Assembly: GCF_005937885.2 (NCBI RefSeq)
Contig: NZ_CP042176.1
Coordinates: 5,699,501 to 5,763,500, forward strand
DNA: 64,000 bases
DNA from: Bradyrhizobium sp. KBS0727
Lineage (GTDB): Bacteria; Pseudomonadota; Alphaproteobacteria; Rhizobiales; Xanthobacteraceae
Direction of reading: 5' to 3'
In this document: piece after piece, positions 1 through 64,000 of the stretch
How the letters are laid out: every line of letters starts with the position of its first letter
Numbering within the stretch: position 1 is the stretch's first letter
Translations under genes and position numbers: made by a program
The notes under the pieces: generated by a model
The model's input: only the letters and a program-made list of their open reading frames with translations
Told to the model about the DNA's origin: nothing
The model's database searches: none

Positions 1-1037
1 ACGAACTGGCGTCGATCGGCATCGTGATCGGCGCCTCCTGGAACGGCGCGCGCGCCTTCACCGCGACCTCCGGTCCCGGCATCTCGCTGATGACGGAATT
101 CATCGGGCTTTCCTACTTCGCGGAAATTCCGGCCGTGATCATGAACATTCAGCGCGCCGGTCCTTCGACCGGCATGCCGACACGGACCCAGCAATGCGAC
201 ATCATAGCCTGCGCCTACGCGTCGCACGGCGACACCAAGCATGTCCTGCTGTTCCCGGAAGATCCCGCCGAGGCGTTCGAATTCGCCGCGCAGTCGTTCG
301 ACCTCGCCGAACGGCTGCAGACCATGATCTTCCTGATGCTCGACCTCGACATCGGCATGAATCACCGGCTGTGCCGTCCGCTGAAGTGGGACGACGCGCG
401 GCAATACGACCGCGGCAAGGTGATGACGGCCGAGATGCTCGACGAACCCGGCCGCGACTTCGGCCGCTATCTCGACGTCGACGGCGACGGCATTCCCTAC
501 CGCACCTATCCGGGCACGCATCCGACCAAGGGCTCGTTCTTCACCCGCGGCACCTCGCGCGACCGCTACGCACGCTATTCGGAAGAAGGCGCCGTCTACG
601 CCGACAATATGCAGCGGCTGGTGCGCAAGTTCGAAACCGCGCAGGACATGGTGCCGCGGCCGTTGCAGGCCAACGCCGCCAAGCCGACCAAATACGGCGT
701 GATCTATTTCGGCTCGACCTCACCGGCGATGGACGAAGCGATCGGGCTCCTGGAAGCGCGCGGGCACCAGCTCGATCGCATGCGCATCCGCGCCTTCCCG
801 TTCCACTCCAGCGTGGCGAGCTTCATTGCCGACCACGATTTTGTTTACGTGGTCGAGCAGAACCGCGACGGCCAGTTGCGTTCGCTGATCGTCAACGAGA
901 ACGGCATCGATCCGGTGCGGCTGGTGCCGATCCTGCACTATGACGGCACGCCGATCACCGCGCGCTTCATCGCCAACGCCATCGGCGACCACCAGGACCA
1001 CCTGAAGGTGACCCCTCTCCGCAAGGCCGTGTCATGA
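1..1037 (+). CDS. korA: 2-oxoacid:ferredoxin oxidoreductase alpha subunit, C-terminal part
   Basis: This is the C-terminal ~345 residues of the alpha subunit of a 2-oxoglutarate (or related 2-oxoacid):ferredoxin oxidoreductase, which oxidatively decarboxylates the 2-oxoacid to acyl-CoA and reduces ferredoxin in the cytoplasm. The frame is open from base 3, so the gene begins upstream of the window. The alpha-subunit signature GPGISLMTEFIGLSYFAEIP and the following QRAGPSTGMPTRTQQ are clear. The family usually carries a gamma-like domain and more than 600 residues when fused, so roughly the first half is missing here. The gene is followed by korB. Its stop (TGA 1035-1037) lies inside a sequence that repeats exactly at the korB start, so the two genes probably once overlapped as ATGA. 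The exact 2-oxoacid substrate cannot be read from this fragment. Confidence 0.9.
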   Translation, partial: ELASIGIVIGASWNGARAFTATSGPGISLMTEFIGLSYFAEIPAVIMNIQRAGPSTGMPTRTQQCDIIACAYASHGDTKHVLLFPEDPAEAFEFAAQSFDLAERLQTMIFLMLDLDIGMNHRLCRPLKWDDARQYDRGKVMTAEMLDEPGRDFGRYLDVDGDGIPYRTYPGTHPTKGSFFTRGTSRDRYARYSEEGAVYADNMQRLVRKFETAQDMVPRPLQANAAKPTKYGVIYFGSTSPAMDEAIGLLEARGHQLDRMRIRAFPFHSSVASFIADHDFVYVVEQNRDGQLRSLIVNENGIDPVRLVPILHYDGTPITARFIANAIGDHQDHLKVTPLRKAVS

Positions 1038-1040
1038 CCT

Positions 1041-1164
1041 GCCCGGTGATCTTTCCGCCGTCATACCCGGCCTTGTGCCGGGCATCCACGACTTCCTTCT
1101 TCCTGGCCAAGACGTGGATGGCCGGGACAAGCCCGGCCATGACGCGGCTGGAATCGCAGGTGTT
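1041..1164. repeat. REP-like palindromic element between korA and korB
   Basis: The core, 1060-1143, is a long imperfect inverted repeat: GTCATACCCGGCC at one end and GGCCGGGACAAGCCCGGCC-ATGAC at the other, with inner arms ATCCACG and CGTGGAT. This is a repeat type common in intergenic regions of Bradyrhizobium relatives (recalled, not searched). Eleven bases, TGTCATGACCT, occur on both sides (1030-1040 and 1164-1174), as expected for a target-site duplication. The left copy holds the korA stop and the right copy the korB start. A hairpin here could also alter korA/korB stoichiometry or mRNA stability (inference). Confidence 0.75.
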
Positions 1165-1167
1165 GTC

Positions 1168-2223
1168 ATGACCTATATTGCAAAGCCGAAGTTCCAGCAT
1201 CCCGGCCTGCCGAAGAACGATCTCGGCTACACCCATCGCGACTACGAGGGCAAGGTCTCGACCCTTTGCGCCGGTTGCGGCCACGACTCGATCACCGCCT
1301 CGATCATCGAGGCCTGCTACGAGCTGTCGATCGAGCCGCATCGCGTCGCGAAAATTTCCGGTATCGGCTGCTCGTCGAAGACGCCGGACTATTTCCTCGG
1401 CAACTCGCACGGCTTCAACTCGGTGCATGGCCGCATGCCGTCGGTTTTGACCGGCGCCAACCTCGCCAACCGCGACCTGATCTATCTCGGCGTCTCCGGC
1501 GACGGCGACAGTGCCTCGATCGGCTTCGGCCAGTTCGCGCATTCGATCCGCCGCGGCGTCAACATGACCTACATCGTCGAGAACAACGGCGTGTACGGCC
1601 TGACCAAGGGACAATTTTCGGCCACCGCCGACCGCGGCTCGAAATCCAAGAAGGGCGTGATGAACACCGACAACGCGATCGACCTGGTGGCGATCGCGCT
1701 GCAGCTCGGCGCAACCTTCGTGGCGCGCAGCTTCTCCGGCGACAAGACCCAGCTGGTGCCGCTGATCGCCGCCGCGATCCGCCACAAGGGCGCGTCCTTC
1801 ATCGACGTCATCAGCCCCTGCATCGCCTTCAACAACCACGCTGGCTCGACCAAGAGTTTTGACTACGTCCGCGAACACAACGACGCCGTGAACCGCCTCG
1901 ACGTCATCACCGGCCGCGACCCGATCACCGTCGATTACGCCCCGGGTTCGGTGCAGGTGGTGGAGCAGCACGACGGCACCCGGCTGGCGCTGCGCAAGAT
2001 CGACGCCGACTACGACCCCAACGACCGGCTGGCGGCCATGACCTTCCTGCAGAAGCACGCCGCCAAGGGCCAGGTGGTCACCGGGCTGTTGTATGTCGAT
2101 CCGGACTCGGAGGATATGCACGCCCATCTCGACACCATCGAGCGGCCGCTGAACACGCTGGATGCCGGCGATCTCTGCCCCGGCACCTCGGCGCTGGAAA
2201 AGATCAACGCCAGCCTGCGCTGA
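1168..2223 (+). CDS. korB: 2-oxoacid:ferredoxin oxidoreductase beta subunit
   Basis: A 351-residue thiamine-pyrophosphate-binding beta subunit, partner of the upstream alpha subunit. Near the N-terminus LCAGCGHDS is the conserved cysteine-containing region. The TPP/Mg motif follows as GDGDSASIGFGQF with the NN of VENNGVYGLTKGQ, as in KorB/PorB proteins. The open frame extends to 1075, but that extension is translated palindromic repeat, so the ATG at 1168 (MTYIAKPKF) is taken as the start. The 130 bases between korA and this gene are filled by the inserted repeat. Cotranscription with korA is likely. Sequence alone points to 2-oxoglutarate more than pyruvate as substrate, with moderate certainty. 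Confidence 0.92.
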   Translation: MTYIAKPKFQHPGLPKNDLGYTHRDYEGKVSTLCAGCGHDSITASIIEACYELSIEPHRVAKISGIGCSSKTPDYFLGNSHGFNSVHGRMPSVLTGANLANRDLIYLGVSGDGDSASIGFGQFAHSIRRGVNMTYIVENNGVYGLTKGQFSATADRGSKSKKGVMNTDNAIDLVAIALQLGATFVARSFSGDKTQLVPLIAAAIRHKGASFIDVISPCIAFNNHAGSTKSFDYVREHNDAVNRLDVITGRDPITVDYAPGSVQVVEQHDGTRLALRKIDADYDPNDRLAAMTFLQKHAAKGQVVTGLLYVDPDSEDMHAHLDTIERPLNTLDAGDLCPGTSALEKINASLR

Positions 2224-2547
2224 GCCGAATGTCGGGCTGAAGGATCTGCCGCCGGGTTTCATTGCCGCCGAAAGAGGCGGCGTGGCCGGATCGCAGCGCT
2301 GCAATCGCGGGCTTATCTTTATTTGCGGCCCTGATTGCGGGCGCACTGCCGTCACAAAATTGTGCAGGATTGAAGCGACGCTCGGGGATCAACCTCCCCC
2401 GGGGGATCGATCCGGTGCCTATTGCGTTATCACGACGGATAGAGCCCTTCCCAACGGCGACATGCCGAACCAAATGTTGACTTTCCACCCTCGCAGCCGA
2501 AAGCTGCCGGGAACCCGGAAATCGACCGACCGAACAGAACAGGCATC
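2224..2547. other. intergenic region upstream of the pentose-phosphate operon
   Basis: 324 bases without a convincing gene. A 72-codon frame at 2262-2480 has one hydrophobic stretch but no ribosome site and no recognisable family. The region should hold the korB terminator and the promoter of the operon starting at 2548. A TTGACT at about 2474 could be part of a -35 box, but no good -10 follows at normal spacing, so no promoter is called. Confidence 0.4.
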
Positions 2548-5394
2548 ATGAATCCCGTCAAAGCCCTCGAAAACCATGGTCAGGCCGTTTGGCTCGACTT
2601 CCTTGCCCGCGGCTTCATCGCCAAGGGCGACCTCAAGGCGCTGATCGATACCGATGGCGTCAAGGGCGTCACCTCGAATCCCTCGATCTTCGAGAAGGCG
2701 ATCGGCAGTTCGGACGAGTATGACGCCTCGATCGGCCAGGCGCTGAAGAAGGGCGACCGCCCGGTCGCCGACCTGTTCGAGGCGCTGGCGGTCGAGGATA
2801 TCCAGCACGCGGCCGACGTACTGCGCTCGGTCTACGACCAACTGAAAGGCGATGACGGGTTCGTCAGCCTGGAGGTTTCGCCCTATCTGGCGATGGACAC
2901 CAAGGGGACCATCGCCGAGGCCGAGCGGCTCTGGAACGACGTCAAACGCAAGAATTTGATGGTCAAGGTGCCGGCGACGCCGGAAGGCCTGCCCGCGATC
3001 GAGCAGCTGATCGGCGAAGGCATCAGCATCAACATCACGCTGCTGTTCTCGCAGAAGGTCTATCGTGAGGTCGCGGAGGCTTATATTGCCGGCCTCGAGA
3101 AATACGTCGCCAAGGGCGGCGATCCCTCCCATGTCGCCAGTGTCGCCTCCTTCTTCGTCAGCCGGATCGACTCGGCGGTCGACAAGCAGCTCGACGAGAA
3201 GATCGCCAAAGCCAACGACCCCAGCGAGAAGGAACGGCTGAGCGCGCTGAAGGGCAAGGTCGCGATCGCCAATGCGAAGATCGCCTATCAGGATTACAAG
3301 CGCCTGTTCGCAGGCTCCCGCTGGGACAAGCTCGCCGCCAAGGGCGCCAAGCCGCAGCGGCTGTTGTGGGCTTCCACCGGCACCAAGAACAAGGACTACA
3401 GCGACGTCCTCTATGTCGAGGAATTGATCGGTCCCAACACCATCAACACTGTACCGCCGGCAACGCTCGACGCGTTCCGCGACCACGGTAAAGTGCGCGA
3501 CAGCCTCGAGGAAAACATCGAGGACGCCCGCCGCGTGCTGGAAGAGCTCGATAAATCCGGCATCTCGCTCGATGCCATCACGGCCGAGCTGGTCAAGGAT
3601 GGCGTCAAGCAGTTCGCCGACGCCGCCGACAAGCTGTACGGCGCGGTCGCGCACAAGCGCGCGGCCTCGCTCGGCGGCGGTATCGACGCGGCGCACTTCG
3701 CGCTCGGCGACGGCATCAAGAAGGCCGTCGAGAAGAGCACCGAGGATTGGCGCGTGCACGCCACGATCCGCCGGCTCTGGCACAAGGACAAGTCGGTCTG
3801 GACCGGTGACGACGAGAACAAGTGGCTCGGCTGGCTGAGCAGCCCGGCCGCGGCCGACGTCGCCGACTACGAGGACTTTTCCCGGCGCGTGAAGGGACAG
3901 AATTTCAGCGATGCCGTGGTGCTCGGGATGGGCGGATCGAGCCTCGGTCCCGAAGTGCTGGCGGAAACATTCCCCACGAAGTCCGGCTTTCCGAAGCTGC
4001 ACGTGCTCGACTCCACCGATCCCGCGCAGGTGCGGGCGATGGAGGCCTCCGTCGATCTCGCTCACACCCTGTTCATCGTTTCCAGCAAATCCGGCGGTAC
4101 CACCGAGCCGAACGTGATGAAGGATTATTTCTTCGATCGCGTCGCCAAGACCATCGGCAAGGATAAAGCCGGACATCGTTTCATCGCCGTGACCGATCCC
4201 GGATCGTCGCTGGAGAAGGTCGCCATCAAACAGGGCTTTGCGCGCATTTTCCACGGCGATCCCACCATCGGCGGGCGCTATTCCGTGCTGTCGCCGTTCG
4301 GACTGGTGCCGGCCGCTGCCGCCGGCATCGACGTCAGGAGCCTGATCGCGCATACGCTGGCGATGGTGCGCTCCTGCGGCGCCGACGTGCCGCCCCAGGA
4401 AAATCCCGGCGTGCAGCTCGGGCTGGCGCTCGGCCTCGCCGGGCTCGAAGGCGTTGACAAGGTGACGATTTCCTCGTCGAGCAAGATCGCCGATTTCGGC
4501 GCCTGGGCCGAGCAGTTGATTGCCGAATCCACCGGCAAGGACGGCAAGGGCCTGATCCCGATCGATGGCGAGCCGCTCGGAACGCCCGAGGCCTACGGCG
4601 GCGACCGCTTCTTCATCGACATCCGCGTCGAAGGCGACGACGACGCCTCGCATGACGGCAGGCTCGCCGCGCTCGAGGCCGCCGGTCATCCTGTGGTCCG
4701 CATCGTGATGAAGTCGATCGACCATCTCGGCCAGGAGTTCTTCCGTTTCGAAATGGCGACCGCGGTGGCCGGCGCCATCCTCGGCATCAACCCGTTCAAC
4801 CAGCCCGACGTCGAAGCCGCCAAGATCAAGACCCGCGAATTGACCGGCGCGTTCGAAAAGACCGGCAAGTTGCCCGCCGAGACGCCGGTGATGAGTTCTG
4901 CCGAAGCCGATCTCTATACCGATGACGCCAATGCGGCGGCACTGCGCAGGGCCGGCGCCAATGGCAGCCTCGGCTCCTGGATCAAGGCCCATCTCTCCCG
5001 CTCCGGGAGCGGCGACTATGTGGCGTTGCTGGCCTATATCGCGCGCGACCCCGGCTCGATCGGGAGCTTGCAGAAGATGCGGCTCGCCGTGCGCGACGAG
5101 CGCCACGTCGCGACCTGCGCCGAGTTCGGCCCGCGCTTCCTGCATTCGACCGGCCAGGCCTACAAGGGCGGTCCCGACAGCGGGGTGTTCCTGCAGATCA
5201 CGGCCGATGACGCCAAGGACTTGAAGGTGCCGGGCCAGAAGGCAAGCTTCGGTATCATCCAGGCGGCGCAGGCCCGCGGCGATTTCGACGTGCTCACCGA
5301 GCGCGGCCGGCGCGCGCTGCGCGTCCATCTCAAGGGCGAGATCGGACCGGCGCTCGCTGCACTGGACGCCGCGATCTCGGAAGCAGTCAATTAG
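2548..5394 (+). CDS. tal-pgi: bifunctional transaldolase / glucose-6-phosphate isomerase
   Basis: A 948-residue fusion of two sugar-phosphate enzymes. Residues ~1-370 are transaldolase: GVTSNPSIFEK (~39-50) and NLMVKVPATPEG with the Schiff-base lysine at about 140. Residues ~390-948 are glucose-6-phosphate isomerase: GMGGSSLGPEVL (~460-470), the sugar-phosphate loop SKSGGTTE (~513-520), and GTPEAYGGDRFF further on. Such Tal-PGI fusions are known in alphaproteobacteria and cyanobacteria. The product links fructose-6-P, sedoheptulose-7-P and glucose-6-P in the cytoplasm, feeding substrate to the Zwf encoded in the same operon. It is the first gene, 12 bases before gnd. The ribosome site before the ATG is weak, but the N-terminus matches transaldolase starts. 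No key residue appears lost. Confidence 0.95.
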   Translation: MNPVKALENHGQAVWLDFLARGFIAKGDLKALIDTDGVKGVTSNPSIFEKAIGSSDEYDASIGQALKKGDRPVADLFEALAVEDIQHAADVLRSVYDQLKGDDGFVSLEVSPYLAMDTKGTIAEAERLWNDVKRKNLMVKVPATPEGLPAIEQLIGEGISINITLLFSQKVYREVAEAYIAGLEKYVAKGGDPSHVASVASFFVSRIDSAVDKQLDEKIAKANDPSEKERLSALKGKVAIANAKIAYQDYKRLFAGSRWDKLAAKGAKPQRLLWASTGTKNKDYSDVLYVEELIGPNTINTVPPATLDAFRDHGKVRDSLEENIEDARRVLEELDKSGISLDAITAELVKDGVKQFADAADKLYGAVAHKRAASLGGGIDAAHFALGDGIKKAVEKSTEDWRVHATIRRLWHKDKSVWTGDDENKWLGWLSSPAAADVADYEDFSRRVKGQNFSDAVVLGMGGSSLGPEVLAETFPTKSGFPKLHVLDSTDPAQVRAMEASVDLAHTLFIVSSKSGGTTEPNVMKDYFFDRVAKTIGKDKAGHRFIAVTDPGSSLEKVAIKQGFARIFHGDPTIGGRYSVLSPFGLVPAAAAGIDVRSLIAHTLAMVRSCGADVPPQENPGVQLGLALGLAGLEGVDKVTISSSSKIADFGAWAEQLIAESTGKDGKGLIPIDGEPLGTPEAYGGDRFFIDIRVEGDDDASHDGRLAALEAAGHPVVRIVMKSIDHLGQEFFRFEMATAVAGAILGINPFNQPDVEAAKIKTRELTGAFEKTGKLPAETPVMSSAEADLYTDDANAAALRRAGANGSLGSWIKAHLSRSGSGDYVALLAYIARDPGSIGSLQKMRLAVRDERHVATCAEFGPRFLHSTGQAYKGGPDSGVFLQITADDAKDLKVPGQKASFGIIQAAQARGDFDVLTERGRRALRVHLKGEIGPALAALDAAISEAVN

Positions 5395-5406
5395 GAAAGC
5401 AAGCGA

Positions 5407-6402
5407 ATGCAACTCGGCATGATCGGCCTCGGCCGGATGGGCGGCAACATCGTCCGCCGGCTGATGAAGAACGGCCACACCGCGGTGGTCTACGACAAGG
5501 ACGCCAAGGCCGTCGCCGGCCTCGCCGCCGAGGGCGCCAGCGGAGCTTCGTCGCTGGAAGATTTCGTCGCCAAGCTCAAGAAGCCGCGCACCGCCTGGGT
5601 GATGCTGCCGGCCGGCAAGATCACCGAGGCGACGATCGAAGCGCTGGCAAAACTGATGCAGCCCGGCGACGTCATCATCGACGGCGGCAATACGTTCTGG
5701 CAGGACGACGTCCGCCGCGGCAAGACGCTGAAAGAGAGCGGCCTGCATTACCTCGACGTCGGCACCAGCGGCGGCGTCTGGGGCATCGAGCGCGGCTATT
5801 GCATGATGATCGGCGGCGACAAGGCGGTGGTCGACCGGCTCGATCCGATCTTCAGGACGCTGGCGCCGGGGATCGGCGACATTCCGTTGACGCCCGGCCG
5901 CGAGAAGCGCGACCCGCGCATCGAACAGGGCTACATCCACGCCGGCCCGGTCGGCGCCGGGCACTTCGTCAAGATGATCCACAACGGCATCGAATATGGC
6001 CTGATGCAGGCCTACGCCGAAGGCTTCGACATTCTGAAGAACGCCAATATCGAGGCGCTGCCGCCGGAACATCGCTTCGACCTGGATATCGCCGACATAG
6101 CCGAAGTGTGGCGGCGCGGCAGCGTGATCCCGTCCTGGCTGCTCGACCTGACGTCATCCGCGCTCGCGGAAAACCAGACGCTGGATAATTACTCCGGCTT
6201 CGTCGAGGATTCCGGCGAAGGGCGATGGACCGTCAATGCCGCGATCGACGAGGCGGTGCCGGCGGAAGTGCTGACGGCGGCGCTCTATGCGCGCTTCCGC
6301 TCGCGCAAGGATCATACTTTTGCGGAAAAAATCCTCTCGGCGATGCGCGCAGGCTTCGGCGGCCACAGGGAGCCGCCGAAGAAGCCGGGCTCAAAGGCGT
6401 GA
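5407..6402 (+). CDS. gnd: 6-phosphogluconate dehydrogenase, decarboxylating (short type)
   Basis: A 331-residue enzyme that oxidises 6-phosphogluconate to ribulose-5-phosphate and CO2, giving NAD(P)H. The Rossmann motif [18 protein letters not shown] is at the N-terminus, followed by [11 protein letters not shown], the substrate loop [19 protein letters not shown] and the catalytic [16 protein letters not shown]. Length fits the short GndA/YqeC-like class rather than the ~470-residue E. coli type; short enzymes often prefer NAD. AGGAAAG lies just upstream of the ATG. It is the second gene of the operon, with three bases between its stop and the zwf start. Confidence 0.93.
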
Positions 6403-6405
6403 TGC

Positions 6406-7917
6406 ATGGCGGTCGGTAAGGCAGCACAAACCAGGCCCGATCCCTGCTCGTTCGTGATCTTCGGCGTCACCGGAGACCTCGCGCACCGGCTGGTAATCCC
6501 CGCCCTTTATAACCTCGCTGCCAACCACCTGCTGCCGGATAAATTCTGCGTGGTCGGCATTGCCCGCAAGGGCATGTCGAGCGGCGAACTGCGCGACGGC
6601 CTGATGAAGGGACTGCACCGGTACGCCACCCGCGCGGTGGACGACGCCATCGCCCAGCGCCTGCTGGCATGCGTCACCTGCATCGAGGCCGATCCGAAAG
6701 ACCCGGCCTCGTTCGATGCGATGAACAAGCAGCTCGACGAGCTGGAAGCCTCGCGGCAGACCGGCGGCAACCGGCTGTTTTATCTGGCGACGCCGCCGAA
6801 CGCGTTCCTGCCGATCAGCCGCGAGCTCGGCCGCACCGGCATGCTGGCGGAAAACGGTTCCTGGCGGCGGCTGGTGATCGAAAAACCGTTCGGTACCGAC
6901 CTTGCCTCGGCGAGGGAGCTCAACAGCGAACTCTTGAAGATCGTCGACGAGCACCAGATCTACCGGATCGACCATTATCTCGGCAAGGAAACCGTCCAGA
7001 ACATCCTGGTGCTGCGCTTTGCCAACGGCATGTTCGAGCCGATCTGGAATCGCAACCATATCGACCATATCCAGATCACGGTCGACGAGAAGATCGGCGT
7101 CGGTCACCGCGGCAGCTTCTACGACGTGACCGGCGCGCTGCGCGACATGGTGCCGAACCATCTCTTTCAATTGCTATCGCTGGTCGCGATGGAGCCGCCC
7201 GCGAAGTTCGATGCCCATGCGGTGCGTTCGGAGAAAGCCGAGGTGCTGGCGGCGGTCCAGACCCAGACCGAGGAAGAGGCGCTGCGCAATTCGGTGCGCG
7301 GGCAATATCGCGCCGGCAGGGTCGGCGATACCGAAATCGACGATTATCGCAAGACTCCCGACGTCAAGCCCGGAAGCAACACGGAAACCTATGCCGCACT
7401 CAAGCTGACCATCGACAATTGGCGCTGGGCCGGCGTGCCCTTCTATCTCCGCACCGGCAAGGCGCTCGGCGTCAAGCGCACCGAAATCGCGATCAAGTTC
7501 AAGCAGGCGCCGTTTGCGATGTTTCGCGATACGCCGGTGGACCGGCTGTCGCAGAATTACCTGATCATTTCGACCGAGCCGACCGAAGGTATCGCACTGC
7601 AGTTCAACACCAAGGTGCCGGGACCGAACATCAACATCGACGGCGTCGAGATGAAGTTCCGCTACAAGGATTACTTCAAGACCGAGCCGTCGACCGGCTA
7701 CGAGACGCTGATCTATGACTGCATGATCGGCGACAACATCCTGTTTCAGCGCGCCGACAGCGTGGAAGCCGGCTGGCAGGCCGTGCAACCGTTCCTCGAT
7801 GCCTGGAAGAAGGCCGGCGCCAGGGGGCTTAAGGTCTACGAACCCGGCAGCGAAGGCCCCGAGGAGGCCAACGAACTGATGGAACGTGACGGCCGAAGCT
7901 GGCGGAAGCTCGGTTAG
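6406..7917 (+). CDS. zwf: glucose-6-phosphate 1-dehydrogenase
   Basis: A 503-residue enzyme that oxidises glucose-6-phosphate to 6-phosphogluconolactone, the entry to both the oxidative pentose-phosphate and Entner-Doudoroff routes. The dinucleotide fingerprint GVTGDLAHR is at ~20-28 and the substrate/catalytic motif RIDHYLGKETVQN is present with its lysine and histidine. The dimer-region GALRDMVPNHLFQLL and the C-terminal RTGKAL and YETLIYDCMIGD blocks are normal for the family. Full length. It starts three bases after gnd and ends three bases before pgl, so it is almost certainly translated from the same mRNA. Confidence 0.96.
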   Translation: MAVGKAAQTRPDPCSFVIFGVTGDLAHRLVIPALYNLAANHLLPDKFCVVGIARKGMSSGELRDGLMKGLHRYATRAVDDAIAQRLLACVTCIEADPKDPASFDAMNKQLDELEASRQTGGNRLFYLATPPNAFLPISRELGRTGMLAENGSWRRLVIEKPFGTDLASARELNSELLKIVDEHQIYRIDHYLGKETVQNILVLRFANGMFEPIWNRNHIDHIQITVDEKIGVGHRGSFYDVTGALRDMVPNHLFQLLSLVAMEPPAKFDAHAVRSEKAEVLAAVQTQTEEEALRNSVRGQYRAGRVGDTEIDDYRKTPDVKPGSNTETYAALKLTIDNWRWAGVPFYLRTGKALGVKRTEIAIKFKQAPFAMFRDTPVDRLSQNYLIISTEPTEGIALQFNTKVPGPNINIDGVEMKFRYKDYFKTEPSTGYETLIYDCMIGDNILFQRADSVEAGWQAVQPFLDAWKKAGARGLKVYEPGSEGPEEANELMERDGRSWRKLG

Positions 7918-7920
7918 CCG

Positions 7921-8676
7921 ATGGCCGGGAACGACAACCGACACGTCATTGGGGTTGCCGATCCGGCGGCTTTGGCAACCGCCGCCGCCGATCGTGTGCT
8001 GGCCCGGATAGCCGCCAACGGCGGCCGCGTGGCGATCTGCCTGACCGGGGGATCGAGCCCGCAGCAGCTCTATCAGCTGCTCGCCACCGACAGCTATCGA
8101 AGCCGCATTCCGTGGGAGCGCGTTCACTGGTTCATCGGCGATGAACGGTTTGTTCCGGCGGGCGATCCGCTCAACAACATGAGCATGGCGAGCGCGGCGT
8201 TTCTGGACCAGTGCGCGCCGGCTTCCAACGTCCATCCGATTCCGACAGCGACCGCCGACCCGGCCGATCCCGACCGTAGCGCTGCGCTTTACGAAGGCGA
8301 ACTGAAGTCCTTCTATGGCGCGGAGATGCTGGATCACGAGCGCCCCTTGTTCGATCTCGTATTGATGGGCGTCGGCCCCGACGGCCACACCGCATCGCTA
8401 TTTCCCGGATATCCCGCACTTGAGGAGACCGCGCGCTGGGTCGTCGGCGTGCCGCGTGCCAATGTCGAGCCGTTCGTTCCCCGCGTTACCCTCACCTTGC
8501 CTACGCTCGCCTCTTGCCGCGAAATGCTGTTCGAGGTCGCGGGCGCCGGCAAGCGCGCAATCTTGACGCGCCTGCTCGCAGGCGAGGACCTGCCGGCCGG
8601 CCGCGCAGGCTCCGCCGGCGAGACGGTCTGGCTGGTCGACCGGGCGGCGCTTCCGGAGGATTTTCGTGGGCAGTGA
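7921..8676 (+). CDS. pgl: 6-phosphogluconolactonase
   Basis: A 251-residue hydrolase of 6-phosphogluconolactone, the step after Zwf. Family motifs are LTGGSSPQQLY near the N-terminus, WFIGDERFVPAGDPLNN, and MGVGPDGHTASLFPG with the catalytic His region. Length is normal (~230-270). The start lies three bases after zwf. The end overlaps the next gene by 11 bases, and the gntK ribosome site lies inside the pgl coding sequence, so translational coupling is expected. Confidence 0.95.
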   Translation: MAGNDNRHVIGVADPAALATAAADRVLARIAANGGRVAICLTGGSSPQQLYQLLATDSYRSRIPWERVHWFIGDERFVPAGDPLNNMSMASAAFLDQCAPASNVHPIPTATADPADPDRSAALYEGELKSFYGAEMLDHERPLFDLVLMGVGPDGHTASLFPGYPALEETARWVVGVPRANVEPFVPRVTLTLPTLASCREMLFEVAGAGKRAILTRLLAGEDLPAGRAGSAGETVWLVDRAALPEDFRGQ

Positions 8677-9187
8677 GCCCCCCTTCGCGCTGGTGGTGAT
8701 GGGCGTCTCCGGCTCGGGCAAGAGCACGATTGCCGAACACCTCGCCGCGCGCATCGGCTGGAATTATGTCGACGGCGACCTGTTTCACCCGCCGGCCAAT
8801 GTAGCCAAGATGAGCGCGGGCCACCCGCTCACCGACGAAGACCGCTGGCCATGGCTGCGCGCGATCGCCGCCGAGATCGATCGCCTCGCGGCGGCCAGCC
8901 AGCGCGCCGTCGTCGCCTGCTCGGCGCTGAAGCGCGCCTATCGCGACATTCTCGTGCACGGCCGCGACGACGTCCGCATCGTCTTCCTCGACGGCACCCA
9001 GGACCTGATCGCGAAACGGCTCGCCGCACGCAAGGGGCATTTCATGCCGCCCGGGCTGCTCGACAGCCAGTTCCAAACTCTCGAGCCGCCGCAGGCGAGC
9101 GAGCGGCCGATCACGGTTTCGATCGATGCATCGGTCGAGGCGATCGTCGATGCCATTATCCGCCAACTCCAACTGGTTGCCCCATGA
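8666..9187 (+). CDS. gntK: gluconokinase
   Basis: A 173-residue small P-loop kinase that phosphorylates gluconate to 6-phosphogluconate, letting free gluconate enter the pathway. The Walker A motif is GVSGSGKST, followed by the typical GDLFHPPANVAKMSAGHPLTDEDR block of the GntK family (shortened: GDLFHP then NVAKM). CSALKRAYRD and the lid GHFMPPGLLDSQF are also typical. The start is GTG at 8666 with GGAGGA at 8655-8660. It overlaps pgl by 11 bases and the next gene by four (ATGA). All gluconokinase motifs are intact. Confidence 0.94.
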   Translation: MGSEPPFALVVMGVSGSGKSTIAEHLAARIGWNYVDGDLFHPPANVAKMSAGHPLTDEDRWPWLRAIAAEIDRLAAASQRAVVACSALKRAYRDILVHGRDDVRIVFLDGTQDLIAKRLAARKGHFMPPGLLDSQFQTLEPPQASERPITVSIDASVEAIVDAIIRQLQLVAP

Positions 9188-9987
9188 GCCGCATTTCGCT
9201 GGTCGTTTCCGATGTCGACGGTACCTTGCTGCCCAAGGACAAGATCCTGACCGAGGCTAGCAAGGAGGCGGTTCGCAAGCTGCACGCGGCCGGCATCGGC
9301 TTCACCATCGTCTCCAGCCGGCCGACCATCGGAATGGGCTTTCTGATCGAACCGCTGGCGATCAGCCTGCCGATCGGCGCGTTCAACGGCAGCGCCATCG
9401 TCGATGCCAAGCTGAAGCCCATCGAACAGCATTTGATCCCGCCCGCGACGGCGCAACGCAGTATCGATGTGCTTGTCGAATTCGGCGCCGATATCTGGCT
9501 GTTCACCAACGACCAGTGGCTGACGCGCAATCCGGACGGCGAATACGTTTCGCATGAGAAACTTGCGATCAAGCACGACCCGGTCATTGTGACGGACTTC
9601 GCGCCCTATCTGACCGGCGCCTGCAAGATCGTCGGCGCCAGTTCGGACGCCGCGCTGCTGCAGCGCTGCGAGGCGGCGATGCAACAGGCGGTTGGCGCGG
9701 AAGCTACCGCGGTTCGCTCGCAGACCTATTACCTCGACGTCACGCCTCCGGGTCACGATAAGGGCACCTTCGTCGCGGCGATGGCCAAACGGCTTGGCAT
9801 ATCGACCGACGCCGTCGCCACCATCGGCGACATGCAGAACGACCTGGCGATGTTCGCCACGAGCGGCGTCTCGTTCGCGATGGGCAACGCCACCGACGAC
9901 GTCAAGAAGCACGCGACGCATGTCACCGACAGCAACGAGCGCGACGGGTTTGCCGCGGCGATGAAGACCGTGCTGAAGCTCACATAG
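9184..9987 (+). CDS. Cof-type HAD-IIB phosphatase
   Basis: A 267-residue haloacid-dehalogenase hydrolase. Motif I is DVDGTLLPKD with both catalytic aspartates, motif II lies in the IVSSRP region, and motif IV is IGDMQNDLAMF. A C2-type cap lies between, as in Cof/YbhA/SupH proteins that remove phosphate from sugar phosphates or cofactors. The reading frame is open much further upstream, but the ATG at 9184 overlaps the gntK stop (ATGA), giving a normal N-terminus. Its place as the last gene of a sugar-phosphate operon suggests a sugar-phosphate substrate, perhaps a side product of the pathway; this is inference. Confidence 0.9.
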   Translation: MSRISLVVSDVDGTLLPKDKILTEASKEAVRKLHAAGIGFTIVSSRPTIGMGFLIEPLAISLPIGAFNGSAIVDAKLKPIEQHLIPPATAQRSIDVLVEFGADIWLFTNDQWLTRNPDGEYVSHEKLAIKHDPVIVTDFAPYLTGACKIVGASSDAALLQRCEAAMQQAVGAEATAVRSQTYYLDVTPPGHDKGTFVAAMAKRLGISTDAVATIGDMQNDLAMFATSGVSFAMGNATDDVKKHATHVTDSNERDGFAAAMKTVLKLT

Positions 9988-10137
9988 CGCAGTCACGCTG
10001 TTCCCGATCTCGGCAGGCTTTGCATTTATCAAGCGTCTGCGAAGGAAAAATCGAGGAAACGACAAAGTCTTCCTTCAACGAAACCTGCCCCTATCGGTCG
10101 GCCGACCTCCACACTTCCATCTGGTGTGAATCGGCAA

Positions 10138-10229
10138 GCGCGAGCCGGCACCCGCCGCCGCATCCTCCCCTGACAGCAGGCTTTCCCAGCCCGAGCCTGT
10201 CGCGGCGAAGACACAGTGCCGGCTCGCGC
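10138..10229. repeat. 92-base stem-loop with perfect 14-base arms
   Basis: GCGCGAGCCGGCAC at 10138-10151 pairs perfectly with GTGCCGGCTCGCGC at 10216-10229. Inside lie further partly complementary blocks (CCGCCGC with GCGGCG, and GACAG-GGCT with AGCC-CTGTC), so the whole could fold into one long branched stem. It lies about 150 bases after the pentose-phosphate operon and has no U-tract, so it looks more like a palindromic repeat or structured RNA than a simple terminator. Confidence 0.5.
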
Positions 10230-10260
10230 GACCACTCATCGGCGGACCGAGGCGCGGAGA

Positions 10261-10296
10261 CCGGTCCGGCTTGCACGTAATTGCAGACCGGACCGG
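10261..10296. repeat. inverted repeat, possible hairpin
   Basis: CCGGTCCGG at 10261-10269 and CCGGACCGG at 10288-10296 are perfect complements, with 18 bases between that contain a second small match (TGCA at both ends). There is no T-rich tail. It may stabilise the 3' end of transcripts from the upstream operon. Confidence 0.4.
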
Positions 10297-10340
10297 CCTT
10301 CACTTTCCCTTGGATGGGGCGAGCGAACGCTCAGCCTGCC

Positions 10341-10462
10341 GTCATTGCGAGGAGCGATAGCGACGAAGCAATCCATTCTTTCTTCTCGCGACGAAATGGA
10401 TTGCTTCGCGGAGCCTGTCATCGGGCGCGCATTTCGCGCGACCCGTTGGCTCGCAGTGACGG
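10341..10462. repeat. REP element, CATTGCGAGGAGC family (long form)
   Basis: It begins GTCATTGCGAGGAGCGA and ends CTCGCAGTGACGG, with inner arms GAAGCAATCCAT and ATGGATTGCTTCG. The same family appears at 30301, 34943 and 53961 in this window. This copy and the one at 53961 share the longer form with a GAGCCAACGGGTC / CCCGATGA insert (in opposite orientation). Confidence 0.8.
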
Positions 10463-10500
10463 AGGCACCCACGACTTGGCGATCCCGTCAGGCAAATCAC

Positions 10501-10540
10501 CCGCTATTTTGGCCGCGGCATCGCCGGCTTGTCCGTCTGC
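10501..10540 (-). pseudogene. vestige of the 3' end of the GH15 glycosidase gene
   Basis: Bases 10501-10537 match 12523-12559, the end of the GH15 gene, at 33 of 37 positions. Read leftward in the corresponding frame the vestige gives TDKPAMPRPK then TAG, against TDKPAMQRSK then TAG in the intact gene. Frame, stop and distance are all kept, which argues against chance. Upstream of this short tail the similarity fades. It implies a past duplication, or a recombination that carried the oleate hydratase gene between two copies. Confidence 0.5.
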
Positions 10541-10650
10541 CGAGACTTCGCGCGGATCGTGCCGCAGTCGTTGCGGCGGAAGCCGCGACCGATACGCCGT
10601 GATCATGTCAGGACCGCATAACAGTTTCGTGTTCCGCAGGCGCATCGCGA

Positions 10651-10664
10651 TTGATCCATGTCAA
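10651..10664. promoter_or_regulatory. FixK/FNR-type box upstream of oleate hydratase gene
   Basis: TTGATCCATGTCAA matches TTGA-N6-TCAA exactly, the recognition pattern of FixK2/FNR-like regulators that respond to low oxygen in Bradyrhizobium. An activator site centred about 40 bases before transcription start would put the start near 10698, leaving a leader of about 170 bases before the GTG at 10871. No -10 box was confirmed. Confidence 0.4.
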
Positions 10665-10870
10665 CGAGCAAGCGCTTTGACGATGTTTAAAGCAAGCATG
10701 GCTGAACAGTTCGGCCCCTCACCCGGTTGCATTCCCCATCTGTCGCTGGTTCGAAACGCACACATCGGTGTCTCTCCCTGCCCGCATTGACTTGCCACGC
10801 ACGGTTCAATCCGCTGTAGGCCATGAACGGGCTTGTCCAAAATCATGATGTCAATCGAAAGGAACACTCC

Positions 10871-12445
10871 GTGACAGTCATAAAACGAAAAGCATATCTC
10901 GTTGGCGGCGGCATCGGCTCACTGGCGGCGGCGGCTTTCATGATCCGGGACGGCGGCCTGCCTGGCGGCAGTATCACAATCTACGAGGCCTTGCCGGTAC
11001 TGGGAGGGAGCCTCGACGGCGGCGGCAATCCCGACGGCGGCTATACCCTGCGCGGCGGACGCATGCTGACAACGGACAATTATGAATGCACCTGGGGATT
11101 GTTCAAATCCATCCCTTCTCTGCTTACGCCGGGCAAGACCGTGTTCGACGAAACGGTCGAGTTCAACCAGAAGATAAAAGCGCATTCGCAGGCGCGGCTC
11201 GTCGACCGCAACCGGGCCATCGTCGACGTCACCTCAATGGGGTTTTCGATGACGGACAGGATAGAGCTGCTCAAGCTCATGACGGCGAGCGAGCCGGAAC
11301 TGGGGACCGACCCGATCTCCGACTGGCTCTCGCCGGAATTCTTCACAACCAAATTCTGGTTCATGTGGGCGACGACCTTTGCCTTCCAGCCGTGGCACAG
11401 CGCGGTCGAGTTCAAGCGCTACCTGCACAGGTTCATCAAGGAATTTTCCCGCATCGAGACCCTCGCTGGCGTCAAGCGCACGGTCTTCAATCAATACGAT
11501 TCGCTGGTTCGCCCGCTGCAGTCATGGCTGTCGGAGCAGGGCGTCAATTTCCAGAAGGGCTGCTTTGTCACTGACCTCGATCTTCGCTCCGAAGCCGGCA
11601 AGGTTGCCGTCGGCGCGATCAAGTTGACGCGCGACGGCAAGACCGAAACCATCGCGGTAGGGACCGACGATCTGGTGTTCGTCCAGAACGCTTCCATGAC
11701 CGACGCTTCGAGCTTCGGCTCGATGACGCAGGCACCCGCCCGGCTGACGAAGCAGGACAGCCACGGTTGGACGCTGTGGGAAAAGCTGGCCGAAGGCCGG
11801 CCCGAATTCGGCAACCCGACGGCGTTCAACAGCAGTATTCCCGAATCTTGGTGGGAGTCCTTCACTGTGACGCTGAAGGATAATGCCTTCTTCGACCGGA
11901 TGGAGGCGTTTTCCGGCAACAAGGCGGGTACCGGCGGGCTGGTGACGTTCAGGGACTCCAACTGGCTGATGTCGGTCGTGCTGGCGCACCAGCCGCACTT
12001 CGCCGATCAGCCTGCGGGTGTTCAGGTGTTCTGGGGATATGCGCTGCATCCAGACCGGGTCGGCGATTTCGTGGCCAAGCCAATGTCGGAATGCACAGGC
12101 GCCGAGATCCTGCACGAGCTGTGCGGCCACCTCAATTTCGATCGCAATGTTTTCGCCAAGGCAACCTGCATTCCGTGTCGGATGCCCTACATCACCAGCA
12201 TGTTCATGCCGCGCGCGCCAGGCGACCGACCGTTGCCGGTCCCCAAATCATCGAAGAATCTGGCCTTCGTCAGCCAGTTCGTCGAGATCCCAGAAGATGT
12301 CGTGTTCACGGTCGAATTCTCGGTCCGGGTGGCCCAGACGGCGGTCTATGAACTCCTCAAGATCGATCGCGAGATCCCGCCGATCCTGCATCACGACAAG
12401 TCACTGGAAGTCAATTTCGACGCGGTGATCAAGGCCTTCAAGTGA
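10871..12445 (+). CDS. ohyA: oleate hydratase (FAD-dependent fatty-acid hydratase)
   Basis: A 524-residue member of the oleate hydratase / myosin-cross-reactive-antigen family, which adds water to the cis-9 double bond of unsaturated fatty acids to give 10-hydroxy acids, with FAD as structural cofactor. The N-terminal FAD fingerprint YLVGGGIGSLAAAAFMIRDG is followed by GGSLDGGG and RGGRML-NYEC, all typical. The C-terminal part keeps CIPCRMPYITSMFMPR and FVSQFVEIPEDVVFTVE. GTG at 10871 has AAAGGAA six bases before it and is preferred to the upstream ATG at 10823. It stands alone between the pentose-phosphate and glucan operons and may be under low-oxygen control through the box at 10651. Confidence 0.93.
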   Translation: MTVIKRKAYLVGGGIGSLAAAAFMIRDGGLPGGSITIYEALPVLGGSLDGGGNPDGGYTLRGGRMLTTDNYECTWGLFKSIPSLLTPGKTVFDETVEFNQKIKAHSQARLVDRNRAIVDVTSMGFSMTDRIELLKLMTASEPELGTDPISDWLSPEFFTTKFWFMWATTFAFQPWHSAVEFKRYLHRFIKEFSRIETLAGVKRTVFNQYDSLVRPLQSWLSEQGVNFQKGCFVTDLDLRSEAGKVAVGAIKLTRDGKTETIAVGTDDLVFVQNASMTDASSFGSMTQAPARLTKQDSHGWTLWEKLAEGRPEFGNPTAFNSSIPESWWESFTVTLKDNAFFDRMEAFSGNKAGTGGLVTFRDSNWLMSVVLAHQPHFADQPAGVQVFWGYALHPDRVGDFVAKPMSECTGAEILHELCGHLNFDRNVFAKATCIPCRMPYITSMFMPRAPGDRPLPVPKSSKNLAFVSQFVEIPEDVVFTVEFSVRVAQTAVYELLKIDREIPPILHHDKSLEVNFDAVIKAFK

Positions 12446-12525
12446 GGGCGGGAGCGTGGTCGCACGGCCGTCCCAAACCGGAATATTCGGCTGGTCGATG
12501 ATGACCTTTTGGCTGCAGTTTGCCG

Positions 12526-14331
12526 CTATTTCGACCGCTGCATCGCCGGCTTGTCGGTCGACGGCTTCGCCGCGCTGAGATTGTGCGCGGTGTTGATCAG
12601 CGAGATATGTGTCAGCGCCTGCGGAAAATTTCCGGTCTGGCGGCCGGCTACGGTATCGAACTCCTCGGCCAATAGCCCGAGATCGTTGGCGACCGCGACC
12701 ACACGTGAAAACAGCGTTTGCGCCTTCTCGAATTCGCCCGCCAGCACGAAGGCATCCGCAAGCCAGAGCGTACAGGCGAGGAATGCGCCTTCGATCGGCT
12801 GTGTCTCATCCGCGATCTCGCGGGGATCGTGCCGTAACACGAAGCCGTCCAGCATCATGTACCGCTCGATCGCATCAAGCGTGCCGCGCACACGGGGATC
12901 CGTGGACGGCAGGAAGCCGACCGCCGGCAGCATCAGGATGCTGGCGTCGAGCAGCTTCGAGCCGTAGAAATCGACGAAGGAATTCAGTTCGCGATCAAAA
13001 CCATTTTCGCAGACATCGCGGTGAATCGCGTCGCGCAGACCCCGCCACTTTCCGAGCGGCGCCTTGAAGCCGAACTGTTCCGCGCTCTTGATGCCGCGGT
13101 CGAACGCAACCCAGCTCATCACCTTCGAGGAAACATAGTGCCGGCCCTCGCCGCGGCGCTCCCAGATGCCGTGATCGGGCTGGTCCCAGACCTCGGCGAG
13201 ATGCTCGAGCACCGAACATTCCAGCGCCCAGCTGCCTTCGTCGAGTTCGAGCTTGGCCGTCCGCGACTGGTGAAACGCGTCGATCAGCTCGCCATAGACG
13301 TCGAGCTGGAGTTGCGCATAGGCGGCGTTGCCGACCCGCACCGGCCGCGCGCCCTCATAGCCGGGCAACCAGTCCGCCTCCCATTCCAAGAGGCGCCGCT
13401 GGCCCATGATGCCATACATGATCTGCATGTTGGCCGGCGAACCCGCCACCGCACGCAGCAGCCAGTTATGCCAGGCGGAGGCCTCGCCGGTGTAGCCGGA
13501 GTTCATCAGCGCCAGCAGCGTGAAGGTGGCGTCGCGCAGCCAGCAGAAGCGGTAGTCCCAGTTTCTGGCGCCGCCGAGCTTTTCCGGCAGCGACGTCGTC
13601 GGCGCCGCGACGATGCCGCCGGTCGGAGCGTAGGTCAGCGCCTTCAGCGTGATCAGCGAGCGCATCACGAGATCGCGGCGCTCGCCTTCGTAGGTGCAGT
13701 GGCTGCACCATTCGGCCCAGAAGGTTTCGGTGTCCCGCAGGGCCTGCGCGGGATCGATCGGCGCGGGCACCGGCAGATGCGAGGGTCCGTAGGTGAGCAC
13801 GAAGGGTACAATATCGCCCTCGCCGACTTCGAACTCGGCAACGGTCGTGAGATCCTCTCCGCGGGTCGCGACCGGGGTCCGCAACACCACCATGTCCTGC
13901 CCGCAAATCGCCAGCAATCCCGACCCGTCCGCGTTCTTCTTGACCCAGGGAATATCGCTACCGAATCCGAAGCGGATCACCAGTTGCATCCGCATTTTCA
14001 CCCGGCCACGCGCGCCGCGCACCAGCCGCACCACATCGGACGCGTGGCCACGCGGTGGCATGAAATCGACCAGCTCGACCTCGCCATCTGGTGTCTCGAA
14101 CCGCGTTTCCAGGATCAAGGTATCGCCCCAATAGCGGCGCGACGTGCGCTTGATGTCGCCCACCGGCGCTATCAGCCAGCGGCCGTGCCTGGGGGTGCCG
14201 AGCAGGCTTGCGAAACAGGCGTCGGAATCAAACGCCGGCCAGCACAGCCAGTCGATCGATCCGTCGCGGCCGACCAGCGCCGACGTCTCGCAGTCGCCGA
14301 TCAGCCCATAGTCTTCGATACGGCACGACAA
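12526..14331 (-). CDS. glycoside hydrolase family 15 protein (glucoamylase/trehalase-like)
   Basis: A 601-residue cytoplasmic GH15 enzyme. The N-terminal IEDYGLIGDCETSALVGRDG and DWLCWPAFDSDACFASLLG are hallmarks of the bacterial group that includes glucan 1,4-alpha-glucosidases and GH15 trehalases. NWDYRFCWLRDATFTLLAL is the (alpha/alpha)6-barrel signature. No signal peptide is seen. It is the second gene of a leftward pair, 24 bases after malQ. Next to trehalose and glycogen genes, both trehalose cleavage and maltooligosaccharide trimming are possible; sequence does not decide between them. Its last codons are echoed by the vestige at 10501-10540. Confidence 0.88.
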   Translation of the reverse strand: MSCRIEDYGLIGDCETSALVGRDGSIDWLCWPAFDSDACFASLLGTPRHGRWLIAPVGDIKRTSRRYWGDTLILETRFETPDGEVELVDFMPPRGHASDVVRLVRGARGRVKMRMQLVIRFGFGSDIPWVKKNADGSGLLAICGQDMVVLRTPVATRGEDLTTVAEFEVGEGDIVPFVLTYGPSHLPVPAPIDPAQALRDTETFWAEWCSHCTYEGERRDLVMRSLITLKALTYAPTGGIVAAPTTSLPEKLGGARNWDYRFCWLRDATFTLLALMNSGYTGEASAWHNWLLRAVAGSPANMQIMYGIMGQRRLLEWEADWLPGYEGARPVRVGNAAYAQLQLDVYGELIDAFHQSRTAKLELDEGSWALECSVLEHLAEVWDQPDHGIWERRGEGRHYVSSKVMSWVAFDRGIKSAEQFGFKAPLGKWRGLRDAIHRDVCENGFDRELNSFVDFYGSKLLDASILMLPAVGFLPSTDPRVRGTLDAIERYMMLDGFVLRHDPREIADETQPIEGAFLACTLWLADAFVLAGEFEKAQTLFSRVVAVANDLGLLAEEFDTVAGRQTGNFPQALTHISLINTAHNLSAAKPSTDKPAMQRSK

Positions 14332-14355
14332 TATTCATCACCGTCTTATTCAAAA

Positions 14356-16308
14356 TCAAACCACGGCGCGCGAACGCTCACTGGTCGCGGCCCTGAGCGC
14401 ATCGACATCGATTGCGGAAGCGATCAGTTCCAGCGACACCGGAACTCGCTGCCGCCAGTTCGGATGTTCGTGAACCGTGCCTGGAATATTCGGCTGGTCG
14501 ATCAGCCCGAGCAGATCCTCCAGCGAGATCGTCAGCATGCGCGATTTGGTCCGCGCCAGAAATCGCGCCACCGAATACAGATCGTGGCCTTCAATCGCAT
14601 GATGGCGCAGCACCTCGTCCAGCATCGCCAGCGCATGCCAGCGCGCATCGTCGCTCTCGCCGGGATCGATCCCGAGCGCGCGCTTGACCTTGAGATCATG
14701 GAAGCCGCGCCAGCCGGTATAGGTCGAGAGGTCGTGGGTGTTGAAAGTGATCAGCGCATTGGTCCAGTAGTGATCGATGCCGCGGAACGCGCCACGGTCG
14801 TCGCGTTCGAACATCATCACGAGATACGACCAGATGCCCCAGTCGGCCATCTGGTCGCGAAACCCTTCCGGCACGGTGCCGAGATCCTCGCCGATCACGA
14901 CGCAACGATTGGCGACGCTTTCCTGCGCGGTCACGGCCAGGAGCGCCTCGAACGGCATCTGCACATAGACGCCGTCGGCGGCACTAAAGCCGTGGGGCAC
15001 CAGATAGAGCCGCTTCAGGCCCAGCACATGGTCGAGCCGGATTGCGCCGGCGTGCCGCATCGAGGCACGCAGCATCTCGGCAAACGGCGCAAAGGATTGC
15101 TGCTCCAGTCCGGAAGCATTGAAGCCGGCGAGGCCCCAGCTCTGGCCGGCGGTGTTGAGCGGATCCGGCGGCGCGCCGACGCCGAGATGGCGGGAGATCG
15201 CGACCTGCTCGTTCCAGGCGTCGAAGCCGTCAGCCTGCACGCCGACCGCGACGTCGAGATAGAGCCCGACCTCCATGCCGAGTTTTTTCGCCAGATCGCT
15301 CGCCGCGCCAAGTTGCCGGTCGGCGGTCCATTGCACGAATTCGACGAACTCGATTTCGGCCCCGCGCGCGCCCGTGCGCAAGTCCGCGCAGGCGGCGTCG
15401 TCGGGTTGCCGCCATTCCTGCGGCCATTCCCACCACGGCCCTTCAAAAGCGTGCCGGAGCGCCTCGAAGCAGGCGAAGCGCGACAACAGCGCGCCGCGTT
15501 CGTTGCGAAACTTGTCGAAGTCCTGCTGTTGTGCCGGCGTCGCATGCGCCTTGAACGCCGCGAAGCCTGCGCGCAAGGCCTGCCATTTCAATCCGGCCAC
15601 GGCGACATAATCGACCACGTCGAGCGCCCGCAACCGCGTTAGCTCCGCCGTGGTCTCTGGGGCGAGCCGGAATTCGGGCAGCCTTTCGACGTCGATATAG
15701 AGCGCGTTGAGAAACAGCCGGCTATTCGGCGAATACGGGCTGCAATCGCCCGGACGATCGTCGAACAGAGCATGCAGCGGATTGAGGCCGACGCCGTCGG
15801 CGCCGAGACGATGGGCCAGCTCAATCAGGCCCTGCAGGTCGGTGAAGTCGCCGATCCCCCAATTGCGGCGGGAGCGGACACCGTAAAGCTGGACCGCGAG
15901 CAGCCAGCAGCGGTCGAAATCGCCGCCAAAGGCGCGCGAAGGCGCCACGATCAACGGCACGTCTTCCGTCGTCGAAGCGGCATCGGTGACTTCCAGACGG
16001 TAGATGCCGGCCGACAGACCCTCGGGCAGCACGATGACCCGGCCCGGAGCGACGTTTTTGGCGATAACCTTCTGGCCGGCCGTGATTTTCCACGTGGTCG
16101 GCAGTTTGGCTGACGGCAACAGCCCGGCCCGCGCCGGCTGTCCGGCCCGGACCACGACCGGGTGACCGATCAACGGCCCCGGCGTCTGCGGCGGCAGCGA
16201 TTCGAGGACGATTTTCAGGGCCGCCGCGTCGGTCACACGGCGGTGACCCTGGCCGTCCAGAAATTCGGTCTGAATTCCCCGGGCTTTAGCTGTTTCGAAA
16301 AGGTCCAT
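14356..16308 (-). CDS. malQ: 4-alpha-glucanotransferase (amylomaltase)
   Basis: A 650-residue GH77 enzyme that transfers maltosyl and longer units between alpha-1,4-glucans. Typical blocks are RNWGIGDFTDLQGLIELAHR, GLNPLHALF, CSPYSPNSRLFLNALYIDV, the catalytic-region IRLDHVLGLKRLYLVP, and VVIGEDLGTVPEGF with the acid glutamate. The frame is open to 16422, but the MDLFETAKARG start at 16308 matches the N-terminus of other MalQ proteins. It is divergent from treS with 72 bases between starts, and is followed by the GH15 gene. It would recycle the short oligosaccharides released by GlgX. Confidence 0.93.
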   Translation of the reverse strand: MDLFETAKARGIQTEFLDGQGHRRVTDAAALKIVLESLPPQTPGPLIGHPVVVRAGQPARAGLLPSAKLPTTWKITAGQKVIAKNVAPGRVIVLPEGLSAGIYRLEVTDAASTTEDVPLIVAPSRAFGGDFDRCWLLAVQLYGVRSRRNWGIGDFTDLQGLIELAHRLGADGVGLNPLHALFDDRPGDCSPYSPNSRLFLNALYIDVERLPEFRLAPETTAELTRLRALDVVDYVAVAGLKWQALRAGFAAFKAHATPAQQQDFDKFRNERGALLSRFACFEALRHAFEGPWWEWPQEWRQPDDAACADLRTGARGAEIEFVEFVQWTADRQLGAASDLAKKLGMEVGLYLDVAVGVQADGFDAWNEQVAISRHLGVGAPPDPLNTAGQSWGLAGFNASGLEQQSFAPFAEMLRASMRHAGAIRLDHVLGLKRLYLVPHGFSAADGVYVQMPFEALLAVTAQESVANRCVVIGEDLGTVPEGFRDQMADWGIWSYLVMMFERDDRGAFRGIDHYWTNALITFNTHDLSTYTGWRGFHDLKVKRALGIDPGESDDARWHALAMLDEVLRHHAIEGHDLYSVARFLARTKSRMLTISLEDLLGLIDQPNIPGTVHEHPNWRQRVPVSLELIASAIDVDALRAATSERSRAVV

Positions 16309-16380
16309 TCGGCACGCGGTTTGCACGCAAACATCAAGGTGATGTCGCGAAATTGTCCAAATACGGGAAGGAGATAGACG

Positions 16381-19300
16381 GTGTCTAACGCGCTGGCCCA
16401 ACAGCGGTTCCGAGGGAACCAAAGCGCGTCCAGCGGCTTTCTACTTAGGACCGGAACGTCTCCCTTTCGACACCAGAAGCGGGGACGTCATCTCCATGGC
16501 CATGGCATCACCGTGAATAAAAAAGCCCAAACCGCCGAAAATTCCAACACCGGCGTCCCCCTTCGCATTGACGGCTCCTATCCGCTGAATGACGGCGGCC
16601 GCCTTGCCATGAACATGGGTGAGGTGAAAGCAAGGGAAGTGCCAGCCACTGGCCTTGCGACCGACGAGCTTTGGTACAAGGATGCCATCATCTATCAGCT
16701 CCACGTCAAGGCCTTTGCCGACAGCAACAATGACGGCATCGGCGACTTTGCCGGATTAACCGAGAAGCTGGGCTATCTGCAGGACCTCGGCGTCACCACG
16801 CTGTGGCTGCTGCCGTTCTATCCCTCGCCCGGCCGCGACGATGGCTACGACATCGCCGACTACGGCGACATCAATCCCGATTTCGGGACCATGAAGGATT
16901 TCAAGCGCTTCATCCAGGAGGCGAAGAAGCGCGGCCTGCGCGTCATCACCGAACTCGTCATCAACCACACTTCGGACCAGCACGACTGGTTCAAGCGCGC
17001 CCGCCGCAGCGACCCGAAGTCTAGCGCGCGCAACTGGTATGTCTGGAGCGACACCAATCAGAAATACCAGGGCACGCGGATCATCTTCACCGACACCGAG
17101 AAGTCGAACTGGACCTGGGATCCCGAGGCCGGCCAGTTCTACTGGCACCGCTTCTTCTCGCACCAGCCGGACCTGAACTTCGACAACCCGCGCGTGGTCT
17201 CGGCGCTGGTGCAGGTGATGAAGCGCTGGCTCGACACCGGCGTCGACGGCTTTCGCCTCGACGCGATCCCCTATCTGTGCGAGCGCGACGGCACCAACAA
17301 CGAGAACCTGCCCGAGACCCACGCCATCATCAAGAAGATGCGCGCCGAGCTCGACGCCTATTCCAAGGGCAAGGTACTGCTGGCGGAGGCCAATCAATGG
17401 CCGGAGGACGTGCAGGAATATTTCGGCCGCGGCGACGAATGCCACATGGCCTATCACTTCCCGCTGATGCCGCGGATCTACATGGCGATCGCGCAGGAAG
17501 ACCGCTTCCCCATCACCGACATCCTGCGCCAGACGCCGGATATTCCGAACAGTTGCCAGTGGGCGCTGTTCCTGCGCAACCACGACGAACTGACGCTGGA
17601 AATGGTCACCGACGTCGAGCGCGATTACCTGTGGTCGACCTACGCCAACGACCCCCGCGCCCGCATCAATGTCGGCATCCGCCGCCGGCTGGCGCCGTTG
17701 ATGGACAACGACCGGCGCAAGATCGAGCTGATGAACTCGCTGCTGCTGTCGTTCCCGGGTACGCCGATCATCTATTACGGCGACGAAATCGGCATGGGCG
17801 ACAACATCTATCTCGGCGACCGCAACGGCGTGCGGACGCCGATGCAGTGGTCGCCGGACCGCAATGGCGGGTTTTCGCGCGCCGACCCGGCGCGGCTCTA
17901 TGCGCCGACCATCATGGACCCGGTCTACGGCTATGAATCCGTCAATGTCGAGGCGCAGTCGCGCAGCCTCTCCTCCCTGCTCAGCGCCACCAAGCGGCTG
18001 ATCGCTGTCCGCAAGTCGACGCTGGCCTTCGGGCGCGGCACTATGACCTTCATCCGCCCGGAAAACCGCTCGGTGCTGTGTTACGTGCGCCAGTACCAGG
18101 ACGAGGTCATTCTCTGCGTCGCCAACCTTTCGCGGTCGGCGCAGGCGACCGAACTCGATCTGTCGGCCTTCAAGGACCGCATCCCGCTCGAAATGCTCGG
18201 CCGCACGCGCTTTCCGGCCATCGGCGAACTGCCCTACATGATTACGCTGGCGCCCTACGGCTTCTACTGGTTCGAGCTGCAGGAGCGTGACAAATCGGCG
18301 CCGGTGACACCGCGCGAGGTCGGAGAGTTCGAGACCCTGGTGGTGCCGCTCGGCGCCACCTGGGTGTCGCTGGCGCGCGAGCGCGGCGTGTTCGAGCGCG
18401 ACGTCCTGCCGGGGCATCTGGCGCGAACCCGCTGGTATCCGGAGCGATCGGCCAAGGCGATCCAGCCGACGCTGACGTCGGCGGTTCCGTTCTGCGACAT
18501 CGGCGACAACCGGCCCTGGCTCGCCTTCTTCGAAACCACGCAGCGCGGCGTCGCCACGCGCTACACGATGCCGCTGCAGATCGAGTGGGTGCGCTTCGAC
18601 CGCGAGCGCTACAACGCCCACGCGCTGGCGGCGGTGCGCCAGGGCGCGCGCGAAGGCACCCTGCTCGACGTCGCCACCAACCCGATCTTCATCGGGCTGC
18701 TGCTGCGGAATCTGCAGCAATCGCTGACCGTCGAGGAAGGCGAACAGGGCCTGCGGCTCGAATTCCGCCCGACCAGCCGGTTTACCGACAAGCCGATCCG
18801 GCAGCCCGAGCACATCCGCGCGATCGAGGCCGAGCGGCCCGACTCGACATCCCTGGTAGATGACCAATACGTCGTCAGGATCTACCGCAAGCTCGAGGCC
18901 GGCCCCAATCCGGAAATCGAGATGGGGCGTTTTCTCACCGACGTCGCGGGCTTTGCCAACACACCGGCACTGCTCGGCAGCGTCGAGCTGGTGGACGGCA
19001 ACAGCACGAGCGCCGTGGGCGCCGTCCACGCCTTCATCGCCAACCAGGGCGACGCCTGGAACGTGACCGCCTCGCATCTCGATCGCTTCGTCGACGAGCA
19101 GCGGACGTTGGTGGCGAGCGACGATTCCGGCGCCCATGGGCTTCAGACTCCCTATCTGGGTTATCTTTCGCAGGCCGGGCGGCGCCTCGCCGAGCTGCAT
19201 ATTGCGCTCGCCGGCAACGCCGAACTTCCTGAATTCGCGCCGGAGCCGATCCGGACCGAAGATATCAAGCGCTGGACCGGCGATATTCTGATCCGTGCCG

Positions 19301-19914
19301 AGCGTATCTTCGATGCGCTGGGCAAACGCCGCGGCCGGCTGAAGGAGGCCGACCGCCCGCTGGTCGATCAGTTGCTGGCGCTGCAGCCGACCCTGCCGGA
19401 ACGGTTGAAAGCCTTGCTGCCGCGCGGGATCGACGGGCTCAACATCCGTCATCACGGCGACTTCCATCTCGGCCAGATGCTGATCGTCAAGGACGACATC
19501 TTCATCACCGATTTCGAAGGCGAGCCGCGGCGCGCGATCACCGAGCGCCGTCGCAAGGCGCCCGCCGCGCGCGACGTCGCCAGCCTGATCCGTTCGATCG
19601 ACTATGCGGCGACATCGGCGCTTGAGCGCGCGCGCAAGGTGGCCCAGGACGAGCACGGCAGGCTCGGCGCCGCGCTCGACGCGTGGCGCGACCGGGCGAT
19701 CGGCGAATTCCTGTCCGCCTACCGCGAAACCATCGCCCATCAGCGCCTCTGGCCGTCCGACCCCGTCGCGGCCGAGGGCCTGTTAACCTTCTTCCTGCTT
19801 GAGAAGGCTTTCTACGAGATCGAATACGAGCTGTCATACCGGCCCGACTGGCTACGCGTGCCGCTGACCGGTATGATCCGAATGTTGTCGCAACAGTCCC
19901 CCGAGGCCTCATGA
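16381..19914 (+). CDS. treS: trehalose synthase fused to maltokinase (TreS-Mak)
   Basis: A 1177-residue two-domain protein. Residues ~95-650 are a GH13 trehalose synthase interconverting maltose and trehalose: nucleophile D294 in [11 protein letters not shown], acid E336 in VLLAEANQW, and D402 in FLRNHDELT. The C-terminal part is a maltokinase with a phosphotransferase-like fold; [11 protein letters not shown] and ITDFEGEP are its catalytic and metal motifs. The maltokinase makes maltose-1-phosphate, substrate of GlgE, which is not in this window. The GTG at 16381 has AAGGAG seven bases before it, which gives an unusual extension of about 95 residues with no recognisable domain. An ATG at 16609 would remove most of it. 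First gene of the rightward operon. Confidence 0.93.
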
Positions 19915-22058
19915 CCAAGTTATCCGCCGAGGCCTATGCGATCCTCGAAGGCAGGCATTCCGATCCGTTTCACTATCTCGGCCTTCACAGCGAGGACGGC
20001 CAGAACGTGGTGCGCGCCTTGCTGCCCGAGGCCTCCAATGTCGAGGCGATCGGCGAGCATGGTGAAACCGCGCCACTCAAGCGCATCCATGATTCCGGGC
20101 TGTTCGCGGGCGCCCTGCCGAACGGCTCAACGCGCTACCAGTTGCGCGCCCGCTTCGGGGAAAACGTCGTCGAGCTCGACGACCCCTACCGCTTTCCGCC
20201 CGTGCTGAGCGACTTCGACCTGCACCTGCTCGGCGAAGGCACGCATATGCGGATCTACGACAAGCTCGGCGCCCATCCGATGACGCTTGAAGGCGTCGAC
20301 GGCGTCGCCTTCGTGGTGCTGGCGCCGAACGCCAAGGGCGTCAGCGTGGTCGGCGATTTCAACTACTGGAATCGCCGGCGGCACCCGATGCGGGTGCGCG
20401 GCATCGGCTATTGGGAGCTGTTCATCCCGCACGCCAAGGTTGGCGACCACTACAAGTTCGACATCATCGAGCCCAACGGGCAGCATCTGCCGTTGAAATC
20501 CGATCCGCTGGCATTCGCGGCCGAAGTTCGCCCGAAGACCGCTTCGATCGTGTTCGACGAGATGAAGCTGCCGCGGCCTCGCCCGGCGCCATCGGATATC
20601 AACGCGCTTGGCGCGCCGGTCTCGATCTACGAGGTCCATCTCGGCTCGTGGCGGCGCAAGGGCAGCAACGAGTGGCTGACCTATCGCGAACTGGCCGAAC
20701 AGCTGCCGGCCTATGTCAGGGATCTCGGCTTTACCCATGTCGAGTTTCTGCCCGTCAGCGAACATCCGTTCGACGGCTCCTGGGGCTACCAGCCGACCGG
20801 CATGTTCGCGCCGACCAGCCGGTTCGGCAGCCCGGAGGATTTTGCAGCGCTGGTCGATGCCTTTCACCGCGAAGGCATCGCTGTGTGGCTCGACTGGGTG
20901 CCCGGGCATTTCCCCGACGATCCCCACGGTCTTGGCCACTTCGACGGCACGGCGCTATACGAGCACGCCAATCCACTGCAGGGCCGGCATCTCGACTGGG
21001 GCACGCTGATCTACAATTACGGCCGCACCGAAGTGGTCAATTTCCTGGTCTCGAACGCCCTGTTCTGGCTGGACCGTTATGCCGTTGACGGCCTGCGCGT
21101 CGATGCCGTCGCCTCGATGCTCTACCTCGACTACTCCCGGCCGCCGGGCGAATGGATTCCAAACCGGCACGGCGGGCGCGAAAATCTCGAAGCGATCGAT
21201 TTCCTGCGCCGCTTCAACACCGAACTGTTCGGGCATTTTCCACAAGCCACCACGGCAGCGGAGGAATCCACCGCCTGGCCGCAGGTATCGCGGCCGGTCG
21301 AATTTGGCGGGCTCGGTTTCGGCTACAAGTGGAACATGGGCTGGATGCACGACACGCTGAACTATATCGGCAAGGATCCCATCCACCGCAAATTCCATCA
21401 CGGCGACATCCTGTTCGGCCTGCACTACGCGTTTTCGGAAAACTTCATCCTGCCGCTGTCGCATGACGAAGTCGTGCACGGCAAACGCTCGATCCTCGGC
21501 CGCATGCCCGGCGACGACTGGCAGCGCTTTGCGAACCTGCGCGCCTATTACAGCTTCATGTTCGGCCATCCCGGCAAGAAGCTGATGTTCATGGGCTGCG
21601 AATTCGGCCAGGAGCGCGAATGGAATCACGACCATTCGCTGGACTGGCATCTGCTCGAACAGCCGAAACATGCCGGCATCCAGGCGCTCGTTCGTGACCT
21701 CAATCGTCTCTATCGGTCAGTACCCGCGCTGCACGAGATGGATTGCAATCAGGCGGGGTTCGAATGGGTCATCACCCATGATTCCGGCGGCAACGTCTTT
21801 GCCTGGGTCCGCAAGGGTCTGGATCCGCACGCCCGCTGTCTCGTTGTCGTAAATTTTTCACCGAACGTCTATTACGACTACCGCGTCCGGGTGCCGTTCG
21901 CCGGCAAGTGGAAGGAAGTCTTCAATTCGGACTCCGCGTATTATGGCGGCAGCAATGTCGGCAACATTGGCGCGGTCCACACCCTGGCGGGCGCCATACC
22001 CGAGCTCAACCTGACCATTCCACCGCTGGCTGCGATCTTTCTCGTACCGGAAGACTGA
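19911..22058 (+). CDS. glgB: 1,4-alpha-glucan branching enzyme
   Basis: A 715-residue GH13 enzyme that makes alpha-1,6 branches in glycogen. An N-terminal CBM48-like region comes first (about 20-215). The catalytic barrel follows: nucleophile D398 in [18 protein letters not shown], acid in AEESTAWP at ~450-456, and [14 protein letters not shown]. Length is typical. It overlaps treS by four bases (ATGA) and ends three bases before glgX, so it is the second gene of an operon. Its pairing with TreS-Mak is common in actinobacteria and alphaproteobacteria and links trehalose to glycogen. Confidence 0.95.
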
Positions 22059-22061
22059 CGC

Positions 22062-24137
22062 ATGCGATTGACGGCGGGAAGCCCGGCGCGTCTTGGTGCA
22101 AGTTGGGACGGCAGGGGCACCAACTTTGCATTGTTTTCGGCCAACGCCGAGAAGGTCGAGCTTTGCCTGTTCGACGGCCAGGGCCGCCGCGAGCTCGAAC
22201 GCATCGAATTGCCGGAGCGCACCGAGGACGTCTGGCACGGCTATCTCAACGACGTCTCACCGGGTCAGCTTTACGGTTACCGCGTCTACGGTCCCTACGC
22301 GCCCGAGCACGGCCACCGCTTCAACGCCAACAAGCTGCTGCTCGATCCCTATGCCAAGCGGTTGGCCGGCCGGCTGGTATGGAGCGATGCGCATTTCGGC
22401 TATCGCGCCGGCAGCGCCCGCGAAGACCTGTCGTTCGACCGACGCGACAATGCCCGCGGCATGCCGAAGGCCGTGGTGGTCGACGAAACCTTCAACTGGG
22501 GCCGCCGCGAGATGCGCCCCAACATCCCCTGGGAAGACACCATCATCTACGAGGCCCACGTCAAGGGCCTCACACAAAAACGCGACGACGTGCCGCCGAA
22601 CCTGCGCGGCACCTATGGCGGGCTGTCGTCGCCGGCGATGATCGACCATCTCAAGCGCCTCGGCGTTACCACGGTCGAGTTGCTGCCGGTTCACGGGCTG
22701 ATCGATGATCGCGTGCTGGTCGAAAAGAAGCTGGTCAATTACTGGGGCTACAACACGCTGGCGTTCTTCGCGCCGGAGGCGCGCTACGCGCAGGACAATG
22801 CGCTCGATGCGTTCCGAACCACCGTGGCGCGGCTGCACGATGCCGGCATCGAGGTGATGCTGGACGTCGTCTATAACCACACCGCCGAGGGCAACCACAT
22901 GGGCCCGACGCTGTCTTTCCGCGGCATCGACAACGCGTCCTATTACTGGCTGAAGCCCGAAAACCCGCGCTTCTACGACGATTTCACCGGCTGCGGCAGT
23001 TCGGTCAACCTGACCCATCCGCGCGTGCTGCAGATGGTGATGGATTCGCTGCGCTACTGGGTCGAGGTCTGCCATGTCGACGGTTTTCGTTTCGACCTCG
23101 CCACCACGCTGGCGCGCGGGCCGAACGGCTACGACCGCAACGCCTCGTTCCTGACCGCCGTACGTCAGGATCCGGTGCTGGCGACGGTGAAGATGGTGGC
23201 TGAGCCGTGGGATCTCGGCATGGGCGGCTACCAGGTCGGCGCGTTTCCGTCGCAATGGTCGGAATGGAACGACCGCTATCGCAGCGCGATACGGCGCTAC
23301 TGGAGCGGCGAAGGCAGCCTGATCGGCGAAGTGTCGAGCCGCATGACCGCCTCCTCCGACCTGTTTCACCACGACAACCGCCTGACGCGCGCCGGCATCA
23401 ACCACGTCACCGTGCATGACGGTTTCACGCTGGCGGACCTGTTCAGCTACAACGAGAAGCACAACGAGGCCAACGGCGAGGACAACCGCGACGGCTCCAA
23501 CGATAATCACAGCAACAACTGCGGCCACGAGGGTCCGACCGACGATGCCGCGATAACGGCGCTGCGCCGCCAGCTCCGCAAGAACCAGCTTGCCTGCCTG
23601 TTGCTGGCGCAGGGTACGCCGCTGATGCTGGCCGGCGACGAGGTCGGCAATTCGCAGAACGGCAACAACAATGCGTATTGCCAGGACAACGAGACCGGCT
23701 GGGTCAGTTGGGATAACCTCGGCAAGGAAGGTGACGACCTTATCGATTTCGTCGGCCACATGACCGAACTGCGCCGCCGCTTCGGCCAGATCCGCTGCCA
23801 GCGCTGGCTCGACGGACGGCGGACAGATGGCTCCTACGGCGTGCTGTGGCTGACGCCGGCCGCCGTGGAGATGACAGAGTCCGACTGGACGTTTCCGGAC
23901 GGCCGCTTCCTAGCTTATGTGCTCGGCCCGATGGAACAAGGACAGGCGCCGATCTTTATCGTGCTGAACGCAGCCCCCGAACAGATCGCATTCAAGTTTC
24001 CGATGATGCCCGAATACAAGAATTGGCAGCAGGTGCTCAACACCACCGAGATCGAGCAGAAGACCGCGGATTTCGCCGCCGGCGCAGAGACTAAGGCGCC
24101 GCCGCGCTCGGTGTTGGCCTTTGCGGGCGCTGCATGA
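22062..24137 (+). CDS. glgX: glycogen debranching enzyme (isoamylase type)
   Basis: A 691-residue GH13_11 enzyme that hydrolyses alpha-1,6 branches of glycogen or limit dextrin. The N-terminal CBM48-like domain includes GTNFALFSANAEKVELCLFD. Catalytic motifs are DGFRFDLATTLARG, MVAEPWDLG and VTVHDGFTLADLFSYNEKHN, which is characteristic of GlgX/TreX. Length is normal. It starts three bases after glgB and overlaps treZ by four. In other genomes glgX/treX commonly sits beside treZ and treY, supplying linear oligosaccharides for trehalose formation. Confidence 0.95.
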   Translation: MRLTAGSPARLGASWDGRGTNFALFSANAEKVELCLFDGQGRRELERIELPERTEDVWHGYLNDVSPGQLYGYRVYGPYAPEHGHRFNANKLLLDPYAKRLAGRLVWSDAHFGYRAGSAREDLSFDRRDNARGMPKAVVVDETFNWGRREMRPNIPWEDTIIYEAHVKGLTQKRDDVPPNLRGTYGGLSSPAMIDHLKRLGVTTVELLPVHGLIDDRVLVEKKLVNYWGYNTLAFFAPEARYAQDNALDAFRTTVARLHDAGIEVMLDVVYNHTAEGNHMGPTLSFRGIDNASYYWLKPENPRFYDDFTGCGSSVNLTHPRVLQMVMDSLRYWVEVCHVDGFRFDLATTLARGPNGYDRNASFLTAVRQDPVLATVKMVAEPWDLGMGGYQVGAFPSQWSEWNDRYRSAIRRYWSGEGSLIGEVSSRMTASSDLFHHDNRLTRAGINHVTVHDGFTLADLFSYNEKHNEANGEDNRDGSNDNHSNNCGHEGPTDDAAITALRRQLRKNQLACLLLAQGTPLMLAGDEVGNSQNGNNNAYCQDNETGWVSWDNLGKEGDDLIDFVGHMTELRRRFGQIRCQRWLDGRRTDGSYGVLWLTPAAVEMTESDWTFPDGRFLAYVLGPMEQGQAPIFIVLNAAPEQIAFKFPMMPEYKNWQQVLNTTEIEQKTADFAAGAETKAPPRSVLAFAGAA

Positions 24138-25891
24138 AGGCGCGGCAATTCGGGCCGCAACTGACGAGGGACGACGCGCGCTTTCGACTATGGGCGCCAA
24201 CGGCAAAGCGCGTCGATGTGATACTGGAGCAGCCGCACGCAATGACGCGCGGCGACGATGGCTGGTTCACCGCCGACATCGCGGAAGTGAAAGCCGGCGC
24301 GCACTACAAATTCCGCATCGACAACGAGATCGACGTTCCCGACCCGGCATCGGACTTTCAGCCCGACGACGTGTTTGGCCCAAGCGAAGCGATTGATCAC
24401 GAAAGCTTTGCCTGGCGCGCCACGGACTGGCGCGGGCGACCGTGGCCGGAAGCTGTCATCGTCGAGGCCCACGTCGGCGCCTTCACGCCCGAAGGCAGCT
24501 ACCGCGCCATGATCGAACACCTCGATCATCTCGTCGAGACCGGCATCACTGCGCTGGAGTTGTTGCCGCTGGCGGATTTTGCAGGCAGCCGCAACTGGGG
24601 CTATGACGGCGTGCTGTGGTATGCACCGGACAGCGCCTATGGCCGCCCGGAAGACCTCAAGACGCTGATCGACGAGGCGCATCTGCGCGGGCTGATGGTG
24701 ATGCTCGACGTGGTCTATAACCACTTCGGACCCGAGGGGAATTATCTCGGACGCTATGCGCCCGGCTTTTTCACCGACGCGCACACGCCGTGGGGCAGCG
24801 CAATCGACTATCGCGTGCCGGAGGTGCGCGCGTTTACGATCGAGAACGCGCTGCACTGGCTGCGCGACTATCGCTTCGACGGCCTGCGGCTCGATGCCGT
24901 CAACAGCATCGTCGAACCGGGCGGGCTGTCGCTGCTGCACGACCTCAGTGCCGCCGTGGGCGAACTCGCCGTGGAAACCGGCCGCCACATCCATCTGGTG
25001 CTGGAAAACGGCGACAACCGCGCCAGCATTCTGGACACGGAACAGGATCCGCCGCAGGGCAAATACCGCGCGCAATGGAACGACGACTATCACCACGCCT
25101 GGCGCGTGCTGATGACGGCTGAGAAACAGGGATATTACGGCGACTATCAGCGCGCGCCGCTGCAAGACATCGCCCGCTCGCTGTCGTCAGGCTTCATCTA
25201 CCAGGGCGAAATGTCGGCGTTTCGCGGCGGCGCGCGCGGCGAGCCGAGCGGCGCGCTGTCTCCGATGGCGTTCATCAACTTCCTGCAAAACCACGACCAG
25301 ATCGGCAATCGCCCGCTCGGCGATCGTCTGGAATCGGTCGCCCGCACCGAGGCGATCGAGGCGGCGCTGGCGGTGATGCTGCTGGCGCCCGCGATCCCGA
25401 TGCTGTTCATGGGCGAGGAATGGGGCTCGAAGACGCCGTTCCCGTTCTTCTGCGATTTCCGGGGAGGGCTGGCGGACGCTGTCCGCCAGGGCCGCCGCCG
25501 CGAATACGAATGGGCTTACGCCGAATTTGGCGACGAGGTACCCGACGCGCTGGCGCCATCGACCTTTCGGTCGGCCGTGCTCGATTGGAATGATCTCGAT
25601 CAACCGACGCCGCAAAAGCGGTTGATGCTGGTGCGTGACCTGCTCCGGGTTCGGAACGAGTTGATCGTTCCCCGATTGGCAGGGGCGGCGTTCGGCTCGG
25701 CCCTGGCGAGCGAAGACCGTCTATTGACGGCGGATTGGAGAATGGGCGACGGCACCACGCTTTCGCTGCTCGCCAACCTCTCGCAGCGGCAACTCCCGGT
25801 CCCGCCGGCTGGCCCACAGCGAACTCTTATCTGGGGCAGCGAGTTGAATGCGTGCATCCCGCCGTGGTCGGTGGTCTGGCGCCTCGGATAG
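24134..25891 (+). CDS. treZ: malto-oligosyltrehalose trehalohydrolase
   Basis: A 585-residue GH13 enzyme that releases trehalose from maltooligosyl-trehalose. The N-terminus FGPQLTRDDARFRLWAPTA is the usual TreZ start. Motifs: LDVVYNHFGPEGNYL, nucleophile in DGLRLDAVNSI, acid in LVLENGDNRAS, and FLQNHDQIGNRPLGDRL. The start overlaps glgX (ATGA). Its partner TreY (maltooligosyl trehalose synthase), which makes its substrate and is normally adjacent, is not downstream: a leftward gene begins 20 bases after the stop. Either treY lies elsewhere, or this TreZ works alone. Last gene of the operon. Confidence 0.93.
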   Translation: MKARQFGPQLTRDDARFRLWAPTAKRVDVILEQPHAMTRGDDGWFTADIAEVKAGAHYKFRIDNEIDVPDPASDFQPDDVFGPSEAIDHESFAWRATDWRGRPWPEAVIVEAHVGAFTPEGSYRAMIEHLDHLVETGITALELLPLADFAGSRNWGYDGVLWYAPDSAYGRPEDLKTLIDEAHLRGLMVMLDVVYNHFGPEGNYLGRYAPGFFTDAHTPWGSAIDYRVPEVRAFTIENALHWLRDYRFDGLRLDAVNSIVEPGGLSLLHDLSAAVGELAVETGRHIHLVLENGDNRASILDTEQDPPQGKYRAQWNDDYHHAWRVLMTAEKQGYYGDYQRAPLQDIARSLSSGFIYQGEMSAFRGGARGEPSGALSPMAFINFLQNHDQIGNRPLGDRLESVARTEAIEAALAVMLLAPAIPMLFMGEEWGSKTPFPFFCDFRGGLADAVRQGRRREYEWAYAEFGDEVPDALAPSTFRSAVLDWNDLDQPTPQKRLMLVRDLLRVRNELIVPRLAGAAFGSALASEDRLLTADWRMGDGTTLSLLANLSQRQLPVPPAGPQRTLIWGSELNACIPPWSVVWRLG

Positions 25892-25910
25892 GGAAACGCA
25901 CGACCGCAGG

Positions 25911-26222
25911 TCAGCTCCGTTTGGTCAGCAGCAGGTTGCCGCGGCTGCGGATCGCGGCCTGCGCCACTTCGGCAAAACGCTGCAGCAGCCACGGCAGCAC
26001 GACCTCCACCCGCACGTGATCGTCCGCGACATCGACATGGCCCGTCGCCGCCTGCCCCATCGCGCGCACGCGAAAGATCATGCGATTGTCCTCCCAGCGC
26101 TCCTCGTCGACAACAAGCACCGGCACGCTGGCCGCCGCACGCGACAGACCCGTCTTCAGGCGGCGCATCGCCTCCTCGCGCCCGAGACTATGCGGGATAG
26201 AAACCACCAGCGGTGCGGACAT
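25911..26222 (-). CDS. polyhydroxyalkanoic acid system family protein
   Basis: A 103-residue cytoplasmic protein resembling the PHA_gran_rgn family (putative polyhydroxyalkanoate-granule protein). The N-terminal VSIPHSLGREEAMRRLKTGL is the recognisable part; the rest is a beta-rich domain with HVDVADDHVRVEVVLPWLL. An AGGAGG lies eight bases before the ATG at 26222, so the longer frame to 26408 is not used. Its role is not established in the family. It sits between trehalose and NHEJ genes and is divergent from the DUF3309 gene, suggesting a stress or stationary-phase setting. Confidence 0.8.
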   Translation of the reverse strand: MSAPLVVSIPHSLGREEAMRRLKTGLSRAAASVPVLVVDEERWEDNRMIFRVRAMGQAATGHVDVADDHVRVEVVLPWLLQRFAEVAQAAIRSRGNLLLTKRS

Positions 26223-26308
26223 CGTTGCAATCCTCCTCTGACCACACCTGATGTAATTCCACGGCTCTCGAAAGGAAGAGGCGCGCGCAATATCGTGGCG
26301 CAAAAGAT

Positions 26309-26333
26309 GGAACTTTCGCAGTTCGCATTGGTT
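26309..26333 (+). promoter_or_regulatory. EcfG-like promoter ahead of the DUF3309 gene
   Basis: GGAAC at 26309-26313, then 16 bases, then GGTT at 26330-26333. The general-stress sigma factor EcfG of alphaproteobacteria uses GGAAC-N16/17-CGTT, so this differs at one position of the -10 element. It lies 60 bases before the DUF3309 start. Confidence 0.35.
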
Positions 26334-26392
26334 CTTCCGGCTGAAGGCAGCGACACCTTGACGCCTCCCTGCCGGGCTGAGGAGAACATTCA

Positions 26393-26557
26393 ATGTCAAT
26401 CGGAACAATCATTCTTATCATTCTGATCATCGCCCTGCTCGGCGGTTTCAGCGGCGTCGGCGGCGGACCGTTCTACGGCACCGGTTATTACGGCGGTGGT
26501 GGCCTCGGCCTCGTGGTCGTGATTTTGCTTATCCTGTTGCTGCTCGGGAAGCTGTAA
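26393..26557 (+). CDS. DUF3309 family membrane microprotein
   Basis: A 54-residue protein with two hydrophobic segments around a glycine- and aromatic-rich loop. It begins MSIGTIILIILIIALLGGF, continues with a GGGPFYGTGYYGGGG-type loop, and ends GLVVVILLILLLLGKL. This matches the DUF3309 pattern (short, Gly-rich centre, Leu/Ile-rich ends) seen in many alphaproteobacteria; function unknown. GAGGAG at 26379-26384 is a strong ribosome site. Likely membrane-inserted. An EcfG-like promoter upstream suggests stress induction. Confidence 0.82.
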   Translation: MSIGTIILIILIIALLGGFSGVGGGPFYGTGYYGGGGLGLVVVILLILLLLGKL

Positions 26558-26579
26558 GCGAAGTTTCGAGTGTTATTCA

Positions 26580-26605
26580 TCATGGCCGGCTTGTCCCGGC
26601 CATGA
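26580..26605. terminator. hairpin between convergent DUF3309 and ligD genes
   Basis: TCATGGCCGG (26580-26589) and CCGGCCATGA (26596-26605) pair perfectly around a 6-base loop. The sequence resembles half of the repeat inserted at korA/korB. It lies between convergent genes, so it can serve both as a terminator-like structure. Confidence 0.55.
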
Positions 26606-26632
26606 CGACCTTCCTTCCATCCCGTTGCGGCC

Positions 26633-29320
26633 TCAAGCCTTCGCCGCCAGCTTCTTCATAGCCGCCTTGATCGGGGCCGCCGCGTCATCATAGCCCTGCC
26701 ACGCCTTCGTTTTCGAAAGCAGCGCCGGCACCGTGCGCACGGTAAACTTCTTCGGATCGAGATCGCCGCGTACCTGCGCCCATGTCAGCGGCATCGACAC
26801 AGTGGCACCGGGGCGGGCGCGCGGCGACAGCACCGCGACCGCCGTCGACAGCCGGTCGTTGCGCAAGTAATCGAGGAAAATCTTTCCGTTGCGCAGCTTC
26901 TTCGACATGTTGAGCAGGTAGCGCTGCGGATCGTCGTTCGCCATCCACTGGCAGATGGCTTGCGCGAAGGCCTTGGCTTCCTTCCAGTCCACCCGCTCCT
27001 TGACGCCATGCAGCAACGGCGTCACCACATGCAGGCCCTTGCCGCCGGTGGTCTTGCAAAAGCTTTCCAGGCCGACGGCAGTCAACCGCTGCCGCATGTC
27101 CTTGGCCGCTTCGACTACATCGGCGAAATCGACATCCGGCGCGGGGTCGAGATCGAACACCAGCCGGCCCGGCACATCAGGGGCGTCAGGCGCGCAATTC
27201 CAGGGATGCAGTTCCAGCCCGCCGCTCTGCGCCACCGCCGCCAGCCCCTCGACCCGATCGATCTCCAAATAGGGTTTGCGGTCGCCGGATACTTTTGCGA
27301 GCGCCAGCAGCTTTGAGCCGCCCGGCATGGCGTGACGCTGAAAGAAGGTTTCACGGCCGATGCCGTCGGGCGCGCGAAGCACCGAGCATGGCCGCCCCCG
27401 GATATGGCCGATCATCCATCCGCCTACCGCCTCGAAATATCGGGCGAGATCGAGCTTGGTCACCGGCTCGCCGTCGCCGCCGTCCGGCCACAGCGCCTTG
27501 TCCGGCTTTGAAATAGCGACGCCCATCACCTCGGCGGTCTTTTTCGCAGACGATTTGACGACGACGATCGAGGGCTTTGAAGTTGAAGGCTTTGAAGTTG
27601 AAGGCCTGGCAGTCTTTTTCATCGACGGCTTCTCCGCAACCACCTCGTCGGCCGGCTTGTCCTGGCGCAACCCCTTGAACGCGGCTTGCCTGATATTGCC
27701 GTCGTCGGTCCAGCCGGCGAATTCGATCTCGGCGACCAGTTCGGGCTTCAGCCAATGCACGTCGCGGGTCTTCGCCGGCGCATCCTTGCCGCCGAACGGG
27801 CTCTTGTCCGAAGCCGCCTTCTTCAACGCCGGCATGATCCGCCGCACCGTGTCCTGGCCGAAACCGGTGCCGACGATACCGACATATTCCAGATGTCTGC
27901 CGCGATGAACGCCGGCCATCAATGAGCGGAATTTGCCGTTGGTGGTCTTCCAACCGCCAAGCACGACCTCCTGCCCGTCGCGAATCTTGGTCTTGGTCCA
28001 GCTCTCCGAGCGGCCTGAACGATAGGGCGCATCGAGTTTCTTGGAGATGATGCCCTCCAGCGACATGGACCGGGCCGATTGCATCATCGCGTCGCCGCGT
28101 ACTTCGAAATGATCGACGTATCGGATCAGCTTGCTGCCGTTGTGCTTCTCAAGCAGGCGCTTCAGTCGCGCCTTGCGCTCATGCAACGGCAAGTCGCGAA
28201 GGTCTTCGCGACCGTGAAACAGCAGGTCGAACGCAAAGTAGATGAGCTCGTTGGTCTTGCCTTCCGACAGCGCCGCCTGCAGCGTCGAAAAATGCGGCAC
28301 GCCCTTGTCGTCAAGCGCGGCGATCTCGCCATCGATCAGCACGTCGGGAAGCGATTTCGCTTCCCCAGCGATCGCGCCGAACTTGTCGGTCCAATTCAAC
28401 CCCTTGCGGGTGTTCAGCGCGACCTCGCCATCCTCGACTCGCAACTGCACCCGGTAGCCGTCGAACTTGATCTCGTGGCACCAGCCGTCCGAATTCGGCG
28501 GCTTCTCGACGGAGGCGCACAGTTGCGGCGCAACGAAATCGGGGATGGTGGCGATCTTCTTCGCTTTGCCTTGCTTCACCTTGGAAGCCTTCGCGCCGGT
28601 CGCAGCCGCCGGCCTCGCATTCGACATCTTGCCCTTGGCCCTCGCCTCGGCGGCCACGCCGCGGTTGGAATGCCAGACCGCATCGGCCTTGGGCTTGCCC
28701 GCCTCGGCCAGCATGAACGGCTTGGGCGCCCGTCCCTTACCTTCCGCAATCTGCGCCATCGATCGCCCCGAGGCGACGGAGCGGTCCTCCCCAAGGATCG
28801 ATTCGCCGTCGCCGTCTTTGGCGAATTCGTCACGGTGCTTGATCAGCAGCCAGTTGGTCCGTTTGCCGCCGTAGCGGTCGCCCTTCATGCGCACCAGCAC
28901 CCAGCTCCCGTGCAGCTTGTCGCCATGCAGGGTGAATTTCAGGTCGCCCTTCTTGAAGCCGCGGTCCGGGTCATCGGATTCCCAGGTGCCGCGGTCCCAG
29001 AGCTGCACGGTGCCGCCGCCATATTCGCTGTCGGGGATGGTGCCTTCGAAATCGCCGTAATCGAGCGGGTGATCCTCGACCTCGACCGCCAGCCGCTTGT
29101 CGTGCGGATCGAGCGAGGGACCACGCGTCACCGCCCAGGATTTGAAGACGCCGTCGAATTCAAGCCTGAGATCGTAGTGCAGCCGCGTCGCGTCGTGCTT
29201 CTGGATCACGAACCGCCGCTCCGTCGAAGGAGCCACCTTGACGTCGCCGGACGGCTCCGCAGTCTTCTCGAAGTCACGTTTCTTCCGGTAGGTGGACAGG
29301 CTTTTCGGCGGCACGAGCAA
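26633..29320 (-). CDS. ligD: multifunctional ATP-dependent DNA ligase LigD
   Basis: An 895-residue non-homologous end-joining enzyme with three domains in the order phosphoesterase, ligase, polymerase. Residues ~36-165 are the 3'-phosphoesterase ([35 protein letters not shown]). Residues ~255-540 are the ligase, with the adenylated lysine K285 in EIKFDGYR. After a low-complexity linker the primase/polymerase domain follows ([29 protein letters not shown]). It acts with Ku at double-strand breaks. The gene is divergent from ku with 89 bases between. Two exact 15-base tandem repeats at 27573-27602 encode repeated SKPST-type residues in the linker. Confidence 0.96.
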
Positions 29321-29350
29321 CCCTCAACAACCAGGGCCGCGCAGCAGCCC

Positions 29351-29375
29351 GGAACGAAAACCAACCATAGCCGTT
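29351..29375 (+). promoter_or_regulatory. EcfG-type general stress promoter ahead of ku
   Basis: GGAAC at 29351-29355, 16 bases, CGTT at 29372-29375: an exact match to the EcfG (general stress sigma) consensus of alphaproteobacteria. The implied start near 29381 leaves a leader of about 29 bases to the ATG at 29410. A link between NHEJ and the general stress sigma factor has been reported in Sinorhizobium, which makes the site plausible. Confidence 0.55.
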
Positions 29376-29409
29376 GAAGTTCCCAAACCCAACCTTGCCG
29401 GAGATCGTA

Positions 29410-30288
29410 ATGGCCCCCCGTGCCTACTGGAAAGGCTCGCTCAAGCTTTCCCTGGTGTCCTGCCCGGTGGCGCTGTATCCGGCCTCGACCTCGGTCGAGA
29501 AGACCCGCTTCCACATGATCAACAAGGAGACCGGTAACCGGCTGAAGCAGCAGATGGTCGACGCCGAGACCGGCGACGTCGTCGAAGGCGACCAGAAAGG
29601 CCGCGGCTATGAGCTGAAAAACGGCGAATATGTCGAGCTCGAAAAGGAAGAGCTGGACGCCGTCCAGATCGAGAGTAACCACACCATCGATATCGACAGC
29701 TTCGTCCCCCGCGACGAAATCGACAAGCGCTACCTCGACCACCTCTATTATATCGTGCCGGACGGCAAGGCGGGGATCGATGCCTTTGCCGTCATCCGCG
29801 ACGCCATGAAGGACAAGAGCCGCGTCGCGCTCGCCCGGATCGTACTGACCAGCCGCGAGCATGTCATCGCCATCGAGCCGCTCGGCAAGGGCCTGCTCGG
29901 CACCACGCTGCGCTATCCCTATGAGCTGCGCGACGCGGCCGACTATTTCAACGGCATCAAGAACCCGAAGATTTCAAAGGACATGGTCGAACTGGCAAGC
30001 CACATTCTCGATGCCAAGGCCGCACATTTCGATCCCTCGAAATTCAAGGACGAGTACGAGAACGCCCTGAAGGCGCTGGTGCGGCGCAAGGCCTCCGGCA
30101 AGCCGGTGAAGGCCGTCGAGCGCGAGGAGAAGCCGGACAACGTGATCAACCTGATGGATGCGCTGAAGGCGAGCCTGAAGGGCGGATCGGCCGGCAAGCG
30201 ACGTGCCCCGGCTGCACGGCGAGCTCCGGCACGGCGGGCCGCCAAGAACGCGCATCGATCTGCGGCGCGGGCGCGCAAGGCGGGATAA
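29410..30288 (+). CDS. ku: non-homologous end-joining protein Ku
   Basis: A 292-residue bacterial Ku, the homodimeric ring that binds DNA ends and recruits LigD. The N-terminal MAPRAYWKGSLKLSLVSCPV is diagnostic. The central beta-barrel contains IDIDSFVPRDEID and YYIVPDGKAG. The C-terminal tail after residue ~240 is rich in Arg, Lys and Ala, as in rhizobial Ku proteins, and probably contacts DNA. The ATG at 29410 has GGAG seven bases upstream and is preferred to a TTG at 29374. It is divergent from ligD, with an EcfG-type promoter in the gap. Confidence 0.95.
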   Translation: MAPRAYWKGSLKLSLVSCPVALYPASTSVEKTRFHMINKETGNRLKQQMVDAETGDVVEGDQKGRGYELKNGEYVELEKEELDAVQIESNHTIDIDSFVPRDEIDKRYLDHLYYIVPDGKAGIDAFAVIRDAMKDKSRVALARIVLTSREHVIAIEPLGKGLLGTTLRYPYELRDAADYFNGIKNPKISKDMVELASHILDAKAAHFDPSKFKDEYENALKALVRRKASGKPVKAVEREEKPDNVINLMDALKASLKGGSAGKRRAPAARRAPARRAAKNAHRSAARARKAG

Positions 30289-30300
30289 GACTGAGTCACC

Positions 30301-30375
30301 CGTCATTGCGAGCGAAGCGAAGCAATCCATACCGCCGAGAAAAGATAGATTGCTTCGTCGCTCCGCGCAATGACG
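30301..30375. repeat. REP element, CATTGCGAG family (short form)
   Basis: CGTCATTGCGAGCGAAGCGA and the end TCCGCGCAATGACG are inverted copies, with inner GAAGCAATCCAT and AGATTGCTTCG. It lies between the convergent ku gene and the basic-protein gene and may act as a shared 3' structure. Confidence 0.8.
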
Positions 30376-30381
30376 ATGGTC

Positions 30382-30657
30382 CTATTTCTTCGCCCTGCGC
30401 TTCGACTTCTTCGCCGTCTTCTTGACCGTCTTCTTGGTCGCTTTCTTCGCTGCTTTCTTCGCCGTCTTGCGCTTCTTCGCGGCCTTCTTCGGCACCTTCT
30501 TGCCCTCGGCGCGCGCTTCGGACAGTCCGATCGCGATCGCCTGCTTGCGGCTGGTGACTTTCTTCTTGGAGCGACCGCTTCGCAACGTCCCGGCTTTGCG
30601 CTTCTTCATTGCGCGCTCGACGTCGGCGGAGGCCTTCTTCGAATATTTTCGTGCCAT
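30382..30657 (-). CDS. Lys/Ala-rich basic protein (DUF6496-like, histone H1-like tail)
   Basis: A 91-residue, strongly basic protein. The N-terminal half, MARKYSKKASADVERAMKKR then GTLRSGRSKKKVTSRKQAIA, resembles the DUF6496 type. The C-terminal half is a run of KKAAKK/KKTAKK repeats like a histone H1 tail, so non-specific DNA binding is likely. The ATG at 30657 is chosen over an upstream start because similar proteins begin MARKY or MPK-K. A weak EcfG-like sequence (GGAAC-N16-CATT on the minus strand, 30683-30707) lies just upstream. Proximity to ku suggests a DNA-protection role, which is inference. Confidence 0.8.
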   Translation of the reverse strand: MARKYSKKASADVERAMKKRKAGTLRSGRSKKKVTSRKQAIAIGLSEARAEGKKVPKKAAKKRKTAKKAAKKATKKTVKKTAKKSKRRAKK

Positions 30658-30873
30658 GATGGATCTCCCGGTGAGAGGAAATAATGGCTGCGATTTGGGA
30701 AAGTTCCGGCTCGCGCAACTCGTCATCGCCCGGCATAGTAGTCTGCTTTGCGCAGACTGCGTAAACTTGTCTGCGCTCCGGGCGATCCAGTATTCCAGAG
30801 ACGCCAGTGCTCAGGCTGACAGGCCGCGGCGAACTGGATGCCCCGCATTCGCGGAGCATGACAGCGGAGCAAA

Positions 30874-31563
30874 CTAGTCCCCCGCCCTCAGTCGATACCC
30901 GATTCCTGTCTCGGTCAGCACGATCTGCGGTCGCTCCGGATCGGCCTCGATCTTCTGCCGGAGCTGGCGGACGTAGACGCGCAGATACTGCGCGTCAGTC
31001 AGTTCGTCCCACAATTCCTTCAGGAGAAACCGGTGGGTCAGCACCTTGCCGGCGTGCTGCACCAGCACCCGCAGCAGTTCGTATTCCTTCGGCGACAGCT
31101 TGACCTCGCGCTCGCCGACCTTGACGATGCGGCGGACCAGATCGACCGAAAGATCGCCGGAGCGAAACACCGGCCGCTCGCCCTGCACCTGCAATTGATG
31201 CCGCAGCGCGGCGCGCATGCGGGCCAACAACTCATCCATCCCGAATGGCTTGGTAAGGTAATCGTCCGCACCGAGGTCGAGCGCCTGCACTTTGCCGGCC
31301 TCGTCGCCCCGGCTCGATAGCACCACGATCGGCACGCTGTCGTTGCGGCCGCGGATCATGCGCAGCAGTTCATGGCCCTGAATATCCGGCAGACCCAGGT
31401 CGAGGATGATCAGCGCCGGCTCCTCGGCGAGCTTTTCCAGCGCCAGTTTGCCGTTGGAGGCTTCGAGGATGTCGTAACCCTGCGTGCTCAGCCCCATCCG
31501 CAACAATTTGCGGATCGGTGGTTCGTCGTCGATCACCAGAACCTTGATCGGGGTGGCGTTCAT
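30874..31563 (-). CDS. kdpE: response regulator KdpE
   Basis: A 229-residue OmpR/PhoB-type response regulator. The receiver domain carries DDEPP near the N-terminus, phosphoacceptor aspartate in LIILDLGLPDIQG and the conserved lysine in DDYLTKPF. The C-terminal winged helix contains LSPKEYELLRVLVQHAGKVL and YLRVYVRQLRQKIE. It activates kdp transcription when phosphorylated by KdpD. It overlaps kdpD by four bases and is the last gene of the kdp cluster. Confidence 0.95.
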   Translation of the reverse strand: MNATPIKVLVIDDEPPIRKLLRMGLSTQGYDILEASNGKLALEKLAEEPALIILDLGLPDIQGHELLRMIRGRNDSVPIVVLSSRGDEAGKVQALDLGADDYLTKPFGMDELLARMRAALRHQLQVQGERPVFRSGDLSVDLVRRIVKVGEREVKLSPKEYELLRVLVQHAGKVLTHRFLLKELWDELTDAQYLRVYVRQLRQKIEADPERPQIVLTETGIGYRLRAGD

Positions 31564-34277
31564 GCGGCGGTATCCAGGGAATTGCTGGCTTCAGGTATCG
31601 GCAGCCGGATGGTGAGCACCGCGCCGCTGCGGTCGGCGCGGTTGGCGGCCGTAATCGTGCCGTGCATGGCTTCGACGAAACCACGCGAAATCGCCAGCCC
31701 AAGCCCGGTGCCGGGGCGGACATGATCGCCCTTCTGCACGCGATAGAATTTGTCGAACACGCTTTCCAGTTCGCCCAGCGGAATGCCGTTGCCCTCGTCC
31801 ATGATCTGCAGCGCGACCTGTCCGCGGTCCGGCATGGCCCGGATCGATATCGTGGTGTCCGGAGCGGCGTATTTGGCGGCGTTGTCCAGCAGATTGAACA
31901 GCACCTGTTCGAACAGCACGGCGTCGAGCTCCAGCATCGGCAGATCGGCCGCCAATTCGAGCGAGACCTTGTGATGGATCAGGATCTTCCCGGCCCGGCG
32001 CAGCGCGCTGCCGACGATCTCGCTGAGGTCGTGCCGCGCGGTATTCGGCACAATGGCGCCGGATTCGAGCTTGGTCATGTCGAGCAGATTGGCGATAAAG
32101 CGATTGAGCCGCTCGGACTCGTCGATCACGGTGGCGAGCAGATCGCGCTTCTCCTCGTCCGTCAGGCCGGCGTCGAGATCGCGGATGGTGGAGGCGGCGC
32201 CGAGCACCGAGGCCAGCGGCGTCTTCAGATCATGCGAGATCGAGGTCAACAGCGCGCCGCGCAGCCGGTCGGACTCCACCGTGCGCTTGACCCGGTCCAT
32301 GTCCTCGACCAGCAGCACGCGCTCGATCGCCAGCGCGCCCTGATCGACCAGCGCATCCAGCAGCCGCCGCTGATCCGGCGTCAGCAAGGGGCCGGTGCGG
32401 TCGTCGTCGATGCCGATGACGCCGATCGCCCCGCGCCCGGTTCGCATCGGCAGGAACAGCCGCTTGGCGCCCGGTAGCGTGTCGGAGCCGCGCCCGGCCG
32501 GGCGGTCGTTGTCCCAGGCCCAGTTGGCGGCGGCGAGATCGGCCTGGTCGAGCTGGTCCTCCGGCGGATAGCCGGCCATCACGGCCAGGACGCCCTCCTC
32601 GGGCAACAGCAGCACCACGCGCACCTTCAGCATCAGCGCGGTCTGGTAGGCGGTCGCCCACAGCACGTCGTCGAGTGTCGCGGTGCCCGCCAGTTTGCGG
32701 CTGAAGGCGTAGAGCGACTCAGTGGTGCGCACACGGCCGATCGCGGTGTCGGCCTGCGAACGCACCCGTGCCGCGACGTTCGATACCAACAGCGCAATCA
32801 GCATGAAGAAGAAGAACGCCGCGATATTGGTCGGATCGGTGATGGTGAAGGTATAGACCGGCGGCAGGAAGAAGAAATTGTAGCACAGCGACGCTGTCAC
32901 GCTCGCCAGCAGTGACGGCCACAGACCATAACGCGCGGCAACGCTGACGACCGCGGTGAGAAACACCAGGTCGACGTTCTCGATGCCGCCGAACAGCGGT
33001 TGGATCAGCGAGGCCGCGGCAAGCCCGATCGCGACGAACAACAACGCCATCAAATAAGGCCGCGGGTTGAACGGCTCCGGCCGCGCCGCGGTCTGGACCG
33101 CCGCCTTGGCCACGGGCTGCTCGTCGCCGGCGATGACGTTGACGCTGATATTGCCGGCGCGCCGCACCAGATCATGCACGACCGAGCCGCGCATCAGCTC
33201 GAACCACCACGAGCGCGTCGATTTGCCGATGATGATCTGCGTTACGTTGTTGGCTTGCGCGAAATGAATGACGTCGTCGGCAATGCGGCGGCCGACGCCG
33301 GGGACGGTCAGCGTTTCAGCCCCGAGCGCTTCGGCTAGCCGCATGGTGTCGGCGAGCCGGTCGCGCTGCTCGTCGGTCAGTTGCAGGCTGCGCCGGGTCT
33401 CGATCGAGATCGCCGTCCATGGTGCGTGCAGCCGGTCCGCCACCCGCTTGGTGTAGCGCACCAGGCCGGCCGCGCGCGGGTCCTCGCTCAGGCAAACCAG
33501 AATGCGCTCTCCCGCGGCCCAGGGGCCTGCGATGGCATTGGCCTGCATGTGGGTCAACAGCTGCTCATCGACCCGCTCCGCGGTTCGCCGCAACGCCAGC
33601 TCGCGCAGCGCGGTCAGATTGCCTGGCGAGAAATAATGCTCCAGCGCCCGCTCGGCCTGCTTGGGCACATAGACCTTGCCCTCTCTCAACCGCTGGATCA
33701 GGTCGTCCGGCGTGAGGTCGATCAGCTCGATGGCGTCGGCGCGGTCGAACACCTTGTCCGGCACGGTTTCGCGCACCCGGACGTGGGTGATCTGGGCCAC
33801 CACATCGTTGAGGCTTTCGATGTGCTGGATGTTGACGGCGGTATAGACATCGATGCCCTGGGAGAGCAGCTCTTCGACATCGAGATAGCGCTTGGGATGC
33901 CGGCTGCCCGGCGCGTTGGTGTGGGCGAGTTCGTCGACCAGCGCGATTTGCGGCCGCCGCGCGATCAGGGCATCGAGGTCCATTTCCTCGAGCGTCTGCT
34001 CCTTGTAGGTGAGCCGCTTGCGCGGCAGCACCTCGAGGCCCGCGAGCAGCGCTTCGGTCTCGGCCCGGCCGTGGGTCTCGACCACGCCGACGACGACATC
34101 GGCGCCCGCCTTCATCCGCGCATGCGCGCTCTGCAGCATCTCGTAGGTCTTGCCGACGCCAGGGGCGGCGCCGACGAAGATCTTGAGCTTGCCCGCGCGG
34201 CTTTCCTCGCGCCGGGCCGCTTCCAGCAGGGCTTCCGGCGAGGGACGTTGTTCGGAATCGCGGCGGGCTTGGACCAT
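31560..34277 (-). CDS. kdpD: osmosensitive K+ channel sensor histidine kinase KdpD
   Basis: A 905-residue inner-membrane sensor kinase. The N-terminal KdpD domain has Walker A GAAPGVGKTYEML (36-48), followed by a USP-like domain. Four closely spaced membrane helices lie in the middle, then a GAF-like region. The kinase core has SISHDLKTPLASVLGAAS (phospho-histidine) and the ATP-binding GTGLGLAISRGFVEAMHG. It senses K+ limitation or osmotic stress and phosphorylates KdpE. Length matches E. coli KdpD (894). It follows kdpC by 41 bases. Confidence 0.95.
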   Translation of the reverse strand: MVQARRDSEQRPSPEALLEAARREESRAGKLKIFVGAAPGVGKTYEMLQSAHARMKAGADVVVGVVETHGRAETEALLAGLEVLPRKRLTYKEQTLEEMDLDALIARRPQIALVDELAHTNAPGSRHPKRYLDVEELLSQGIDVYTAVNIQHIESLNDVVAQITHVRVRETVPDKVFDRADAIELIDLTPDDLIQRLREGKVYVPKQAERALEHYFSPGNLTALRELALRRTAERVDEQLLTHMQANAIAGPWAAGERILVCLSEDPRAAGLVRYTKRVADRLHAPWTAISIETRRSLQLTDEQRDRLADTMRLAEALGAETLTVPGVGRRIADDVIHFAQANNVTQIIIGKSTRSWWFELMRGSVVHDLVRRAGNISVNVIAGDEQPVAKAAVQTAARPEPFNPRPYLMALLFVAIGLAAASLIQPLFGGIENVDLVFLTAVVSVAARYGLWPSLLASVTASLCYNFFFLPPVYTFTITDPTNIAAFFFFMLIALLVSNVAARVRSQADTAIGRVRTTESLYAFSRKLAGTATLDDVLWATAYQTALMLKVRVVLLLPEEGVLAVMAGYPPEDQLDQADLAAANWAWDNDRPAGRGSDTLPGAKRLFLPMRTGRGAIGVIGIDDDRTGPLLTPDQRRLLDALVDQGALAIERVLLVEDMDRVKRTVESDRLRGALLTSISHDLKTPLASVLGAASTIRDLDAGLTDEEKRDLLATVIDESERLNRFIANLLDMTKLESGAIVPNTARHDLSEIVGSALRRAGKILIHHKVSLELAADLPMLELDAVLFEQVLFNLLDNAAKYAAPDTTISIRAMPDRGQVALQIMDEGNGIPLGELESVFDKFYRVQKGDHVRPGTGLGLAISRGFVEAMHGTITAANRADRSGAVLTIRLPIPEASNSLDTAA

Positions 34278-34318
34278 ACGGTTATATAGCCCTCACCCAC
34301 CGCCGGGCCTAGATGGCC

Positions 34319-34924
34319 TCATTTGGCGGCAGCCCGGTCCAGCGCCAGATTCAGCACCAAAACGTTAACGCGGGGTTCGCCGAACAGGCCAGCGAGGCGG
34401 CCCTGGCTGTTAGCCGTGACCAATTGGCGGACCTGCTCTTCCGGCATATTGCGGGCTTTCGCCACCCGCGGCACCTGAAACAGCGCCGCCTCGGGCGAAA
34501 TATCGGGATCGAGCCCGCTACCCGATGTCGTGACCAGGTCGACCGGAACGGAAGCCGCGGGGTTCTCCGCCTTCAGTTTCTCAACGTCGTCCTTGATCCG
34601 GTCGTTCAGCGCCTTGCTGGTCGGTCCCAGATTAGAGCCGCCGGAATTGGCGGCGTTATAGGGCGCCGGCACCGTCTTGGTGGAATCGGCCGGGTCCGGC
34701 GCCGAGGTCGCGGAGGGACGGCCGTGGAAATATTTGTCGTCCTTGAACTCCTGCCCGATCAGGCTGGAGCCGATCACCTTGCCGTCCTTTTCGATCAGGC
34801 TGCCGTGCGCCTGCTTCGGAAAGATCACGCCGGCGATGGCGGTCATGGCGAGGGGATAGGCAAGGCCCGTGATCAGCGTCAGCAGGACCAGGATGAGAAT
34901 GGCGGGGCGAAGTTCGCGAAGCAT
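34319..34924 (-). CDS. kdpC: potassium-transporting ATPase subunit C
   Basis: A 201-residue accessory subunit of the KdpFABC pump, with one N-terminal membrane helix ([20 protein letters not shown]) and a periplasmic domain. Family motifs are [40 protein letters not shown] and [15 protein letters not shown]. It is separated from kdpB by about 108 bases that contain a REP element, unusual since kdpB and kdpC normally abut. Confidence 0.95.
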
Positions 34925-34942
34925 AGCAAGTCTCCATTATTT

Positions 34943-35024
34943 CGTCATTGCGAGGAGCGAAGCGAGGAAGCAATCCACTTCTTTTTGCAGCGTCATGGAT
35001 TGCTTCGCTACGACCGCAATGACG
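34943..35024. repeat. REP element inserted between kdpB and kdpC
   Basis: CGTCATTGCGAGGAGCGAAG and CGACCGCAATGACG form the outer arms, GAAGCAATCCA and TGGATTGCTTC the inner arms. On the kdp transcript it would form a strong hairpin and might lower kdpC expression relative to kdpB or protect the upstream mRNA. Confidence 0.82.
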
Positions 35025-35032
35025 GGTGAGGT

Positions 35033-37150
35033 TCAAGCCAGGCCCAGGGCCGCAACCGCAAGGTCGATGGCCTTGATGCCGATGAAGGGAATGATGATGC
35101 CGCCGAGCCCGTAGATCAAAAGGTTGCGGCGCAGCAGCGCACCGGCGCCGACGGCGCGATAGGCCACGCCTTTCAGCGCCAGCGGGATCAAGGCAATGAT
35201 GATCAGTGCGTTGAAGATGATCGCCGACAGGACCGCGCTTTGCGGGCTTGCCAGGTGCATGACATTGAGCACCGCGAGTTGCGGGTAGAACGCCAGGAAC
35301 ATCGCCGGGATAATGGCAAAGTATTTCGCGACGTCGTTGGCAATCGAGAACGTGGTCAGCGCACCGCGCGTCATTAATAGTTGCTTGCCGATCTCGACCA
35401 CTTCGATCAGCTTGGTCGGGTTGGAATCGAGATCGACCATGTTGCCGGCTTCGCGGGCGGCCTGGGTGCCGGTGTTCATGGCAACGCCAACGTCGGCCTG
35501 GGCGAGCGCCGGCGCGTCATTGGTGCCGTCGCCGCACATCGCCACCAGCTTGCCCTTGGCCTGCTCGTCGCGGATCAGCTTCAGCTTGTCCTCCGGCGTC
35601 GCCTGGGCCAGGAAATCATCGACGCCGGCTTCGGCGGCGATCGCGGCGGCCGTCATCGGGTTGTCGCCGGTGATCATCACGGTGCGGATACCCATGCGGC
35701 GCAGCTCCGCGAAGCGTTCGCGGATGCCGCCCTTGACGATGTCCTTCAGGTGGACGACGCCGAGCAGGCGGCCGTCCCTGGCAACCGCCAGCGGCGTGCC
35801 GCCGGCCTTGGCGATCTCATCCGAAATCGCCTGGATCTCGCGCGCAGCCTCGGAGATGACGCCTGTCTGCATGGCGCGCGCCGTATTGCCGGACGCTACC
35901 GCACGGAAGTCGCCGCCGCCGTCGACATAATTGAGGATCGCATCCACCGCGCCCTTGCGGACCGAGGACGCGCCGGCGTCGATGCCGCTCATCCGGGTCT
36001 GCGCGGTGAACGGAATGAAGGTCGCCGCCAGCTCCTTCATGTCGCGGCCGCGAATGCCGTACTTCTCCTTGGCCAGCACCACGATCGAGCGGCCTTCCGG
36101 CGTCTCGTCGGCGAGCGAGGCGAGTTGCGCCGCATCCGCCAGCTCCTGCTCGGTGACGCCGCGAACGGGACGAAACTCGGTCGCCTGGCGGTTGCCGAGG
36201 GTGATGGTGCCGGTCTTGTCCAGCAACAGCGTATCGACGTCGCCGGCGGCTTCCACCGCGCGGCCGGACATCGCCAGCACATTGAAGCGCACCAGCCGGT
36301 CCATGCCGGCAATGCCGATCGCCGACAACAATGCGCCGATGGTGGTCGGGATCAGCGTGACGAACAGCGCGACCAGCACCACCACCGAAATCGAGCCGCC
36401 GGCATAGGCCGCGTAGCTCGGGATCGTCACCGTCGCAAACACGAAAATGATGGTCAGCCCCGCCAGCAGGATGTTGAGCGCGATCTCATTCGGCGTCTTC
36501 TGCCGCTCGGCGCCTTCCACCAGTCTGATCATGCGGTCGATGAAGGTCGAGCCCTGAGCCGCCGTGATGCGGACGCGGATCCAGTCGGACAAAACCTGGG
36601 TGCCGCCGGTGACGGCCGAACGGTCGCCGCCGGATTCGCGGATCACGGGCGCGGATTCACCTGTTATCGCCGCCTCGTTGACCGACGCCACGCCCTCGAT
36701 CACCTCGCCGTCGCTCGGGATATTGTCGCCGGCCTCGACCAGGACGATGTCGCCGACCTTCAGGCTGGTGCCGGACACCAGCTGATAGGCCTTGTCCGCA
36801 CCCTTCAGCAGCTTGGCCTTGCTCTCGGTGCGGGTCTTCTTCAGCGATTCCGCCTGCGCCTTGCCGCGGCCTTCGGCGACCGCTTCGGCGAAGTTGGCGA
36901 ACAGCACCGTGAACCACAGCCAGACGATGATCTGGAAGGTGAATCCGAGGTTGGCGCCGCCGGTGACGAGGTCGCGCAGGAAGATCACGGAGGTCAGTGC
37001 GGCGACGATCTCGACCACGAACATCACGGGGTTCTTGACCATCAGCCGCGGGTCGAGCTTGGCAAAGGCGGATCTGATCGCAGGCACGACGATCTTGGGA
37101 TCGAGCATCGCCGAAGCCGTCACTTTTTTCTGCAGTTTCATGGTTTCCAT
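35033..37150 (-). CDS. kdpB: potassium-transporting ATPase subunit B (P-type ATPase)
   Basis: A 705-residue catalytic P-type ATPase of the Kdp pump. The phosphorylated aspartate is in [12 protein letters not shown]; the actuator loop is [28 protein letters not shown] is the hinge motif. Membrane helices are arranged as in type IA ATPases. The ATG at 37150 has GGAG eight bases upstream; the open frame continues to a TTG at 37171, which is less likely. It hydrolyses ATP to drive K+ uptake through KdpA. Confidence 0.96.
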
Positions 37151-37186
37151 GGACGTAACTCCGAGAGTCAAAACAGTATCTTGCGA

Positions 37187-38890
37187 TCAAAACAGGGTGT
37201 TGGCGTTGCCAGCGAGGTGCTCGACGATCGGGCCGAGCGCTAGCGCCGGGAAGAAGGTGAGCCCGCCGATGATCAGGATGACGCCGACGACGAGGCCGAC
37301 AAAGAGACCGCCGGTGGTCGGCAGCGTGCCGGCCGAGGGCGGGATCGACTTCTTGGCCGCGAGCGAGCCTGCCAGCGCCATCGCCGGCACGATCATGAAG
37401 AAGCGGCCGACGAACATCGAACTGGCAAGCGTCAGGTTGTAGAAGAAGGTATTGCCGGTCAGGCCGCCGAAGGCCGAGCCGTTGTTGCCGGTCGCGGAGG
37501 TGAAGGCATAGAGCACCTCCGTGAAGCCGTGCGGGCCCGAATTGGCCATCGACGCCACCGCCGACGGCAACACGACGGCGACCGCGGTCCAGCCGAGATA
37601 CATCAAGGGCAGCACCAGAATGGCGAGCATGGCCATTTTGACCTCGCGCGCCTCGATCTTCTTGCCGACATATTCCGGTGTGCGGCCGACCATCAGGCCG
37701 GCGACGAAGATCGCCAGCACCACGAACAGCAGCATGCCGTAGAGGCCGGCGCCGACACCACCGACGATGATTTCGCCGAGCTGCATGTTGATCAGCGGGA
37801 TCATGCCGCCCAGCGCGGTGAACGAGTCATGCATGGCGTTGACCGCGCCGCAGGAGGCCGCCGTGGTGACGACCGCAAACAGGCTGGAGGCAACGATGCC
37901 GAAGCGGACTTCCTTGCCTTCCATATTGCCGCCGGAGAGCCCGAGCGCGCTCAGCGCCGAGGTGCCATTGGCTTCCGCCCAGTAGGTGACGGTGACGCCC
38001 GCTAGGAACAGGACGCCCATCACGGCGAGGATCGCCCAGCCCTGACGCTGGTTACCGACCATGCGGCCGAACACGTTGGTGAGCGCCGCGCCGAGCGCGA
38101 AGATCGAGATCATCTGCACAAAATTGGACAGCGCGGTGGGGTTTTCGAAAGGATGCGCGGCGTTGGCGTTGAAGAATCCACCGCCATTAGTGCCCAGCAT
38201 CTTGATCGCGACCTGCGAGGCGACGGGGCCGACCGCGATGGTCTGCTTGGCGCCTTCCAGCGTGGTGGCGTCGACATAGGCGCCCAGCGTCTGCGGCATG
38301 CCCTGCCACACCAGGAACAGGGTGTAGACCACGCAGATCGGCAGCAGCACATAGAGCGTGCAGCGCGTGACATCGACCCAGAAATTGCCAAGGGTACGCA
38401 TCGAGGAACGCGAGAAGCCGCGGATCAGGGCAACCGCGAGCGCGATGCCTGTTGCCGCCGACAGAAAATTCTGGTGCGTCAGCCCCAGCATCTGCACCAG
38501 ATAGGACAGCGTGCTTTCGCCGCCGTAGTTCTGCCAGTTGGTGTTGGTGATGAAGGAGATCGCGGTATTGAAGGAGAGGTCCTCGGCGACCGCGGATTGT
38601 TCGGCCGGGTTGAACGGCAACAGTGCCTGCAGCCGCATCAGGCCGTAGATGATCAGGAAGCCTCCGACGTGGAACAGCAGCATCGCGACCGTATAGGTTA
38701 GCCAATGCTGCTCGCGCCTTTCGTCGACGCCGCCGATCCAGTACAGCCCGCGCTCGACCGGACGCAGGACCGATGAGAGGAAGGTGCGCTCGCCGCTGAA
38801 AATGCGCGTCATGTACCAGCCGAGCGGTTTGACCAGCGCGACGATGATCGCGCAATAGAGAATAATCTGAATCCAGCCAATGGATGTCAT
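37187..38890 (-). CDS. kdpA: potassium-transporting ATPase subunit A
   Basis: A 567-residue, ~10-helix K+-binding subunit related to K+ channels. Selectivity-filter-like blocks are seen as [40 protein letters not shown] and [14 protein letters not shown]. The start at 38890 has AAGGA nine bases upstream, and that ribosome site overlaps the stop of the preceding 31-codon micro-ORF, so the two are probably coupled. It transports K+ at micromolar concentrations. Confidence 0.96.
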
Positions 38891-38902
38891 AGTCGGAGTC
38901 CT

Positions 38903-38998
38903 TCAGGAGAGTCTGGCGGGCAGCAGCATGCGCAGCAGCGCAATCAGCAGCGCCGACGTCACAACAAACGCGAGCACGATCTGGAAAAGGGCGAGCAT
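38903..38998 (-). CDS. 31-residue single-helix micro-ORF between kdpF and kdpA
   Basis: Not a known named gene to me. It encodes MLALFQIVLAFVVTSALL, then IALLRMLLPARLS: one hydrophobic helix with a short basic C-terminus, a KdpF-like layout but without KdpF's signature. It starts seven bases after the kdpF stop and ends 12 bases before the kdpA start. No clear ribosome site precedes it, so translation would depend on coupling to kdpF. It could be a second small subunit of the Kdp pump, a leader controlling kdpA translation, or a chance frame; the tight packing favours a real role. Confidence 0.5.
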   Translation of the reverse strand: MLALFQIVLAFVVTSALLIALLRMLLPARLS

Positions 38999-39005
38999 GG
39001 CGCGC

Positions 39006-39095
39006 TCAGAACCGTTCCGGCCGCAGCAGCGCGTAAGTGAGATAGAACAGCAGGCCCACCGAGACGAGGGCAGCGAGCGAGTAATCGAAAGTCAT
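39006..39095 (-). CDS. kdpF: potassium-transporting ATPase subunit F
   Basis: A 29-residue membrane peptide, MTFDYSLAALVSVGLLFYL and TYALLRPERF. The Y-x-L-L-x-P-E-x-F ending is the KdpF signature. KdpF stabilises the KdpABC complex in the inner membrane. AAGGAGAG ends six bases before the ATG, a strong ribosome site. It lies between two other micro-ORFs and ahead of kdpA, the normal kdpF position. Confidence 0.9.
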   Translation of the reverse strand: MTFDYSLAALVSVGLLFYLTYALLRPERF

Positions 39096-39108
39096 GGCGC
39101 TCTCCTTC

Positions 39109-39192
39109 TCACAGCCGTTCGCAGGCATAGGCGTAACCTATGCCTGCCACGAAGAAGCCGAGGCCTAGCGCCAGCATGACAATGTCCAGCAT
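39109..39192 (-). CDS. 27-residue membrane micro-ORF at the head of the kdp operon
   Basis: It encodes MLDIVMLALGLGFFVAGIG followed by YAYACERL: one membrane helix and a short polar end. AGGAA lies six to seven bases before the ATG at 39192 and it ends 13 bases before kdpF, so it appears to be the first translated gene of the kdp operon. I recall similar tiny proteins ending Y-x-x-AC-(D/E)-RL ahead of kdpF or kdpA in other bacteria, but no function. A role as an extra Kdp subunit or regulator is inference. Confidence 0.62.
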   Translation of the reverse strand: MLDIVMLALGLGFFVAGIGYAYACERL

Positions 39193-39303
39193 GGGATGTT
39201 CCTGTGCGATGGGAATCGCGAGGCCGACCAACGGCATTCGCGCTTGATGGCCGTGAAGTGCCATCGGGCGCATAGGTTTTCGAGACGGGAGAGAACGGGA
39301 CGT

Positions 39304-39504
39304 TATAGGAATCTCATAAAGGCGACGGCCTCCACGGGTGTCGTCCCTGCGAACGCAGGGACCCATATCGCGTTGCTCCCCCGATAGGGCAGAGTCGCCA
39401 ACGGCATTCGGAACATCGGCATCGGTGGCTATGGGTCCCTGCGCCCCGTGCGCAATTGCGCACTAGGCAGGGACGACGGGGACCATCTTTATGAAATCCC
39501 TATA
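39304..39504. repeat. 201-base MITE-like palindromic element
   Basis: The ends TATAGGAATCTCATAAAG (39304-39321) and CTTTATGAAATCCCTATA (39487-39504) are inverted repeats with 16 of 18 matches. A second nested pair is GTCGTCCCTGCGAACGCAGG with CAGGGACGAC, and GGACCCATA with TATGGGTCC. The centre has CGCAATTGCGCA. This is a dispersed element type of Bradyrhizobium relatives (recalled). It lies upstream of the kdp operon; the kdp promoter is presumably between 39193 and 39303. Confidence 0.75.
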
Positions 39505-39599
39505 TCTTCACCCCTCGCCTCATCTCGTTTTCAAATGGCGTTTTCACCACTTTGGCAGCGTGGCTGCAATTTCAGCCCCGCTTCACGTGAGATATCGCC

Positions 39600-40067
39600 A
39601 TGCTGCTCCCTTCAGAACATCAAAACCCCGCTGAACTCGGCGAGCGGCTGCGTAACGCCGATTCCGTTACCGCCGAAATCATGTCCGAGATCATCAGTCA
39701 GGCCTGCAGGCGTTTTCCCTCGCTCGGGCAGAGCGAAAAATCGACCCGCCTCGAGCGACTGCTCCAATCGGGCGCCTGGACCGATGCGGCCCTCGCCTTG
39801 ATCGACCTGGAACTGCCGCTATGGCAACTCCGCCGCATCGCCTATGACGAGGGCGAATGGTATTGCGCGCTGTCGCGCCAACGCGAGCTTCCGGACTGGC
39901 TTGATCGATCGATCGAAGCCCGCCATGCCGATCTCGCGCTCGCCATTCTCAGCGCGTTCGTCGACGCCCAGCGCGTCAGCGCGCCATCGAGCCGAACCAG
40001 CGTTCCCAGCGTGTCGCGCGACGCCAACCTGCTCTACGAACCGATGTGCAGCGACAATTTCAGCTGA
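39600..40067 (+). CDS. conserved hypothetical protein, helical
   Basis: A 155-residue soluble protein I do not recognise as a named family. It is Leu/Ala/Arg-rich and predicted mostly helical, with blocks TAEIMSEIISQACRRFPSL, LERLLQSGAWTDAALALID and WQLRRIAYDEGEWYCALSRQ. No signal peptide or membrane segment. Similar short proteins occur in Bradyrhizobium genomes (memory, not searched). The ATG follows a weak GTGAGAT. It opens a run of short orphan genes. Confidence 0.72.
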   Translation: MLLPSEHQNPAELGERLRNADSVTAEIMSEIISQACRRFPSLGQSEKSTRLERLLQSGAWTDAALALIDLELPLWQLRRIAYDEGEWYCALSRQRELPDWLDRSIEARHADLALAILSAFVDAQRVSAPSSRTSVPSVSRDANLLYEPMCSDNFS

Positions 40068-40101
40068 GCGGCCGTCCTACCGATTGTGAGAGTTCGCAGC
40101 C

Positions 40102-40386
40102 TTGGCGCAGCCTCCGCATCTTCCGCAGGAACTGAAGTCGGTTCAGGTACTCGCGCGCTTCGCCATGCGAATGATCGTGCTGACGGCCTTTGCCGCGTTC
40201 GGCAACGCAGGCTTCGGCAGGAGCCTGGTCGCATTGTTGTGGATGTCCGCCATACTCAGCGCCATCGTCGGCGCCTTCAGGCGCGAACTTCCGACCGACG
40301 TCGTCCTCAACCATTGGGACGAAGCGGCGGCCTATGCGGCGTTGTTTTCGCTAGTCACCGCATTCAATCACGCCGTCCCGGCCTGA
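40102..40386 (+). CDS. small membrane protein of unknown function
   Basis: A 94-residue protein from a TTG at 40102; ATG codons at 40165 and 40171 are alternatives. The hydrophobic stretches MRMIVLTAFAAFGNAGFG, LVALLWMSAILSAIVGAF and AAAYAALFSLVTAF suggest two or three membrane segments. The polar centre RRELPTDVVLNHWDEAA is distinctive, resembling small rhizobial membrane proteins of unknown role. It follows the preceding gene by 34 bases on the same strand. Confidence 0.6.
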   Translation: MAQPPHLPQELKSVQVLARFAMRMIVLTAFAAFGNAGFGRSLVALLWMSAILSAIVGAFRRELPTDVVLNHWDEAAAYAALFSLVTAFNHAVPA

Positions 40387-40590
40387 AGCAACCCTGCGCC
40401 AATTTATGCGGCGCTTATGAGATCGCGGTCCTGTCGCCCTCGAATTCATACCCGGCCGGGAAGATATTGCACGCATGAGTCATGCCGTCTCCCGGCCAAC
40501 AGCCACCCGAACATTCACAGCGAACGACAAAACCACGGAAGATTCGTGGCAACCGGGAACGCGCTGCTCGCCCACAGAAGGAATACCAAC

Positions 40591-40866
40591 GTGAAGCTCG
40601 TCGAACCTCCATCGTGCAGTTCGCCATCTGCAATCATATTCATCGGCAGGAACAGCCGCGGCAACTGGGTCGCCCAGGAACAAAACGGTCTCTATGGCGG
40701 CCTGTTCGTCAACCGCGCGCAAGCCATCAAATACGCCTTGTTCGAAAACGGCCGTCATCCCGAAGCCGTCATCGAGGTCTCGCGCGAAATCGAACTCGAC
40801 ACGAATGGCCGTCCCGCGGACGATTCCGTGACCGTCAACCACACCCGGTCCGCGCGCGTTGCTTGA
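40591..40866 (+). CDS. small FIGRN-RG-WVA motif protein (paralogue of 43254)
   Basis: A 91-residue soluble protein from a GTG at 40591 preceded by AGAAGGAA. Its core FIGRNSRGNWVAQEQNGLYG then GLFVNRAQAIKYAL matches the core of the protein at 43254-43736 (FIGRNQRGHWVARGADGKSG, GLFWRKQAAIRFAT). This looks like a small domain that reads an 'environment' or ligand, but its function is unknown to me. The C-terminal part has EAVIEVSREIELD. The longer open frame upstream to 40417 is not supported by a ribosome site. Confidence 0.7.
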   Translation: MKLVEPPSCSSPSAIIFIGRNSRGNWVAQEQNGLYGGLFVNRAQAIKYALFENGRHPEAVIEVSREIELDTNGRPADDSVTVNHTRSARVA

Positions 40867-40910
40867 TACGCCAGACCACCGTCACCCGGCAGGACTATCA
40901 GGAGCGCAGG

Positions 40911-41969
40911 ATGGGTCAGCTTCAAACCGGTTCAAACCGTGAGCAGCTTGTTGATACCATGATTGGATTGACCCGCCTGCAAGCGGAAACGGCAGCGTAC
41001 GCCATGACAGCCCGCACAAATTCCGCCACCTGGCTGGCGGGTTACATACCCGATCTTCCGACTCCATTTGACGAAGCCGGCGCGATTGACCTGGCGGCGT
41101 TCCGCCGGCTGTGCGAACGCCAGATCAAGGCCGGCGTCTCGGCGATCGTGGCAGGCGAAACCAGCGGCGAAAGCTCCACCCTGACGCCGGCGGAGCATGG
41201 CGCTATCGTTCGCACCGCCGTCGAGACCGCGCGCGGCCGGGTGCGCGTCATTGCCGGCGCGGGATCGAATTCGACCAGCCAGGCCATCGAATTGACCCGG
41301 CGCGCGGAGGCCGCCGGCGCCGATGCCGTTCTTTCGGTCGTGCCCTATTACAACAAGCCGACGCAAGCCGGCATTTGCGCGCACTTCGAAGCGGTCGCCG
41401 GCTCGACTGGCCTGCCCGTCATCCTGCACGACGTGCCTGCCCGAACCATCCGCGAATTGGCCGACGACACGCTGCTGCGGCTCGCCCGCTCCGGGCAGTT
41501 CATCGGCCTGAGGGATGCCAGCGGCGATGTCACACGCCCGACGCGGCTGCGGCCTGAGCTGCCGCACGGGTTCCGGCTCATGTCCGGGGACGACGCCACG
41601 GCGCCGGCTTCCATCATCAATGGCGGCGACGGCTGCATCTCCGTGATATCGAATGTGGCGCCGGAGCTGTGCAGCGAGATCTTTTCGAACTGCAGGCAGA
41701 GGCGGCTGCCGGCTGCAAGATACCTGCAGAGCCGGCTCGCACCGCTGACATCGGCCCTTTGCAGGGAGAACCCGGCTGCGCTGAAATATGCGCTATGCCT
41801 GCTCGGTTTCATTTCGCCGGATACGCGCCTGCCCATCGTTGGGCTCACCGATGCGGCCAAGGCCGAGGTCGCGGGCGCGATCGCCGATATCGGCGACGAG
41901 GAGCTGGCCTGCCCGATCCAGAGCTGGCGCGGACCTCGCCTTTGCAACGGTCTGGTCGCAACGTCTTAG
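40911..41969 (+). CDS. DapA/NAL-superfamily aldolase homologue with Lys-to-Arg at the active site
   Basis: A 352-residue TIM-barrel protein of the dihydrodipicolinate synthase / N-acetylneuraminate lyase family. PDLPTPFD, GETSGESSTLT and the tyrosine motif VVPYYNKPTQ are kept. The Schiff-base lysine, normally in GxKxAxGD, is replaced: the sequence reads FIGLRDASGDVTR, with Arg201 encoded by AGG at 41511-41513. Without lysine normal imine chemistry is not expected, so it may be inactive, regulatory, or catalyse something else. GGAG lies six bases before the ATG at 40911; ATG 41004 would give a canonical N-terminus. The true dapA is presumably elsewhere. Confidence 0.85.
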   Translation: MGQLQTGSNREQLVDTMIGLTRLQAETAAYAMTARTNSATWLAGYIPDLPTPFDEAGAIDLAAFRRLCERQIKAGVSAIVAGETSGESSTLTPAEHGAIVRTAVETARGRVRVIAGAGSNSTSQAIELTRRAEAAGADAVLSVVPYYNKPTQAGICAHFEAVAGSTGLPVILHDVPARTIRELADDTLLRLARSGQFIGLRDASGDVTRPTRLRPELPHGFRLMSGDDATAPASIINGGDGCISVISNVAPELCSEIFSNCRQRRLPAARYLQSRLAPLTSALCRENPAALKYALCLLGFISPDTRLPIVGLTDAAKAEVAGAIADIGDEELACPIQSWRGPRLCNGLVATS

Positions 41970-41979
41970 AGTTTTTGAA

Positions 41980-42393
41980 ATGAAATCGAGCGTTGCGGAA
42001 GTGGAGAAGCACGCCAGGACGCTGCGCGCCTGGCAACTCGCACTGCTACGATTCGCCGTAACCCTGGACAATGCCGATCGATTGGCGGTTCTGATGATCG
42101 CCGCCGAGATCGACAGACTCGGCGCAAGACATGAAAAGCCCGATTTCGGATTCTTCCGGAATACCAGCGCCGAACTATGCGCCGCCATTCTGCAGCCGAA
42201 TGCGTCACGTGCCGCGGTGTTACACCAGTTTGTCGTGCGGATCGATGACGAGCGCCTGAGGCGCACGTTCGCTGCCGTATTGGAAATCAACCAGCCGAAT
42301 GCTGCTTCGGCTGCCAAGCCTGCAAAACGCGACAGAAGTCTGTGGCGAGGACTATCCTCCTGGAGCGACCACGCACTCCAGGAAGAACTTTAG
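41980..42393 (+). CDS. conserved hypothetical protein
   Basis: A 137-residue soluble, helical protein starting MKSSVAEVEKHARTLRAWQL, then LALLRFAVTLDNADRLAVLM and AAEIDRLGARHEKPDFGFFR. The pattern LRFAVT-D-ADR-AVL-IA-E-D is familiar from short Bradyrhizobium proteins, but I know no function. It begins 10 bases after the DapA-like gene and may be cotranscribed with it. The frame is open further upstream inside that gene; the ATG at 41980 is chosen because it lies outside it. Confidence 0.7.
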   Translation: MKSSVAEVEKHARTLRAWQLALLRFAVTLDNADRLAVLMIAAEIDRLGARHEKPDFGFFRNTSAELCAAILQPNASRAAVLHQFVVRIDDERLRRTFAAVLEINQPNAASAAKPAKRDRSLWRGLSSWSDHALQEEL

Positions 42394-42402
42394 CAGGGTC
42401 CG

Positions 42403-42594
42403 CTAGGTGCCACCGGCGGATGCACTGCCGAGGCGGTGTTTTTCATGCCATTTCGGCCCGGGGCCGCGCATATAGTGGTCTTCCGGGTGATATTTTCCGA
42501 CCGGCCCCTCCCAGGACGATTTCAGGAACGCTGACACAATGGCGAGGGCCCTGCGCAGCATTGAAACCGTAACGGCGAGCGAAAGTGGACGCAT
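42403..42594 (-). CDS. short hypothetical protein
   Basis: A 63-residue protein, MRPLSLAVTVSMLRRALAIV, SAFLKSSWEGPVGKYHPEDH and a basic tail. An amphipathic or weakly hydrophobic N-terminus is followed by a polar region rich in His, Gly and Pro. GGAGG sits six bases before the ATG at 42594, a strong ribosome site that decides this start over the 90-codon frame. Convergent with the preceding gene. No family recognised. Confidence 0.6.
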   Translation of the reverse strand: MRPLSLAVTVSMLRRALAIVSAFLKSSWEGPVGKYHPEDHYMRGPGPKWHEKHRLGSASAGGT

Positions 42595-42700
42595 ATGATC
42601 CTCCACGCAATCGATCGAGTTGAGACCGGGGGCTCTGATCAGCAGCGCGCTGTAGGAACCGGTGCTCTGCGACAATCTCGGCTAAAGCTGACCTGGCAGC

Positions 42701-42991
42701 CTAATCGGCGACAAACCGATCGCCCTCCAGCCTGACCGACGGATAGCGAACGCCGCGAATCCTCAGCTCACGGGCAAGCCGCCGCAGCTTGGCTTCGGCA
42801 ATGATCCTGAATACGGCGCTGAGGAAGCGCCTCGCCCCGCGAGCGCTTCGGCCGGTTATGGCGCGGACGGGCTTTGCCGCCGTTCTTGCGAAACGATAGT
42901 TGCCTGGATGGAAATTCGGCCAGTCATGATCCGATTGGCGATGGCGCGCCGGTTCGGGCAACCGGTCATCGGCGAACGCTGGATATGTCAT
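42701..42991 (-). CDS. conserved hypothetical protein, basic
   Basis: A 96-residue basic protein. The N-terminal half is polar (PEPARHRQSDHDWPNFHPGN); the C-terminal half, AVFRIIAEAKLRRLARELRI, is an amphipathic helix and is followed by RGVRYPSVRLEGDRFV. GGAG precedes the ATG at 42991. I recall related Bradyrhizobium short proteins with AKPVRAIT-RSAR-A-RFL, of unknown function. It lies 106 bases upstream of the 63-residue gene on the same strand. Confidence 0.65.
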   Translation of the reverse strand: MTYPAFADDRLPEPARHRQSDHDWPNFHPGNYRFARTAAKPVRAITGRSARGARRFLSAVFRIIAEAKLRRLARELRIRGVRYPSVRLEGDRFVAD

Positions 42992-43043
42992 CTTCCGTCT
43001 CCATCACGGCCCTATGCCGCCTGCTGGAAGATGAGTCGGAAGG

Positions 43044-43189
43044 CATATGAATTCGAGAGCAGCCTTTTTGCTTTCGCATAGGAACGACATAAGCACCGCG
43101 ATCGGCAGAGCCATCCATCCCATGACAATGCCGCGGCCCACTATGCCGTCACTATATGACGCGCCGTTCGGCCGTCTCGAATTCATATG
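43044..43189. repeat. 15-base inverted repeat around a 116-base spacer
   Basis: CATATGAATTCGAGA at 43044-43058 and TCTCGAATTCATATG at 43175-43189 are perfect inverted copies. Both arms contain an ATG followed by AATTCGAGA, one on each strand, so two short overlapping frames (43047-43241 rightward, 43004-43186 leftward) start with identical codons. Neither frame has a convincing ribosome site, and no gene is called in this 262-base gap. Confidence 0.6.
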
Positions 43190-43253
43190 GCGTACGGACC
43201 TATATGAAATCGGGCGCCGCGCTGGCCGGCGCCGGTTTTAGGACGGCATTTCG

Positions 43254-43736
43254 ATGAACACGGTGACTTGCGGCGACGACCTTCGCGGAAGCAGAGCCGC
43301 ACAGGGATCATCGATCGCCATGCGCCCATCGCCTCTTCGCAACCAATCCCGCTGTGTCGCGAACTCGCCATTTCTGCGTCCCGGTGCCGAAGACCTCAGC
43401 GAGGCCATTCCGGTGTTTTTCATCGGCCGTAACCAGCGCGGCCATTGGGTCGCGCGAGGCGCTGACGGGAAATCCGGCGGGCTGTTCTGGCGCAAGCAGG
43501 CCGCCATTCGTTTCGCCACGCGAAGTGCGTGGCCGGCGCGGTGCGCGACGATATTCCCGTCCGACAACATCGAGCTGGACCTGGAAAACCAGGGCAATCC
43601 GCTGCTGGCTCACATCGACGTCACACGAATGTTACGAAGGTTGAGCGCTGCCATCGGGGTCTTGCTGGTGACGGCCGTCCTTGCCGGCATCGTCGCGATG
43701 AGGGCCGGAATATTCCTGTCCCGCCTGAATTATTGA
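43254..43736 (+). CDS. FIGRN-RG-WVA motif protein with C-terminal membrane anchor
   Basis: A 160-residue protein. After a polar N-terminus of about 50 residues comes FFIGRNQRGHWVARGADGKS and GGLFWRKQAAIRFATRSAWP, the same core as in the 91-residue protein at 40591. The end, LRRLSAAIGVLLVTAVLAGI then VAMRAGIFLSRLNY, is one membrane helix. The two proteins would share a soluble domain, one free and one membrane-anchored. AGGACGG precedes the ATG at 43254. Function unknown. Confidence 0.7.
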   Translation: MNTVTCGDDLRGSRAAQGSSIAMRPSPLRNQSRCVANSPFLRPGAEDLSEAIPVFFIGRNQRGHWVARGADGKSGGLFWRKQAAIRFATRSAWPARCATIFPSDNIELDLENQGNPLLAHIDVTRMLRRLSAAIGVLLVTAVLAGIVAMRAGIFLSRLNY

Positions 43737-43883
43737 CTCGGACCGATCGTATCCCGAGGCGACCAAGCCTTTACCTGCCGTCTGTTCACCCTTACGATGC
43801 CACCGGCAGCGAGCGCCGTTGCCCGGATCATTGCGCCAGAGGCCAGGGTCTTTCAGTCACGCCCTATTGTTATTGACGCAACC

Positions 43884-44702
43884 ATGAACTCCACCAGCGC
43901 GAACCTTTCCGATATCCTGGATCGTATTCTCAACACGGCAGCCGACAACCTGCGGTTCGCGAAGATATTGGTCCAACTGGGCCTCGATCCCGACAACATC
44001 ACCTACGACGCCATTTTCAATCGCCTTCTGGAAATCCTGCTGGCGAACATCACGCTTGCCAATATGTTTGCCCTGGTTGGCGCCGTCTTCTTTGTCGCCA
44101 CGCTGCTGACCCAGACGATGGTGCCGCTGCGCGTTGCCAACATGGTCGGCTGCGCCTGTTTCGCCGGCTTCGGCGCGCTCACCGGAGACATCAAGACTTT
44201 TCTGCTTTATCTCCTGCTGCTGCCGATCAACGCGCTTCGCCTTCATCAAATGCTCAACCTGGTCAAGAAGGCGCGCACCGCCACCGCGGGCGACATGTCG
44301 ATGGAATGGCTGAAGCCGTTCATGACCACGCGCAAGTATCGCAAGGGCGACATCCTGTTCAAGAAGGACGATCCCGCGCATGACATGCTCCTGACCGTCA
44401 CCGGCCGGTTTCTGGTCAAGGAGATCGGCGTCGCGGTGCCGCCGGGACGCCTGATGGGCGAACTCGGCTTCCTTTCGCCGGACAACCGGCGAACGGCGAC
44501 GATCGAATGCACCGAGGATGGGCAGGTGCTGACCATCACCTATGAGAAGCTGCTCGAGATCTACTTTCAAAACCCGCAATTCGGGTATTATTTTCTGGTC
44601 CTGACCAGCCAGCGCCTGCTGGAAAACATCTCGCGGCTCGAGACCATCGTGGCACAAAACAAGACCGCGGAGCAGGCCGCCGCGGCAACCCGCACCAACT
44701 GA
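43884..44702 (+). CDS. membrane protein with C-terminal cyclic-nucleotide-binding domain
   Basis: A 272-residue protein. Three hydrophobic segments (NITLANMFALVGAVFFVATL, VPLRVANMVGCACFAGFGAL, IKTFLLYLLLLPINALRLHQ) are followed by a CNMP-binding fold with KYRKGDILFKKDDPAHDMLL, GRLMGELGFLSPDNRRTATI and ECTEDGQVL. The layout resembles bacterial Popeye-like proteins. The phosphate-binding cassette GELGFLSPDNRRTATIE has the Arg-Thr-Ala ending of true binders. The ATG at 43884 lacks a clear ribosome site; 43797 is the alternative. Likely a membrane sensor of a nucleotide second messenger. Confidence 0.8.
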   Translation: MNSTSANLSDILDRILNTAADNLRFAKILVQLGLDPDNITYDAIFNRLLEILLANITLANMFALVGAVFFVATLLTQTMVPLRVANMVGCACFAGFGALTGDIKTFLLYLLLLPINALRLHQMLNLVKKARTATAGDMSMEWLKPFMTTRKYRKGDILFKKDDPAHDMLLTVTGRFLVKEIGVAVPPGRLMGELGFLSPDNRRTATIECTEDGQVLTITYEKLLEIYFQNPQFGYYFLVLTSQRLLENISRLETIVAQNKTAEQAAAATRTN

Positions 44703-44717
44703 GCATCGCCGCTTGCG

Positions 44718-44812
44718 CTAGAGCGTTTTCGAGCGAAGTGGACGCCGGTTCGCGTAAAGAAAACGCGTCAAAACAAAAGTAGAGCCCGGTTCTGATTCAA
44801 TCAGAACCGACA
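44718..44812. repeat. dispersed repeat with terminator-like hairpin
   Basis: It begins GCTAGAGCGTTTTCGAGCGA and includes AAAGAAAACGCGTCAAAACA. I recognise this as a frequent intergenic element of Bradyrhizobium relatives (recalled). It ends in a perfect hairpin CGGTTCTGA-TTCAA-TCAGAACCG (44787-44809). Placed between the convergent cNMP-protein and fdsA genes, it probably ends both transcripts. Confidence 0.75.
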
Positions 44813-44823
44813 AGGCTCCAGCC

Positions 44824-47589
44824 CTACTCGGCCGCGCTGCGGATCTCGGCCTTTTCGGCGCGCACGGCGCAGAACTTGAATTCGGGAATCTTGCCGAACG
44901 GATCGAGCGCCGGATTGGTCAGGAGATTCGCCGCCGCCTCCGCGTAGCAGAACGGCATGAACACCATGTTCTCCGGCACGTCGCGGTCGGAACGCACCTT
45001 GACCTCGACGGCGCCGCGGCGGGTTTCAAGCCTGATGAAATCGCCGGGCCATACGCCGAGCCGCCGCATGTCCTTTGGCGACATGAAGGCCACCGCCTCC
45101 GGCTCGATCTGGTCGAGCACGCTGGCGCGGCGGGTCATCGAGCCGGTGTGCCAGTGCTCGAGCACGCGCCCCGTCGACAGCACCATCGGATATTCGTCGT
45201 CGGGCACCTCGTCCGGCGGGATCACATGCGCCGGCACGATCTTGCCGCGGCCGCTCGCGGTCGGGAAACCGGTGGTGAAGATGATCTCGTTGCCGGGCTG
45301 ATCGGAGGCGTCGACCGGATAGGTCACCGCACCCTCGCGCACCAGCCGCTCCCAGCTGATGTTCTGCAGCGACGGCATCACCTGCGTCATCTCGGTGAAC
45401 ACGTCGGCCGGACCGTCGTAGTTCCACGGCAGGCCCATGCGTCTGGCGATTTCCTGGATGATCCAGAGATCCTGCCGCGCGTCACCGGGCGGCTTGATCA
45501 CCTCGCGCGCCAATTGCACGCGGCGGTCGGTGTTGGTGAAGGAGCCGGATTTCTCGGCAAACGCCGAGGCCGGCAGGATCACATCGGCATGGAATGCAGT
45601 TTCGGTGACGAACAGATCCTGCACCACCAGATGATCGAGTTTCGCCAGCGCCTCGCGCGCATGCTGCAGGTCGGGGTCCGACATCGCGGGGTTTTCGCCC
45701 TCGATATACATGCCGGTGATCTCGCCGGCATGGATCGCGTTCATGATCTCGACCACTGTCAAACCACGGACCGGATCGAGATCCTGGTGCCAGAGCTTTT
45801 CGAAGGGCTCGCGCAGATCGGTGCGGCCGACCGGCTGGTAGTCCGGCAGGAACATCGGAATCAGGCCGGCGTCGGAGGCGCCCTGCACGTTGTTCTGGCC
45901 GCGCAGCGGATGCAGGCCGGTGCCGGGACGACCGATCTGGCCGGTGATCAGCGCCAGCGCGATCAGGCAGCGCGCATTGTCGGTGCCGTGGATGTGCTGG
46001 CTGATGCCCATGCCCCAGAAGATCAGCGACGCGCGCGACCGCGCATACATCCGCGCCACTTCCTTCAAGGTTTCGGCCGGGACGCCGCAGATCGCTTCCA
46101 TTTTCTCCGGCGGGAAATCCTTGATGCGCTCGGCGAGTTCGTCGAAGCCTTCGGTATAGCCCGCGATATATTGCTGGTCGGTCAGCCCTTCGGTAATGAT
46201 GGTATGCAGCATCGCGTTCAGCATCGCGACGTCGCTGCCGGGCTTGAACTGCAGATGCTGGTGGGCATGGCGCGACAGCGTCTGCCGGCGCGGGTCGATC
46301 ACGATCAGCTTGGCACCGCGCTGGGCGGCGTTCTTGATGTAGGTCGCGGCGACCGGATGGTTGACGGTCGGGTTGGCGCCGATCACGATGATGACTTCGG
46401 CATCCATGGCGGCGGCGAACGGCGCCGACACCGCGCCCGAGTTCAGGCCTTCCATCAGCGCCGCCACCGACGAGGCGTGGCACAGCCGGGTGCAGTGATC
46501 GACATTGTTGGAGCCGAACCCGGTGCGCACCAGCTTCTGAAACAGATAGGCCTCCTCGTTGGAGCCCTTGGCCGAGCCGAAACCGGCCAGCGCCTTGACG
46601 CCCTTCTCGTCGCGGATCCTGACGAGGCCCTTTGCCGCGACATCCAGCGCCTCTTCCCACGACGCTTCGCGGAAATGCGTGAACGGATTGGCCGGGTCGA
46701 CCTGGTCGTTGGAATCCTTCTTCGCGTTCGGCAGCCGCACCAGCGGTTTGGTCAGGCGATGCGGATGGTGGATATAGTCGAAGCCAAAGCGCCCCTTGAC
46801 GCAGAGCCTGTTGTGATTGGCCGGACCGTCGCGGCCCTCGGCGTAGATGACCTTGTCGTCCTTGACCTGATAGGTGACCTGGCAGCCGACGCCACAGAAC
46901 GGGCACAGCGAATCCACTTTCTTGTCCGCGTAGGTCACGCGGGTCTGGTTCTCGTCGAGCATCACGGACGGCATCAGCGCGCCGGTCGGACAGGCCTGTA
47001 CGCACTCGCCGCACGCCACGCAGGTGGACTCACCCATCGGATCGTCGAAGTCGAACACGATTTTCGACTCGTGGCTGCGATAGGCCATGCCGATGACGTC
47101 GTTGACCTGCACCTCGCGACAGGCGCGCACGCAGAGCCCGCACTGGATGCAGGCGTCGAGATTGACGCTCATCGCCGGATGGCTGGTGTCGCTTTGCCAG
47201 CGCTCGGCCGCGGGAAAGCGGCTCTCGGTCACCTCGACCTTCTCGGCCCAGTGCCAGAATTTCGAATCGGGATCGTGCGAGGTCTCGCGCGCCGGCTGGT
47301 CGGCGACCAAGAGCTCCATCACCATCTTCTGCGCCGAGACCGCACGCGCACTCTCGGTCTTCACCTTCATGCCGACACTCGGCGTCCGCTTGCAGGACGC
47401 CGCCAGCACGCGCTCGCCCTCGATCTCGACCATGCAGGCGCGGCAATTGCCGTCGGGCCGATAGTCGGGCTCGGGTGAATAGCACAGATGCGGGATCTCG
47501 CGGCCCTGGCGTTTTGCAACTTGCCAGATGGTCTCGCCGGCGTTGGCTTCGACCTGCTTGCCGTCGAGTTCGAACTGGATCTTGGTCAT
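44824..47589 (-). CDS. fdsA: NAD-dependent formate dehydrogenase, catalytic alpha subunit
   Basis: A 921-residue cytoplasmic bis-MGD molybdo- or tungsto-enzyme that oxidises formate to CO2. An N-terminal [2Fe-2S] domain (CYSPEPDYRPDGNCRACMVE) is followed by two [4Fe-4S] motifs CIQCGLCVRACREV and CVACGECVQACPTG, then the cluster CPFCGVGC of the catalytic domain. The metal-ligand cysteine is in HCTRLCHASSVAALMEGLNS (C, not selenocysteine). It overlaps the beta subunit gene by four bases. The layout with a fused G/B subunit resembles FDH1 of Methylobacterium. No delta-subunit gene (fdsD) follows. Confidence 0.95.
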   Translation of the reverse strand: MTKIQFELDGKQVEANAGETIWQVAKRQGREIPHLCYSPEPDYRPDGNCRACMVEIEGERVLAASCKRTPSVGMKVKTESARAVSAQKMVMELLVADQPARETSHDPDSKFWHWAEKVEVTESRFPAAERWQSDTSHPAMSVNLDACIQCGLCVRACREVQVNDVIGMAYRSHESKIVFDFDDPMGESTCVACGECVQACPTGALMPSVMLDENQTRVTYADKKVDSLCPFCGVGCQVTYQVKDDKVIYAEGRDGPANHNRLCVKGRFGFDYIHHPHRLTKPLVRLPNAKKDSNDQVDPANPFTHFREASWEEALDVAAKGLVRIRDEKGVKALAGFGSAKGSNEEAYLFQKLVRTGFGSNNVDHCTRLCHASSVAALMEGLNSGAVSAPFAAAMDAEVIIVIGANPTVNHPVAATYIKNAAQRGAKLIVIDPRRQTLSRHAHQHLQFKPGSDVAMLNAMLHTIITEGLTDQQYIAGYTEGFDELAERIKDFPPEKMEAICGVPAETLKEVARMYARSRASLIFWGMGISQHIHGTDNARCLIALALITGQIGRPGTGLHPLRGQNNVQGASDAGLIPMFLPDYQPVGRTDLREPFEKLWHQDLDPVRGLTVVEIMNAIHAGEITGMYIEGENPAMSDPDLQHAREALAKLDHLVVQDLFVTETAFHADVILPASAFAEKSGSFTNTDRRVQLAREVIKPPGDARQDLWIIQEIARRMGLPWNYDGPADVFTEMTQVMPSLQNISWERLVREGAVTYPVDASDQPGNEIIFTTGFPTASGRGKIVPAHVIPPDEVPDDEYPMVLSTGRVLEHWHTGSMTRRASVLDQIEPEAVAFMSPKDMRRLGVWPGDFIRLETRRGAVEVKVRSDRDVPENMVFMPFCYAEAAANLLTNPALDPFGKIPEFKFCAVRAEKAEIRSAAE

Positions 47590-49289
47590 TCCGCCGCTTC
47601 CTTGAACTCGTCGGGGAAGTATTTGATCACCGAGGTTAGCGGATTCGAGGCCGCCTGCCCGAGCCCGCAGATCGACGCATCGCGCATCGCCTGGCTCAAC
47701 TGGTCCAGCAATTCACGGTTCCAGACCGGCTTTTCCATCAGGATCGCCGCCTTCTGGGTGCCGACCCGGCACGGCGTGCACTGGCCGCAGCTCTCATCCT
47801 CAAAGAAGCGCATCAGGTTCAGCGCCGCCCCCCTCACACTGTCCTGGTCGGACAGGATCACAACCGCGGCCGAGCCGATGAAGCAGCCGTATTTTTCGAG
47901 GGTGCCGAAATCGAGCGGGATGTTGTCCATCGATGCCGGCAGGATGCCGCCCGACGCGCCGCCCGGCAGATAGGCGTGGAATTGATGGCCGTCCGCCATG
48001 CCGCCGCAGAACTCGTCAATCAGTTCACGCACGGTGATGCCGGCGGGCGCCAGCTTCATGCCGGGATTGCTAACGCGGCCCGAAACCGAATAGCTGCGCA
48101 GACCGTGACGGTCGTTGCGGCCATGGCCCTTCCACCAGTCGGCGCCCTTCTCGACGATGTCGCGCACCCACCACAGCGTCTCGATATTGTTGATCAGCGT
48201 CGGCAGGCCGAACAGCCCGACCTGGAACGGATAAGGCGGCTTGTGCCTGGGCAGGCCGCGCTTGCCCTCGATGCTTTCGAGCAGCGAGGATTCCTCGCCG
48301 CAGATATAGGCGCCGGCGCCGCGGCGCATGTGCAGCACCGGGCCGCCGGGCGGCAGCTTGGCTATTTCGCGCGTCAGAATTTCGCGGCTGGCCGGATATT
48401 CGTCGCGCAGATAGATGTAGACGTCGGTCGCCTCGACCACATGGGCGCCGATCAGCATGCCCTCGATAAAACGGTGCGGGTCGGTTTCGAGGTACCAGCG
48501 ATCCTTGAAGGTGCCGGGCTCGCCCTCGTCGCCATTAATCGCCATCAGCCGCGGACCGGGCTCGCCGATCACGGAGCGCCATTTCCGGCCCGTGGGAAAG
48601 CCCGCCCCGCCGAGACCACGCAGCGACGCGTCGTCGAGCGCCTTCAGCAGATCTTCCTTTGACAACGCACCGGAGCGCAGCCTGTTCAGCAGCGCATAAC
48701 CGCCGCCGGCCACATAGGCGTCGTAGCCGACATAGTCGGGCAGATGCGCATGGGTCTGGCCGGCCTTGGCCGCGGCAAGCACATTGGTCACGGTCGCATG
48801 ATCGACGAAGTGATGGCCGACCTCGGCCACGGGCGCGGTATCACAGCGGCCGACGCAGGGCGCGCGCACCACGCGGATGCCGGGACCGGCCTTGTCCTGC
48901 AGTTGATTCAGCAGCGCTTCCCCGCCCAGCATGGCGCAGGTGAGCGAGTCGCAGACGCGAATGGTCAGCGGCGCGATATCAGGCTCGCCTTCCTTCACCA
49001 CGTCGAAATGCGCATAGAAGGTCGCGGTCTCGAACACCTCGGCAAACGACAGCTTCATCTCGTCGGCGAGGGCTGCGAGATGCGCCGCCGTGATCTGGCG
49101 ATACTGGTCCTGGATCAGGTGCAGATACTCGATCAGGAGATCGCGGCGCCGCGGCCGGTCGCCGAGCAGGACCTCGATTTCATGCGCGGCCGTCGGATCG
49201 ACCTGGCGGCCCTTCGGGGTCGATTTAGCCCGCTTCCGTCCCGCGCCCGGGTGCTCGAATGGGCGAACTTTTTGTACGTCGTGGACCAT
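47586..49289 (-). CDS. fdsB: NAD-dependent formate dehydrogenase, fused gamma/beta subunit
   Basis: A 567-residue electron-transfer subunit. The N-terminal ~170 residues are a NuoE-like thioredoxin-fold [2Fe-2S] domain (VCDSLTCAMLGG, APCVGRCDTAP). The rest is NuoF-like: GGAGFPTGRKW and NGDEGEPGTFKDR bind FMN and NAD, and SCGQCTPCRVG holds a [4Fe-4S] cluster. It corresponds to FdsG plus FdsB of Cupriavidus fused. The ATG at 49289 (MVHDVQKVRPF) is preferred to the frame opening at 49406. It overlaps fdsA by ATGA. It passes electrons from FdsA to NAD. Confidence 0.95.
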   Translation of the reverse strand: MVHDVQKVRPFEHPGAGRKRAKSTPKGRQVDPTAAHEIEVLLGDRPRRRDLLIEYLHLIQDQYRQITAAHLAALADEMKLSFAEVFETATFYAHFDVVKEGEPDIAPLTIRVCDSLTCAMLGGEALLNQLQDKAGPGIRVVRAPCVGRCDTAPVAEVGHHFVDHATVTNVLAAAKAGQTHAHLPDYVGYDAYVAGGGYALLNRLRSGALSKEDLLKALDDASLRGLGGAGFPTGRKWRSVIGEPGPRLMAINGDEGEPGTFKDRWYLETDPHRFIEGMLIGAHVVEATDVYIYLRDEYPASREILTREIAKLPPGGPVLHMRRGAGAYICGEESSLLESIEGKRGLPRHKPPYPFQVGLFGLPTLINNIETLWWVRDIVEKGADWWKGHGRNDRHGLRSYSVSGRVSNPGMKLAPAGITVRELIDEFCGGMADGHQFHAYLPGGASGGILPASMDNIPLDFGTLEKYGCFIGSAAVVILSDQDSVRGAALNLMRFFEDESCGQCTPCRVGTQKAAILMEKPVWNRELLDQLSQAMRDASICGLGQAASNPLTSVIKYFPDEFKEAAE

Positions 49290-49328
49290 GCATATCGACC
49301 TTGACCAATTTGGATCAACTCTAAGCCG

Positions 49329-49346
49329 TGGCATGCCAGATGCCAA
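49329..49346 (-). promoter_or_regulatory. possible sigma-54-type element upstream of fds genes
   Basis: On the minus strand TTGGCATCTGGCATGCCA has GG and GC ten bases apart, as in -24/-12 promoters, with TGGCA kept but the second half ATGC instead of TTGC. It lies 40 bases before the fdsGB start. A palindrome TGGCATGCCA (49329-49338) overlaps it and could itself be an operator. Weak evidence. Confidence 0.22.
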
Positions 49347-49432
49347 GAGAATTATTACGATCCGATAAGCATTTAAGGGGCACGCAGTTGTGCTGCATAC
49401 CCTCAAATCAACGCCGTTCGGGACCGGAAGTT

Positions 49433-49475
49433 CTCAAGTCTTGAAGGCCTCAAGTCTTGAAGTTCTCAAGTCTTG
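49433..49475. repeat. 16-base tandem repeat upstream of the fds operon
   Basis: CTCAAGTCTTG occurs at 49433, 49449 and 49465, an exact 16-base period, and the unit CTCAAGTCTTGAAG is itself partly palindromic (CTTGA/TCAAG). The third copy overlaps the stop of the PsiF-like gene. It lies 144-186 bases before the fdsGB start. Could be an operator array or replication slippage. Confidence 0.6.
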
Positions 49476-49756
49476 CCCATGCAGTCCTCGATGTAGAACC
49501 AGCGGTCGTCGCCCGCCAAACCCTTCTGCTTCACCTCGGTGCGGCAGGCCTTGAGCCTGGTCTTGTTGGCGCTCCACTTGGCCTTCATGTCCTTCAGCTT
49601 TTCGGCGGTCAGCTTCATTTTCGAGGGCTTGGCGGCCGGGGCGGGTGTGGTGGCCGCCGGCGCGGCAGCGGGCGCGGTAGAGGTTTGGGCCGAAGCCGTG
49701 TTGAGCATGCCGGCGACAAGCAGCGCGGCAGCAAGACAAATTCCGATGCGAAGCAT
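49466..49756 (-). CDS. PsiF-like secreted protein
   Basis: A 96-residue exported protein. A signal peptide (MLRIGICLAAALLVAGMLNT then ASAQ) is followed by an Ala/Pro linker and a PsiF-repeat-like domain: KLTAEKLKDMKAKWSANKTR, LKACRTEVKQKGLAGDDRWF and IEDCMGK. Two cysteines in that domain may form a disulfide. PsiF-like proteins are periplasmic with unknown role. It lies 91 bases downstream of the OFA transporter on the same strand, so may be its operon partner. Confidence 0.8.
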   Translation of the reverse strand: MLRIGICLAAALLVAGMLNTASAQTSTAPAAAPAATTPAPAAKPSKMKLTAEKLKDMKAKWSANKTRLKACRTEVKQKGLAGDDRWFYIEDCMGKT

Positions 49757-49847
49757 TGGGAGATTCCCCTGATCTGTTGATTGGTTTTGACGAGACGGCG
49801 AGAGGCACCGCGGGACGAGAATTGCCGTCCCGCGATGCAATCCGCGA

Positions 49848-51503
49848 TCAGAAGATCTTGACGGCGCTTTCCAGCGTTTTCCAGATACCCCAGGCGAGCG
49901 GGATGCCGACGAACGCCCAGAACAGCGCGGCCTTGCCGTCGAGTCCGCCGAACCCGATGCCGTAGGAACCGGATGTCCCCGATGCACTGGCAGTGGCCGA
50001 CGCCTCCTGCAGCTTGGAGACCTCATCGACACTCATGTGCCACTTCGAATCGACCGGCTTGATCAGGTAGTTGCAGATCAGCCCGGCGACTAGCATCGCG
50101 CACAGGATGTACATCGTGGTGTTGTAGAGCTGGTCGCGCGGAACGCCGGCCGCGAGCTGGAACTCGCGGATATAGTTGACCACGACCGGACCGATGATGC
50201 CGGCCGTCGACCAAGCCGTCAGCAGACGGCCATGGATGGCGCCCACGAACTGGGTGCCGAACATGTCAGCGAGATAGGCCGGCACGGTGGCGAAGCCACC
50301 GCCATACATCGACAGGATGATGCCGAAGCCGACCACGAACAGAAGTTTCGAACCCATCACCGCAAAGGTCGGCGCCAGTGCGTATAGCACGATGCCGAGG
50401 ATGAAGAACGTATAGTAGGTGTTCTTGCGACCGATCTTGTCCGACAGCGACGCCCAGAAGAACCGGCCGCCGATGTTGAACAGCGAGAGCAGCCCGGCAA
50501 AGCCGGCCGCGATGCCCGCAATCGTCGCCTTCTGCGTGGCGTCGAGCGCGTTGAAACCGACGTTGGGCAATCCGATCAGCTTGCCGGCAAAGATTTCCTG
50601 CAGCATCGGCGAGGCCATGCCGATCACGCCGATGCCCGCCGAGACGTTGAGGCACAGCACCCACCAGATCAGCCAGAATTGCGGCGTCTTGTGCGCGTTG
50701 TCGAGATGGACGTTGTTCTTCGAGATCATCGCGTTCGCCTTGGAAGGCGGCGTCCAGCCTTCCGGCTGCCAGTTCGGCGGCGCGACACGGTAGGAGAAGG
50801 CGCCGATCACCATGAACACGAAGTAGATCACAGCCATGGCGAGGAAGGTTTCCCAGACACCCACCGAAGTCGGGGTCTTGAAATAGTTCATCAGCAGGTT
50901 CGCCAGCGGCGCGCCGATCATGGCGCCGCCGCCGAAGCCCATGATCGCCATGCCGGTCGCCATGCCGCGACGATCCGGAAACCATTTCACCAGCGTCGAC
51001 ACCGGGGAGATGTAGCCGAGGCCGAGACCGACGCCACCGATGACGCCGGCGCCGAGCCACATGATCCAGAGCTGATGCACATAAACGCCGAATGCGCCGA
51101 TCAGCAGGCCGCCGGCCCAGCACAGCGCGGCAACGAAGCCGGCCTTGCGCGGTCCGACGCGCTCGAGCCAGCCGCCCCATATGGCGGCGGAGACGCCGAG
51201 GAGAACGAAGAACAGCGTGAACATCCAACCCAGGCTGGCGACCTTCCAGTCGCAGGTGGTGGTGAACAGTTCCTGCATCAGCGACATGTCGGGGCAGGCC
51301 TTCGGCGCGGTCAGACCGATCGCACGCGACAGCGGCAACCAGAACACGCTGAAGCCATAGGCCATGCCGATGCACAGATGAATGCAAAGCGCGGCGGGCG
51401 GCACCAGCCAGCGATTGAAGCCGGCGGTCGCGATCGTCCGCTCCCTGTCGAGAATTCCCGCTCCGGCGCCGGACACCGTTCCGGCACTGCTGATTGTCGT
51501 CAT
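49848..51503 (-). CDS. OFA-family MFS transporter (oxalate/formate antiporter type)
   Basis: A 551-residue, 12-helix major-facilitator protein of the oxalate/formate antiporter group. Family features are the N-terminal FNRWLVPPAALCIHLCIGMA, GVGLGLGYISPVSTLVKWFP, DRRGMATGMAIMGFGGGAMI and GGRFFWASLSDKIGRKNTY. A long central loop (APPNWQPEGWTPPSKA) is usual for the group. GGGGGAG precedes the ATG at 51503. With formate dehydrogenase beside it, exchange of oxalate for formate is a reasonable guess, but lactate or other monocarboxylates are possible for the family. Confidence 0.85.
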   Translation of the reverse strand: MTTISSAGTVSGAGAGILDRERTIATAGFNRWLVPPAALCIHLCIGMAYGFSVFWLPLSRAIGLTAPKACPDMSLMQELFTTTCDWKVASLGWMFTLFFVLLGVSAAIWGGWLERVGPRKAGFVAALCWAGGLLIGAFGVYVHQLWIMWLGAGVIGGVGLGLGYISPVSTLVKWFPDRRGMATGMAIMGFGGGAMIGAPLANLLMNYFKTPTSVGVWETFLAMAVIYFVFMVIGAFSYRVAPPNWQPEGWTPPSKANAMISKNNVHLDNAHKTPQFWLIWWVLCLNVSAGIGVIGMASPMLQEIFAGKLIGLPNVGFNALDATQKATIAGIAAGFAGLLSLFNIGGRFFWASLSDKIGRKNTYYTFFILGIVLYALAPTFAVMGSKLLFVVGFGIILSMYGGGFATVPAYLADMFGTQFVGAIHGRLLTAWSTAGIIGPVVVNYIREFQLAAGVPRDQLYNTTMYILCAMLVAGLICNYLIKPVDSKWHMSVDEVSKLQEASATASASGTSGSYGIGFGGLDGKAALFWAFVGIPLAWGIWKTLESAVKIF

Positions 51504-51723
51504 CGTTATCTCCCCCTGCAGCCCGCCCTTGATGGCGCTTCTGCCGTCCACGATCCCGTTGTCCTCGGCGCCACAGCGGAGCAATCCCACATTGCTGCCC
51601 CGCAGTTTCCAGGATGCGCCGGGATCGATAAGCGCACTCGAGAACTAAACCCCGGACACCACCCACTATGCCAATTGCGGTGCCAACTTCGGCGAAATTT
51701 GGCCTGCCACGGAACGGTTTTGT

Positions 51724-51743
51724 GTCGTGTACAAAAACACGAC
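51724..51743. promoter_or_regulatory. inverted repeat upstream of the OFA transporter gene
   Basis: GTCGTGT (51724-51730) and ACACGAC (51737-51743) pair perfectly around ACAAAA. It lies in the 332-base gap between the TusA-like gene and the transporter gene, about 220 bases before the transporter start. Nothing else was found in the gap apart from the transporter ribosome site. It could be an operator or a terminator-like stem for neither gene in particular. Confidence 0.35.
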
Positions 51744-51835
51744 TCCGCTTCCACAAGCCGCAGAGGAATTCAATTGGGACAGAAGCAGGGACCTGAGTCG
51801 ATAGGCAAAAGGTAGATATCGCTCAACCGAGGCGA

Positions 51836-52105
51836 TCACCCGATGACAGGCGGCGCATCATTGGATTTTCCTATCGAGCCATTCGTCTTCTCTATCAGGA
51901 AAACGATGCGGGTTTCGCCGCGCTCGGAGATCTCGACCTTGTCGCCGGTTTCCCGGATCAGGTTGGGAATATCGATTACCGATAGCGGATCGGTACAGTG
52001 AACTTCGAGGAAGTCGCCGGGCGCGACCGCCTTCAGCGCCTTGCGTGTCTTCAGCGCCGGGAGCGGGCACTTCAGGCCGGTGAGATCGAGCTTGGTGGTG
52101 GTCAT
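51836..52105 (-). CDS. TusA/SirA-family sulfur carrier protein
   Basis: An 89-residue small sulfurtransferase. The active cysteine lies in the family motif LDLTGLKCPLPALKTRKAL, followed by DFLEVHCTDPLSVIDIPN. The ATG at 52105 gives the normal N-terminus (MTTTKLDLTG). It is 35 bases after moeA on the same strand, the third gene of mobB-moeA-tusA. TusA-like proteins pass persulfide sulfur; in E. coli TusA influences molybdenum-cofactor synthesis, and here it may deliver sulfur to the cofactor or FdhD. Confidence 0.88.
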   Translation of the reverse strand: MTTTKLDLTGLKCPLPALKTRKALKAVAPGDFLEVHCTDPLSVIDIPNLIRETGDKVEISERGETRIVFLIEKTNGSIGKSNDAPPVIG

Positions 52106-52140
52106 GTTGCGAACATGGCGAAGCCTGTGCGAAGGGTCAA

Positions 52141-53394
52141 TCAAATCAGACTGGCGTAGGACAGGAAGGCGACCGTCTGGCCGGGCTCGACCTGCGTGAC
52201 GTCTTCGCCGAGTTCGACCAGGCCGTCGGTGTCGACCAGCGAGGACAGCAGCCCCGCGCCCTCACGCGGAAACTTCACGGCCTCGATCGCGCCGTCACCG
52301 GCCTTGCGCAGGCTGACGCGGACATATTCGCGGCGGGCGATTTTCTTTTTGTAGGCAAAGCCGGCACGGACCGGCATCGGAACCAGCTTGTCCTGCATCG
52401 CGCCCGACAAGGCCAGAACGGTCGGCCGCACCACGTGAACGAAAGTAACAAAACTCGCCACCGGATTGCCTGGCAGGCCGATGAGCGGCGAGCCGTCGAT
52501 GATCCCCATCGCGACCGGGCGTCCCGGCTTGATCGCCATCCGCCACAGCACCAGCCTGCCGACGCTTTCGACGGCTGCCTTGACGTGGTCCTCCTCGCCG
52601 GTCGAAACGCCGCCGGTGGTGAGGATCAGGTCGTGCGTCGCCGCCACCTGCTGCAAGGCGTGCGCGAGCGAGGCGCGATCGTCCCTGAGGATGCCGAGAT
52701 CGCTGACCTCGCAGCCGAGCCTTGCCAGCATTGCCATCAGCATGAAGCGGTTGGAATCGAACAACTGCGCCGCGCCGCGCGCTTCACCGGGCGAAACCAG
52801 TTCGTTGCCGGTCGAGAACACCGCGACGCGGATGCGCCTGACGACGTCGAGCTGCGTCAGGCCAAAGGCCGCGACCAGCGCGACATCCTGCGGCCGCAGC
52901 CGCCGGCCGGCCTTCAATGCGGCGTGGCCTGCGGGAATGTCCTCGCCCGCGGGCCGCACATTGGCGCCCGGCTTCAGCCCGGCGGGAAGCACAACCTGGC
53001 CGTCTTCGAGGCGGACGTCCTCCTGCATGAACACGGTATCGGCGCCGTCCGGCATCGGCGCGCCGGTAAAGATGCGCATCGCCTGCCCCGGTTTGACCGG
53101 GGCCGCCGCGGAGCCGCCGGCCTGAACGCGCCCGGTGATCGGGAATGCCTGCTCGTCCTTGCGTGGTAGGTCGCGGCTCGCCATCGCGTAGCCATCGACC
53201 GCGGAATTTGTGAAAGGCGGCAGCGGCAGTGGCGCCGCAATATCGTGCGCGAGAATCCGGCCATCGGCCCCGACCAGCGCAACGCTCTCGATATCCCGCA
53301 CCGGCGTGACGCGCGCGGCGATGAGGCTGACGGCCTCATCGACCGACATCATCGGGCCGCCGAAGGCAAAGCAATCGTCGGACAGTTGCGCCAT
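52141..53394 (-). CDS. moeA: molybdopterin molybdenumtransferase MoeA
   Basis: A 417-residue enzyme that inserts molybdenum into adenylated molybdopterin. Catalytic-region motif FTNSAVDGYAMAS with its aspartate, then GAPMPDGADTVFMQED, VFSTGNELVSPGE-A, TTGGVSTGEEDHVK and IGLPGNPVASFVTF, all in the usual order. Length is typical (~400). It follows mobB by eight bases. This is the orthodox MoeA of the region; two divergent paralogues lie at 58214 and 60189. Confidence 0.95.
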   Translation of the reverse strand: MAQLSDDCFAFGGPMMSVDEAVSLIAARVTPVRDIESVALVGADGRILAHDIAAPLPLPPFTNSAVDGYAMASRDLPRKDEQAFPITGRVQAGGSAAAPVKPGQAMRIFTGAPMPDGADTVFMQEDVRLEDGQVVLPAGLKPGANVRPAGEDIPAGHAALKAGRRLRPQDVALVAAFGLTQLDVVRRIRVAVFSTGNELVSPGEARGAAQLFDSNRFMLMAMLARLGCEVSDLGILRDDRASLAHALQQVAATHDLILTTGGVSTGEEDHVKAAVESVGRLVLWRMAIKPGRPVAMGIIDGSPLIGLPGNPVASFVTFVHVVRPTVLALSGAMQDKLVPMPVRAGFAYKKKIARREYVRVSLRKAGDGAIEAVKFPREGAGLLSSLVDTDGLVELGEDVTQVEPGQTVAFLSYASLI

Positions 53395-53402
53395 GTGCGG
53401 GA

Positions 53403-53930
53403 TCAGCCCTCAGCTTCGCTCTTGGCCAAGAGATCGTCGACCGGCATCGCCGACCGCTGCATCATGGCCGCAATGGCCTCGATATCATCGAGATGGGCCG
53501 TGGGAAGCGTGGTTTCAACCGCGGTGTCGGTTGCGATTCCGACCACACCGGGGTCGTCGGGGAACAGCAGCGGCTTGGCGTTGGCAGCGCGATGGACCTC
53601 GATCTTGTGGTGCGGATCGCGCTTGAAGCCCTCGATGACGACGAGGTCGACCCGCGCCATTTTCGCCAGCAGTTCCGGCAGCCTCGGCTCGCCGGCGCCG
53701 CGCAGCTCGTGCATCAGGGCCCAGCGCCGGGTCGAGGACACCAGAACCTCGGTCGCCCCGGACTCGCGGTGCCGCCACGAGTCCTTGCCGGGCACGTCGA
53801 CATCGAAGGCATGATGGGCGTGCTTGATGACGGAAACGCGCAGGCCGTTTTTGAGCAAAAGCGGGATCACCCGCGTCAGCAAGGTGGTCTTGCCGGCGCC
53901 GCTCCATCCCGCGAGGCCTATTACTTTCAT
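53403..53930 (-). CDS. mobB: molybdopterin-guanine dinucleotide biosynthesis protein B
   Basis: A 175-residue GTP-binding adaptor. Walker A is GWSGAGKTTLLTR; VIKHAHHAFDVDVPGKDSWR with HRESGA and LVVIEGFKRDPHHKIEVHR are family hallmarks. The open frame continues to 54140, but that part is translated REP element, so the ATG at 53930 (MKVIGLAGW) is the start. It assists MobA in adding GMP to Mo-molybdopterin. First gene of the mobB-moeA-tusA operon. Confidence 0.94.
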   Translation of the reverse strand: MKVIGLAGWSGAGKTTLLTRVIPLLLKNGLRVSVIKHAHHAFDVDVPGKDSWRHRESGATEVLVSSTRRWALMHELRGAGEPRLPELLAKMARVDLVVIEGFKRDPHHKIEVHRAANAKPLLFPDDPGVVGIATDTAVETTLPTAHLDDIEAIAAMMQRSAMPVDDLLAKSEAEG

Positions 53931-53960
53931 CGCATTCTCCGGAACCCGGCATCCCCTTGC

Positions 53961-54080
53961 CGTCATTGCGAGGAGCCAACGGGTCCGGCCTTTGGCCGGC
54001 CCGATGATAAACTCCGCGACGAAGCAATCCATTCTTCCTTGCATGGTAAGATGGATTGCTTCGCTTCGCTCGCAATGACG
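53961..54080. repeat. REP element, CATTGCGAGGAGC family (long form)
   Basis: Outer arms CGTCATTGCGAGGAGC and GCTCGCAATGACG, inner arms GAAGCAATCCAT and ATGGATTGCTTCG, with the extra block CCAACGGGTCCGGCC also seen at 10341-10462. It lies between the divergent mobB and fdhD genes. Confidence 0.8.
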
Positions 54081-54154
54081 GGACGGGCGGTATTCGCTCG
54101 ATCTCTCAAATGCTTTATATCGGCTGACAGCCATTGTCATGCTAACCTGCCGAG

Positions 54155-55045
54155 ATGATGAAAATCGACAAGGCCCCCGTCCCCCTGATCGTGCCCAACC
54201 CGGATGATCCGCGGCTGACCGAGCGCGTCACCGGGACCGACCAGACCGGCGCCACGGTCGAAATCCGGGTGCCGGTGGAACGGCCGCTGACGCTGTACCT
54301 GAACGCACAGGAAATCGTCACCATGATGACGATCGGCGACTATCCGGAGTATCTCGCGCTCGGCTATCTCCTGAACCAGAACATGCTGAAATACGACGAC
54401 GTCGTCACCGAGGTCGAATACGACGACGATCTGCAGGTGGTGGTGGTGCGCACCGAGCACCACACCAACTTCGAAGCGAAGCTGAAAAAGCGCACGCAGA
54501 CCTCGGGCTGCGCGCAGGGCACGGCGTTCGGCGACCTGCTGGAGGCCGTCGAAAGCGTGGCGCTGCCGAAAGCCGAGTTGCGCACCTCCTGGCTCTACCA
54601 GATGACGCATGCGATCAACACCATGCCTTCGCTCTATCTGGAGGCCGGTGCGATCCATGGCTGCGTACTGTGCAGGCAAGGCACGCCTGTCTGCTACACC
54701 GAGGACGTCGGCCGCCATAACGCGGTCGACAAGATCGCGGGCTGGATCTATCGCCACGGCGTCGATCCCGCCGACAAGATTCTCTACACCACCGGGCGTC
54801 TCACCTCCGAGATGGTGATCAAGACGGTGCGGATGGGGATTCCCATTCTGGTCTCGCGCTCGGGCTTCACCGCCTGGGGCGTCGAGTTGGCGCGACAGGT
54901 CGGACTGACGCTGGTCGGACGCACCAAAGGCAAGCGCTTCATTGCGCTGTCGGGCCAGGAGCGCATCGTGTTCGACCAGAACCTTGCCTTTGTCGAAGAG
55001 GAATCGGCGCGGCACAAGCGCAAGGGCGAAGACCGTGACGACTGA
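54155..55045 (+). CDS. fdhD: formate dehydrogenase sulfur carrier FdhD
   Basis: A 296-residue protein that passes sulfur from a cysteine desulfurase to the bis-MGD cofactor of formate dehydrogenase. It has [20 protein letters not shown] and [12 protein letters not shown] in the N-terminal domain, and later [15 protein letters not shown] and [20 protein letters not shown]. The conserved cysteine is C119 in [11 protein letters not shown]; the second cysteine of the E. coli CxxC is absent. Start at the first of two ATGs (54155/54158). It is divergent from mobB and overlaps mobA by 11 bases. Confidence 0.94.
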
Positions 55046-55655
55046 AATTCCTGCCGTGCTGCTCGCCGGCGGACTGGCGCGGCGGATGGGCGGCGGCGAC
55101 AAGCCGATGCGCACGATTGGCGGCCGCACCATCCTGGAGCGGGTGATCGCGCGGCTCGGGCCGCAATGCAACGGTCTCATTCTCAACGCCAATGGCGATC
55201 CCGCCCGCTTCGCGGCGTTTGGCCTGCCTGTAATCCCGGACGGCGTCGCCGATTTCCCGGGACCGCTCGCCGGCATTCTGGCCGCCCTCGACTGGGCCGC
55301 GGCCAATCGCCCGGAGGTGTCGCTGGTGCTGAGCGCCGCCGGCGATTGTCCGTTCCTGCCGCGCGATCTGGTGTCGCGGCTCCATGGCGCGCTGACGTCG
55401 GAGAATGCAGAACTCGCGGTCGCCGCGTCCGACGGACAGTCCCATCCGGTGATCGGATTGTGGAGCGTGCGTCTACGCGAACAACTCCGCCACGCGCTGG
55501 TGGTCGAGGATGTCAGAAAGATCGACCGCTGGACCGCGCGCTACAGGTTGGCCACCGTGACATGGCCGGTTACGCCGCTCGACCCGTTCTTCAACGCCAA
55601 CACCATGGACGACATCGCCGAAGCCGAGCGGCTGGCGGCGCTGGACGGCGGCTGA
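55035..55655 (+). CDS. mobA: molybdenum cofactor guanylyltransferase MobA
   Basis: A 206-residue nucleotidyltransferase that joins GMP to Mo-molybdopterin. N-terminal [20 protein letters not shown] binds GTP; further blocks are [26 protein letters not shown] and [12 protein letters not shown]. The GTG at 55035 is the likely start: it overlaps the fdhD stop by 11 bases. The open frame upstream lies inside fdhD. FdhD and MobA together finish and sulfurate the cofactor for formate dehydrogenase. Confidence 0.93.
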
Positions 55656-55708
55656 CACGGGCTTCGATTTCTTCAACCACTTCCGGAACGCAGCGATCGC
55701 AAGCTAAT

Positions 55709-56557
55709 TCAGTTCGCTGTCAATTCGTCGAACAGCCCGCGCATCCAGTCGATCACGGCGCGCGATGCGGGGTTGCGCTTGAGATGATTTTGCACGAGAA
55801 GCCACACCTCGAGCCGCCGCGGCAGCAACGTCGCGCGAAGGCCTCGATCGGCCAGCAACGAGCCGCAAACATGCTCGGGCAATATCCCGATCGCCCGATG
55901 CGACTGCACCAGCTGGCGTATCACGCGAAGGTTGTCCGTCACGCAGCGGCTTCGCGCCTTGAGGCCCTGGGCTTTTAGAAACGCCATCTCCGCTGTGTTG
56001 TCGAGTTCATCAGGGTATCCGCAGACCACCGGTTCCTCGCCGGCCTCGATCGTCTCCCGCGGTTCGAACAGATAGAGGCGGACGTCCGCGAGCTTCGTAA
56101 TCGTGAAATTGCCCTTCTCCGGCTTGCGTAACCGCACCGCCAGGTCGGCCTCCCAGCGCGCAAAATTGACGTTCTGTCCGGAGGTCAGGAGCTGCAGCGT
56201 CAGACCGGGATTGCGGACCAGAAATTCCGCCGACTTCGGCGCCAGAATTTCCTCGGCCAGCGAATTGGTGGTGGCAAGGCGGATGCGTCCGGCAACGCCA
56301 CGCGCCGCGTTTCCGAGTGCGCCGATCTCGGCAACGTGCCGGGCGATCTCCTGAACATGATCGAGAATCTGTTCGCAATGCGCCGTCGGCTTCCGCACGC
56401 CGTCGGTCGCCGTAAACAAGGCCACGCCTAGCGTCTTTTGCAGGCGCGCCAGCCGCCTCGAAATCGTGGTTTCGTCCATGCCGAGCCGAATGCCGGCACC
56501 GGCGAAAGTGCCGCTGTCCCGGATGGCGGCAATGATGCGCAGGTCGTCCCAATCCAT
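55709..56557 (-). CDS. LysR-family transcriptional regulator
   Basis: A 282-residue LysR-type regulator. The N-terminal helix-turn-helix is in DDLRIIAAIRDSGTFAGAGI then RLGMDETTISRRLARLQKTL. The effector domain follows (RIRLATTNSLAEEILAPKSA, FLVRNPGLTLQLL). The family usually acts on a neighbouring divergent gene; here the next gene, starting 234 bases to the right, encodes an 83-residue protein. Target and effector unknown. Confidence 0.92.
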   Translation of the reverse strand: MDWDDLRIIAAIRDSGTFAGAGIRLGMDETTISRRLARLQKTLGVALFTATDGVRKPTAHCEQILDHVQEIARHVAEIGALGNAARGVAGRIRLATTNSLAEEILAPKSAEFLVRNPGLTLQLLTSGQNVNFARWEADLAVRLRKPEKGNFTITKLADVRLYLFEPRETIEAGEEPVVCGYPDELDNTAEMAFLKAQGLKARSRCVTDNLRVIRQLVQSHRAIGILPEHVCGSLLADRGLRATLLPRRLEVWLLVQNHLKRNPASRAVIDWMRGLFDELTAN

Positions 56558-56790
56558 CGCAGCGGATTATCACATCCGGCGGCTACCTGCAAAATCGCAG
56601 CGATTGGTCTCAACTTTCCTGCATAACTACCAGCAACCTGCCCAAGCCCGAGGATTTTCCAGCCGAATTCGGCGGCTCCGGCGAGGCGATGGCGGAATGA
56701 CCTTGCGGCGGGCGGCCCCTTGAACCCGGTCGCCGCCCGCAGCGACTACTGCACGCCGCCCGGGTCACGGGCGGAAATCGAGAATTCCAG

Positions 56791-57042
56791 ATGATCGACT
56801 TCCTGTGGGGCGCTCTGGCCTTCATTTTCCGGGCGATTAATTTCGTCCTGGACATCGCGGTAGGTATTTCGCGAATGCAGCGGCTTGCCCGGCTGTTCAC
56901 CGGCAGCGATGCGATCGTCGAGGTGCCGTCGGAGCCAAAGGCCCTGCCAGCGGCGGCGCAACGTGCGCTCGCCGAGGCCGAGCAGCGGCGTCACGACGGC
57001 GCTGACTTCATCGACAAATATGTCCGCCCATCCTGCAAATAG
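56791..57042 (+). CDS. small hypothetical protein with N-terminal hydrophobic segment
   Basis: An 83-residue protein. MIDFLWGALAFIFRAINFVL and DIAVGISRMQRL form a hydrophobic, possibly membrane-associated N-terminus; the C-terminal part ALPAAAQRALAEAEQRRHDG is a soluble helix. The ribosome site before the ATG is weak (GAG). It ends nine bases before the convergent monooxygenase gene. I know no family name. Confidence 0.6.
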   Translation: MIDFLWGALAFIFRAINFVLDIAVGISRMQRLARLFTGSDAIVEVPSEPKALPAAAQRALAEAEQRRHDGADFIDKYVRPSCK

Positions 57043-57051
57043 CCGGACGAC

Positions 57052-58182
57052 TCAAGCCGCCAGCGGAACGTTCCACGCATCGTAGCCATAGACCCCGTCG
57101 GCATTGGTTTGTCCGCTGAGCCATTTGTTGGCACGCGAAGTCTGCTGGACCAGTTCCGTCCGCTCCTTTCGGGTCGCCTCGAAGCGGCGGAGCGCGTTGG
57201 CGACGCCGTCGCGTTCCACACCGTCGAGGCAGCGCGACAGCACCGCGGCATCCTCGATCGCCATCGCCGCACCCTGTGCCATATAGGGCGTCATCGGATG
57301 GCAGGCGTCGCCGAGCAGCGTCACGTTGCGATCCGTCCAGCGCGCCAGCGACTCGCGATCGACGATCGCCCATTTGTGCACATCTGGACACGCGGCCAGC
57401 ACCTGTTCGACCTGGCGGTCGAAACCGGCAAACGCCTTGCGCAATTCCCTGACGTCGCCCTTCGCCGACCACGACTCGATGCGAAACTCCGGCTCCGGCT
57501 GGCTGGTGACGAGGTAGATCTCGCTACGGTCCGGCTTGACGTAGTAGATGACGATGTGGCGGTCCTCGCCCCACCATTTGGTGCAGTCGTCGATTTTATC
57601 TCCGCCCAGGAGTGCTGCGGGATAGGTCGTCCGGTAGGCGATACGGCCGGTGAAATTCACCGGCGAGGCGCCGAACAGGATATCGCGCACGATCGAATGA
57701 ACGCCGTCCGCGCCGATCACGGCATCAACGGTCGTCGTTGCGCCGTTGGCGAATGTCAGTTGCACGCCATCGCCGGTCTCGTCCAGCCCGGCCAGCTTGT
57801 GGCTGAGCTTGACGCATTCGTCAGGCACGGCGCTCGCCAGCGCCGCATGCAGGTCGCCGCGATGCGCCAGCAGATAGGGCGCGCCGTACTTCTGTTCGGC
57901 GCTCTCACCAAAAATCATGTCGAACTTGATTTCACCGGTGCGCCGGTCGCGGTTGTTCCAGGAGCGCGGATAGAACGATTGCCCGCGAAGTTTTTGTTCC
58001 AGCCCCAGCCCGCGCAACACTTGCATGGCATTGCAGCCGATCTGGATGCCGGCGCCGAGCCGCGCGAATTGCGTCGCCTGTTCGTAGACGGTGACGTCGA
58101 TGCCCACCCGCCGCAGCGCCGCGGCGGCGGCTAGCCCGCCCATGCCGGCGCCGGCAATCGCAATCGACAGAGGTCTTGCCAT
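57052..58182 (-). CDS. FAD-dependent aromatic hydroxylase, NicC-like
   Basis: A 376-residue class A flavoprotein monooxygenase. FAD/NADH motifs: AIAGAGMGGLAAAAALRRVG, the DG motif VIGADGVHSIVRD, and the GD motif VTLLGDACHPMTPYMAQGAA. KWWGEDRHIVIYYVK and the C-terminal VYGYDAWNVPL closely resemble 6-hydroxynicotinate 3-monooxygenase (NicC) of Pseudomonas, from memory. A salicylate-type hydroxylase is the alternative. The ATG at 58182 is used; the frame to 58251 has no support. It is the third gene of a leftward operon behind two MoeA paralogues, with 31 bases between. Confidence 0.88.
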   Translation of the reverse strand: MARPLSIAIAGAGMGGLAAAAALRRVGIDVTVYEQATQFARLGAGIQIGCNAMQVLRGLGLEQKLRGQSFYPRSWNNRDRRTGEIKFDMIFGESAEQKYGAPYLLAHRGDLHAALASAVPDECVKLSHKLAGLDETGDGVQLTFANGATTTVDAVIGADGVHSIVRDILFGASPVNFTGRIAYRTTYPAALLGGDKIDDCTKWWGEDRHIVIYYVKPDRSEIYLVTSQPEPEFRIESWSAKGDVRELRKAFAGFDRQVEQVLAACPDVHKWAIVDRESLARWTDRNVTLLGDACHPMTPYMAQGAAMAIEDAAVLSRCLDGVERDGVANALRRFEATRKERTELVQQTSRANKWLSGQTNADGVYGYDAWNVPLAA

Positions 58183-58213
58183 TACCGTCCCCCCGCGCAA
58201 ATCTTTTTTCTTT

Positions 58214-60175
58214 TTAAGCCGGCCGAAACCCCGCCTGCTCCAGCGCCGCACGGCCTTCGTGCGACACCAGCGCGTCGAGGAAGGCCTGCATGGCCGGCCG
58301 CTGCTTGCGCGCCTTCACCAGCGCGAAATCATAATGCTCTTCGGCAAAGGGAATGAAACCCAGGTTTGATGCATGCGCCACCGGCGCAATGGTCATGCCC
58401 CAGTCGGCGCGGTGCTGCGCCACGGCAGCCGCAACCGCATTATGCGAGCGCGGCTGATTCCAGTAACCGTCCGGCGTCGCACCGCCCAGCAGGCGGTCGA
58501 TCAAGATTCGCGTGCCGGCGCCCTGGTTGCGGTTGACCATGATGCAGGCGGGATCGGCGAGCGCGGCGCGCACTGCGTGCTCGGCACTCAAGCTTTCGAA
58601 GCGCCGATCGCCCTTTCTGAACACGATGCCCTGCATCCGCCGCCAGCCCGGCACAAGCTCCAGCCCTTCGGCCAGATAGGGCGTGTTGTAGGTCTCGGTC
58701 TTCTCGTCGAACAGATGGATCGGCGCGAAATCGCATTCGCCGCGCTTGGCCGCCGCGAGGCCACCAAGACTGCCGACCGCGATCGAACGCACGATGAGCC
58801 CGGCGCGCGCCAGCGGCGCCGTGACCAGATCGAGCCCGGTGCAATGGCTGCCGACAATCACCAGATCAGGCACCCGCACATGCGGCGTAAACAGCGTCAC
58901 CTCGGCCTGCGTGCCGGCCGGCAACTGCTCGGCCAGCGCATCGATGCGCAGGAAACCGTCGGCTTGCGCAAACGACGTGATGGCGCCGGAGCCCTTGCCG
59001 GTGGGATAGGCGATCAGCCCGTCTGCACCCTCGACCAGCGACACCATGACGAATTCGGTCCGACCGAGTTCGGAGGCGATCCGCACCGGGATTTTGGCGC
59101 TGACCTTGGCATCTGAACGCGGCGGCAGGCCCGCCATCCGCCGCAGCACCGGCACGATCATGTCGTGAAAGGTAAACATCGCCGAGGTCGGAAATCCCGG
59201 CAGAATGATCACAGGCTTGCCGTCGCAGACCGCGAGACACAACGGCTTGCCGGGCTTCAGCGCGACGCCGTGGGCGATGATACCCGGCCTGCCGAGCCGG
59301 CCGATGATGCGGTGGGAGACATCGCCCGCGCCTTTCGAGGTGCCACCCGACAGCACCAGCATGTCGCAGGTTTCGAGCGCATCGCGCATCGCGGCTTCGA
59401 GCAGCGCTTCGTCATCGGCGATCGCGCCGAGGAAGCGAGCCTCGCCGCCGTTCTCGGTGATCGCGGCGGTGACGATCGCGCCGTTGGTGTCGTAGATCGC
59501 GGCCGGTCTCAAGGGTTGGCCGGGCTGCACCAGTTCGTCGCCAGTGGAGAGGATCGCGACACGCGGCCGGCGCGCGACGGCGACCTGCGCGATGCCGCAG
59601 GCCGCCAGCATGCCGATCTCGCGCGAGCCGATGATGGTGCCGGCGCGCAGCAGCGCCTCGCCGCGCGCGATGTCGGAGCCGGCATAGGACACGAATTGCC
59701 CGGGCGAGGCCGCGCGGCGGATCTCGATGGCGCGCGGGCCTGCCGGCTGGGTGTGTTCGACCATCACGATGGCATCGGCCCCGCGCGGCAGCGGGCCGCC
59801 GGTTGCGATGGAAGTCGCCGTCCCCGACAGCACCGGCCGCATGGGCGCAACGCCGCAGGCGATCACCTCATCGTTCAGCATCATCCGCACCGGTGACGCT
59901 TCGCCGGCTGACGCCAGATCGGCGGAACGCACCGCGAAGCCGTCGACATTGGAGCGGTCGAACGGTGGCACGTCGATCGGCGCCACCACGTCTTCGGCGA
60001 GCGCACAGCCGAGCGCTTCTGCAAACGGGCGGGTCTCGCACGGCACGGCACGCGGAAACAGCGCTGCTTCGAACCGCGCCAGCGCATCTTCACGCGACAG
60101 AATGGTCAGGAACTGGTCCTGATCGGCGCTATTCGGATTTTTCGCAGGATTTTTCGGCAGCGGCGTCTTGCTCAT
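58214..60175 (-). CDS. MoeA-type protein fused to a periplasmic-binding-protein-like domain
   Basis: A 653-residue fusion. Residues ~20-430 are MoeA: FDRSNVDGFAVRSADLAS with the catalytic aspartate, LPRGADAIVMVEHTQ, ILSTGDELVQPGQPL, LSGGTSKGAGDVSHR and LPGFPTSAMFTFHD. Residues ~440-653 are a LysR-effector/periplasmic-binding-like domain (VIVGSHCTGLDLVTAPLARA, NRNQGAGTRILIDRLLGG). Such fusions are known in archaea and some bacteria and may bind molybdate, tungstate or the cofactor. It starts 13 bases after the MoeA-like gene. The ATG at 60175 (MSKTPLPKN) is preferred to the frame reaching 60301. Confidence 0.9.
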   Translation of the reverse strand: MSKTPLPKNPAKNPNSADQDQFLTILSREDALARFEAALFPRAVPCETRPFAEALGCALAEDVVAPIDVPPFDRSNVDGFAVRSADLASAGEASPVRMMLNDEVIACGVAPMRPVLSGTATSIATGGPLPRGADAIVMVEHTQPAGPRAIEIRRAASPGQFVSYAGSDIARGEALLRAGTIIGSREIGMLAACGIAQVAVARRPRVAILSTGDELVQPGQPLRPAAIYDTNGAIVTAAITENGGEARFLGAIADDEALLEAAMRDALETCDMLVLSGGTSKGAGDVSHRIIGRLGRPGIIAHGVALKPGKPLCLAVCDGKPVIILPGFPTSAMFTFHDMIVPVLRRMAGLPPRSDAKVSAKIPVRIASELGRTEFVMVSLVEGADGLIAYPTGKGSGAITSFAQADGFLRIDALAEQLPAGTQAEVTLFTPHVRVPDLVIVGSHCTGLDLVTAPLARAGLIVRSIAVGSLGGLAAAKRGECDFAPIHLFDEKTETYNTPYLAEGLELVPGWRRMQGIVFRKGDRRFESLSAEHAVRAALADPACIMVNRNQGAGTRILIDRLLGGATPDGYWNQPRSHNAVAAAVAQHRADWGMTIAPVAHASNLGFIPFAEEHYDFALVKARKQRPAMQAFLDALVSHEGRAALEQAGFRPA

Positions 60176-60188
60176 GCGGGAAGTCCTA

Positions 60189-61301
60189 TCACTCCCGCAA
60201 GATATAGGCATCGACATCAGCGCCCGCAGCAAACCCCTCCGAGCCATCAGGCACGACGAGCCAGGCTTCAGCCCGGGCGATCGCATCGAGCGACAATTCA
60301 CCGGCCGCCAGCGTGACCCAGGCGCCCTCCCTTCGTTCCAGCAGCGCGATCTCGGCGATGCCGACGAGCGATGCGATCTTGCGCGCCAGCGGCAAATTCA
60401 GCGTCTTGCGCGGCCGGCGGCCCGACAGACGATCGAGCACGGGCATCGCCAGCGTCCACCACGCCGCGAACGCCTGATCCGGCGCGCCCGGCAGCACGAC
60501 CACGGGCGTGTTATCGATGCGGCCGACCGCCGCGGTGCGGCCGGGCTGCAGCGCAATGCCATGCGCGAGCACCTTGCCGCCTTCGGCCAACGCCGTCACG
60601 GTCGCGTCGGTGCGACCGACGCCGGAGCCGCCGACGATCAGCAGCAGGTCGCAGGCGCCGGTGTCGATGGCGACAGCGATCGATGCGGCATCGCGCGCCG
60701 CTGCCGTGAGCGAAACAATGTCAGCGCCCGCGGTCCGCGCACTCTCCGCGGTCCAATCGGCCGTCACCGTGCCGCCGGGCACATTGACGATACGGACGCG
60801 CGGACGCCGCACCTTCAGCCGCGTGATCCCCGCAGCACGCGCGATCAAGAGATCGCAGGCAACGACGCGCCGCCCGGACCCGACGACATTGCTTCCCGCG
60901 GCAATATCGCCGCCGGCGCGACGCACCCCCTGCCCCGGAATGGCTTCCGCCACAACCTGCGCAACAAGGCCCGAGACATCCACGGAATCGGAATCCAGCA
61001 CGCAGTCACAGCCGCCGGGGATCGCCTCGCCGGCCTCGACCCAGACCGGCGCCGCGGCCAATGGCACAGGCGAATAGGAGGACGCGCCGACGAGATCGCG
61101 GGCGCGCAGCGCAAAGCCGTCGGCGGCCGCGATGTCGTGCGTCGGGTACGCGGCGAGCGGCGGCGTTTCGGCCGCAATGCAGCGCAGCGCTTCATCCAGC
61201 GGAAGCGCGACCGGCGGGACCGGTCCCAGCCCGTCCAGCAACGCATTCAGCGCCGCATCGAGCGGGGTCAGCGAAGCCGGCAGGCGCTGGATCGGGGTCA
61301 T
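60189..61301 (-). CDS. divergent MoeA-like protein
   Basis: A 370-residue MoeA homologue that has drifted. The N-terminal catalytic block is still recognisable (YPTHDIAAADGFALRARDLV), and VGGSGVGRTDATV and LPGAPDQAFAAW correspond to later motifs. The STGDEL block is lost, reading instead RIVNVPGGTVTADWT. It may work as a partner of the MoeA-PBP protein rather than as an independent enzyme. The ATG at 61301 is used. First gene of the leftward three-gene operon, divergent from the ABC solute-binding protein. Confidence 0.85.
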   Translation of the reverse strand: MTPIQRLPASLTPLDAALNALLDGLGPVPPVALPLDEALRCIAAETPPLAAYPTHDIAAADGFALRARDLVGASSYSPVPLAAAPVWVEAGEAIPGGCDCVLDSDSVDVSGLVAQVVAEAIPGQGVRRAGGDIAAGSNVVGSGRRVVACDLLIARAAGITRLKVRRPRVRIVNVPGGTVTADWTAESARTAGADIVSLTAAARDAASIAVAIDTGACDLLLIVGGSGVGRTDATVTALAEGGKVLAHGIALQPGRTAAVGRIDNTPVVVLPGAPDQAFAAWWTLAMPVLDRLSGRRPRKTLNLPLARKIASLVGIAEIALLERREGAWVTLAAGELSLDAIARAEAWLVVPDGSEGFAAGADVDAYILRE

Positions 61302-61484
61302 CGCCCGCCTATGCCCTGAATCGCGCCGGAAATAAATAGAACCGGATGCCGGCCGCCGCCGTCTCATCCATCCGGCCAAGTTGACGCGGGCTTTCGAATA
61401 GTTGCAAATGGGACCAATCGGCGCCTTTTGAGCCGCCGAAACCAGCACTTGCGGCCAATGCGCCGTGCTCAGGGAGAAGACAGG

Positions 61485-62708
61485 ATGTTCGCGGGGAACC
61501 ACTCCAGGAATCTATCAAGGCTTGGTGCGCTTGCGGTCGCGATGCTGGCATCGACGGCCGCCTTCGCGCAAGTTTCGGACGATCTGGTCAAGATCGGCGT
61601 GCTCACCGACATGAACGGCCCGGCATCGACGCCGACCGGCCAGGGCTCGGTGACAGCAGCGCAAATGGCGGTCGACGATTTCGGCGGCAAGGTTTTGGGC
61701 AAGCCTATCAGCGTCATCGTCGGCGACCATCAGTTGAAGCCGGATATCGGCGGCGCCATCGCGCGGCGCTGGTACGATATCGACCAGGTCGACCTGATCG
61801 TGGACGTGCCGGTGTCGGCGGTCGGCCTCGCCGTGCAGAACGTCGCCAACGAGAAGAAGAAGCTGTTCATCACCCACTCCACCGGCACCGCGGATTTCCA
61901 CGGCAAGTTCTGTTCGCCTTACGCGATGCAGTGGGTGTTCGACACCCGCGCGCTCGCGGTCGGCACCGCGCAGGCCGTGGTCAAGCGTGGCGGCGACAGC
62001 TGGTTCTTCATCACCGACGATTATGCATTCGGTCATTCGCTCGAGCGCGACGCCTCGACCGTGATCACCGCCAACGGCGGCAAGGTGCTGGGCTCGGTGA
62101 AGCCGCCGCTCGCCACGCCCGACCTGTCGTCCTTCGTGCTGCAGGCGCAGGCGTCCAAGGCCAAGATCATCGGCATCGCCGCCGGCCCGCCAAACAACAT
62201 GAACGAGATCAAGACCGGTTCCGAATTCGGCGTGTTCAAGGGCGGGCAGCAGATGGCCGCGCTGCTGGCGCTGATCACCGACATTCATTCGCTGGGACTG
62301 CCGGCTGCGCAAGGCCTGTTGCTGACCACGTCGTTCTACTGGGACATGGACGACAAGACCCGCGAATGGTCGAAGCGCTACTTCGCCAAGATGAACCGGA
62401 TGCCGACGATGTGGCAGGCCGGCGTCTATTCTTCCGTGACGAGCTATCTCAACGCCGTCAAGGATGCGGGCACCGACGAGCCGCTCAAGGTGGCGGCCAA
62501 GATGCGCGAAAAGCCGATCGAGGATTTCTTTTCCCGCAACGGCAAGCTGCGCGAGGACAACCTGATGGTCCATGACCTGATGCTGGTTCAGGTCAAGACG
62601 CCGGAAGAGTCCAAATATCCGTGGGACTACTACAAGATCCTCGCCAAGATCTCCGGCGAGGAAGCATTCGGCCCGATCGATCCGGCCTGCGCGATGGCGA
62701 AGAAATGA
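61485..62708 (+). CDS. ABC-type branched-chain amino acid/aromatic solute-binding protein
   Basis: A 407-residue periplasmic binding protein of the LivK/Peripla_BP_6 type. A signal peptide (LGALAVAMLASTAAFA, cleavage after AFA) is followed by VKIGVLTDMNGPASTPTGQG and DNLMVHDLMLVQVKTPEE; WQAGVYSSVTSYLNAVKDAG is also typical. In alphaproteobacteria such proteins often carry aromatic acids and other carboxylates. No permease or ATPase gene is nearby. AGGGAG lies eight bases before the ATG at 61485. Divergent from the MoeA-like operon. Confidence 0.92.
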   Translation: MFAGNHSRNLSRLGALAVAMLASTAAFAQVSDDLVKIGVLTDMNGPASTPTGQGSVTAAQMAVDDFGGKVLGKPISVIVGDHQLKPDIGGAIARRWYDIDQVDLIVDVPVSAVGLAVQNVANEKKKLFITHSTGTADFHGKFCSPYAMQWVFDTRALAVGTAQAVVKRGGDSWFFITDDYAFGHSLERDASTVITANGGKVLGSVKPPLATPDLSSFVLQAQASKAKIIGIAAGPPNNMNEIKTGSEFGVFKGGQQMAALLALITDIHSLGLPAAQGLLLTTSFYWDMDDKTREWSKRYFAKMNRMPTMWQAGVYSSVTSYLNAVKDAGTDEPLKVAAKMREKPIEDFFSRNGKLREDNLMVHDLMLVQVKTPEESKYPWDYYKILAKISGEEAFGPIDPACAMAKK

Positions 62709-62841
62709 CTGCGTAGCAGTCATTCCGGGGCGATGCGTAGCATCGAACCTCAGGGTGCAATTGCACCCCGGGGAATCTCGAGATTCCCCGATGCGCAATT
62801 GCGCATCTGAGGTCTGGTCCTTCGGACCATCCCGGAATGAC
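62706..62841. repeat. composite palindromic repeat between convergent genes
   Basis: The stop codon of the upstream gene lies inside a perfect stem ATGACTGC-GTA-GCAGTCAT (62706-62724). The outer arms GTCATTCCGGG (62720) and CCCGGAATGAC (to 62841) enclose a row of short palindromes: GATGCGTAGCATC, GGGTGCAATTGCACCC, GGGGAATCTCGAGATTCCCC, GATGCGCAATTGCGCATC and GGTCCTTCGGACC. This modular type is common between genes in Bradyrhizobium relatives (recalled) and probably serves as a two-way terminator here. Confidence 0.75.
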
Positions 62842-62872
62842 ATCGTCCTGAGGCGAAAGCCTCAGAACGAAG

Positions 62873-63847
62873 TCACTTCACCACCCCGATCTCTTTGAAA
62901 TATTTCATCACGCCGGGATGGATCAGCCCGACATTCGGCGCGGCGGCGACGGTGTTCGCCGCGGTGGTCTCGCAGGCCTGCGACAGCTTCTTGCAGAAGG
63001 CAGCCTCGATCCCGTGCAGCGTCTTGGCCAGCCGGTAGGCGACATCGTCCGGCAGGCTTTCGCGGGCCAGAATGAAGCTCCACGAACCGAGGGAATCGAT
63101 CGCAGCGGTTTGGTTCGGGTAGCTGTTCGCAGGAATCGTCAACGGCTTGAGATAGGTGTGCTTGGCGCGGATGCGCGCGATCTCGCCGGCATCCGGCACG
63201 ATGAACCGCGCGCCGCCGGGCGCTTTCGCCATCGCATCGAAGCCAGGCCAGCCGATGCCGGCGCCCCATAGCGCCGCGGCGCGGCCGTCCTGCACCATCG
63301 CCGGGCCATCGCCGGCGCGGTCGAGATAGATCGACTTGAAATCCTCATCCTGCTTCAGCCCGATGCCGTCGAGCATGTAGCGCGACAGGATCGGCAGGCC
63401 CGAACCCTTGGCGCCGAACGCGACCGGCTGACCGACGAGATCACGAATGGTCTTGTAGGGGCTGTCGGCGCGCACCACGAACATGCCGGGGCTGGAATAC
63501 ATCGCGGTGAGAATTTTCAATTTGGTGGCCGGCCGCCCGATGCCCATGAAGGCTTCATAGGACGGCTCGCCCGCCACCAGACCCATATCGAGCTGGTTTG
63601 ATTCGAGCAGCGGAATGTTCTCGTTGGAGCCCTTGGTGTTGCGCGGCTCGATCGACATTGATGGATCGGCGGCATTCATGACTTCGGCAAAGGCGTTGCC
63701 ATAGAGCGGGAAACCGCCGCCGGGAGTCGCAGTGCCCAAGCTGATCGTGGTCTTGGTGGTCATCGAACCGGTCTTGCCTCCGTCTTGCGCCGCGGCGCCA
63801 CTGGCCAGCAGAAGAACGCCAGCGCAGACAATATGAGCGAGTTTCAT
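62873..63847 (-). CDS. TAXI-family TRAP transporter solute-binding protein
   Basis: A 324-residue exported solute receptor. The signal peptide LAHIVCAGVLLLASGAAAQ precedes ISLGTATPGGGFPLYGNAFA, GSNENIPLLESNQLDMGLV and SGLPILSRYMLDGIGL, the TAXI signature. The ATG at 63847 has GAGG six bases upstream; the TTG at 63859 is less likely. Membrane components of the TRAP system are not in the window, so it is either an orphan or its partners lie beyond 64000. Convergent with the ABC binding protein. Confidence 0.9.
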   Translation of the reverse strand: MKLAHIVCAGVLLLASGAAAQDGGKTGSMTTKTTISLGTATPGGGFPLYGNAFAEVMNAADPSMSIEPRNTKGSNENIPLLESNQLDMGLVAGEPSYEAFMGIGRPATKLKILTAMYSSPGMFVVRADSPYKTIRDLVGQPVAFGAKGSGLPILSRYMLDGIGLKQDEDFKSIYLDRAGDGPAMVQDGRAAALWGAGIGWPGFDAMAKAPGGARFIVPDAGEIARIRAKHTYLKPLTIPANSYPNQTAAIDSLGSWSFILARESLPDDVAYRLAKTLHGIEAAFCKKLSQACETTAANTVAAAPNVGLIHPGVMKYFKEIGVVK

Positions 63848-64000
63848 GGTCGGCCTCAAGCGTTACGTGCGCAATGATCGCCGCCGAGGTTGTAGGCAAG
63901 CGCGGTGTTTTATGAAAGCATGTCGGCAAGCGTAACAAGAAAATGACGGGAAGCCTAATGATCGGATTTTTGCGCAAAGCATTGCTGGTTTGCATTTTAA
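63848..64000. other. upstream region at the window end
   Basis: 153 bases, comparatively A/T-rich towards 63920-64000, upstream of the solute-binding protein gene and probably holding its promoter. No gene, repeat or motif was recognised. Confidence 0.4.

Follow-up and report, generated by a model that had tools for sequence, protein, structure and literature searches.

Kdp is a model P-type pump that has been studied almost only in its E. coli form, and the solved Kdp complexes known to us are from E. coli. Other large membrane complexes are stabilised or tuned by helices of 25-50 residues, such as CydX in cytochrome bd and AcrZ in AcrB. In Clostridium acetobutylicum, orfZ and orfY are said to encode hydrophobic peptides, an observation attributed to Treuner-Lange in 1997. 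A later paper places these two small ORFs (kdpZ and kdpY) before kdpA in the kdpZYABCXDE cluster and reports that they are cotranscribed under K+ limitation (PMC5401905). For Caulobacter, an unannotated kdpF has been noted, and a structured leader of about 100 nt has been proposed 5' of it (PMC8552747). The Clostridium kdpZY mention and the note on the unannotated Caulobacter kdpF are all that we found in the literature on a named small protein 5' of the kdp genes. Main-text passages of the papers on S. fredii and S. meliloti do not mention the gene that we call ORF1 below, and those of the S. meliloti ribosome-profiling paper name no kdp peptide.

We examined a kdp operon in a 64,000-nucleotide stretch of DNA (the window) from a genome of 7.3 Mb in one contig, whose KdpA has its closest named relatives in Bradyrhizobium. 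An initial annotation, made from the letters of the window, had proposed that two unannotated micro-ORFs, ORF1 and ORF3, flank kdpF. Its coordinates, spacings, Shine-Dalgarno sites and the overlap of the kdpA ribosome site with the ORF3 stop proved exact to the base (Table 1). The spacers measure 13 nt between ORF1 and kdpF, 7 nt between kdpF and ORF3, and 12 nt between ORF3 and kdpA. An AGGA-type site precedes ORF1 in relatives too, and the sequence before ORF3 is GCGCGCC. As had been predicted from one membrane helix each, the peptides of ORF1, kdpF and ORF3 all consist of a single hydrophobic stretch. The intergenic sequence 5' of ORF1 (39342-39468) contains palindromic repeats, including a near-perfect palindrome, CGTCCCTGCGAACGCAGGGAC, and 14-nt inverted arms, CGCAGGGACCCATA, with 62 nt between them; they resemble a dispersed repeat element that is present in a single copy within the window.

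Table 1. Features of the kdp 5' region and the first kdp genes, in window coordinates.
Feature	Coordinates	Strand	Description
Shine-Dalgarno site of ORF1	39203-39199	-	AGGAA
ORF1	39192-39109	-	27 codons; single-helix micro-protein MLDIVMLALGLGFFVAGIGYAYACERL; 5' of kdpF
Shine-Dalgarno site of kdpF	39107-39100	-	AAGGAGAG
kdpF	39095-39006	-	29 codons; NF011342, E 3e-19; PF09604, E 5e-10
ORF3	38998-38903	-	31-codon hydrophobic micro-ORF MLALFQIVLAFVVTSALLIALLRMLLPARLS; Bradyrhizobium-specific; without Shine-Dalgarno site
kdpA ribosome site	38903-38899	-	AAGGA; overlaps final base of ORF3 stop
kdpA	38890-37187	-	PF03814, E 5.6e-245
kdpB	37171-35033	-	712-aa ORF; assigned by sequence recognition

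The frame of ORF1 is intact, at 27 codons, in all 46 Bradyrhizobium loci, and its spacer to kdpF varies from 10 to 21 nt in 30 Bradyrhizobium loci. Using the Nei-Gojobori method on the Bradyrhizobium loci, we obtained an omega of 0.34 for ORF1 (95% CI 0.20-0.53), compared with 1.22 in both of its other frames and 0.13 for kdpF, so that constraint is weaker on ORF1 than on KdpF. Not one stop codon was observed in the ORF1 frame among 43 distinct Bradyrhizobium sequences, against a mean of 32 in column-shuffled alignments, and the coding-type substitution score relative to column shuffles was z = 5.1 for ORF1 and z = 7.8 for kdpF. The gene is genuinely protein-coding, and purifying selection acts on its peptide. 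Short frames are frequent in this GC-rich DNA, with 119 ORFs of at least 20 amino acids in 9 kb, and both micro-ORFs could in principle be open by chance; the coding signature, the lack of stops, the homology across phyla and the clean antisense and shuffle controls described below make that hardly credible for the pair, and for ORF1 it is already refuted.

To define the family, micro-ORFs 5' of kdpA were read in 80 named-genome loci, about 130 Pseudomonadota regions, 30 Chloroflexota loci and 25 plasmid records. The named set consists of the best 80 KdpA matches and hence leans towards Alphaproteobacteria, and Bacillota and Actinomycetota were sampled through plasmid records only. We seeded a profile with 13 ORF1 peptides from Alphaproteobacteria and iterated it, discarding any peptide that scored better as KdpF. 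It matches 202 of 264 kdp upstream regions in the sense direction, none of the 264 in antisense, and 1 of 1,584 shuffled regions. Carriers are found in Alpha-, Beta- and some Gammaproteobacteria, Chloroflexota, Actinomycetota and Deinococcus: 77 of 77 loci in the named alphaproteobacterial set, 24 of 30 in Chloroflexota, 5 of 6 actinobacterial plasmid loci and 96 of 151 others. Small hydrophobic peptides easily look alike, but the shuffle and antisense controls for ORF1 are clean nonetheless. Trained on Chloroflexota alone, a model picks out 69 of the 77 alphaproteobacterial copies, while one trained on Alphaproteobacteria alone picks out 19 of 30 in Chloroflexota and 3 of 6 in Actinomycetota, neither giving any antisense match. 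Because the separately trained models recognise each other's members, the homology of ORF1 between phyla is confirmed.

No ORF1 was detected in 62 of the 264 regions, some of which are contig ends or have a misplaced start; loci without it include those of E. coli (L187), a Pseudomonas-like group (f188), Halobacterium, Staphylococcus and lactobacilli. Placed on the KdpA tree, presence and absence of ORF1 call for 6 changes, compared with a mean of 9.7 after shuffling, and none of 500 shuffles was as low. Its presence across most of the tree would, depending on the root, fit an old gene with several losses. In a Listeria plasmid (L325), an ORF1-like peptide that scores below the threshold, MDFFMLGILIFSYFMSKMIVHWCDSQIKQR, lies at -205 to -112 from kdpA, hinting that the family may extend to Bacillota. 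Eight annotated plasmid records that contain kdpF have no CDS at the position of ORF1, a result that is indicative only, given the incompleteness of the PLSDB annotation tables. In Sinorhizobium meliloti strain ml46, ORF1 occupies 31908-31991 (+) of pSymA (CP140882.1), directly 5' of kdpF at 32001. Annotation pipelines appear to miss the family even where kdpF is called, and ORF1 would give them a family to add. Since the start of alphaproteobacterial ORF1 lies about 95 nt before kdpF, the structured leader of Caulobacter may itself hold an ORF1.

The members of the family are predicted to form a single helix and are mostly 26-37 residues long. The most conserved positions are a D near the start (93%), a mid-helix F (78%), a C (64%), a D/E (71%), an R/K (76%) and a terminal L (71%), and most members end in C-[DE]-R-L; D3, C24 and R26 are among the conserved residues of ORF1. 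The first six residues contain no K/R and 0.98 D/E per protein, and the tail contains 1.67 K/R; by the positive-inside rule, this acidic N-terminal end without K/R and basic tail suggest an N-out/C-in topology. KdpF resembles ORF1 in having about 29 residues and one transmembrane helix, in being encoded next to it in the same operon and, probably, in its orientation. It differs in that ORF1 does not close with a C-terminal PE[RK]F-type motif and is present in addition to KdpF. Against our own KdpF profile ORF1 scores 1.0 bit, a value that 102 of 300 shuffles equal or exceed and that is thus at chance level. Neither ORF1 nor ORF3 has a KdpF match in Pfam or NCBIfam (PF09604, TIGR02115 and NF011342), diverse ORF1 members gave no convincing match to any family there, and the ORF1 profile matched no chain in the PDB. 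We thus class ORF1 as a new family of the single-helix accessory micro-protein type, of which there may be older sightings in single species. Possible prior art are orfZ and orfY of C. acetobutylicum, which are like ORF1 in their position 5' of kdpA. Should orfZ prove homologous, one species had already shown the gene in 1997, apparently without its ever being recognised as a widespread family.

Another line of evidence is the linkage of ORF1 to kdp. With a profile built from Bradyrhizobium alone, most matches at E<0.01 in 289 whole Alphaproteobacteria genomes lie directly 5' of a kdpF. ORF1 occurs besides KdpF in 201 loci, 5' of kdpF in 198 of them and 3' in 3. The order kdpF-ORF1-kdpA is found in three loci (L259, L264 and L284), which indicates that ORF1 is linked to the operon rather than to a single leader position. 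The genome of L284 carries a second kdp cluster on another contig, and a further kdp locus (L270) has ORF1 with no kdpF found. Without functional linkage, the same kdp neighbour over several phyla would be difficult to account for. This weighs against the idea that ORF1 is a real membrane protein that just happens to share the operon and its low-K+ induction while serving a function unrelated to Kdp; the tie to the pump is so far a genetic one, as that idea would have it, but we consider the idea very unlikely.

In 35 of 199 loci ORF1 runs 4 nt into kdpF, so that its stop and the kdpF start share an ATGA-type sequence, and in 13 of 199 the overlap is 1 nt. A Shine-Dalgarno-like site precedes ORF1 in 84% of cases compared with 12% at random positions, although such sites were also used in choosing the starts. 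As the first ORF of the operon, often overlapping kdpF by 4 nt, ORF1 might act as a translated leader or coupling ORF that opens the start region of kdpF or kdpA, with the peptide itself doing little, and the 5' leader proposed for Caulobacter, structured and roughly 100 nt long (PMC8552747), is similar in extent to ORF1 in Alphaproteobacteria. Such a role is difficult to reconcile with selection at the amino-acid level, with polar residues conserved over phyla and with the swaps in gene order. Moreover, the RNA shows no excess folding (z = -0.34), and of the 12 pairs in the one strong hairpin within ORF1 just 5-6 persist in 21 of 46 relatives, so that we regard a leader of this kind as quite improbable. 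An RNA attenuator or conserved hairpin within ORF1 was rejected on the same fold score, the loss of the hairpin and the selection on the peptide. The suggestion in the initial annotation that the micro-ORFs regulate translation is consequently disfavoured in the case of ORF1; for ORF3 it could still hold, through coupling.

Taking gene linkage and conserved residues together, we consider it probable that ORF1 serves the Kdp pump as an accessory subunit or regulator of one helix, which is missing in E. coli. The family would consist of old inner-membrane proteins whose genes belong to the kdp operon, as a rule directly 5' of kdpF, and whose translation is coupled to that of KdpF. The peptide would insert N-out/C-in and bind KdpFABC as an extra subunit that stabilises the complex or modulates its activity, with putative contacts at its C-[DE]-R-L terminus and, within the helix, at the conserved F and Y/C positions. 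It is absent from E. coli, from Pseudomonas-type lineages and from some others. CydX and AcrZ are likely working analogues; their roles have been shown by experiment and that of ORF1 is putative, and no sequence relation is claimed. The proposal that the micro-ORFs encode further subunits of the Kdp ATPase thus gains good circumstantial support in the case of ORF1, from an almost universal association with kdpF and kdpA in several phyla, distinct conserved residues and the tolerance of order swaps.

Alternatively, ORF1 may not be a pump subunit but a membrane peptide whose signalling to KdpD, or to a different partner in the membrane, provides negative or positive feedback. Single-helix peptides from transporter operons can act on kinases, a regulatory role as a membrane peptide has been discussed for mycobacterial KdpF (PMC3618439), and the linkage and conservation of ORF1 would fit equally well. 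The linkage is specifically to kdpF and kdpA, however, and we think signalling of this kind unlikely, if less so than the leader.

The KdpFABC complex of E. coli works and has been solved without ORF1, so the ORF1 peptide is not needed for pumping as such. Somewhat tentatively, most bacteria with kdp could have a five-subunit pump in which ORF1 is the fifth, the four-subunit KdpFABC of E. coli, from which almost all structural and mechanistic knowledge derives, being a reduced form. A conserved second single-helix kdp gene would change the list of Kdp parts in most lineages, and would explain what heterologous work on Kdp from organisms other than E. coli may be missing.

The situation differs for ORF3, which occurs in Bradyrhizobium only and so lacks the linkage to kdpFABC across lineages seen for ORF1; it was not found in Afipia or other neighbours outside Bradyrhizobium. 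Its copies fall into three sequence classes with omega values of 0.49-0.59. In classes b and c, omega alone fails to separate the frames, and it is the column-shuffle test that discriminates against a chance frame, with z = 5.2, 3.1 and 3.8 in the three classes and no stops. Length changes in class a are multiples of three. In accordance with the initial annotation, both ORFs are thus real micro-ORFs with a coding-type substitution pattern in relatives, but only ORF1 is kept throughout: ORF3 is lost or truncated in 4 of 46 loci where kdpF is intact, the pattern that the annotation had itself named as refuting its proposal. For ORF3, the idea of a conserved Kdp subunit therefore finds no support. 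ORF3 has no match to KdpF or to ORF1. The possibility that it is a second, diverged KdpF was rejected because its profile scores are no better than those of shuffles; some copies end in PA[RK]KF, and their score is nevertheless at chance. As a relative of ORF1 it shows a weak trend, several copies reaching scores that about 1-5% of shuffles equal, and no relationship is claimed.

The best reading of ORF3 is a young, dispensable micro-protein confined to Bradyrhizobium. Its lack of a Shine-Dalgarno site, its start 7 nt past kdpF and a stop that falls on the ribosome site of kdpA make re-initiation its likeliest mode of translation: ribosomes that have finished kdpF would translate ORF3, coupling kdpF to kdpA and possibly aiding ribosome loading on kdpA.

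Two further small peptides came to light. In two related Alphaproteobacteria (L044 and L045), an ORF1-like peptide, MIDIFYTAIA...CGYAWACAK, is encoded away from kdp with no kdpF nearby, and the surrounding genes gave no lead. In Rhizobium ruizarguesonis (L142, 3214-3369), an annotated hypothetical protein of 51 amino acids (WP_018071107.1) is encoded between kdpA and kdpB and is possibly the product of another small Kdp-linked gene.
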